Assembly (NCBI GenBank): GCA_031270705.1
Contig: JAISWW010000118.1
Location: 1-41,078, forward strand
Direction: 5' to 3'
Source of the DNA: Deltaproteobacteria bacterium
GTDB lineage: Bacteria > Desulfobacterota > Desulfarculia > Adiutricales > Adiutricaceae
DNA length: 41,078 bases
The notes beneath the pieces were generated by a model, which worked only from the letters and a program-made list of their open reading frames with translations, was not told where the DNA came from and did no database searches. Position 1 is the first letter of the stretch. Every line of letters starts with the position of its first letter. Below, one piece after another: positions 1 to 41,078 of the stretch. The translations under genes were made by a program, and so were the position numbers.

Positions 1-2
1 CG

Positions 3-323
3 GCTAAGATTCCCCCAAAAAACCTCGAGAGAGACGAGCTCGACGAGACTGAGGATGACGACTTAGAGTCTTCGCGACCAACTCTCCCCACTTTAAGACC
101 CCGGCTTAACGAGAAAGAATTGGCCGAGCATTTCAATAAAATACAAGCCCAACCAGCCTTTGTGGCTTTTAAAGAAGCCATTGGCGGGAGCTTACTGAAG
201 ATTGATCAACGGGCCAAACCCCTAAGCCCTATGCTTATTCCCGAGGCGGCTGAGGAACAAGAAGAAGACGAATTGGACGAATCCCAAGCCAAAGACGCCC
301 CGGCCGAGGAAGCTCCTGAATGA
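3..323 (+). CDS. dnaX: C-terminal fragment of DNA polymerase III subunit gamma/tau (5' truncated by window edge)
   Basis: Frame of the 120..323 ORF stays open back to base 3 (AKIPPKNLERDELDETEDDDLESS...). Acidic low-complexity tail located upstream of a YbaB-family gene; dnaX-ybaB is a classic neighbourhood. Identity inferred mainly from context. Confidence 0.5.
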   Translation, partial: AKIPPKNLERDELDETEDDDLESSRPTLPTLRPRLNEKELAEHFNKIQAQPAFVAFKEAIGGSLLKIDQRAKPLSPMLIPEAAEEQEEDELDESQAKDAPAEEAPE

Positions 324-820
324 GGCTAACCTATTATCCGCCTAGCCTGGTTTTTAAACGTTCTTGATGAGCTCTTATCGACTGAGATCTGGCGCGTCAT
401 GATAAAAGTTAAATATACTTTTCTTTAAACATAAATTATTTTTTCTTTTACAAACTTATTGACCGTCTATTAATATTTAACATAATAACTTTATACTTTT
501 ATTTTAATATAAATTTTATTTATTTTAGTAATAGTAAATTATTTTATAGTCTATATTTAAACGTTTGATAAAGAAATTCGATTCCCACCTGATTCTTATG
601 GGTCCAAAACCTAAAACCCGAGGCCGCCAACCTTCCGCCCACTTGTTTTTTTTGGCGATTTGACGCACTATATTTGGAACGGAACCATTTGTGGGCCTGA
701 CTAGTCGCCGTGACCCTCTAGCGGTTCTTGGCGGTTCCTGAGGCTAGCCAAAACAAGATATTGACCATCCCAAGAAATTGGCCTTAATAAGCCATAATAA
801 CATCCGGAGAGAGCTCTCGT

Positions 821-1150
821 ATGCCCGATGATACCTTAAACGACGGAGCCTTAGATTTGATTCAAAAGGCCAAAATCATCCGCGAGAAGATTTTAAAGGC
901 CCAAGAAAACGCTCACCAAAAAACCGCCACCGCCACGGTGGGCGGGGGCATGGTGACGGTGACGGCTAATGGCTTAAATCGCCTGGTTTCCATCGCTATT
1001 GACCCTGAGGTCATTAACCCCAATGATCCGGACATGTTAGGCGATCTGATCTTAGCCGCGGTTAACGAGGCTTTGTCGCAGATTCAGACCTTAATTCTCA
1101 AAGAGACAACCAATCTCACTACTGGTTTGGATCTTTCGGGCCTTTTCTAG
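821..1150 (+). CDS. ybaB: YbaB/EbfC family nucleoid-associated protein
   Basis: 109 aa; IQKAKIIREKILKAQENAHQKTATATVGGGMVTVTANGLNRLVSIAIDPEVINPNDPDMLGDLILAAVNEAL matches the YbaB family pattern. Confidence 0.93.
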   Translation: MPDDTLNDGALDLIQKAKIIREKILKAQENAHQKTATATVGGGMVTVTANGLNRLVSIAIDPEVINPNDPDMLGDLILAAVNEALSQIQTLILKETTNLTTGLDLSGLF

Positions 1151-1193
1151 ACCCAGGCCTTTTGGGGCTCAAAATTAAAGGGGCGTTAAAAAA

Positions 1194-2342
1194 TTGACTG
1201 AAAATTTAGACGCGAGCCCCCAGTCATTTGACCCAGCCAAATGCCTGGACAAAGTTGTCTCCGCTGATGATTGGGCCGTCTTTAATCGCTTGACTTCCGT
1301 GGAATTGACCGCCAAAGAAATCGCCGTGGCCTCGCGCCCCAGTCGCCAGGATTTTGAGGAAAAACGCGTTCTGGCTGTCCATTGGCACCCAGAGTGGATT
1401 CCTTTGGATCTTATTCATCAAAGAACGCGGGCGGCCTTTCCAGCGGCGGATGACTTTTTGTTTATCCCCACCCAGCACAACCAGCTCATGACCGTGGGCG
1501 ACTGGACTGGGGTGGAAGCCGACGCCTACGCTCCGGAATATGGCTTAAAGATCCAGCTCTTAATCCATTTTCGGAGTCGTAAGCTTCCCAAGGCCACGGC
1601 TCTTGCTAGCATGATGGAGAGAACCTTTCGCTACAGGGCTCTTCAGTTACTGGATATTCTAGATAAAATCATTAACCCGGACGAGGCTATCAAAAACGAG
1701 ATCAAAAAACAGGGTTTTTCCTCAGATTCGGTTAATTTGGCGCAAAATCTAGCCAAACGCCTTTGGGATATTATTGAAAAAGCCGATTTAGGCTCTTCGG
1801 AGCGAGCCGAGACCCTTAAAAACCGCTTATTGCCGGATTTTATGGCCATCCGCGGCCAAGAATATCCCCCCGCCCTTTTGGATCGAGCCATGGCCTTAAG
1901 CCGGCTCGTCAAAACCCAGGTCAAAAGGCGTTTGGCCCCTAGCCGCTTCCACGCCGTTCGCGATGTCATTGAGGAAGCTAGAGGCCTAGGAGCTGGGATA
2001 GTCATACCCCATCCGCCGCAGTTTTGGCCGGCTATTTTGGATAATTTGGACGTGGATGGTTGGGAAGTTTGGAACCCCTCGACCCCTAACCACACCATAT
2101 TTTTAATTGAGACCATGGCCGCCAAAAAGAAGGGCAAGAGGTCTCTTCTAGCTTTCATGGGCGACGATACCCATATGTCGTCCAAAATTCGGCCAGATCA
2201 AAAGTCTGAGGAAAAAAACAACTTAGACCGGGAGATTGGCTTCCAACCGCCCTGGCGGGATCTCCAGGTGATTAAGACTTTAAAAAAAGTCGGCCAAAGC
2301 CGGGACAGAACTATGGACGAGTACCGCGCCCGCTTGACCTAA
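1194..2342 (+). CDS. hypothetical protein (382 aa)
   Basis: Long ORF with TTG start, same strand and spacing as flanking genes; overlapping antisense ORFs are shorter. No family recognised. Confidence 0.8.
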   Translation: MTENLDASPQSFDPAKCLDKVVSADDWAVFNRLTSVELTAKEIAVASRPSRQDFEEKRVLAVHWHPEWIPLDLIHQRTRAAFPAADDFLFIPTQHNQLMTVGDWTGVEADAYAPEYGLKIQLLIHFRSRKLPKATALASMMERTFRYRALQLLDILDKIINPDEAIKNEIKKQGFSSDSVNLAQNLAKRLWDIIEKADLGSSERAETLKNRLLPDFMAIRGQEYPPALLDRAMALSRLVKTQVKRRLAPSRFHAVRDVIEEARGLGAGIVIPHPPQFWPAILDNLDVDGWEVWNPSTPNHTIFLIETMAAKKKGKRSLLAFMGDDTHMSSKIRPDQKSEEKNNLDREIGFQPPWRDLQVIKTLKKVGQSRDRTMDEYRARLT

Positions 2343-2359
2343 ACTGACTAAAACAAGGC

Positions 2360-2737
2360 GTGGGAAGACACCTTATAATTCAGTCCAGCCCGGGGCCTTT
2401 AATGAGAAAAAGCCGTTTTCAATTTAACCTAGTGACCGATCCCCTTGACGTGTCTCGGTATTTGGAGTCCTTAATCCAGGGCTTTCGCGATCGGGAAATA
2501 CTTTTTTCCGACCAAAATCACCAGCTTGTTTTAAGGCCAGCCGAGATCCTGGAATTGTCTCTGGAAACCTCTCGTCGCAAGGGCCGCGTTAATTTTTCCA
2601 TGTCTTTTAGCTGGGCCGAGTCCGTGGCCCATAAACAGCAGACCTTGGACTTCGATACGCCCCCAACTTCTCCCGCCGCCCAACCAGAGCCTAGCCCCGA
2701 GGAATCAGAAAGCGACCCTCAAGATGCCCCAGTTTGA
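2360..2737 (+). CDS. amphi-Trp domain-like protein
   Basis: 125 aa; FRDREILFSDQNHQLVLRPAEILELSLETSRRKGRVNFSMSFSWAE resembles the short amphi-Trp domain (TIGR04354-like). Overlaps the next gene by 14 bp. Confidence 0.6.
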   Translation: MGRHLIIQSSPGPLMRKSRFQFNLVTDPLDVSRYLESLIQGFRDREILFSDQNHQLVLRPAEILELSLETSRRKGRVNFSMSFSWAESVAHKQQTLDFDTPPTSPAAQPEPSPEESESDPQDAPV

Positions 2738-4445
2738 GGATATCAAAGACGGAATCAAGCTTCTAACCGGCGAAGTTCTCCAAGCGGCCAGAGAAGCCCA
2801 AGACATCCTCCATAAAAAAGACCCTTACAAAAGCCGGGGCCTTTATAACCGGGTCGCTTACATCACCACCCAGGTGGCTCTGCTCCAAAAAGAAACCTTA
2901 GATCAAGTCTTTTCCAAGACTGGGCCAACCAAGGACAGCCTTTTTTTGCAAGCCATGTCCTCCATCGCCTCTCGCTTGGATCGCGTGGCCGATCTCCTTT
3001 TGAACCTCGATGGCCAGGCTCGATACCTCTCGGATGTGGGCTTTTTAAATAGTTACGAGTTGGATGATTTTTTCTTGGAGATTTTCCATGGCTTAGGCCT
3101 AATCCACCCCGCCATTCAGCGCCGCGACGTCAGCTTGGCCGTAAAACTCGGCCAAGTGGAAGAAAGGCTCGACGCCCTCTACGCTGATCGTTTCGCCCGG
3201 CTCATAAAAGAATTCGCTTCCCCGACCAACCCCGAAAATCTGGTCACGACCCTTATGATCATCCATTATCTGGAGCGCACAGGCGATATGCTTTTGGAGA
3301 TCGGGGAAAAGATCATCTATTTCATTATGGGGGAAAACATTAAGCTTGAGCAGTTTAAAGCCTTGGGCGCGGGCCTAAAAGCCACTGGCCAAAACCTTGA
3401 GCCCGGACGCTTGGATTTTCGCTCCATCTGGGGTGGGCGCTCGGGTTGTCGGATTGGGGTCGTGGGCTCGCAGGAAGGCGAACAACCGGTTCTTTTTAAA
3501 CATGGCCCAGCTTTTAAGCTGACCATGGAAAGAGAAAACCTGGAGCGCTGGGCTCTCTTAAGACCCGGCTTAACGCCGGAGGTCAAAGCCTTTGTGCCTC
3601 GTCGAGGCGGCCAAGAGGCGGCTTTGATTTTGGAATTTATCCCTAGCCGCACTCTGCAGGCTTTCTTTCTGGAAAATACTCATCTGGACGCTTTAAAAGG
3701 CTTAAAAATCGCCATGGAGACCATGATAAGCCTATGGCGCTCCACGAAAGAGGACAAACCCGCCAAAGCCGAGTTTAGTCGCCAAGCCGAAAGCCGTTTG
3801 TCGGAAGCCACGACCCTCTACCCCAACTTAATGAGTCAATTTGGCTACCTGGGCCAATTAAAGATCCCACCTTTGGAAAAGCTTTTGAGCCAGGCTAAAG
3901 CTTTTGAAGCGACTCTCGAGGCTCCCTTTACCGCTCGCGTCCATGGGGACTTTAACCTTTCCAACCTTCTCTATAACCCCACTACTGGCCGCTTGCGTCT
4001 TATTGACATGTACCGGAGCCGGGAATCGGATTATATCCAAGACATCTCCGTTATGCTGGTCTCCATCATTCGGTTACCGGTCTTTGGCTTTGCCAAACGT
4101 TGGCAACTGACCCAAGCCGCTTTGGAGGCCGCTCGCTTAGCCGATCAATTCGCCCAAGAAATGAACGACGCCACCTATGAGGCCCGCTTGGCTTTTGGCC
4201 TGGCTCGCTCTTTTGTGACTAGCGCTCGCTTTATCATGAAAGAAAAATTGGCTTCTTTATTTGTGGCCCGGGCTCGCTATCTCTGGGAAAAACTCATTGA
4301 TCATGGCCAAAAAAGCCTTGACTGGGCTGACTTTAGGTTTAGCCGAGAAATCTTGGACGTCCCAACCGATGAGGGATCGACCGCGAAGATCAATCCCGAG
4401 CGTCGCGATAATAGGGTCAATGAGTCCTCTAACGAGAGAGCCTAA
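2724..4445 (+). CDS. fusion of PhoU-like helical domain and aminoglycoside phosphotransferase (APH)-like kinase domain
   Basis: N-terminal PhoU-like helices (RLDRVADLLLNLDGQ...YLERTGDMLLEIGEKIIYFIMGE); C-terminal kinase motifs VHGDFNLSNLLYN (HGDxxxxN) and LRLIDMYRSRESDYIQDIS. Confidence 0.75.
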   Translation: MPQFEDIKDGIKLLTGEVLQAAREAQDILHKKDPYKSRGLYNRVAYITTQVALLQKETLDQVFSKTGPTKDSLFLQAMSSIASRLDRVADLLLNLDGQARYLSDVGFLNSYELDDFFLEIFHGLGLIHPAIQRRDVSLAVKLGQVEERLDALYADRFARLIKEFASPTNPENLVTTLMIIHYLERTGDMLLEIGEKIIYFIMGENIKLEQFKALGAGLKATGQNLEPGRLDFRSIWGGRSGCRIGVVGSQEGEQPVLFKHGPAFKLTMERENLERWALLRPGLTPEVKAFVPRRGGQEAALILEFIPSRTLQAFFLENTHLDALKGLKIAMETMISLWRSTKEDKPAKAEFSRQAESRLSEATTLYPNLMSQFGYLGQLKIPPLEKLLSQAKAFEATLEAPFTARVHGDFNLSNLLYNPTTGRLRLIDMYRSRESDYIQDISVMLVSIIRLPVFGFAKRWQLTQAALEAARLADQFAQEMNDATYEARLAFGLARSFVTSARFIMKEKLASLFVARARYLWEKLIDHGQKSLDWADFRFSREILDVPTDEGSTAKINPERRDNRVNESSNERA

Positions 4446-4453
4446 AAAACAAT

Positions 4454-4491
4454 AAACCCCCAAAGAGCGGCATTCCGTCCTTTGGGGGTTT
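4454..4491. terminator. bidirectional intrinsic terminator between convergent genes
   Basis: Perfect 12-bp stem AAACCCCCAAAG (4454-4465) / CTTTGGGGGTTT (4480-4491) between the PhoU-APH gene (+) and ackA (-). Confidence 0.85.
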
Positions 4492-4531
4492 AAGTGAGGG
4501 GTAAAGCGGGGTTTAGGTTTAAGCTAGCCGC

Positions 4532-5734
4532 TTAGCCGACCAGTTTGGCCGTGGCCTCAGCGATGGCCAGCTCCTCATTGGTGGGAATGACATGGATCTT
4601 AATGGGGCTATCGTCGGTGGAGATAACCCGCGGCTCGGGGGAGCGAACGGAATTTTTGCTCGCGTCGAGCTTTAAGCCAATGCCCTCCAAACCAGCGACG
4701 ATGGCCGCCCGCATGGTGCTGGAGTTTTCGCCAGCCCCAGCGGTGAAGACTAAAATGTCCAACCCGCCCAGAACGGCCATGTAAGCCCCAATATATTTCT
4801 TCACGCGATAAGCGTAAACTTTTAAAGCCTGAGCGCAAAGCTTATTGCCTTTATCGGCCTCAGCCTCCACGTCCCGCAGATCCGAAGAGCCAATATTAGC
4901 TAGGCCCAAAATGCCGCTCTTCTTGTTCAGAAGGCTATCGGCTTCATCCGGGGTCAAGTTTTCCCACTTCATAATCTGGAAAATGGCCGAAGGATCCACG
5001 TCGCCGGAGCGAGTGCCCATGATGACGCCTTCCAAAGGCGTCACGCCCATGGAGGTGTCTTGGCACTGGCCATTTTTCACGGCGGCCAAAGAAGCCCCAT
5101 TGCCTAAGTGAGCGGTGATGATCTTGAGCTTATCCAAAGGCCGACCATCCAAAGCCGCCGCCGCCTTGGCCACATAAGCGTGGCTGGTGCCGTGGAAGCC
5201 GTAACGGCGGATGTGATTGTTTTCATAATACTTATAAGGGAGACCGTAAAGATAAGCCTCAGGCGGCATAGTGGCGTGGAAAGCGGTGTCAAAAACGCCC
5301 ACATTGGGCACGCCAGGCAAAACGGCCTCACAAGCCTCAATGCCCATTAAGTTATGGGGATTGTGGAGAGGAGCCAGAACCGCGCACTCCCGAACAATGT
5401 TTTTCGCCTCGGCGTTTAAGAGGATAGGCTCTTGGATCTTTTCCATGCCCTGGACGATCCGGTGACCGATGGCCTTAATGTCGGACAGGCTTTTTAAAAC
5501 CCCGACCTTGGAGTCCAAAAGGCGCTCGGATATAATTTTGACGGCGTCCTGGGGATTTTTCACCGGAACTTCGCCCTTGACCTCTTCGCCACGGTGGTTG
5601 GCGTACTTCATCGTGGTGCCTTCGATGCCAATGCGCTCGATGAGGCCCGAGGCCAAAACCTTTTTCTGGTTGGCCATGTCAAAAATGGTGAACTTAACGG
5701 AAGAGCTACCGGCGTTGATAACTAAGATAACCAT
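4532..5734 (-). CDS. ackA: acetate kinase
   Basis: 400 aa; MVILVINAGSSSVKFTIFD, FDTAFHATMPPEAYLYGLPY, RRYGFHGTSHAYV, HLGNGASLAA, FTAGAGENS. Confidence 0.98.
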   Translation of the reverse strand: MVILVINAGSSSVKFTIFDMANQKKVLASGLIERIGIEGTTMKYANHRGEEVKGEVPVKNPQDAVKIISERLLDSKVGVLKSLSDIKAIGHRIVQGMEKIQEPILLNAEAKNIVRECAVLAPLHNPHNLMGIEACEAVLPGVPNVGVFDTAFHATMPPEAYLYGLPYKYYENNHIRRYGFHGTSHAYVAKAAAALDGRPLDKLKIITAHLGNGASLAAVKNGQCQDTSMGVTPLEGVIMGTRSGDVDPSAIFQIMKWENLTPDEADSLLNKKSGILGLANIGSSDLRDVEAEADKGNKLCAQALKVYAYRVKKYIGAYMAVLGGLDILVFTAGAGENSSTMRAAIVAGLEGIGLKLDASKNSVRSPEPRVISTDDSPIKIHVIPTNEELAIAEATAKLVG

Positions 5735-6407
5735 ACCTACCTCGCTTGGAGAATTTTAAAACCGGACGCGAACAAAAATAAAAGGCCAATAACTGGGCCA
5801 ATGAGCCCTTGACCGAGAGTAAAGTCACAGGATCTGGAAATATTAGCCTCTTTCCCCGGCCCGGTCAAGATTTTTTTCCGCCCTAACGGGCCACCTGGCC
5901 GAGGATTTCGTAAGCGCGCCCAAAAACGGTTTCTGGCCAAAGGCGATTATGAGGATCAGAGCATCTTTTATCTTAAAAACGGAAAAATATACGTTCTAAT
6001 ATGTCCAAAAAATTAATTACTAATTTTTTCCAGCTTAAAATTTAAGAAACTTTATTTTTTAAAATTTTTATAACTAATATCTTATTATTATATTTGACTA
6101 GTTTTTAAAATTTAAGTTTTTAGGCTTTTATAATAAATTTAGGCTCAGTTAGCTTATCTGTTCTATTTTTCGCGATGGCCCATAAGACCCGAAAATTACG
6201 CCGCCATTACGACAACTTGACCCGATAATATTAATTGTTTTATGCTATAATTTTGTTCCTTTGACGAATATTTTTTATTATCCTGACCAGTCTTTAAACG
6301 TTTAGGCGCTTGACACTTAGCGATAACGATTGGCTTTTCGATTCCCTTCATTCCCGCGAGGAACCGGTCGTTTTTTATGACCCCGGTCGACTTATTCATG
6401 AGGCCAC

Positions 6408-6989
6408 ATGTCCGAGATTATCCGTTGCCCTTGGGCCGAATCCGACCCTTTGAGCCAAAAATACCATGACGTCCAGTGGGGCGTCCCTTGTCACGACGAT
6501 CGGGAGCTTTTTAAAATGCTGATTTTGGAAGGCAAGCAAGCGGGCCTAGCCTGGATCACCATTTTACGGAAAATTGACACCCTAACCAAAGCTTTCAACA
6601 ATTTTAATCCCGAAAGGATCGCTAAATACAACCAGAAAAAAATTGACAGCCTTCTCTTAGATCCTGGCGTTATCCGCAATCGCCTCAAAGTGATGGCCGT
6701 GGTGGCCAACGCTAGAGCCTACCTGGAACTCCGGGCCAAAGACTCCTCGTTGGACAATTTTTTTTGGGCTTACGTTGACGGGGAGCCCATTGTCAACAAT
6801 TGGCAATCCATGAACGAAATGCCAGTCAACTCGCCCCTTTCGGATAAAATTAGCCGGGATCTGAAAAAACTGGGCTTTAAGTTCGTTGGCTCCACCATCG
6901 TCTACTCTTTCCTCCAAGCCGTGGGGGTGATCAACGACCACCTGGTCTCTTGCCATTTCAAAAATGGCCGGCCCCGCTCAAGCAAATAA
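6408..6989 (+). CDS. tag: DNA-3-methyladenine glycosylase I
   Basis: 193 aa; RCPWAESDPLSQKYHDVQWGVPCHDDRELFKMLILEGKQAGLAWITILRK, diagnostic of Tag. Confidence 0.97.
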   Translation: MSEIIRCPWAESDPLSQKYHDVQWGVPCHDDRELFKMLILEGKQAGLAWITILRKIDTLTKAFNNFNPERIAKYNQKKIDSLLLDPGVIRNRLKVMAVVANARAYLELRAKDSSLDNFFWAYVDGEPIVNNWQSMNEMPVNSPLSDKISRDLKKLGFKFVGSTIVYSFLQAVGVINDHLVSCHFKNGRPRSSK

Positions 6990-7046
6990 GGCCAAATAAA
7001 ACCTTGATAATCCGGGGTTTTCGGATAGCTCTAGGCGCTAAGAATT

Positions 7047-7076
7047 AAAAAATCGGGCCATAAGACCCGATTTTTT
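7047..7076. terminator. bidirectional intrinsic terminator
   Basis: AAAAAATCGGG CCATAAGA CCCGATTTTTT between convergent tag and cstA. Confidence 0.85.
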
Positions 7077-7113
7077 GTTTAGCGGTTGATTTTTGGGGCT
7101 TTAGCCCCAAAAA

Positions 7114-8601
7114 TCACTCAGTCGGTGATTTGGCGAGAGGCGCGAAGTCCAGCTCCAATTTTATTTTTTGCCGAAAATCGCTTAAACGAGTCAAAAAGAT
7201 AATTAAGCACAAAGCCGCGAAGACGAGACCAATGGTGACCGAGATATTGTGCTTCAGAGCGAAGCCCTCAGGGGCCACGCAAATATAGGCGCTAACCGTG
7301 GCGGTCATAAAGGTGGCCGGCAAGGTCAAGAACCAATGCGCGCTACCCCTTCTAACCACATACGCGGCTCCAGCCCAGAGCATGACTGTGGCCAGAGTTT
7401 GATTGGACCAGCTGAAATAGCGCCAAATAACGCTAAAATCCACGGTACAAAGATAGACGCCAATGAGAAACAGGGGAATAGCGATGAACAAGCGATTTTT
7501 AACTTTATTCTGAGTCAGGCCCACCATGTCGCTCACTATAAGCCTGGCCGCCCGAAAAGCCGTGTCGCCCGAGGTAATGGGGAGGATGACCACGCCTAAG
7601 ATGGCCAGAATCCCGCCAAATTTGCCCAACAAAGCTAAAGAGACTTCGTTGACCACCGCGGCGGGACTGCCCCCAGCCGCTAAGGCTTGTTTTAAAGCTT
7701 GCGGGCTTTCATAAAAAGTCATGCCAGCCGTGGCCCAGACTAGGGCGATAATCCCCTCGGCGATCATGGCTCCGTAAAATATCAGCCGACCATTTTTTTC
7801 ATTGACCAAACACCTGGCCATCATCGGCGACTGCGTGGCGTGGAAACCCGACAAAGCCCCGCAAGCGATGGTAATGAACATCAAAGGCCACATCGGCAAG
7901 CCATCGGGGTGGACGTTGGCCAAAACGCTTCGACCTTCCTGAATGGCCCAATTATAGAAGTTATAGCCCTTAAAAATTAGGCCGCAAGAGATGCTAACGG
8001 CCATAATCAGCAAAACCGCCGCGAAAATCGGGTAAAATTTAGCGATAATAACGTCAATAGGCAGAATAGTGGCGAAAAAATAGTAAAGAAAAATCAGGAC
8101 CAGCCAGAAAGTCACATTGGCCCAAGCGGGCGTTAAGTTCGCTAACATGCTGGCGGGAGCGGAGACGAAAACCACGCCCACCAAGACTAAAAGCAATAAA
8201 GAGAAAAATCTCATAAAGTATTTAAGATACTTGCCTAAAGTCTGGCCAACCACCTCGGGCACGGAAGTTCCATTATAACGCAGGCTAATCATGCCAGAAA
8301 AATAATCGTGCACCCCGCCAGCCAAAATAGAGCCAAAAACGATCCATAAGAGAGCCGAGGGCCCATAAAGAGCGCCCATAATGGGCCCAAAAACCGGTCC
8401 GACTCCGGCGATGTTCAACAACTGGATCATGAAGATTTTCCAGGTTGGCAAGGGCACGTAATCAACGCCATCGGTTAAAGCGCTAGCTGGGGTTACGCGG
8501 TTGGGATTGGGGATAAATAGTTTTTCGGCGATCTTCCCGTAAACCACATACCCGAGTATTAAAACGACTACTGAAAGAAAAAAATAGCCGACAGTTGGCA
8601 T
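7114..8601 (-). CDS. cstA: carbon starvation protein A (CstA family, short form)
   Basis: 495 aa polytopic; GVGPVFGPIMGALYGP, GGVHDYFSGMISLRYNGTSVPE, FHATQSPMMARC, TSGDTAFRAARLIVSD motifs of CstA. Confidence 0.95.
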   Translation of the reverse strand: MPTVGYFFLSVVVLILGYVVYGKIAEKLFIPNPNRVTPASALTDGVDYVPLPTWKIFMIQLLNIAGVGPVFGPIMGALYGPSALLWIVFGSILAGGVHDYFSGMISLRYNGTSVPEVVGQTLGKYLKYFMRFFSLLLLVLVGVVFVSAPASMLANLTPAWANVTFWLVLIFLYYFFATILPIDVIIAKFYPIFAAVLLIMAVSISCGLIFKGYNFYNWAIQEGRSVLANVHPDGLPMWPLMFITIACGALSGFHATQSPMMARCLVNEKNGRLIFYGAMIAEGIIALVWATAGMTFYESPQALKQALAAGGSPAAVVNEVSLALLGKFGGILAILGVVILPITSGDTAFRAARLIVSDMVGLTQNKVKNRLFIAIPLFLIGVYLCTVDFSVIWRYFSWSNQTLATVMLWAGAAYVVRRGSAHWFLTLPATFMTATVSAYICVAPEGFALKHNISVTIGLVFAALCLIIFLTRLSDFRQKIKLELDFAPLAKSPTE

Positions 8602-9341
8602 ATATATTCCCCTTTTACGATAAGAGAAAAATGAATAACTGAGGAAATTTAAAACTTGTTAAGAGATCCAACTGGTTACAAAATTAAAATAAAAATATAA
8701 ACCAGTCTCAGGAAATAACAGCCCAAAATATTACGGCCATTAAGGAAGAAATGTCTCGAGTTAAGCCAGCTAAGAAATCCCAAAGCGGCTTCGAGCCTGG
8801 ATTCGCTCAATCCCTGGGCTTATTTATTTTACATTAAAAATAAATATTTTAACAGTCCAAGTTATGCTCACAGGCTGGCCAGTCCCCGCCTTTGGTTAAG
8901 AAATATATATTCATAGACATTGACTATCAAAAGGCAGGCCGCTAAGATATAATTTTAACATCAATAACATAATTTAATCAAAAATATTTTTAAAGTTAAA
9001 AAAATCATCTATTAAAATTTAGGCGGCGTATATTTTCGATTTTGGGCCAAAGAGGGTCTTGAATCGACCGAAGGCCGCGCTTAAAGGGCTTAGGCTCGCC
9101 TTGGTCAGCGGGCTCCAGAAGCGTGGATCCGCCCAAAAAAGTTGTGGGGCGGGGCGGGCCAAGTTGGATCCGCTTTCAAGGAGCTAGCCAAAAGGAGCTA
9201 GCGGACGCGTGTCCCATGAGAGGCCTTGAGTCTAGCGTTAGATTTATGGACATAAAATAGTTAAAAATTTTAGTTCGTCATGTTTGATTTAAGACTATTC
9301 GTATTTTGAGGCTATCAAGGCCAAATTTTTTTCGACTAAGC

Positions 9342-9370
9342 TTGACAAACAAAACCAGTCACAGTAAATT
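9342..9370 (+). promoter_or_regulatory. sigma70-like promoter
   Basis: TTGACA (9342-9347), 17-bp spacer, TAAATT (9365-9370); no ORF follows on this strand. Confidence 0.65.
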
Positions 9371-9376
9371 AGAACT

Positions 9377-9437
9377 TGATTTCTTGTTCTTCCCCTTGAG
9401 TCGCCGGATTTAATCCCTAGAATCCGGCGATTTTTTT
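9377..9437 (+). ncRNA. candidate ~60-nt small RNA
   Basis: Lies between the 9342-9370 promoter and a terminator: TCGCCGGATT (9401-9410) / AATCCGGCGA (9421-9430) followed by T7. A small AGAAC/GTTCT pairing precedes it. The 5' end is a predicted position. Confidence 0.5.
9401..9437 (+). terminator. intrinsic terminator in intergenic DNA
   Basis: Perfect 10-bp stem, 10-nt loop, T7 tail. Confidence 0.85.
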
Positions 9438-9673
9438 ATCAAATTAAAATTAAATATTCATTTTTGTCATTTATTAAGCTACAAAAATTTATATTTATTA
9501 AACGAGCTTTTTGGCCAAATAACCAAACCTCTAGAGCTTATTTCTGGACAATCCCTAACGCTAATGAGGAAAAAATGAATTGAAAAGCCTTTTGATTTAG
9601 TTTGGACTCAGTTTATTGGGGTTAAGATCAGAGGGGAGGAAAAATTTAATCGCGGTTAAATGGGCCTTGACCA

Positions 9674-9708
9674 GCCCCTTGGTCGCGAGCTACGCGCGGC
9701 CAAGGGGC
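9674..9708. repeat. inverted repeat / hairpin
   Basis: GCCCCTTGG (9674-9682) and CCAAGGGGC (9700-9708), perfect 9-bp arms with CGCG/CGCG inner pairing. Confidence 0.6.
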
Positions 9709-9836
9709 GACAATCTCGGCCAAGACTGAAAGCCCAAGACTGAAAATTTAGATCTCGAGCGTAATATAGTCCAAAATCCATCAAAACCAATACTTTAGCG
9801 GGTATAAATATATAATTTTACTTATTTCCTCCGCGC

Positions 9837-11411
9837 CTAATCCTTAGGTTTGGGCGACTTTTTGTCCTGAGACATGATTATCTCCATGGCTCGTTCCATC
9901 ACGCGGTCAAAATATACGTTTTTAGGCCCGCCTCGCTTCTTTTCCGGGGAATTAGCCGCGGCCTCGCGGGCCGGCTTTTTCTGGAAATCCTCCCGCGCCT
10001 CCTTGACCGCCTCCTTGACCTCGGCCTTGACCTCAGCCTTGACCCCAGCCTTGACCTCATCTTGCCCAGCCTTAACTTTCTTGTTGGGGCTCTGGGCTAA
10101 AGAGTCAACAAAATTACGCCGGCCAACCTGGGTTAGCTGAAACGCGCCTATGGTCGATCTTGGAGATCTCGCCTCTGGGGTCGATTGTGGGGATCTCGCC
10201 TCTGGGGTCGTTCTTGGGGAACTCGGCTCTAGGGTCGATTGTGGGGATCTCGCCTCTGGGGAAACGGGAAGGGTCTCCTTGACAGGAATTGGCTTCAAGC
10301 GCTTGGCAATTTTTCTAAAATCAACATCTTTCACGGAAATTATTTTAGTTTGTTTAATTTTTTTGTTCTTAATATTATTTTCTTTCAATATTTCGACAGA
10401 TTTAGCTAATCTTTTATCTCTTTTAAGCGCTCTTTCAGCTATTTTAATTAACGCTTCAGCCTGCCGATCGGATCTGTCATTAAACCTTGATTCATAAGTC
10501 TTATTCTGATCTAGCGCGGAGGACACGGATTTATCAATAAATATTTCTTTATGGCCACTTTTAGGGTCTTCTAAGCTCAATCCCATTTTAAAGTCAGCGA
10601 TTTGAACGCCAGGAGCTGGGATCAGAGTAAAGGGAGAGTCAGGATCCAAAAAGGGAGCTGGCGCTTCGGGTAAATCCAAAGTATCCATTTCCACGCCAAA
10701 AATCGCCTCCAAGTCCCCTTCCAAAAGAGCTGGATTTTCGGTCGGTCGCGATTCCTCCAGCGGTCGCGATTCCCTTAAGCGTCCCTCGCCAGAGCCAAAA
10801 ATCTCATTAGGATCCACGCTCCGCAATTTAAACAAAAGTTCTGGCGAAGCGTTCAAACGACCAGCCAACTCGTAAAACACCAAGGCCACATGTCGACAAA
10901 GGCCAGCCCAATCAGGACAAGAGCAAGAAAAAGTTATCTCGCCAGCCAAAGGAAAAAGCCCGGTAACTGGATCGCTGAGCGCGGTCATCATCTCGTCGGT
11001 TAAAGGCCCATCCATAATATCAATCAAACTGGGCGTCCGCCGATAAAACTTTATTAAGTTCGCCCATTCGGCCTGGGATAACGGAGCCACGCTCAAAACC
11101 ACCTCGTACAGCTCCGAGTCTTTGACCAAAGAATAAACCCGCCCCGGGCTTACCTCCAGGTGACAGACCGCGTGGTCGCGGAGCAAACCGTCAAAAGAGT
11201 GGCTGTCAAAAGAGTTCAGCCTATAGTCGCCAACGCTAGTTTGTTCCCCTTGAAGAGCGCGCCAATGTTCTATCCAAAAGCTTTCCGAGATAATCCGGCC
11301 ACTCAGGCGAGACGGGATAATATGTTTGCTCAGTTTATTTATGTTTTGAACCAAACGATGGGCTTTGGCCGTTAATTGAGCCTTTGAGACGTAAGGTTTG
11401 CGCCACCACAT
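9837..11411 (-). CDS. SWIM zinc finger family protein with low-complexity C-terminus
   Basis: 524 aa; SWIM motif FSCSCPDWAGLCRHVALVFYEL (CxC...CxH); directly downstream of a SNF2 helicase gene on the same strand. Confidence 0.9.
   Translation of the reverse strand: MWWRKPYVSKAQLTAKAHRLVQNINKLSKHIIPSRLSGRIISESFWIEHWRALQGEQTSVGDYRLNSFDSHSFDGLLRDHAVCHLEVSPGRVYSLVKDSELYEVVLSVAPLSQAEWANLIKFYRRTPSLIDIMDGPLTDEMMTALSDPVTGLFPLAGEITFSCSCPDWAGLCRHVALVFYELAGRLNASPELLFKLRSVDPNEIFGSGEGRLRESRPLEESRPTENPALLEGDLEAIFGVEMDTLDLPEAPAPFLDPDSPFTLIPAPGVQIADFKMGLSLEDPKSGHKEIFIDKSVSSALDQNKTYESRFNDRSDRQAEALIKIAERALKRDKRLAKSVEILKENNIKNKKIKQTKIISVKDVDFRKIAKRLKPIPVKETLPVSPEARSPQSTLEPSSPRTTPEARSPQSTPEARSPRSTIGAFQLTQVGRRNFVDSLAQSPNKKVKAGQDEVKAGVKAEVKAEVKEAVKEAREDFQKKPAREAAANSPEKKRGGPKNVYFDRVMERAMEIIMSQDKKSPKPKD
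9997..10056. repeat. 12-bp in-frame minisatellite, 5 units
   Basis: gcctccttgacc x2, tcggccttgacc, tcagccttgacc, ccagccttgacc; encodes VKxx repeats near the C-terminus of the SWIM protein. Confidence 0.85.
10153..10260. repeat. 27-bp in-frame minisatellite, 4 units
   Basis: gtcgatcttggagatctcgcctctggg / gtcgattgtggggatctcgcctctggg / gtcgttcttggggaactcggctctagg / gtcgattgtggggatctcgcctctggg; encodes PEARSPQST-type 9-aa repeats. Confidence 0.9.
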
Positions 11412-11421
11412 GGGCCCCTCC

Positions 11422-14160
11422 TTAAATAAGAGCCCTATCCAGATCTAAGCTAATCAGATCCAACAAAGCTTGGTCATCGAGGTTAACGATGTTGATCTCG
11501 CCTTCTTGACCTAAAACTTCCTCAGCCAAGGACTTCTTCATTCGGAGCAAGAGGTCAATGCGTTCCTCTAAAGTGCCCCTGGTTACGCATTTATGGACTA
11601 AAACGTTCTTTTTTTGGCCAATTCGGTAAGCCCTATCCGTGGCTTGATCCTCCACCGCCGGGTTCCACCAGCGATCAAAATGGATGACATGGCCAGCCGC
11701 CGTAAGATTTAAGCCCGTGCCCCCCGCCTTTAAAGACAAGATAAAAAATGGCGGCCCCTCGTCTTTTTGGAACTCGTCCACTAAAGCTTGACGCTGGCGA
11801 ACTGGAGTCTGGCCGTGCAGAACTAAGCCTGGCCGCTCAAAGATGACTTCCATCCAACGCCTTAGCGGCTCAATGATCTCCTGAAATTGGGTAAAAATTA
11901 AGACTTTGTCTTGACGCTCGGCCATCTCTTTGGCTAGCTCGGCCAAACGCTTAAACTTGCCGCTCCGCTCTGGGGCCCAATCCATATCCCCAGTCAACTG
12001 GGCGGGATGGTTACATAACTGCTTGAGCTGAACCAGGCTTTGCAGAACCATCCCCCGACGCCTAAATTGGTCGCTGTTGTCTTTGGTAAAGCTGAGTAGG
12101 ATTTGTTTCAAGCGCTCGACAATCTGGTTGTACATCTTCGCTTGAGTCGGGCTAAGCCAGCAATGAACCACGGTCTCGGTCTTGTCGGGCAAGTCGGAGA
12201 TGATGTTTTTGTCGGTCTTTAAGCGTCTTAAAAGATAGGGCGAGATCAACCGGCGAACGGGCGCGTACTGATTTTCGCGTTTATTGTCCAAGGTGTCGAT
12301 AATGGATTTAAACTTCCGAGCCGAGCCCAATAAGCCTGGGTTTAGGTAATCAAACAAAGACCATAAATCCATTAAGTGGTTTTCAATGGGCGTGCCGGTG
12401 AGAGCCAAACGAGCGTGGGCGGGAATCTTGCGGACGGCTCGGCTTTGATCGGTTTTGGGGTTTTTAATGTTCTGGGCCTCGTCGATGATGAACATCCGCC
12501 AGTTAAGGGAGCTAAAAAAATCAACTTTGCGGCCCAACATATTGTAACTGGTGACTACTAGATCACTTTCCATCAAATAATCGGGATTTTTTTCCCAAAA
12601 CTCTAACTTTTCTTTCGGAGTTTCGGAACGATGAAAAAACGACAGCTTTAAAGAAGGAGCGAACCGCTCGGCTTCGTGGCGCCAATTGGCCAAAAGCGAG
12701 GCCGGGGCCACTAAAAGAGAAGGCCGCCTCTCGCCCAAACGCCGCCGATCTAAGAGCAATAAGGCCAAAACCTGCATGGTTTTGCCTAAGCCCATGTCGT
12801 CAGCCAAACAAGCTCCCAAGCCTAAGCCCGTTAATAAAGAAAGCCAGGCCAAGCCTCTTTCTTGATAAGGCCTTAAAGTGGCTTTTAATTCTGACGGAAT
12901 TCCGACGGCCCGCGGCTGGCGGATTTCCTTCAATAGATTAGCCAAAGCCGATCCAGCCTTGACATGAGCCCATTCAGAATCTTCCTCGTCCTCGAAAGCT
13001 AGCGGCAAGCGCGTCGACTGGCCTTGAGAAGTGGGGAAACCAGCCAATAAACGCATGGCCTCAATAAATGACAGGCCATCTTTGGCCTTGGCTTGAGCCT
13101 CTGACCAGTATTCCAGGGCCTGGGTTAATTTGGCTTGGTCAGCGGCCAGCCATTGACCTTTAAAAAAGACCAGCCTCTCTTTGGATTTTAAGATCTCCTC
13201 TATCTCTATAGGGGTTAATTTTTCATCCCCCAACGAAAGAGAGACATTCCAATCCACAAGACTGGTTAAGCCAAACATGGGCGTTGTTTCTTCCCCAACT
13301 GTCACCCTAACTTGGAGCTGGGGCCGACGACGCCACCAATTGGGAATGCGGGCCATGATCCCACACCGCTCCAAAACTGGCGTGTCTATTAAAAACTGGT
13401 GGGCTTGTTCGATGGTGAAAGCCGAGGGTTGGTAGATAGAATTATCCTCCATCATGGCCTTAACCCATTTGAGCCTCTCCCCGGCCAAGCGGGCGGGCTC
13501 CAAAAGCCTTCTTAAGGCGGGGCTATTCCTTTCCCCAGCGTATTGTTTCAAAACCTGCCGCAAAGGCAAATGTTTTTCGCCCTGGCCAGATTTGGAAAAA
13601 CCCGTGACGTAGGTGGCCATAAAGGCGAAAGGCCGAACCAAAGAAGCCTTGTTTTCAGCCAAATGGAAGGCGATCCGACCCACGTTTTGCCACAAAGGGG
13701 CTCTCAGGTCGAGAAACTTGCCCAAATCGCCCACGCCCGTAGCCTTAACCGAGACCCATTCCGCCAATTTGCGCCAAATCGTCTGAATCGCTTCCTCGGA
13801 GAGATATTCGCCGCCGCGCATGGGTGGGGCTCCCAGAACCCAAGCTCGCAATTGCCGGCTGGTCGGGTTATCGAGCTTTAAGGCGCCGGAGGGGCGCTTG
13901 TCGGGCAGACGACACAGGTGAAAGAGGAAATTTTCGCTGATCCCGCGCCAAAAACGCGTCACCTGATCGCCATCCAAGTCCCGGAGAGCGGCCAGGTCAA
14001 AAATGATTTCTCGCCAATCGCCAGCCCGATCCGCGAAGATCAGAGAGGCGCGAGGGGTCAAGGTTACGGAATCCAACATAATTTCGGAGTCAATGGGGGA
14101 ATCAAGAGAAATAAGGGAACCGGTCGAGAGTTCGGAACTTCTTGGAGCCAAGTCAGTCAA
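11422..14160 (-). CDS. SNF2/RapA-like DEAD/DEAH-box helicase
   Basis: 912 aa; ACLADDMGLGKTMQVLALLL (Walker A), FIIDEAQNIKNPKT (DEAQ), LTGTPIENHLMDLWSLFDYLNPG, FILSLKAGGTGLNLTAAGHVIHFDRWWNPAVEDQATDRAYRIGQ. Confidence 0.97.
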   Translation of the reverse strand: MTDLAPRSSELSTGSLISLDSPIDSEIMLDSVTLTPRASLIFADRAGDWREIIFDLAALRDLDGDQVTRFWRGISENFLFHLCRLPDKRPSGALKLDNPTSRQLRAWVLGAPPMRGGEYLSEEAIQTIWRKLAEWVSVKATGVGDLGKFLDLRAPLWQNVGRIAFHLAENKASLVRPFAFMATYVTGFSKSGQGEKHLPLRQVLKQYAGERNSPALRRLLEPARLAGERLKWVKAMMEDNSIYQPSAFTIEQAHQFLIDTPVLERCGIMARIPNWWRRRPQLQVRVTVGEETTPMFGLTSLVDWNVSLSLGDEKLTPIEIEEILKSKERLVFFKGQWLAADQAKLTQALEYWSEAQAKAKDGLSFIEAMRLLAGFPTSQGQSTRLPLAFEDEEDSEWAHVKAGSALANLLKEIRQPRAVGIPSELKATLRPYQERGLAWLSLLTGLGLGACLADDMGLGKTMQVLALLLLDRRRLGERRPSLLVAPASLLANWRHEAERFAPSLKLSFFHRSETPKEKLEFWEKNPDYLMESDLVVTSYNMLGRKVDFFSSLNWRMFIIDEAQNIKNPKTDQSRAVRKIPAHARLALTGTPIENHLMDLWSLFDYLNPGLLGSARKFKSIIDTLDNKRENQYAPVRRLISPYLLRRLKTDKNIISDLPDKTETVVHCWLSPTQAKMYNQIVERLKQILLSFTKDNSDQFRRRGMVLQSLVQLKQLCNHPAQLTGDMDWAPERSGKFKRLAELAKEMAERQDKVLIFTQFQEIIEPLRRWMEVIFERPGLVLHGQTPVRQRQALVDEFQKDEGPPFFILSLKAGGTGLNLTAAGHVIHFDRWWNPAVEDQATDRAYRIGQKKNVLVHKCVTRGTLEERIDLLLRMKKSLAEEVLGQEGEINIVNLDDQALLDLISLDLDRALI

Positions 14161-14934
14161 ATAAAGACCTCGAATTATAAAGAACCTAACTATACAATAT
14201 TGTATCGTTGGTTATTAACAAACACCCAAAGAAAAATCTAAAACCCCGCGGCTAAAACCTAAAAAAAAGCCAAGTTTCTTAAATCTGGGCAATTTTATCG
14301 GGATTTTAGTTTCTTGTCAACTTCTAGATTCTAGACGCCAAAACCAACTTTTTTGGTCAAATTTAGTGGCTCGACTTGAGGCGCGCCGACTGTCAAGCCA
14401 TATTGACCAGATTGGTCGCTATTTAAAAGCTGAAAGGCGGCAAAATTTTTACCTGGCCCAAAATCAAGCTCTGAGAGAATTATAAACATTTATTTTTAAA
14501 AATCAAGAGCAATTTTCACCCTAACTGTCTACTATTCTCTTTTGGCTGATTATTAGACACCGGATCATGTTAATGAAAGAGCGATTTATTAAAAATTGAC
14601 GGCTAGGATTGTCCAAATATAGCCAGATATTTTGTCCATATCTTTACATATTTTAATAGCCAAAGGCTAATACTTAAAAGTTAAAATAAGCCCTTAACTA
14701 GCCGACTAATCCAGCCAGCTGACCTTGGGCTCCATGATCTAAAATGGCTCTATCATTATATAAGGCGGACTTTTGAGGGCTTAAGCGAGGCGAGAGCCTG
14801 GATCGAGGGCCTGGGGCGATTTAGTCGACAAAGTCTTTTCAAGATCGCGAAAACTCAGCTTTTGGCGACCGAGTCGCCGGCCAAATTGGCCAGATTGTTC
14901 CGGTTTTTCTCGGCCAAAGGTTTATGGCCGAGAC

Positions 14935-17900
14935 TCACCGGCGATTCCAGCGATGATGGTCAAATGTCCAAGGTTTTAAATTGGCCCAAACCTCGGCGAC
15001 GCCTGGACAAGGGGCGGAGAGGCCGGAATTGGGCGCCGCCTTAATCTCCCGAGATTGGCGTTTTTCTTGAAGTTTTTGCACCGTTTGCCTTAAGCGGCCC
15101 GAGGTAATGAGAGCCAATTTTTCTGGGCCCCCTCGGTGGCCGGGCGGATTATTGACCATTTTCTTAAATGAGGCCCAATCGCTCGGCCAACCCGCTTTGG
15201 CCAAAACTTGGCGCGTTGTTTTATGGATAGCCTGAGCTTGGGCTATGGAGCCAGCCGCGGCCAAAGCGAAAATGAGCTCCATGGCCACTTCCACCAGCTG
15301 GGGGCTCATGGCTTTTAGCTCTGGGCTAGGCGCGAACTGAGCGAAAAGTTCCGCGGCCAGGTTTAAATGGCCCGCCTTTAAATGGCCCAAAATTAAATTA
15401 TAGAGCGTCTTGGCCTGGTAAACGCGGGACTGGAGCTTTTGGCCAAGATAGGCCTTTGAGCTCTCATAAATTTGGCGAGCCTCCTCCAAGCGCCCAACTT
15501 GCCCCAAATTCCCAACCAAGTTAACTATGGCCTCGGCCAAATGAGGGCGAACCTGGCTATGGCCGCCGCGTTTTTCCAGCTCTAATAAGAGTTCCAAAGC
15601 TTGGACGAACTGGCCAGCCTCCGCTCGAAAGGCGATGAGATTAAAGGCGGCTTTGGCCCAAGGCTTTAAGGCCCCACGATTTTCGCTTAATTGGGTTAAG
15701 GTCGCGAAAACTTTCTGGGCCTCGAGAGTTAAGCCGGCCAACTCCAAAGAGGTCACGAGATTGACCAACGAGCCCGCCCAGTTGGTGAGATTCTCCCCCT
15801 CAGGCAATAAGCCATCCATAGAAACAAAGACGTAGCGAGCCAGATCCAGCTTTTCCGAGCGCGTTAGATCGCCTTGTAAGAAACGACGAGGTTTTTTGGC
15901 CATCAGCGAAGAGGTCACGACATTAATGAGGTGACTAGCGGCTCGCGTTCTTTCTTTTAAATAATCTTGAGGGCATAAATCAACAAATAAGGATTGATAA
16001 AGGGTTTCGGCCATCTTAAATTGACCCAAATCAGCCGATGACTGGATCAAGACCACGGCGGACTCAGCCTTTAAGGCGATAATCAAAGATGTTTGGGTTA
16101 ATTGGCCCATGAAAGACATGAGCTCCAAGCCCTCTAAAACCAATAAGCGTTTAGCGTAATCGCATAAAAGGTTATAAGCGGCTACGCCATGGTTGTCATT
16201 AATGGCTTCCGAGGGTTTTAAGCGACCAATAGCCTCAAACAGCTCGCGAGCCTCAGCCAAACGATCCGCCCCGCCCAGAGCGCTAATGAGGTTCACCATG
16301 GCTTTGGATATTTCCGTCTCCACCAGATCAATGGCCGGCAAGTTTTTCATTTTTTGGAAATAATCCAGCGCCTCCTCTATCTCGCCCGCCAAAGACAAAA
16401 AGGTGATTAAGGCGAAATACGAGCGAGCTTGAGTCTGATAGATCTCTTCAGAGCCAGAAAGAGCCATTATATATTGATGAAAATACAAAGCCTCGTCTTT
16501 TTGGCCATTCCGAGAGTAATAGTCCACTAAGCCCAAAGCGCAGGCGGCCAGATCCATTTCGTAACCCGGGAACTCATGGTGGAGGGTTAAGCGCTCAAAA
16601 ACCAAACGAGTCAGGCTCAGCCGCCCAGCCTGGGCCAAACCTAATATAAGATTAATAGCCGCCTCAGCTCGGTTAGCCAAAGAAAAGCCCGAGCCGACAG
16701 TATTCAGCTCGCTAAACAAAGCCAAAGCCGCGTCCCATTGGCCATAGTCCAAGTAACTTAAGGTTAAGGCGGTCACGGCTCGAGCTTTTTCTTTTTGGGC
16801 TCTCTCTTTGGGAACGACGTTGGCCAATTCCTTGAGCAATGCCTGGGCTTCGGGCCACATCCGCGACTCGCTATACAAAACGACTAGATTAGCCGCGGCT
16901 TTGGCGTGATAATCATGCGGATCGCTATCTAAGCTGGCCAGATAATCGTATTTTTGGAGAGCCATGTCCCAGCGATTTTGGCGAGCGAAAGCGTAGACCA
17001 AATCGCAAGCCCCTCTGGCTAAAAACCAGGGCGACAAGAGATCTAAAGACTTAAAAGCCTCATAAATGGCGTTGGCCGCGTCAGCCTGGCCTTGTATGAC
17101 ATAGCCCGCGATCATATTAATGGATCCCTTGGCCAAGGTCTGGGTCAACTCCGCCCATTGGCTAGCGTCCAAATCCCGGATTGGGGCCGCGTTGGAGTTT
17201 TTGGAGGAGACTAAAGCTAGGTTGGGTTGGCCAGAGGGCCATTGATTGAGGCCGGCGGTATCAATTAAATTGGCGGTAGTGGTCGCGCTAGACCAAGAGC
17301 TTGAGCGACGAGAGCTGGGCGCTTTGGGGGAAGCCACTAGGGTTAAGCTGGCCCGACCTCTAGATAAAAATAATTTGGCTATACCCATAATATCTTCATA
17401 ATAGGGTTTAGCCTTAAGTGGCTCGCCATCCGAGATGGCCACGGTGAGCAAATGAAAGGCCGCCTTGGCTCGCTCGATCGCTATGTCCCCGGAATGACCC
17501 AAAGCCGAAAGGGTGCGATAAATCCTCGCGGCCTCAACGAGTTGGCTAGAGTCCGCCAAAAAGGCCACCAGGCGCGCCCCAATCAAAGCTCGCCAAAACT
17601 TGCCGCTTTCCGCGCGAACGAAGAGTTTAGTTTCTCGATAAAGTTTTAAAGCCCCCGCCCACTGACCAGCCGCGACCAAGGCCTCAACCAAGTAATTAGC
17701 CGTTTGGCCTAAAACGGGCCAAGCCTGTATTATTCGGCCAAACTCTTTGAGCATGGCCTCATAAAGATCTCGGGCCCTTAAGACCTTGACCGTCCCTTGA
17801 GCTTGCTGGCGATCGAATTGATCGGACTCGTCGGGCTCGGTTGTAGCCGCTTGGCTAAAATCCTCGCTCGATTCGATGAGCAGACGCTCTATCTTTAGGC

Positions 17901-17937
17901 TATAAGTCAGAAGCCTATTTTTGTTGGGAATGGTCAT
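14935..17937 (-). CDS. large tetratricopeptide/solenoid repeat protein (1000 aa)
   Basis: Many ~36-41 aa helical repeats, e.g. AMVNLISALGGADRLAEARELFEAIGRL, EAIVNLVGNLGQVGRLEEARQIYESSKAYL, KTLYNLILGHLKAGHLNLAAELFAQF. Confidence 0.85.
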   Translation of the reverse strand: MTIPNKNRLLTYSLKIERLLIESSEDFSQAATTEPDESDQFDRQQAQGTVKVLRARDLYEAMLKEFGRIIQAWPVLGQTANYLVEALVAAGQWAGALKLYRETKLFVRAESGKFWRALIGARLVAFLADSSQLVEAARIYRTLSALGHSGDIAIERAKAAFHLLTVAISDGEPLKAKPYYEDIMGIAKLFLSRGRASLTLVASPKAPSSRRSSSWSSATTTANLIDTAGLNQWPSGQPNLALVSSKNSNAAPIRDLDASQWAELTQTLAKGSINMIAGYVIQGQADAANAIYEAFKSLDLLSPWFLARGACDLVYAFARQNRWDMALQKYDYLASLDSDPHDYHAKAAANLVVLYSESRMWPEAQALLKELANVVPKERAQKEKARAVTALTLSYLDYGQWDAALALFSELNTVGSGFSLANRAEAAINLILGLAQAGRLSLTRLVFERLTLHHEFPGYEMDLAACALGLVDYYSRNGQKDEALYFHQYIMALSGSEEIYQTQARSYFALITFLSLAGEIEEALDYFQKMKNLPAIDLVETEISKAMVNLISALGGADRLAEARELFEAIGRLKPSEAINDNHGVAAYNLLCDYAKRLLVLEGLELMSFMGQLTQTSLIIALKAESAVVLIQSSADLGQFKMAETLYQSLFVDLCPQDYLKERTRAASHLINVVTSSLMAKKPRRFLQGDLTRSEKLDLARYVFVSMDGLLPEGENLTNWAGSLVNLVTSLELAGLTLEAQKVFATLTQLSENRGALKPWAKAAFNLIAFRAEAGQFVQALELLLELEKRGGHSQVRPHLAEAIVNLVGNLGQVGRLEEARQIYESSKAYLGQKLQSRVYQAKTLYNLILGHLKAGHLNLAAELFAQFAPSPELKAMSPQLVEVAMELIFALAAAGSIAQAQAIHKTTRQVLAKAGWPSDWASFKKMVNNPPGHRGGPEKLALITSGRLRQTVQKLQEKRQSREIKAAPNSGLSAPCPGVAEVWANLKPWTFDHHRWNRR

Positions 17938-19203
17938 AAAACCCCGGATAACGAGAAAAAAAGGCTAAAATGGCCAAGTCAGATTGTCGCCCAAAAATTA
18001 GGCGCCTTTTAGGCCTTAGCCAAATGAAATGGCTATAACCAAAAGACCCTAAAAATTTACCAACTTTTTTTAGCTCCGTCCAGATAACTAGGAATGCCGC
18101 AATTGGCTAGATGTATATCCGGAAAAATCCAAAATCGCTAAGAGTTAAAAAAGACAAATGCCTTTGCCTATTTTGAGGAGCTCATTCCAGATATTTTATA
18201 GTTACTAACCAGAGTAAGGCTCGATAATGATTTTCCTAAACTTCAATAACCTCTTACTGAAAGCAACCTAAAGCTCTTCTCTCCCCCAGAATTTTGGGAA
18301 AAATAGGAAAAAAATTTTCCTTGACCCGCGATTTTTTTAAAAAAACGCCCCTTAGGCGGCCAAAAAGAGTCCTTAGAGAGCGATTTTAGGACTAAAAAAA
18401 GATCCCGCGGCGGATCGCGCGCGCCTAGCCCTGGCTAACCAAACCTTAAGGCTCTCCAACCTCGGGCCAATAAAACCCCTCTCGACTATGGATCCGCCGG
18501 AGTTTTGTTTAGGCTCTGGAGTTTAAACTTTAGTTTAGTTTGCGTCCAAAACCCTTATTTAGGGCCCGCGCTAACGCGACCCACAAAATATGGGATTTTT
18601 TCGCAAATTCCGTTAATATTGTTCGGGGCCGAACATTTAGCTAGGCCAAAACCTAATAACCATAAAGAAGGCTCTTGGGCCAAAGCCCCAATTTAGAGTT
18701 CCAAAAAAATAGGAAAAAAGCCTATTTTCTATCTAGGCCACTATTTTAGCCAAAATCTAAGAACATTGGCGATCATTTTTTAGGCGGGGACATTTAAAGG
18801 CATATTTAGTGGGCGAGATAACGCAAAACACAAAATATGGGATTTGGGCTTAAATATAGCCCTCCCGCCAAGGCGACTAAAAAACGCGAAGAGGCTCGGC
18901 GATTTTTTTAATCTCAAAACACAATATATATTGTTTGATCCTAGTCGCGCTTCTATATAGACTATTTTCTGGCCAAATTGTTAAGGATTTCGTTCGCGAA
19001 TGTCTTGTGAAAGCTCTTTTGGCTTAGGTTTTTATAATGGCCGAAAACCTGAAAAAATCTTTAGGGTTAAGGCCCAAAAAACGGTTAAAGGTTTGGCTTA
19101 AAAATGTTATCTTTGACCGGATCCCTAAATAGGCTCTCAGCCACTAGCCAGATTAGCTTAAAAGATGATTTTTAGGGGATAATTAACAGGCCTATCATTA
19201 AGA

Positions 19204-19225
19204 TTGGAGTCGCTCCAACTTTTTT
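19204..19225 (+). terminator. intrinsic terminator or attenuator upstream of the AI-2E transporter gene
   Basis: TTGGAG TCG CTCCAA then CTTTTTT, about 33 bp before the ATG at 19258. Confidence 0.5.
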
Positions 19226-19257
19226 GACCAAAGATAATTAGCCAAGGCAAGGTTCCC

Positions 19258-20316
19258 ATGAATTCCCACCAGCCACCTCAAATTCAGAAGTCTTTTGGCC
19301 TAAACATGTTTATTGGCCTGGGGGCTTTAATTATGCTCGGGGCGATCATGACCTATTTAAAGGTTATCTTGTTGCCCATGGTCTTGGCCTTTTTCATTAC
19401 CTGTATCCTAAACCCCTTGGCTATGATTTTTCAGCGTTGGGGACTGCCTCGGCTTTTGGCCATCGTCTCCACGCTTCTTCTAGGTTTAGCGACCATTTGG
19501 CTGGCCGCCAACTTTATGTTCTCCTCCTTAATCGCTTTTCGCGATGGTCTCCCAGCTTACCAAGATAGCCTAGACAACCTCTATAACCAGTTAACGGCCA
19601 TTAGAGATAGCCGCTTTAGCTTTTTAACTTTAGATCTCATTAAGACCCATCTAGCCTCATTTTCCTTTGGCCGCTTCTTTGGCGATCTCTTTAATAACTT
19701 TTTTTCGCTAACTGGATACCTTTTATTAACCGCGATCTTTATTCTTTATTTTCTGCCCGCCATTCCCGCCTTTCCCGAAAAACTTAAAAGGGCTTTCCCT
19801 GGCGAGCGGGGCCAGGAATTTTCCAAGGCTGTCCAAGGCTTAAGCCTCCAAATCCAGCGTTATATTCTCGCCAAAAGTCTCTTAAGCTCAGGATTGGGGC
19901 TATTGGTGGGCGTAACTTGTTGGCTATTTGGAGTGGATTTCGCGACCACCTGGGGGATGTTCGCCTTTTTTCTTAATTTTATTCCAACTTTAGGGGCGGT
20001 CGCGGCTAGTCTCATGCCCGCGATCCTAGCCTCCCTCCAATTTGGTTGGGCCACGGGCCTTTGGTTATTGGTCATTTTGTTCGTCATCATGGCTCTATCG
20101 GGAAATTTCGTCGAGCCCTTAGTCCTAGGGCGTAGCGTCAATCTTTCCCCAACCATAGCCTTCCTTTCGATCTTAGCCTGGGGTTGGTTATGGGGTGGAA
20201 TTGGCATGATCATCGCCGTGCCCGCCACCGCCATTGTCAAGTTCGCCTGCGATCGCTTGCCGACTTTAAAGCCTGTGGGCAATTTGATGGGCTCGTTAGA
20301 GACAATTAAGCAATAA
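19258..20316 (+). CDS. AI-2E family transporter (PerM/YdiK-like permease)
   Basis: 352 aa polytopic; LPMVLAFFITCILNPLA, FFLNFIPTLGAVAASLMPAILA, SGNFVEPLVLGRSVNLSPTIAFLSILAWGWLWGGIGMIIAVPATAIVK. Confidence 0.93.
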   Translation: MNSHQPPQIQKSFGLNMFIGLGALIMLGAIMTYLKVILLPMVLAFFITCILNPLAMIFQRWGLPRLLAIVSTLLLGLATIWLAANFMFSSLIAFRDGLPAYQDSLDNLYNQLTAIRDSRFSFLTLDLIKTHLASFSFGRFFGDLFNNFFSLTGYLLLTAIFILYFLPAIPAFPEKLKRAFPGERGQEFSKAVQGLSLQIQRYILAKSLLSSGLGLLVGVTCWLFGVDFATTWGMFAFFLNFIPTLGAVAASLMPAILASLQFGWATGLWLLVILFVIMALSGNFVEPLVLGRSVNLSPTIAFLSILAWGWLWGGIGMIIAVPATAIVKFACDRLPTLKPVGNLMGSLETIKQ

Positions 20317-20507
20317 TTCAATTTAATTGCCTAATAGTTCTATTATTTTAAATTTTATAGTAAAAATAATTATATTTTATCAACAAAGTATATTTAATAA
20401 ACCATAATTACAGCTAATTTTAGGCTAGTTTTTTTACGGCTTCGGAACAAACGATTTTTGCCGTTCAGAGCCAATTAGCCCCAAAGAATTTTTTTAAATC
20501 ATAATTC

Positions 20508-20536
20508 TTGACAACCCGAAAAAAATGGATTAAAGT
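20508..20536 (+). promoter_or_regulatory. sigma70-like promoter upstream of the degenerate repeat locus
   Basis: TTGACA (20508-20513), 17-bp spacer, TAAAGT (20531-20536). Confidence 0.55.
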
Positions 20537-20660
20537 AGTTCTAAAGTTTTTCTTTTAAAGCCTTTAAGATTAGCTGGTCGCTCATAACAGTAATCCATGG
20601 CCCCGCTTTCGCGGCGCTTGGTTTAGTAAATGTAAAAAAACAGTCGCGGCAGTAGTAATA

Positions 20661-20951
20661 TTGCTTCCTCCGACCAATAGTATTCTGACGACGTTTAATT
20701 TGAATACTAAGAATATAATTTTTAAACCTTCTATTATTTTTCTAAACCATCTACAAGGCGCTAATATTATAAACAAATTAGAAGATAAAATTAATAATCA
20801 GGATAAAATAACTGATCATGATCTAATTAATTTTTGTCTATTAGCGACATTAAAGTCGCAATTCAATGAATACGAGGATTTTATAATTCTTATTAAACAC
20901 GCTTTCAAAATGTTTGAATATTTGAAATCTGATAATAAACGACAAGAATAG
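20661..20951 (+). pseudogene. ORF of unknown family, first part of the repeated Rpn-like locus
   Basis: 96 aa AT-rich ORF; DNA from about 20636 resembles a more decayed copy at about 21836-21990, suggesting duplication of this unit. Confidence 0.35.
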
Positions 20952-21011
20952 TGCATCATTTTATTTTTCGCTTTTTTACGGCAATATTTTCGACTAGAGC
21001 TAATTTAATAT

Positions 21012-21245
21012 ATGGAAGTGGAGACTAATATGACAATGTTAGAACAATTTATGCAGCCATTGTATGGTATGGCTGAGGCTGAGGGGGAGGCTAAGGGGCT
21101 GGCTAAGGGGCTGGCTGAGGCTTCGCGTAAAATCGCTAAAGAGCTTTTACTTAAGGGCACCATGACCGATGAAGAAATCGCCGTTATAACTTCGTTAGAT
21201 CTTGAAACAGTTAAAGAGATCAAAAGCAATATCAATAATCAATGA
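21012..21245 (+). CDS. Rpn/PD-(D/E)XK transposase-like C-terminal tail ORF, copy A
   Basis: MTMLEQFMQPLYGMAEAEGEAKGLAKGLAEASRKIAKELLLKGTMTDEEIAVITSLDLETVKEIK; charged linker plus IAKxLLxxGxxxEEIAxxTxLxxExVxxI tail typical of Rpn-like families. Confidence 0.5.
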   Translation: MEVETNMTMLEQFMQPLYGMAEAEGEAKGLAKGLAEASRKIAKELLLKGTMTDEEIAVITSLDLETVKEIKSNINNQ

Positions 21246-22196
21246 TGGCGCGCGGTCTAACGGCCTAATATGGGTTGTTTTAGGCTCAAGATTAATCGTG
21301 CCTGGCTACAATAACTTTATCTTTTTCGTCTTAACTTGGTCGCCCTTCTGAAACTAGACTTTTTAGTATTTTGGCGTTAATTAGATGGTAAACATCATAC
21401 ATTTTTTTGCTTAACTATTGCGTTAATTTAATTAAAAAAAATACTATTAAAGTTATATTATATTAACTAAGATATATAATTTTATTTTTAAAACTTAAAC
21501 ATTTTAATAGTATTTTATATGTTTCCGGTTCTGGCCTTCAAACCGAGACCTCTTTTAGCTTAAAAATTTTGTTGCTACCTTTTCTTGTTCGTCCGATTGT
21601 TAAAATAATTTTGATTACTTACTATAATTGTGTACTGTCATTCTTATAAATATTAGAAATACATGATATATAGACAAATTTTTTAACTTATTCACTACTG
21701 AGTTATATAGTTTTATATATTTATAATTGTAAATATTAAAGATCCATCTCTATACTGAATTTTAATCTGATCATCGATCAAAAAAATATTTAAACTTTTT
21801 TAAAAATTGTTTCGCTAGTTGATTCTGTTAAAAATGAAAAAAAGTCAATATAATACTAATATTACTTTCTACGGCCATTAGTATAAAGATGTCATTTAAT
21901 TTTACTACTGATAACTTAATTTTTAAACTATCTATTATTATTTTAATAACTATATTGTGCTAAAATTAATAATTATAATGCAACATCTAACCATTATCTA
22001 ACTAATTTTACTCCATTATTATATTAAATTCTTAATTTAATACAAATAATGATAACATAACAACTATTGATACATATTTTAAATAATACTTAATATCCTA
22101 TAATTAACTATTAGAATAGTATATTGTTTTGTTTTTTGATTATTTTCAGCAATCTTTTAACTAATAACTAATTAAATATCTGTAAAAAAGAATAAT

Positions 22197-22400
22197 ATGA
22201 TAATAAATAATATGACATTATTTGAACAATTAATGGAGCCATTGTTTAGTATGGCTAAGACTGAGGGGGAGGTTGAGGCTTCGCGTCAAATCGCTAATAA
22301 GCTTTTGCTCAAGGGCGCCATGACCGATGAAGAAATCGCCGCTATAACTTCGTTAGATCTTGAAACAGTTATAAAGATTAAAAGCAAGATCAATAATTAA
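22197..22400 (+). CDS. Rpn-like C-terminal tail ORF, copy B
   Basis: 67 aa; NNMTLFEQLMEPLFSMAKTEGEVEASRQIANKLLLKGAMTDEEIAAITSLDLETVIKIKSKINN, paralogous to copy A. Confidence 0.5.
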   Translation: MIINNMTLFEQLMEPLFSMAKTEGEVEASRQIANKLLLKGAMTDEEIAAITSLDLETVIKIKSKINN

Positions 22401-22604
22401 TCATAATGAGCGTTTTAAAACCATATTTAAGGTTGTTTTAGGCTCAAGATTAATCACGCCTGGCTTCAATAACTTTTGATCTTTATGTCTTAACTTGTTC
22501 ATCCTCTTGAAACTAGATTTTTTAGTATTTTAGCTTTAACTAAATTATTAATATTATATAATTTTTTAATTTAACTCAGTTAATATATAAAAATAGAGAA
22601 TAAT

Positions 22605-22850
22605 ATGACATTATTTGAACAATTTATGGGGCCATTGTATACTATGGCAAATTTGAGGGGTGGGTTGAGGGGGAGGCTAAGGGTCTGGCTGAGGGCCGAG
22701 CTAAGGGTCTGGCTAAGGGTCTGGCTAAGGCTTCGCGTATAATCGCTAAAGAACTTTTGCTCAAGGGCATCATGACCGATGAAGAAATAGCCGTTATAAC
22801 TTCGTTAGATCTTGAAACAATTATGGAGATAAAGCAAGATCAATAATTAA
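22605..22850 (+). pseudogene. Rpn-like C-terminal tail, copy C, frameshifted
   Basis: ATGACATTATTTGAACAATTTATGGGGCCATTGTATACTATGGC then a 1-nt loss relative to copy B shifts frame; the conserved frame resumes as ...KGLAKASRIIAKELLLKGIMTDEEIAVITSLDLETIMEI and is broken again near the end. Confidence 0.7.
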
Positions 22851-22860
22851 TGATGGCGCG

Positions 22861-22884
22861 CGGTCTAACGGTCTAACGGTCTAA
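22861..22884. repeat. 8-bp tandem repeat x3
   Basis: cggtctaa three times in copy C flank; one clear unit in the equivalent copy A flank. Confidence 0.75.
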
Positions 22885-23263
22885 CACAGGTTATTTTTAA
22901 GCTCAAAATTAATAACGTCTGGCATCAATAACTTTATATCTTTATGTCTTAACTTTGTTTCCATCATGAAACTAGACTTTTTTAGTATTTTGGCTTTAAC
23001 TAGATGGTATACGTCATATATTTTTTGTTTTACTATTGCGTTAATATAATTAAAACAGTACATACATGTTAAAATTAGATTATATTACTCTAATTAAAAA
23101 ATTTACCGTTAAAACTTAAACATATTAATGCTATTTTTTATAGCTCCGGCTCTCCCTTTCAACTCGAGGCCTCTTTTGGCTTAAAAATTTTGCTTCCGCC
23201 GTTTCCCGTTCGCTCGAAGGCATAATAATGACCAGATCCGCTACATCGCTCCTTATAAACGCG

Positions 23264-23608
23264 TTAACCATCGGTTAAACAATTGGCGAGGCCACTCACC
23301 GCTTCCTTCCCACCAAAAAGGACGTTAAGATAGTCTTCCCTAAGTATGAGCGCGTCTATCGCCCTTGTTCTAGAACGCGAAAGGCCTATATCCCTTAAGT
23401 TATTGCTTGTTTGACGGAGCGTCCAAAACGGCTCGGAACACATAAGCGGTTTAATAGGCTCTCCAGTTTTTCTCCTTAACTTTAAGGATTGAGTCTTATA
23501 GATGAGATATGACCATCTAGCGTCAATAAAATAAGGATAGCGACGCTTAAAAGCCGGGGAAACCCCGACCTTTACCGACCAAAACTCAAAAAAATAGCAA
23601 TATCTCAA
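23264..23608 (-). CDS. hypothetical protein, possibly a mobile-element remnant
   Basis: 114 aa ORF, KTGEPIKPLMCSEPFWTLRQTSNNLRDIGLSRSRTRAIDALILREDYLNVLFGGKEAVSGLANCLTDG; no firm family match. Confidence 0.25.
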   Translation of the reverse strand: MRYCYFFEFWSVKVGVSPAFKRRYPYFIDARWSYLIYKTQSLKLRRKTGEPIKPLMCSEPFWTLRQTSNNLRDIGLSRSRTRAIDALILREDYLNVLFGGKEAVSGLANCLTDG

Positions 23609-23708
23609 TTTAAAAATTATATTTTAGATTAGCTATAAAAATATTTGATAATTTTATACTTAACGGATTTTATTTAGATCTAAGGAGCTTATAAGGTAAT
23701 TTTTTGGG

Positions 23709-23803
23709 TGGCCCACTTTTTGTATTTTTGCGAATTTAAAACTTGCCCCCATAGCGGTGGCCTATTTTTGTCTAAAAGTGGGCCATAATGGCCCACTTTT
23801 TTG
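23709..23803. mobile_element. putative IS21-family-like terminal repeat remnant
   Basis: TGGCCCACTTTTTGT (23709-23723), degenerate TGGCCTATTTTTGTC (about 23758-23772), AAAAGTGGGCCA (23774-23785, inverted) and TGGCCCACTTTTTTG (23789-23803); IS21-type ends often carry multiple TGGCCCA-TTTT repeats. No istA/istB in the window. Confidence 0.4.
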
Positions 23804-24055
23804 TGAAAATCCAGAGCCGACTCGCGACCCTCAACCAACAGTCAACTTTTGAAGATGGCTGAAACAAAGACACGGGTCGAACCAATCCAAAAGACGTCCT
23901 TGCCAGTCTTTGACACTCTTTATATTCAATGGAGTTGACTTGACTACAATTGATGGTATAGACGCCAATTTACCTCTTATTATTTTTGCTGAGGTTGGCT
24001 AGGGTTGAGTCCAGGAAGTCAGGATAGCGGTGGCCTTAAGCAAAATTCCAGTTTC

Positions 24056-24403
24056 TTAGGCCAAAATCCGATTCCGCTCATCCACCCGCACCACCTTAGG
24101 CTGAAACTTTTCCGCCTCTTCCCACTCCATTTGGCCAAAAGCCATAATAATCACCAGATCCCCAACCGCCGCGAGTCTAGCCGCCGCCCCATTCAAGCAC
24201 ACTAGCCCTGGCTCGTCGGAAGCCAGACAATAGGTTTCAAAACGCTGGCCATTATTGACGTTGGCGATGAGAACCTTCTCAAACTCCAATAGCCCCGCCG
24301 CTCGCAAAAGCTCTTTATCTATAGTTACGCTACCCTCGTAACTCAGTTCGGTTTTTTGAACCGTGGCTCGATGGATCTTGGATTTTAGAAGGGTTATTTT
24401 CAC
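24056..24403 (-). CDS. panD: aspartate 1-decarboxylase
   Basis: 115 aa; KSKIHRATVQKTELSYEGSVTIDKELLRAAGLLEFEKVLIANVNNGQRFETY with the ES-type GS(V/I) processing site; overlaps panC by 4 bp. Confidence 0.97.
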   Translation of the reverse strand: MKITLLKSKIHRATVQKTELSYEGSVTIDKELLRAAGLLEFEKVLIANVNNGQRFETYCLASDEPGLVCLNGAAARLAAVGDLVIIMAFGQMEWEEAEKFQPKVVRVDERNRILA

Positions 24404-25254
24404 TTATTGTTGGCCTTCCACAAAAAATTATCAATTAATCTAGTTTGGCCAATGTAAACAGCCAAAGCCACCAAAGTCTCCCCAACTATTTCGTTAACCA
24501 AGGTTAAGCCCTTGGTCTCCACGACCTCGGCGTAATCAAGCTTAGCCAAGGGTTCCTGGGCGATGATCTTTTTCATGGCCGAAACGACCTGTAAAGAATT
24601 CGTCTCGCCCGCCAAAACGCTCGCCTCGGCCTGGGTCAAAGCTTTATGGAGAACTAAAGCCGCTCGTCTTTCTGACTCCGAGAGGTAGGCGTTTCGCGAG
24701 CTTAAGGCCAAGCCATCGGACTCGCGGATTATAGGGCAAGGAACCACAGCCAGATCCAGGCTCAAATCCGTAACCATCCGCTTTAAAATAAAAAACTGTT
24801 GCGCGTCTTTAAGGCCAAAATAAGCTCTAGTAGGCTCTAAAATATTAAATAGTTTTAAAACTACTGTTAAGACCCCCCGAAAATGGGTGGGTCGAGAGCG
24901 GCCACAAAGATTAAGGCCCAATGCCGGGGCTTCCACATAAGTCGCGAAGCCCGAAGGATACATCTCTAGGGGCTCGGGATGGAAAATCAAACCCACCCCC
25001 AAAGAAGAGCATAACGCCGAGTCCCTCTGAAAATCCCGAGGGTATTTGGCCAGATCCTCATTGGGGGCGAACTGGGTGGGATTGACGAAGACGCTCAACG
25101 CCACCTGGTCGTTTTCCTCTTTGGCCCGCCGGATTAGACTGGCGTGTCCCTCGTGGAGATAACCCATGGTCGGGACTAGGCCGATTGAGAGACCTCGCGA
25201 GCGCCATGAGCGAACTACCTCGCGAGCCTTTACTATAGTTTCGGCGATTTCCAT
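24400..25254 (-). CDS. panC: pantoate--beta-alanine ligase
   Basis: 284 aa; GLVPTMGYLHEGHASLIRRA, VFVNPTQFAPNEDLAKYPR, YFGLKDAQQFFILKRMV, ESDGLALSSRNAYLS. Confidence 0.98.
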   Translation of the reverse strand: MEIAETIVKAREVVRSWRSRGLSIGLVPTMGYLHEGHASLIRRAKEENDQVALSVFVNPTQFAPNEDLAKYPRDFQRDSALCSSLGVGLIFHPEPLEMYPSGFATYVEAPALGLNLCGRSRPTHFRGVLTVVLKLFNILEPTRAYFGLKDAQQFFILKRMVTDLSLDLAVVPCPIIRESDGLALSSRNAYLSESERRAALVLHKALTQAEASVLAGETNSLQVVSAMKKIIAQEPLAKLDYAEVVETKGLTLVNEIVGETLVALAVYIGQTRLIDNFLWKANNK

Positions 25255-25293
25255 GCTGAAACCTCTAAAGAGTTATCAAAAAAGGCTAAAAAA

Positions 25294-26121
25294 TTAGTAC
25301 ATTTTGGGGATGGAAGACTCTAAATCCCCAAAACAGTGCTCTGGCCCTGGAAAGCTCCCGGCCTTGACCTCAGTGACAAACTGACCAAAAGCTTTTTTGA
25401 TGAGCTCCCCGGCCTCAGCGTAACGACGGACAAACTTGGGGGTAAATCCAGCGAATAAGCCCAGCATGTCATGATAAACCAAAACCTGGCCATCGCAATG
25501 GGGACCAGCCCCAATACCTATTGTAGGAATAGACAAAGACTCGGTTAATTGCTTCATAATTAAAGGGGGCACGCACTCGACCACGACCGCGAAGGCTCCA
25601 GCTCGCTCCACGGCTTGCCCGTCCTCAAAGAGGCGTTGGGCCGCGGCCTCGTCTTTGCCTTGGATCTTAAAACCTCCCATGGCGTTAACCGACTGGGGAG
25701 TCAAGCCAATGTGCCCAACTACGGGAATGGAAGCCTCGACAATGGCTTTGATTTGCTCGGCCACCACCACCCCGCCCTCCAATTTGACCGCCTGGGCGCG
25801 ACCTTCTTTGAGCAAGCGTCCCGCGTTTTCCACCGCTTGAGACACGGAAACCTGATAGGACATAAAAGGCATGTCAGCCACCACCAAAGCCTCCTGAGTC
25901 CCGCGAGCGACAGCCTTGGTATGATGGATGATGTCTTCCATGGTCACCGAAATGGTATCCGCGTAACCTAAAATGACATTGCCCAAAGAATCGCCCACTA
26001 GAATCGAATCCACGCCAGCGCTATCCACTAAGCGAGCGAAAGAGTAATCATAGGCCGTGAGCATAGTCAATTTTTCGCCACTAGCTTTAGCGGCCGCGAA
26101 AGTCGAGACAGTTTTTTTCAT
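25294..26121 (-). CDS. panB: 3-methyl-2-oxobutanoate hydroxymethyltransferase
   Basis: [77 protein letters not shown]. Start placed at MKKTVSTF (26121) rather than the ORF-track start at 26172. Confidence 0.97.
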
Positions 26122-26143
26122 AATAAAATCTCTTAGGTTATGA

Positions 26144-26971
26144 TTATTCCAAAATCTTAGCCAAAGGGGCATAATCTTGGGTCGGTCGTTTTAAAGACGC
26201 GACTTTTATCAGTTTTTTGGCTAAAAGCCGATAAAGCTCTTTATCCTCGCCAGACAAAACCTGAAGATGGTTGGCCACCGTAGCCTCATCCCCGCGCTCT
26301 ACTGGGCCAGTCAAAGCGGCGACCGGGCCGTAAGCCTGGATATTTTTGGCGTTATTTAGAAACAAGCGCAAGAGAGCCGGATTAGCCGCGGACAAACCGC
26401 AAGAGGCCAAAAGCTCCTCGCCCAGAAAAGCCAAAGCCACGGCGAAATTGCTAACTACTGAGGCCGCGCAATGATAGAGCGCCTTTTTCGACTTGTCCAG
26501 AGTTTGTGTCTCATTGCCCAAGCTAAGGACAAGATCTTTAACCAAAGTCAAAGCGGGCTCATCGCCCTCAATGGCCAAAAAGGCCCCTTCCAACAACTCT
26601 TTGGAGCGATATTTGTCCGAAATAGCCATTAAGGGGTGCATGGAGATAGCCTGAGCCCCCGCTTCCTTGGCCCCAGCCAAAACATCGCTCGACAATGAGC
26701 CGCTACAATGGGCGAAAATCTTGCCTTTTTTGCCGGCCAAAGACGCGAAAACCGGGCCAATTTGCCCATCAGGCACCGTCAAAAAGATTAAATCCGCGGC
26801 CTCTATTAAGCTGGCCGAATCGGAAAAATAGCGCCCGCCAACTAAGTTAGCGGCTTCCTGAGCTGGCTCGGGACTTTTGGAAGCGTAGCCAACTACGCGG
26901 AGACCCTTTTCGTTAAAGTATTGGCCTAGGCAAAAACCAACCTTGCCGGCCCCAATAAAGCCAATGTCCAT
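26144..26971 (-). CDS. panG: Rossmann-like/DUF2520 protein, probable PanG-type ketopantoate reductase
   Basis: [33 protein letters not shown]... [34 protein letters not shown]; first gene of the panBCD operon. Start at MDIGF preferred. Confidence 0.75.
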
Positions 26972-27178
26972 GGTTTGCCTTTCCACCCTATTCTTAGGGA
27001 GCGTCAATTATGTCTAGTTTCCAATGACCTTAAATATATCTTTTTAAGGGGGATTTGGCAACAATTTATATGAGGGCGTTTTTTGAGAGAGCCTTGATCG
27101 ATAAAAGGCTTCTCGCCCAGAGCGGGCTTCCTAAAGCCAAAAAGGATTTTTCTGGCCCCTTGGCCTTAAATATGAGCG

Positions 27179-28060
27179 TTAATCTTTTTTGGCCTGACTC
27201 TCCAGAACATGATTGAGGTATTTTTTCAGATCAAAGGCCTCAATATAGGCTCTAGTGGCGGGGGAAAGATTGGCCAAAATCGGGCCCGACTTCTGGGGAG
27301 GATCAGTAGCGTAAAGGTTATAGATAATTTTTACGTTGTTTAAAACATTTAAAGCCGCCTTAACGCTCATCTTAAAACCCAGTTTTTCTAATTCTAGAGG
27401 TAATAAAGATGTTAAAGCCTTTGATAAATTATAATAAAATAAATGAATCCTAGTTATATTTTTGTTTAATGGCTCATTAATCTCGAAAACAAGATCTTCA
27501 ACATTAATTTTTTTATTAATAACCTTTTTAACAACAAAATTATATCGCTTAAATATTAATTGAGATATTTTATCAAAAACCTCGTTTAATTTATCGGGCT
27601 CCAAGGCCAGGGTTCGCCGCCAAAAGCTCTGCCCAGTCAAACAATTGACCGGAACCTGATAAAAGTTAGCAAAAAATGACTTTTCAGACCAAGCCGCCAA
27701 AAAGCGCTCGGTTGATTTGTGGAGCTGTTTCCTGGCCTCGTTAAAGGCCGCCAAAACTAGGCCGGAGCCTACTGACAGCTCTTCTTTAGGGGTGGGGGCT
27801 AGCTCGTCCATAAGCTCAATAATTCCCAAGCGCTCGACCAGGCTCAGTAAAGCCGCCTCTAGGCCAAATTCATAAAGCTGGGCCGAATCTGGCCACGGAA
27901 TCTCCGGCTCTTGGGGCTTTTGACGGGCGGCCATAATATCCTCAATAGTTCCTAGGCTCATAAGAATTTTCTCTTTAGGCGCCCCGTCGCCCTCCTTTAT
28001 GGTTTCGGCCAAATAATAATGGATGGTCTTCCCTTTTTTCCTTTTGGCTATATAAGTCAT
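27179..28060 (-). pseudogene. internally deleted IS1634-family-like transposase ORF
   Basis: N-terminus MTYIAKRKKGKTIHYYLAETIKEGDGAPKEKILMSLGTIEDI resembles IS1634-type transposases; C-terminal dimerisation-like helices kept, but no complete DDE core in ~293 aa. Confidence 0.6.
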
Positions 28061-28177
28061 CAGTACGCTCCTTAAAACTAGGGGCCAAGTTCTTCCATAG
28101 AAAGACCAAAGAGATCTTGTATAATGGCCGAATAGCCCTAAAGATTTAGGGCGAAAATCCCCATCTTTGAGGCCCCC

Positions 28178-28603
28178 ATGCCCCAACCGTCCATCATCGC
28201 CTCCCTGGCTCGGGATCTATCTTTAAAGCTGATAGACCGGCGCAATTTATCCACCGCCAATCTGCCCCAGGCTTTAATTGAGCTGGCCGAAACTGGCCAA
28301 GAGATTGTTCGGGCCAGTAAGATAAAAGGACTGCCACTTTTGCGTTTAGCTGGTTCTTTGACCCTTTCGCAAATTGATCGCGGTTGGCTCGGCCATCTCC
28401 AAGCGATAAAAGAGCGCTTAAAGCTGAACGCTCTTCTTTTAGAAAAAATCGCTCAGGAAGCGGGCCCGGAAAAAGCCAAACAGACTCTCCAACTAACCAT
28501 CTCCGTAACTATTAAACTCATGGAGACCAATGGGGTTAGCTCTAGTAATTGGGAGGAGGCCTTTTGGGCCATCGCTAGAGCCTTTAGCCAAATTACTAAC
28601 TAA
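28178..28603 (+). CDS. hypothetical helical protein (141 aa)
   Basis: ATG ORF, divergently placed from the transposase remnant; no family recognised. Confidence 0.55.
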   Translation: MPQPSIIASLARDLSLKLIDRRNLSTANLPQALIELAETGQEIVRASKIKGLPLLRLAGSLTLSQIDRGWLGHLQAIKERLKLNALLLEKIAQEAGPEKAKQTLQLTISVTIKLMETNGVSSSNWEEAFWAIARAFSQITN

Positions 28604-28634
28604 ATATAGCCTTGGTCAAAAAGACCTCGACTCT

Positions 28635-29555
28635 TTAGGGCCAAATCCCCTCTAACTCTGGCTCTTTCGGCTTTAAAGACAAAATCTCGCCCCCATTATG
28701 GCTCATGACCCGCAAACCCACGGCCCTTAAAGCCAAACGCGGGAACGGCTGGCCACCATAAAAATTATCGCCAAAAATTGGATACCCGGCCCAAGCCAAA
28801 TGGAGCCTAATCTGGTGGGTTCGGCCCGTTAATGGGCGAGCGGCCCATAGAATCTGACCATCTTGAGCCTTAAGGGGCTTTATGATAGTTTGGGCGGGTT
28901 TGCCTGGCCCCTCCGCCCTGGCCACATAATGAGGGCCAGCCTTAGCGATGGCGGCGGAAATGGTTTTTTCCGACCAAGACGGTTTTTCCCCAGGCGTTAA
29001 GGCCAGATAGAGCTTTTCCACCCGTCCCGCGCTAAAAGCCTGGCCCAAACGAGCGGCGGCTGTGGCGTTTTTGGCCATCATCAATAAACCCGAGGAGCCC
29101 GCGTCCAGGCGATGAGCCAGCCTCATGGTCGTCTTGGTCAACCTCTCGAACCCCGCTTGGACGTTATTGTGATTGTCATGGGGGACAGATTGGGCGGGAC
29201 GACCAGATTCTTTGTCATAAACGAGGATGTCCGCGTCCTCAAAAACAATCCTTTGGGGATCAACCTCGTAAAAGCGCTTAGGCCCATACCGCGGCCAGTT
29301 CAGCCGAAACTTTAAGCCTGGCTCCAAGGGCCAAAAAGGATCGCTTTTGGGGCGATCATTGATCCATAAACAGCCAAAAGCCACAATCTCTTGGGCTAAT
29401 TCCGGCGGGCCAAGTTTAGCCACTAAGCGATAAGCCGGACAGCCAGCCAAATCCTTCGGAATTAAGCCCGTCAAAAAAGGAAAGCCCTGGTTAAAAGGCT
29501 CGATGGCTGGCGGATCAAGGATCGGCGCGTCAAAATACGCCGCCAAATCGCTCAA
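28635..29555 (-). CDS. RluA family pseudouridine synthase
   Basis: 306 aa; LRLAHRLDAGSSGLLMMAKN (HRLD motif), GRTHQIRLHLAWAGYPIFGDNFYGG. Confidence 0.95.
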   Translation of the reverse strand: MSDLAAYFDAPILDPPAIEPFNQGFPFLTGLIPKDLAGCPAYRLVAKLGPPELAQEIVAFGCLWINDRPKSDPFWPLEPGLKFRLNWPRYGPKRFYEVDPQRIVFEDADILVYDKESGRPAQSVPHDNHNNVQAGFERLTKTTMRLAHRLDAGSSGLLMMAKNATAAARLGQAFSAGRVEKLYLALTPGEKPSWSEKTISAAIAKAGPHYVARAEGPGKPAQTIIKPLKAQDGQILWAARPLTGRTHQIRLHLAWAGYPIFGDNFYGGQPFPRLALRAVGLRVMSHNGGEILSLKPKEPELEGIWP

Positions 29556-30250
29556 ATTTCCACCTCCAAAGGCTGGCCTAAACTAGCTTCGGTTAATGTC
29601 AAATCCACCCCCCAAGCCAGGATCTCCACCCCAAGCTTAATGGCCTCTCTTAAAGTTTTGGCCCAAACCGGATCAATATGAGCCGCGGGCCGAAAAATCT
29701 TGGCCTTTCTTTGGGCTAAGATCAAAATTATAGCTCGATCCCCTGACTGGGCCAATTGGGCTAATTCCCTTAAATGACGCGCTCCCCTCTCGGTCACCGC
29801 GTCGGGAAAATAAGCCACCCCGGCCTCAACCAAAGAACAATTTTTAACTTCCACCCAAATGGAAGAGTTATCTGAGGTTTTTAAGCGTAAATCCAGACGA
29901 CTTTGCCCTATTTTGACCTCTTGAGTCACTTCGGCCTGGGGGGGCCAATTGGGAAAAAACCCAGCCCGAGCGGCCAAGGCGGCTAAGCGGTTAGGCAAGG
30001 AGGTATTGACGCCCACTAGCCCATCAGGCATCTCAATCATTTCCCAAGAATAGGGATAACGCCTTTGGGGCTTAGGGGAATGGCTTAAATAGATGGGTCG
30101 CCCAGGTTGGCTACAGGTCAACATGCTCCCAGTATTGGCCGTGTGAGCCGTTATGGTTTGGCCGTCCGCCAAAAGCGCGTCGGCCAAAAACCTTTTGTAA
30201 CGCTTGAGCAAAATAGCCCGGGTCAAAGGCGGCCAAGGGATGGAGATCAT
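29552..30250 (-). CDS. sfsA: DNA/RNA nuclease SfsA (sugar fermentation stimulation protein)
   Basis: 232 aa; LLKRYKRFLADALLADGQTITAHTANTGSMLTC, WVEVKNCSLVEAGVAYFPDAVTERGARHLRELAQL. Confidence 0.96.
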   Translation of the reverse strand: MISIPWPPLTRAILLKRYKRFLADALLADGQTITAHTANTGSMLTCSQPGRPIYLSHSPKPQRRYPYSWEMIEMPDGLVGVNTSLPNRLAALAARAGFFPNWPPQAEVTQEVKIGQSRLDLRLKTSDNSSIWVEVKNCSLVEAGVAYFPDAVTERGARHLRELAQLAQSGDRAIILILAQRKAKIFRPAAHIDPVWAKTLREAIKLGVEILAWGVDLTLTEASLGQPLEVEI

Positions 30251-31207
30251 TTAAGCCGCCCAAAAATCCTTAATGAGGCCAATAATGAGCTGGGGATCCG
30301 GTTTGACCCACAAGCCCTCAGGAACTTGCCCCCGAAACCAGGTTCTTTGTCGCTTGGCCAAACGCCTGGTTCTTAAATAAATACGCTCCTTGGCTTCCTC
30401 TAAAGTAATCTGGCCGACCAAAAAAGCCCGGGCCTCCAGGTAACCAATGGCTTTTAAAGGCTTCAGATGGCCTGGCCAGCGTCGCAGCAAACCCTCCGTT
30501 TCCTCCAAAAGACCATTTTTTAGCATATTCTCGGTTCTAGTTAAGATATCTTTGTCTAACTCAGCGGTAGGTCGATCGATTATTAAAACCAAAGTCTCAA
30601 ATGGCCGGTCAGCCAGCTTATGGCTCTCTTGGAAGTCCACAATGCTTTGGCCTGTGGCTCGAAAAACCTCTAAAGCCCTTTCAATCCTCACGTAATCGTT
30701 TGGATTGATCTTGGCGGCGGCCTTGGGATCTTCTTGGGCCAAAAGCGCGTAAAGATCCTCCCCTTGGTCAGCCAAGGCTTTTAATTCGGCTCTAATGGTC
30801 TCTTGTCGGCCCGGGCCGACAAATAAACCCCGCGTTAAGCTTCGAAAATAAAGGCCCGCGCCGCCCACGATTAAAGGCGGTCGACCAGCCGCGGCTAAAC
30901 TGGCCACCAAGGGCCGAGCCAATCTCAAATAGGCCGCCGCGTCAAAATCCTCATTGGGATCGACTATGTCAAATAAATGATGGGGGGCCGCTTGAAAGTC
31001 TTCGGGGGTGGGTTTGGCCGAGCCAATATCTAAGCCGCGATAAAAAGCCAGGCTATCGGCGTTGATGATCTCGCCGCCTAAAGCCTTAGCCACCTCAATG
31101 GCCAAGCGACTTTTGCCCGAGCCAGTGGGACCGGTGAGAATAATGGCCTTAGGCCGAGCCATTGGCGGGCGGCTCGGGCTGGGCGACGGTTTCGGCTGGC
31201 GGGTCAA
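30251..31207 (-). CDS. miaA: tRNA dimethylallyltransferase
   Basis: AIILTGPTGSGKSRLAIEVAKALGGEIINADSLAFYRGLDIGSAKPTPED...HHLFDIVDPNEDFDAAAYL. True start may be 31162 (MARPKAI). Confidence 0.96.
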   Translation of the reverse strand: MTRQPKPSPSPSRPPMARPKAIILTGPTGSGKSRLAIEVAKALGGEIINADSLAFYRGLDIGSAKPTPEDFQAAPHHLFDIVDPNEDFDAAAYLRLARPLVASLAAAGRPPLIVGGAGLYFRSLTRGLFVGPGRQETIRAELKALADQGEDLYALLAQEDPKAAAKINPNDYVRIERALEVFRATGQSIVDFQESHKLADRPFETLVLIIDRPTAELDKDILTRTENMLKNGLLEETEGLLRRWPGHLKPLKAIGYLEARAFLVGQITLEEAKERIYLRTRRLAKRQRTWFRGQVPEGLWVKPDPQLIIGLIKDFWAA

Positions 31208-31685
31208 CTGGTCGCTCGGCGTTCAGCTGAGGTTTAACCGCGGAGTTTAACCCTAAGCTCTGAGCCGCTTTTGAGCTTTTTAACAGATATTGAGTCCCGC
31301 CCCAAATCAGAGTCGCGACCAGAGAGAGGAAAAAAATAGATAACCCGCCAATAAAAGCCAAAGGATGGCCGATGTTAAATTTAACGGCCAGCCAACAAAG
31401 AAGGCCGGTGGTCACAAAGGCCACATAAAAATTGCCGACTGTCCACCAAATGGAGCGGGTCAAGCGGCCTGGCCGAGCCCGGATAACCGCTTGACGTAGC
31501 AAAAAGACATTCGCCAATACCAACAGACTCCCCGCTCCCGCCCCCAACCCGCCCGGAAAGCCAAGCTTAAGGCTCCCGACCAGAGTGGCCAAAATAGCCA
31601 AAACCAGGGTCAAGCGAGCGAAAAGCCCACTATAATGTATCAACTCCAAAATTTGCTTGGAAAAGACAGGAGCCGTCTCGCTCAT
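31149..31685 (-). CDS. ATP synthase subunit I-like membrane protein
   Basis: 178 aa, predicted TM segments, FARLTLVLAILATLVGSLKLGFPGGLGAGAGSLLVLANVFLLRQAV; ATGA overlap with upstream AtpZ-like gene. Confidence 0.7.
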   Translation of the reverse strand: MSETAPVFSKQILELIHYSGLFARLTLVLAILATLVGSLKLGFPGGLGAGAGSLLVLANVFLLRQAVIRARPGRLTRSIWWTVGNFYVAFVTTGLLCWLAVKFNIGHPLAFIGGLSIFFLSLVATLIWGGTQYLLKSSKAAQSLGLNSAVKPQLNAERPVDPPAETVAQPEPPANGSA

Positions 31686-31957
31686 TGGTCATCCTTTTTT
31701 TTGTTGGCCAGATGGGTTTCTTCCTGGCTCCGATCCAGACGCTTAGCCAGGATATAAATATTGCGGTAGCCAGCCACGACGCCCAATAATAAGCCAATTA
31801 TAAAACACCAAGGCGTGGTGCCCAAAAACTTATCCAACCACCAGCCCGCCCCGGCCCCTAAAAATATCGCGATGACCAAGGCCAGGCCAATGGAGGAGGC
31901 GGTGACCAAAATCGAGACTTCGCGGACGCGTTTATTCGGGGAAGGTAAAGAGGCCAT
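31682..31957 (-). CDS. atpZ: AtpZ/AtpI family protein
   Basis: 91 aa, two TM helices; SSIGLALVIAIFLGAGAGWWLDKFLGTTPWCFIIGLLLGVVAGYRNIY. Confidence 0.85.
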   Translation of the reverse strand: MASLPSPNKRVREVSILVTASSIGLALVIAIFLGAGAGWWLDKFLGTTPWCFIIGLLLGVVAGYRNIYILAKRLDRSQEETHLANKKKDDQ

Positions 31958-32361
31958 TCTATTCCTAATTAAGAGCCAAGGCCAAAAGGGCGTTGGGGCT
32001 AAGGGATTCTGGGCTCATGGTCTCAAAGAACGGCTTAAAAGGCAAGAGCGAGCCTATATATATGTTAGCGCCTAAAACGGGGCGATATTGTTTGGCCCGC
32101 CTAAATGACCCAGCTCGAGCGAAGATATTACCCAGTTTTTGGGTATCGAGTAAAAAATAACGCCCCATCATCTTAATCCGGGTAAAAAATATCCTAGCCC
32201 CCTACCCGGCTACGCTTTGCTATTAAAATCTTCGCGGGGTTTTGGCCGCGTTTTAATAACATTGGCCCAAAAATTCTTGGTCATTCCCTTAAATTTGGAA
32301 TTGGCCTATTTATTGCTGTAACTCAAAACATCTAAATTGTTGTCTGTGTTCAGACTAAAAT

Positions 32362-32390
32362 TTGAAATTTCGCTCTGTTTACTGTATCAT
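32362..32390 (+). promoter_or_regulatory. sigma70-like promoter for the secreted repeat protein
   Basis: TTGAAA (32362-32367), 17-bp spacer, TATCAT (32385-32390), ATG at 32439 preceded by TGAGGTG. Confidence 0.55.
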
Positions 32391-32438
32391 TGCGGAACTT
32401 TTACTCTTTATCCTCCATCTGATTCATGAGGTGTTTTT

Positions 32439-32933
32439 ATGTCTAACGTCAAAAAAGGTCTCTTTTTCGTTTTTTTTCTGCCTCTCTTGGCCGCGATCGC
32501 CTTAATTTGCGCCGATCGCTCTGAGGCGGGAGTTTTAAAGGCCCAAGCTGATAATAGTTTGGTCGCCTCCGCCGACGCCCTAGTGGCCAACCAGGCGTTA
32601 AACGCTCAAGGCCAATTAGGCTCCCTCCAGACAGTCTCTGGTCGTGACCGTAGCGATTATTTTGATGACCGTCGGGACGACAAGCGCTACCCCAAGTGCA
32701 GAAAGATCCAAAACCATGACACCAAGCGCTATCGCGAGTGCGTTCAGGATAATTATTACAAAAAACCCGTAAGTCATGGCAAGAAAAAGTGGGACAGAAA
32801 AAGCTGGGACGATCAGTTTGACGATCGTCGGGACGACAAGCGCTACCCCAAGTGCAGAAAGATCCAAAACCATGACAGTAGGAAGTATCGCGAGTGCGTT
32901 TGGAATAACTACTACCACAATTCTTATCGGTAA
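32439..32933 (+). CDS. secreted basic Cys-containing protein with two internal repeats (unknown family)
   Basis: Signal peptide-like MSNVKKGLFFVFFLPLLAAIALICADRSEAG; two copies of DDRRDDKRYPKCRKIQNHD(T/S)(K/R)(R/K)YRECV.NYY. Confidence 0.85.
   Translation: MSNVKKGLFFVFFLPLLAAIALICADRSEAGVLKAQADNSLVASADALVANQALNAQGQLGSLQTVSGRDRSDYFDDRRDDKRYPKCRKIQNHDTKRYRECVQDNYYKKPVSHGKKKWDRKSWDDQFDDRRDDKRYPKCRKIQNHDSRKYRECVWNNYYHNSYR
32670..32877. repeat. 52-bp perfect direct repeat, 156-bp period
   Basis: cgtcgggacgacaagcgctaccccaagtgcagaaagatccaaaaccatgaca at 32670-32721 and 32826-32877. Confidence 0.97.
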
Positions 32934-32950
32934 TTCATTAGACCGTTTTA

Positions 32951-33040
32951 AGGCTGACTCTTTGAGTCAGCCTAAAGGCGGCTTGTGGATTAATTGACTA
33001 GGCCTAAGGGCTTTTAGCCCTCTTAGGCCTATTTTTTTAT
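32951..33040. terminator. two consecutive hairpins, second with T tail
   Basis: AGGCTGACTC TTT GAGTCAGCCT (32951-32973) and TAGGCCTAAGGGC...GCCCTCTTAGGCCTA (32999-33031) followed by a T-rich run. Confidence 0.8.
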
Positions 33041-33273
33041 TTTTTTCTAACCTCGGGATTGACGCCTAAGCATTTATCGGCGAATTGGCACCAACGAGCG
33101 CAACCTTCGTCTAGTTTGGGGTTAGGAAAAATATGGCCACAGCCTGAACACTTCCGACGAGCGTCGTCCTTAAAAAACTCCACTTTCGCCCCACAGCCCG
33201 GGCAAATTATCTCAAATATATCGCCAGGTTTCCAAAAAGCCGTGTCCTGGCCTGGGCACATGATAGTGGCCAT
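33037..33273 (-). CDS. small zinc-ribbon protein
   Basis: 78 aa; IICPGCGAKVEFFKDDARRKCSGCGHIFPNPKLDEGCARWCQFADKCLG. Confidence 0.85.
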   Translation of the reverse strand: MATIMCPGQDTAFWKPGDIFEIICPGCGAKVEFFKDDARRKCSGCGHIFPNPKLDEGCARWCQFADKCLGVNPEVRKK

Positions 33274-33287
33274 GACGGCCTCCTTTT

Positions 33288-33911
33288 TTATATTTTAATC
33301 TGGCCCTCGATGGAAATTCTTTGGCTTTTGACCGGATAGGGTCGATCTAGCCTCTTCATGGCCTCTTCCACCGCCCATTTTAAGCCCTGGCAACAAGGCA
33401 CAGTCATTATGGCCACCGTGACCTTGGTCAAATCCGGCTGATTTTTCAAGAGATGGGCCAGCTTTTCCACATAAAAATCCACGTCGTCCAGTTTGGGGCA
33501 ACCAATCAAAACTGGCCGATTGTCCATAAACTCCCGAAAACTAGGGAGAGCGAAGCCCACGCAGTCGGCGGCTATTAAGAGCTCCTTCTCCCCAGAAAAA
33601 ACCTGGCCGGGATTTATGAGCTTAAGCTGAATGGGCCAAGATTTGAGAGGGGCTTTAGGCTCATTGACGGGAGCTTGAGCTTGGGGCCTCGCGACCGCGA
33701 CAACTTCAGCCAGCTGGGCTCGCGGCCTAATTTTTAAAGCTCCTTTGGGACAAGAGCCCAAACAAGCCAGAGCCCCATCGCAGCGGCTCTCGATAACCTG
33801 GGCTTGGCCATTAACGACCAGGAGAGCCCCCTCGGCGCAACTGCTGAGACACTGGCCACAACCGTCGCAGAGAGCCTGGTCTATTTGAATAATATCTTGA
33901 GAAATCATCAT
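33288..33911 (-). CDS. 4Fe-4S dicluster ferredoxin-domain protein
   Basis: CDGCGQCLSSCAEGALLVVNGQAQVIESRCDGALACLGSCPKGAL; adjacent to the zinc-ribbon gene. Confidence 0.92.
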   Translation of the reverse strand: MMISQDIIQIDQALCDGCGQCLSSCAEGALLVVNGQAQVIESRCDGALACLGSCPKGALKIRPRAQLAEVVAVARPQAQAPVNEPKAPLKSWPIQLKLINPGQVFSGEKELLIAADCVGFALPSFREFMDNRPVLIGCPKLDDVDFYVEKLAHLLKNQPDLTKVTVAIMTVPCCQGLKWAVEEAMKRLDRPYPVKSQRISIEGQIKI

Positions 33912-34372
33912 TTGGATCGCCTCGCTTGTTTAAATTTTAAGGCCGATCGTTTAACTCCGATCTGGGCCACGCTTTAAATATAAGGCCCCAAACCGCTAAA
34001 AACCTTGACCCAAATCAATTTTGAAATATTTTTTCGCCCGCCGTCAAAAAAAATCTGGCCCCGCGCCCCGCCGAAACCCTCTATAATTATACTACATTTT
34101 TTATAAAAAACCAAAAAATTAACATTTATTTCTTTAATACGCTATTAAAGAATTAATTGAGCGTAAAACAGAGCCCAAAATTACTGGCCGCCCATTTGGC
34201 TCATAAACCCCCGGAAAGTTTTCCCCAAGGGCTAACTGGCCGGGGCGATTTCTGGCGTTTATTTTTTTGACAAACCTTATGACCCTCTAAACATTTATTT
34301 AAACGTCTATTTAATATGATATTCATTTAGTTAATTATATATTTTTAGCTAAAAATAGGCCTAAAGTTTCTC

Positions 34373-34401
34373 TTGACAATTTAAGTCGGGCCAGTTAAAA
34401 T
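34373..34401 (+). promoter_or_regulatory. sigma70-like promoter
   Basis: TTGACA (34373-34378), 17-bp spacer, TAAAAT (34396-34401). Confidence 0.65.
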
Positions 34402-34407
34402 TTTCAG

Positions 34408-34488
34408 GATTTTCACGCTTAAGGTAGCCGCTTGTTCGCTAGCGTTTAATACTGGCCGCCGATCCCAAGGGCGGTTTTTATATTTTTC
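34408..34488 (+). ncRNA. candidate ~80-nt small RNA or 5' leader
   Basis: Starts after the 34373-34401 promoter; contains CGCT/AGCG hairpin and ends with CCGCC (34456-34460) / GGCGG (34470-34474) followed by TTTTTATATTTTT. Confidence 0.45.
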
Positions 34489-34620
34489 TCTGGAACAAAA
34501 AAATATTCTTTTTGTTCCTAATAGGGTTCCAGCCTAGCCTCTGTCCCAAAAATTGGCTAGCCAAAGAGAGCCCTATAACGCCAAACCGCGCCTAACCGCG
34601 CTTATCCGCTCTGACCCGGA

Positions 34621-35694
34621 TTGCCAACATCTTTTCCCGTGAGGGAAAGCTGGCCTTCGCCTCACCGTCTTTGGGCGGCTCGGGCGACCTTTTTAGGCTT
34701 TGGCGCGCTGGGGACTGTCTCGCCATCAAAAATCAACCTAGGGAGAGCCAAAATCATCAAAGATAAAGGCAATTTGTTGATCCGGCTGGGGGTTTTTCTG
34801 TTTCTGGCCTTGACCTGGCCTATAACCAGGTTGCCCAGAACCTGGGCCCTAACTTTGGGCGCCTGGGGAGGCCGCCTTTTTTTTCTCCTTTTAAGGCGTC
34901 GCCGTCGGGTCACCATAGGCAATTTAACCCGGGCCCAAGAAACTGGAGCTTTGGAGCCCCAGGTCGATATCGCCCAAACCGCGGTTAGAACCTTTTCTAA
35001 CTTAGGGCGAACCTCCTTGGAGGGCTTAAATCTGATCCATCAAGGGGTGGGCTATTTCCAGGGGCATTGGACAATCCACAACCAAGAGCTCGTCTGGGAG
35101 GCTTTAGATCTGGCCAAACGCGAAAAAAGAGGGCTGATCTTTTTAACGGCCCACATTGGCAATTGGGAGTTGTCCTGCCAAGTTTTGCCGCTCTTTTTTC
35201 ATTTTAAAGTCCATATCGTCGGCCGGAGCCAGGGGCTTTGGGCCGACGAATTGCTGACGCGCTTAAGGACTCGCGGTGGCCATGAGCTCATTTTTAAGCA
35301 CAGAGGAGCGGGCGTTATGCTCAAGATCCTCCGTTCGGGCGGCGTTTTAGGCACTTTATTCGACCAAGCGGCCCTGGTCGGCGCCGAGGGAACTCCCTTG
35401 AGCTTTATGGGTCGTCCAGCTCTGACCACGCTGGCTCCTTTGAAACTGGCTGGCAAGACCGGGGCCTTGGTAATCCCGTTTTTTAGCCGACGCGAGGGGG
35501 CTTTCCATCATTTTGAAATGTTTCCGTATTTGACCCCCCCAGCCAGGGCGGATCATGACTGGTTGATCCAATCGACCCAAGCCTTAAACAATCTGTTGGC
35601 CGAGTTTATTCGCCAATATCCTGACCAATGGATGTGGGGCCACCGTCGATGGAAAAACATAGAGGGCATTAAGTCCGATCCCCGGTACTTCTAA
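34621..35694 (+). CDS. lysophospholipid acyltransferase (LpxL/HtrB lipid A acyltransferase-like)
   Basis: FLTAHIGNWELSCQVLPLFF (HxxxxE-type motif), GVMLKILRSGGVLGTLFDQAA, YPDQWMWGHRRWKN. The TTG start at 34621 may be too far upstream. Confidence 0.9.
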   Translation: MPTSFPVRESWPSPHRLWAARATFLGFGALGTVSPSKINLGRAKIIKDKGNLLIRLGVFLFLALTWPITRLPRTWALTLGAWGGRLFFLLLRRRRRVTIGNLTRAQETGALEPQVDIAQTAVRTFSNLGRTSLEGLNLIHQGVGYFQGHWTIHNQELVWEALDLAKREKRGLIFLTAHIGNWELSCQVLPLFFHFKVHIVGRSQGLWADELLTRLRTRGGHELIFKHRGAGVMLKILRSGGVLGTLFDQAALVGAEGTPLSFMGRPALTTLAPLKLAGKTGALVIPFFSRREGAFHHFEMFPYLTPPARADHDWLIQSTQALNNLLAEFIRQYPDQWMWGHRRWKNIEGIKSDPRYF

Positions 35695-35731
35695 GCGAAA
35701 ACGACGCTAGTAGAGGAGTCGTGAATATACC

Positions 35732-37627
35732 ATGAGTTCTGAAAACGCCTTTGAAATAACTTTCCTGCCAGACAACGTCAAGGTCAAAGCCGAAGTTGGC
35801 GAGTCCATTTTGGAGGTCGCCAACCGCGGCCATATCCACATCAACGCCTCTTGCGGCGGCGAAGGGGTGTGTGGCCGCTGTCAAGTCGAGTTGCGCGAGG
35901 GGCAAGTCACGGCTAGCCCAGGTCTGTACCTCTCCGAAGAGGATTTCGCCCAAGGCTTAAGGTTAGCTTGCCGAGCTAAAGCCTCTGGCCCCGCCACCTT
36001 GTATATCCCCATTGAGTCCCGAGCCGACGCCTCCTCCTTTAAAAAAGCCGCCAAAGCCGAGGAAAACCTCGCCGTCGACGAGCGCGATCCCATGGTGATC
36101 CAATATAATTTGGAAATGACCCCGCCCGACGCCGCCGACAACGCCGCCGATCTGGAACGGGTCACGCAAGCCTTGGCCGCTAGCGATCTGCGCGATCTGG
36201 ATATTGAGCTCGGGGCCTTAAAAAAGATGCCGCAAGTTCTGCGCGACGAAAATTTTAACGTCCGGGCCTCGGTCTTTTTTGAGCCAGCCATCGCCGATCC
36301 CAGTCGCCCGCCTTACGGCCGGTTATTGTCCTTATCCAAGGCCACCCTCGACGAGACTTATTACGGCCTAGCCGTGGACGTGGGCACCACCTCCGTCTGG
36401 GTTCGGTTAGTGGATTTAGCCACCAACGCGCCCTGCCCGGCCATCGGCAATTTGAACGCCCAGATCTCCTTTGGCGAGGATGTCATTAGCCGCATCGTTT
36501 ACGCCTCAAAAGGCAATGGTCTCCAAAAGCTCCAATCTCAAGTCATTGAGACCATTAATGGCTTATTGGCGCGCCTGGAGGAAAATTACCCCAAATTTAG
36601 GGATCGCCTCTATTTAATGACCTCGGCGGGCAACACCACCATGAGTCACTTATTGGTGGGGGTGGAGCCGAAAAACATCCGCCTGTCCCCTTACGCGCCG
36701 CCAGTAGCCGCTTGGCCGTCCATTCGCCCCAGCTTTTTGGGCTTAGATGTTCCCAGCCACACGGTCATGAAAATCTTCCCCTCGGTCTCCAGTTACGTGG
36801 GCGGGGATATTGTGGCCGGGGTTTTGGCCGCGGGTCTTTATAAAAACCCGGAATTGACCCTTTTTATTGACGTCGGCACCAACGGCGAAATTGTCATCGG
36901 CAACCAAGACTGGATGACCTGCGCGGCTTGCTCGGCGGGCCCGGCTTTTGAGGGCGGCGGCGTCAAATGCGGCATGCGAGCCGCGCCCGGGGCCATTGAG
37001 GAGTTTTTTTACGAGCCCGCTCGCAAGGAGCATCGCCTGGGCGTCATTGGGCGAGGCCGTCCCATAGGCATCTGCGGCTCAGGCCTCATTAACATTGTGG
37101 CCGAGCTCTTTCGGGGCGGAGTGATCAGCAAACAAGGCAAATACGTGGAAAATAGTTGCCCTCAAGTGCGCGAGGGCGAGGATGGCTTAGAGTACCTCTT
37201 ATCCCCAGCCAGCGAAAGCGCGGGCGAGAAAGACGTGGTCTTAACCGAAATCGACATTGAAAACCTCATCCGGGCCAAGGGAGCCATGTTCTCTGGCTAT
37301 CAAACCCTAGTCGAGGCCGTGGGCCTAACCATGGGCGATTTGGAAAGGGTCATCATCGCCGGCGGTTTTGGTAGCTCCTTAAACCTAGAAAACGCCATCG
37401 CCATTGGCTTATTGCCCTTTTTGCCCCTAGAAAAATTCGCTTATATTGGCAATAGTTCCCTCACCGGGGCTTCCTTGGCCTTAATGTCGCGGAGCATGTG
37501 GTTACAAGCCCAAAACATTCGGGGCATGATGACCAATTTTGAGCTCTCGGAGACGCCTGGCTACATGGATAAATACATGGCCAGCCAATTTATTCCCCAC
37601 ACCGACGGGGCTCTCTTTGGCTTGTAA
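35732..37627 (+). CDS. 2Fe-2S ferredoxin plus ASKHA/DUF4445 protein (corrinoid-activating RACo/AcsV-type)
   Basis: N-terminal INASCGGEGVCGRCQVELREG...LACRAKA (2Fe-2S); GLAVDVGTTSVWVRLVDL, LFIDVGTNGEIVIGN, CAACSAGPAFEGGGVKCGMRA, VIIAGGFGSSLNLENAIAIGLLP. Confidence 0.93.
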   Translation: MSSENAFEITFLPDNVKVKAEVGESILEVANRGHIHINASCGGEGVCGRCQVELREGQVTASPGLYLSEEDFAQGLRLACRAKASGPATLYIPIESRADASSFKKAAKAEENLAVDERDPMVIQYNLEMTPPDAADNAADLERVTQALAASDLRDLDIELGALKKMPQVLRDENFNVRASVFFEPAIADPSRPPYGRLLSLSKATLDETYYGLAVDVGTTSVWVRLVDLATNAPCPAIGNLNAQISFGEDVISRIVYASKGNGLQKLQSQVIETINGLLARLEENYPKFRDRLYLMTSAGNTTMSHLLVGVEPKNIRLSPYAPPVAAWPSIRPSFLGLDVPSHTVMKIFPSVSSYVGGDIVAGVLAAGLYKNPELTLFIDVGTNGEIVIGNQDWMTCAACSAGPAFEGGGVKCGMRAAPGAIEEFFYEPARKEHRLGVIGRGRPIGICGSGLINIVAELFRGGVISKQGKYVENSCPQVREGEDGLEYLLSPASESAGEKDVVLTEIDIENLIRAKGAMFSGYQTLVEAVGLTMGDLERVIIAGGFGSSLNLENAIAIGLLPFLPLEKFAYIGNSSLTGASLALMSRSMWLQAQNIRGMMTNFELSETPGYMDKYMASQFIPHTDGALFGL

Positions 37628-37668
37628 AAAGCCCGCTTAAGCCGCGGGCGAAATAGCTTTAGGCTGAT

Positions 37669-37707
37669 ACCCTGGCTCCGGCTACGCCGGGGCCAGGGTT
37701 TGTTTTT
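37669..37707. terminator. intrinsic terminator
   Basis: ACCCTGGC T CCGGC TAC GCCGG G GCCAGGGT followed by TTGTTTTT. Confidence 0.85.
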
Positions 37708-37757
37708 CCCTCTTTGTTTTTCCTTTTGGCTTTCCCTCTTGGCCTTCCCTCTTGGCC

Positions 37758-38999
37758 TTAAAGATCCGCCGCCAAAGAGCTCCGAAAAGCCTCTAACCGG
37801 GTGGCTAGAGTTGACCAATCCTCGGGCGAGTGGTCGGTTTCCAAGCGCAAATATTTTAAGCCCGCTTTTTTTATTTGCGCCTCTAAGGCCAGACTTTCCA
37901 AATCATAGCAGTGGCAACCTTTTAAGACATGAAAAACCACGCCTTGATAAAGCTTTAAGCGCTCTGGGGCGGTGATGTTATTGATCCTCAGCTCATTATC
38001 GGCGAAGATGGGACATAAGCAGCCAATAAAGTAGCGCTGGGCCAAGGCCATCATGAGGCCATGGAGCGATGAATCGGCGAAATGGACAGGGCCTGGCAAA
38101 AATCTCTCCCCCGAGCAGAGATCATCGGCCACGACTTCTAGCCCGACCTCGTCAAATAACCTATACATCTTAAAGTTAGGAAAAAAGATCGGCGAGCCGG
38201 CCAAAAAGATCTTGGGCCTAGCTTTGGCTGGCGGAGTTTCTTTTTGTAAGGCCGCGACCAGATTGGCCGCGTCCTTGGTCCATTTGTTGACTGGCTCCAA
38301 AAAAAACGCTTGGGCCAAGACGCTCAGCCATGCCGGCCCCAATAAACCCCGCCTCTTTAAATCCATTAAAGCCGAAAAGGTCGCGTAAGCCTTTTGGTGG
38401 CTCAGAATAGTTTGGGCCAGTTTCGCTCGATCCAATTTTCCCTGGCCGAGACGCTTAAAAAAATCGTTGAGGCGCCTAATTTCGCTTTGCCAACGCTCGC
38501 GGCTTTCCAAACAGGTTTTGATCCGCGGAACCTCTAGGCGATGGATTTCTAAAACATTGACCCCGCAAAGGCTGAGGGACGAGCCCATTTTGACCACCCA
38601 ATCGCACATGGTCGGCCAAACGGCGCCCGTCAAGGTCTCGGCTAAGCCGTCCAAAACCATGGCCCCCAGAGCCGAGCGGGTCATGGGGCACATGACGGCG
38701 GGCAAATTAGGGGCCACGAGGCTCTCCACGGCCATATGGCCACTTTGTAGCCGATAAAGATGGAAGCCATGGGCCTCGGCCAGCTCCCTGGGAACCGTCA
38801 CGCACATGGTGGCGATAACTGGTTGCCTTAAAGCCTTTAAAGCCTCTTTTGGCCCCAGCTCTAGCAATTGGAGAAAAGGCTCAAACTCGGCTCGCCAATC
38901 GGTTCGGGCCCTTAAACGAGCGATTTCGGCTTTGGTCTCTTGATCGCGCTTTTCGGCGACTTTGCGCCTTAAACGCTCTAAACGATCATTTTCTGACAT
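37758..38999 (-). CDS. 2-hydroxyacyl-CoA dehydratase subunit D-like (HgdB/BcrC/DCCP superfamily) protein
   Basis: MCPMTRSALGAMVLDGLAE...PTMCDWVVKMGSSL...VFHVLKGCHCYDLESLALEAQIKKAGLKYLRLETDHSPED. Confidence 0.88.
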   Translation of the reverse strand: MSENDRLERLRRKVAEKRDQETKAEIARLRARTDWRAEFEPFLQLLELGPKEALKALRQPVIATMCVTVPRELAEAHGFHLYRLQSGHMAVESLVAPNLPAVMCPMTRSALGAMVLDGLAETLTGAVWPTMCDWVVKMGSSLSLCGVNVLEIHRLEVPRIKTCLESRERWQSEIRRLNDFFKRLGQGKLDRAKLAQTILSHQKAYATFSALMDLKRRGLLGPAWLSVLAQAFFLEPVNKWTKDAANLVAALQKETPPAKARPKIFLAGSPIFFPNFKMYRLFDEVGLEVVADDLCSGERFLPGPVHFADSSLHGLMMALAQRYFIGCLCPIFADNELRINNITAPERLKLYQGVVFHVLKGCHCYDLESLALEAQIKKAGLKYLRLETDHSPEDWSTLATRLEAFRSSLAADL

Positions 39000-39020
39000 A
39001 TTTATTATCTTGGCTTTGGC

Positions 39021-40070
39021 TTAGCGGGCCAGGGAGTCAGTCGGGCTGGGCGGGGCATTGGGCTCCAGAGGGGGTTTCTTGGCTGGGCCAGGCCAACTCG
39101 CGACCGAGCGAGCCCGCGAGGATCGCGTCAGAATCCAGGGCCCAAACTTCACGCCCAAAGAGCCGTCAGTAGCGCAGGTCTCCACGCAATCGAAGCAACC
39201 ATGGCAGCCGCTCAACTTTATGGGAATGGGCCGGCCCAAGGCGAAGATCCGCTTTTTCTTTTCCAACTTCTCGGCCCCAGATCTTTCCAGATCCGCGGTG
39301 TTCAGATGACCTGGACAAACTTGCCGGCAGGTGCAGCAACCGAGGCAGGCCCGGGGATCCTTCACCAAATTTAAGAGATATAAGGGTCTAACAAAATTTA
39401 TTAAGACATTCATTGGGCAAATCAAACAAAAAAAGCGTTCTTTAAAAAAAGCCCCAATCAAAGTTACGCCCGTAAAGATAATTAATATTGAGCTAATCGA
39501 CAATAAGACAATATTGGTAAAATCTAAAGCGAGATTGGAAGTGTCGCCAATCAATAAAGGCATAATAACTCGAACCGGGCAAATACCACAAAAAGGCATC
39601 GTTAAATCGGGATGAACCCAGCCCGCCGTAACCATGATGGGCGTTAAGATCACATAGCCGAAAATCGCGTATTTGAGAATTCTTAAATATTTTAAAGTCT
39701 TAGGCGTAAATATAGCTTCTCTAATTTTTAGCCAATTTCTTAATTTAGATATATAATCTTGGAGCAAGCCAAAAGGACAAACCCAGCCGCACCAACTATT
39801 ACCGAACAAAGCCGTTAAGAAGACAAACATTATTAAGGCCAGAAGACCCATGAGGCCGCGCTCTGACCATAAAGTCAGCCAAGTCAGGCCAAAACCGCCG
39901 TTAGGGCTTTGTAGCATCCGGAGATAGCAGACCCCGCCGCAACCGTTGACAAAGGGACAGGAGAGGCAAGGCAGCGTATAGCCCAGATTGACCCCCAGGC
40001 GGCCCCCAAATGTCAAAACGACAAAACAAATATGCTGAGCCCATAACCTTAAAGTTTTAACGCCAATCAT
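39021..40070 (-). CDS. membrane 4Fe-4S polyferredoxin (NapH/NosR-like)
   Basis: Multiple TM helices; CGWVCPFGLLQDYISKLRN, CGICPVR, CLICPMNVLINF, CLGCCTCRQVCPGHL, CHGCFDCVETCATDGSLGVKF. Confidence 0.9.
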   Translation of the reverse strand: MIGVKTLRLWAQHICFVVLTFGGRLGVNLGYTLPCLSCPFVNGCGGVCYLRMLQSPNGGFGLTWLTLWSERGLMGLLALIMFVFLTALFGNSWCGWVCPFGLLQDYISKLRNWLKIREAIFTPKTLKYLRILKYAIFGYVILTPIMVTAGWVHPDLTMPFCGICPVRVIMPLLIGDTSNLALDFTNIVLLSISSILIIFTGVTLIGAFFKERFFCLICPMNVLINFVRPLYLLNLVKDPRACLGCCTCRQVCPGHLNTADLERSGAEKLEKKKRIFALGRPIPIKLSGCHGCFDCVETCATDGSLGVKFGPWILTRSSRARSVASWPGPAKKPPLEPNAPPSPTDSLAR

Positions 40071-40938
40071 GGCCTCTCCGGCGAATCGCTATGGTTCCAA
40101 GGGTTAAGGCGCCCATGGTTAGAAACAACAATTTAACCCCTTTTGTTCGGGATTGATGGAGGCCTATGTTCCGGTTAGCCTCCACGCTAAAGCTTAAGAA
40201 TCCCGAGTCGCCCAAATCGGCGAAGATGACTTTTTCCCGGCTGGCCCCTAACCCCGCGTCATTTAGCTCTTGATCGTCCGCAATCGGAAAATCAAAGGCC
40301 TCTATTTCGCCCGTCAAGACCGAGCTGAGCTCTCCTTGGCTAAAGCCGAGGATTTCTTGGGCTTTGACGCCTTCTAGCTCAAAACTTAAGGTCGAGCCAG
40401 CCACAACCCAATAGAAAGGCCGAGGGAGCTTGGCCGCGGCCAAACGCGGCCAAATGGGCGCGGGGACTTGGGCGACTTCCGGGGGGCCAGCTAATTTGGG
40501 GGGATAGATGGAAAACTTCGTCTGGGAGTAAATAGGCGTATTATTAATAATAGCGCGCGAAAACAGATCAATAGTGGCCATCTCAGTCCCAATAATTAAG
40601 GCGTAATAAGCCCCTTCATGGACAAGGGGCTCTAAGGCCTCAATACGGGGCTCCGCGGCCACCAGACGTCGCGGGCCTAAAGCCTTAAGAGTGACTTTCT
40701 TAACCACAATCTCGAGCTTAGTGGGTTTATGGCTGGGGTTTAGGGTTTTGAGCTTAAATAAGCGCCTCGCCCCTCGGTCATGGGGCGGGAATGGCGAGTC
40801 TTGGAGTTTGACTTCCGACCAATAGGCTAAGGGTCGCGAGTCGGCCAGAGCCTGACTTATAAAAATAAGGCTTAAAGCCAAAACTAGCCCGCTCAAGGCG
40901 AGGCTAAAAGCTTTAAGCCGGAAAAAAGAAAAAAACAT
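40057..40938 (-). CDS. exported/membrane-anchored hypothetical protein
   Basis: 293 aa with N-terminal signal sequence and a C-terminal TM segment (LLFLTMGALTLGTIAIRRR); overlaps the polyferredoxin gene by 14 bp. Confidence 0.75.
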   Translation of the reverse strand: MFFSFFRLKAFSLALSGLVLALSLIFISQALADSRPLAYWSEVKLQDSPFPPHDRGARRLFKLKTLNPSHKPTKLEIVVKKVTLKALGPRRLVAAEPRIEALEPLVHEGAYYALIIGTEMATIDLFSRAIINNTPIYSQTKFSIYPPKLAGPPEVAQVPAPIWPRLAAAKLPRPFYWVVAGSTLSFELEGVKAQEILGFSQGELSSVLTGEIEAFDFPIADDQELNDAGLGASREKVIFADLGDSGFLSFSVEANRNIGLHQSRTKGVKLLFLTMGALTLGTIAIRRRGHDWR

Positions 40939-41010
40939 GGACAGCCGCCAAAAGAACGCGAAAAGTAGCCATTATTGTAAATGCGACTGATTATATCTGT
41001 CAAGAGCGGC

Positions 41011-41074
41011 CTTAGGGTAAGTTTAGGCCTGGCTCTGTTCGCGGGTGGCTAATAGAGCCAGGTCTTACCCTAAG
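41011..41074. repeat. long imperfect hairpin at window edge
   Basis: CTTAGGGTAAG (41011-41021) ... CCTGGCTCT (41028-41036) / AGAGCCAGG (41054-41062) t CTTACCCTAAG (41064-41074): 20 bp in two perfect helices. Confidence 0.85.
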
Positions 41075-41078
41075 CGGA

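Follow-up and report, generated by a model that had tools for sequence, protein, structure and literature searches.

RcnB (PF11776) and similar R/D/H-rich periplasmic proteins are small, exported and carry R/D-rich low-complexity stretches, while the BA14K-type small exported proteins of Rhizobiales are charged and bear a short module in which a Cys pair occurs together with aromatic residues. These two groups, together with lineage-specific secreted low-complexity repeat proteins, are the closest described systems to the protein reported here, whose gene lies in a DNA stretch of 41,078 nucleotides (hereafter the window). The window protein answers to the general description of RcnB as a small, R/D-rich protein with predicted export, but it departs from RcnB in its paired Cys module, its genus-specific N-terminus and the tandem multigene array formed by its family, and no Pfam match to RcnB was obtained with the window protein (E up to 10) or with its relatives and paralogues (E up to 1). 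BA14K was likewise matched neither by the window protein at E up to 10 nor by the relatives and paralogues, and the Cys spacing and motif of the window protein differ from those of BA14K. With the lineage-specific repeat proteins, the window family has in common a signal peptide, a putatively disordered tandem-repeat tail and the birth and death of copies; it is set apart from them by a common mature N-terminus, an optional hairpin module of the disulfide type, and an array located beside a SPOR-domain gene.

Searches of Pfam, NCBIfam, PHROG, PDB sequences and PDB folds returned no significant relative, in keeping with the original prediction, which had recognised no family for this protein, and none of the family searches led to a well-characterised family. 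The best Pfam matches, both below the curated cut-off, were TadE/G-like (PF13400; 14.7 bits against a cut-off of 22.3), where the likeness is a signal-peptide-like hydrophobic stretch, and DUF4258 (PF14076; 10.8 against 25 bits), where it is a partial match to the module region. The sole PDB match, to the Rop protein (E 0.36), was taken as a chance hit. Collections of phages, plasmids and viral contigs held no homologue of the window gene, and a phage- or plasmid-borne gene was rejected on these grounds.

Coding status and architecture of the window gene

The window gene is an open reading frame of 164 codons running from ATG to TAA (Table 1). Its orthologue in genome G001, which represents another species of the genus (L060:8001-8489, record JAISYP010000156.1, from a MAG titled Deltaproteobacteria) encodes a protein with 69% identity to the window protein. 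Comparison of the two genes gave an overall dN/dS of 0.226/0.869 = 0.26, instead of the value near 1 that the original prediction had linked to a random substitution pattern, and a dN/dS of 0.12 for module 1, with 35, 27 and 61 differences at codon positions 1, 2 and 3, respectively. The overall ratio and the codon-position bias identify the reading frame as a constrained protein-coding gene; the window gene is thus real, coding and under purifying selection.

At the N-terminus of the window protein, Lys at residues 5-6 is followed by a hydrophobic core. Hydropathy (15-residue mean) reaches its maximum of 2.89 at residue 9, and nothing above 1.11 is seen beyond residue 31. The A/S-x-A end reads RSEA↓GV in the window protein and QAEA↓GA in the paralogues. 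The signal-peptide-like N-terminus proposed earlier is upheld by the hydrophobic core together with this end, which is common to the paralogues, and the predicted signal peptide makes secretion of the window protein probable. A bacterial lipoprotein was considered and rejected, as Cys24 (ALIC) misfits the lipobox and is not conserved among the paralogues.

The window protein has two modules of about 35 aa each, 156 bp apart, and the C-x13-C spacing given for them was correct in both. AlphaFold predicted two helices for a module modelled alone (pLDDT 79.9), and in the model of the full window protein most of the chain outside the modules and the signal peptide had a pLDDT below 50, both models being built on shallow alignments of 5-7 rows. 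Such low values are compatible with disorder in the mature chain outside the modules. Across the family, the module Cys residues are paired and their spacing varies from x11 to x14, a pattern to be expected where a loop is closed by a disulfide. In the source genome (G000), G001 and G006, a DsbA-like gene adjoins a DsbB gene; paired Cys residues and Dsb oxidation machinery are hence both present, as for a disulfide-bonded periplasmic protein. The Cys pairs with their variable loop, taken with the DsbA-like and DsbB genes, make one disulfide per module likely. The earlier portrait of an exported, charged Cys protein is supported.

As to the signals around the gene, the promoter-like TTGAAA-N17-TATCAT is present where it had been placed, but matches of this kind are expected by chance about 1.5 times per kb; this one is no better than that and is only partly kept in G001. 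Both downstream hairpins are real on folding, the second being terminator-like, and the proposed stand-alone transcription unit is plausible for the window gene.

Table 1. Features of the window gene and its surroundings (window positions)
Feature	Position	Strand	Basis
Sigma-70-like promoter match TTGAAA-N17-TATCAT	32362..32390	+	Consensus match; hexamers partly changed in the G001 orthologue
Shine-Dalgarno-like GAGGTG	32428..32433	+	5 nt before ATG, from sequence
CDS	32439..32933	+	164 aa; member of genus-specific, putatively secreted family; dN/dS 0.226/0.869 and third-position bias against orthologue
Predicted Sec-type signal peptide, residues 1-30	32439..32528	+	Hydropathy; predicted cleavage after RSEA; A-x-A end kept in paralogues
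Mature N-terminal region, residues 31-72	32529..32654	+	Common to paralogues; profile A2; leave-one-out mature-only profile E = 1.2e-4
Cys module 1 (FDDRRDDKRYPKCRKIQNHDTKRYRECVQDNYY..)	32661..32765	+	Profile A1, E = 9.2e-20; AlphaFold two-helix hairpin, pLDDT about 80
52-bp tract identical to 32826-32877	32670..32721	+	Informative-site table; probable gene-conversion tract
Inter-module linker	32766..32816	+	Homologous to linker of the G001 orthologue
Cys module 2	32817..32921	+	Profile A1, E = 6.5e-20
Second copy of the 52-bp identical tract	32826..32877	+	Informative-site table
Hairpin GGCTGACTC-TTT-GAGTCAGCC, without T tail	32952..32972	+	Folding, -21.0 kcal/mol including flanks
Intrinsic-terminator-like hairpin with T-rich tail	32999..33046	+	Folding, -21.6 kcal/mol

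Age of the internal duplication

The repeat within the gene (32654-32764 against 32810-32920; 111 nt, offset 156) is 85% identical, and an ungapped repeat search scored 94/111 matches, whereas none of 300 codon shuffles exceeded 55/111. The near-identical modules, their 156-bp offset and the 52-bp perfect match were all found as claimed, but of the two explanations offered for them, a recent or a homogenised duplication, the former did not hold. The G001 orthologue occupies the same chromosomal site, with atpZ/ATP synthase I on one side and a 4Fe-4S gene on the other, and shares the two-module architecture with a homologous linker. Module DNA identity within a gene is 84.8% and 84.3% for the two orthologues, and the between-species module comparisons A1-B2, A2-B2 and A1-B1 gave 83.3%, 82.4% and 77.1%, respectively. 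At informative sites 6, 9 and 96 the orthologous copies group across species, while at sites 27, 43, 44, 45 and 57, all inside the 52-bp tract, the two copies group within species. Within-gene divergence that about equals between-species divergence, combined with this mixed site pattern, argues for an old duplication with local homogenisation. A recent private duplication is ruled out by the presence of the same two modules at the same site in G001 and by the similar identities within and between species. The comparison thus indicates that the duplication is old rather than recent, and gene conversion of the 52-bp tract is likely, on a small number of informative sites.

G001 harbours a second, tandem copy of the gene (L060:6542-6958; G001:C84), in which an in-frame TAG precedes module 2 and a Cys of module 1 is lost. 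This copy reads as a decaying duplicate, pointing to birth and death of copies.

Distribution and composition of the family

Two profiles were used, one for the Cys module (profile A1) and one for the signal peptide plus N-terminus (profile A2). With profile A2, which gives E = 3.2e-27 for the window protein (itself part of the profile), members were detected in six of the seven genomes of the genus, eight being the most that any one genome held; 30 genomes representing ten further genera of the same taxonomic family had none. The only genome of the genus without a member is G004 (64% complete), whose single A2 match, an OmpH/Skp-like protein that resembles the family in its signal peptide, was not accepted as a member. 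With a mature-only leave-one-out profile, the window protein was recovered (E as listed in Table 1) and about half of the tested members were clear; the homology of the rest was weak, so that signal peptide, composition and position are the basis for assigning some proteins to the family. The module itself (profile A1) occurs in four of the seven genomes of the genus and was absent outside the genus, both among 63 genomes of the class and among 395 genomes sampled from the phylum. These profile searches place the window gene in an undescribed, genus-restricted multigene family and show that it is not a lone orphan. One odd reading frame thereby becomes a defined protein family that marks a single genus of uncultured Desulfarculia-like bacteria.

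Family members start with the signal peptide and N-terminus and continue into low-complexity tails rich in R/D/N or G/P/N. Some carry one to three copies of a YPxC-x11-14-C-V-x3-Y module, and most paralogues are without any Cys. The window protein fits this layout with its A/S-x-A signal end, common N-terminus, charged low-complexity tail and optional module. Other Cys arrangements were observed in two G002 loci (L070:4510-5271 and L071:5564-5980), one with YPSC-x14-C and the other with a four-Cys tail. In addition, long repeat proteins that are rich in G/N/R/P and whose signal peptide is related (L073:9613-10800 and 11325-12569, L063:6341-7945, L065:6283-7506, and L067:5548-6738) are found at one end of the array and form a second subtype of the family.

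In the R/D-rich members, the charged-residue fraction of the mature protein is roughly 0.3-0.6 and the net charge is mostly +1 to +22, with several paralogues near net zero. This composition bears on the antimicrobial peptide that had been listed among the possible roles. A small, basic, Cys-containing protein with predicted export could suit an antimicrobial peptide or a bacteriocin-like toxin, but the family is polyampholytic with balanced charges, near zero to mildly positive overall and not cationic amphipathic, and no immunity, maturation or transporter gene accompanies the window gene. We consider such a function highly improbable.

Module Cys, Pro and Tyr residues are conserved across divergent copies; the His residue is not. 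Most modules place a His next to an Asp, and this feature, along with the paired Cys and the Asp-rich composition, is what one would look for in a periplasmic protein that binds or buffers metal along the lines of RcnB or another D/H-rich protein. However, metal binding is made less likely by the absence of this His from divergent modules and by the many members without Cys. No Pfam match to any metal-binding family was obtained for the window protein, relatives or paralogues, and the neighbouring genes are not metal transporters. A metal-related function therefore appears unlikely, and the corresponding part of the original prediction is weakened, whereas the envelope role proposed alongside it is the one that we favour, with some reserve.

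In-frame tandem repeats occur in the paralogue tails examined, their periods being 15, 27, 36, 39, 45, 48, and 57 bp, and a copy in G002 carries a stop and is decaying. Such tandem-repeat growth of tails, this decaying copy and the one in G001 with its in-frame stop and lost Cys, and the sporadic dispersed copies are features of a nearly neutral, self-expanding low-complexity family kept by drift, in which individual copies would have no specific function. Against this stand the intact window copy and orthologue with their low dN/dS and the conservation of the module Cys, Pro and Tyr residues, and we think that drift is improbable as the explanation.

Possible role in the cell envelope

Our preferred, still tentative, reading is that the window protein is a Sec-exported polyampholytic envelope or coat protein with disulfide-pinned helical hairpins. 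After cleavage of the signal peptide, the mature chain would be mostly disordered and strongly charged (R/K and D/E). It would contain two small hairpins of helices (YPxC-x13-CVxxxYY), and the periplasmic DsbA/DsbB pair would most likely form a single disulfide to hold each of them. The protein might then play a structural role in a coat or matrix of the periplasm or cell surface, binding charged envelope polymers or sister proteins via numerous weak ionic contacts, in which the Cys modules would be stiff knots or sites of cross-linking between chains. In-frame tandem duplication, along with gene conversion acting locally, would vary the tails in length and composition. If this reading is true, the family would exemplify envelope polyampholytes of bacteria that carry a modular disulfide knot.

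A host- or flagellate-interaction factor was also considered, in which the variable charged tails would serve as adhesins or ligands directed at a flagellate, other bacteria or the lining of the termite gut, and would diversify under that pressure. The family is genus-restricted, multicopy, tail-swapping and predicted to be exported, the three relatives that bear a name are Deltaproteobacteria MAGs by title, and co-speciation with termites is described for related Adiutrix lineages (PMC10281810). A termite-gut habitat and a placement in Desulfarculia, Candidatus Adiutricales, are probable for the source genome, judging from MAG naming, class make-up and the Adiutricaceae literature (PMC9137090, PMC10281810). 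Nevertheless, this habitat is itself inferred, the window gene has a dN/dS below 1 and shows nothing to indicate positive selection, and neither a surface anchor nor a dedicated secretion system was seen. We surmise that interaction with a host or flagellate is a somewhat unlikely function for the window protein.

Genomic setting

Most members of the family are clustered in an array that adjoins a TPR gene and a SPOR-domain gene. On its other side, the array is bordered by a topA-like gene where contigs reach (G000, G002, and G003), beyond which rimP, nusA, and infB follow in G000. The G000 array is split over contigs C83 and C247, which were joined by inference, and array copy number varies among the genomes. 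The TPR/SPOR pair next to the R/D-rich array was tested with Pfam at L066:2327-5351 and recognised by sequence similarity in L063, L064, L065, L067, and L068. The SPOR gene beside the main array fits weakly with an envelope coat. A further elaboration, which we offer as a rather improbable one, is a genus-specific coat of exported polyampholytes that combine a common N-terminus for export or sorting with interchangeable charged tails and hairpin modules; their genes would stand in an array next to a SPOR gene for peptidoglycan binding, tandem duplication and gene conversion would renew them, and the products would form a condensed layer that adapts the bacterium to an insect-gut or protist partner. 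The recurrent address of the array, together with the N-terminus and Cys-module profiles, allows expression, selection and the number of copies to be followed.

The window copy is a dispersed member, which lies between atpZ and a zinc-ribbon gene and not beside the SPOR gene. This site is empty in G003, G005 and G006, and in G002 it holds unrelated inserted genes. The window copy thus either arrived there before the split of G000 and G001 or was lost elsewhere. The inserts at this site in G002 (L121:991-5647; G002:C184) include, as judged by eye, an apparent transposase and a Schlafen/AlbA-like ATPase, and the site may be an insertion hot spot. Elsewhere in the window, an apparent truncated IS transposase was recognised by eye at 27179-28186 on the minus strand, and reading frames resembling it occur near the C69 paralogue (L072:5352-8483). 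Besides, the source genome has at least three topoisomerase-IA-like genes (L073:4932-8375, G000:C1:5769-6629, and G000:C246:1237-2076), of which the array-side one encodes a divergent protein of 1147 aa with extra zinc-ribbon matches.
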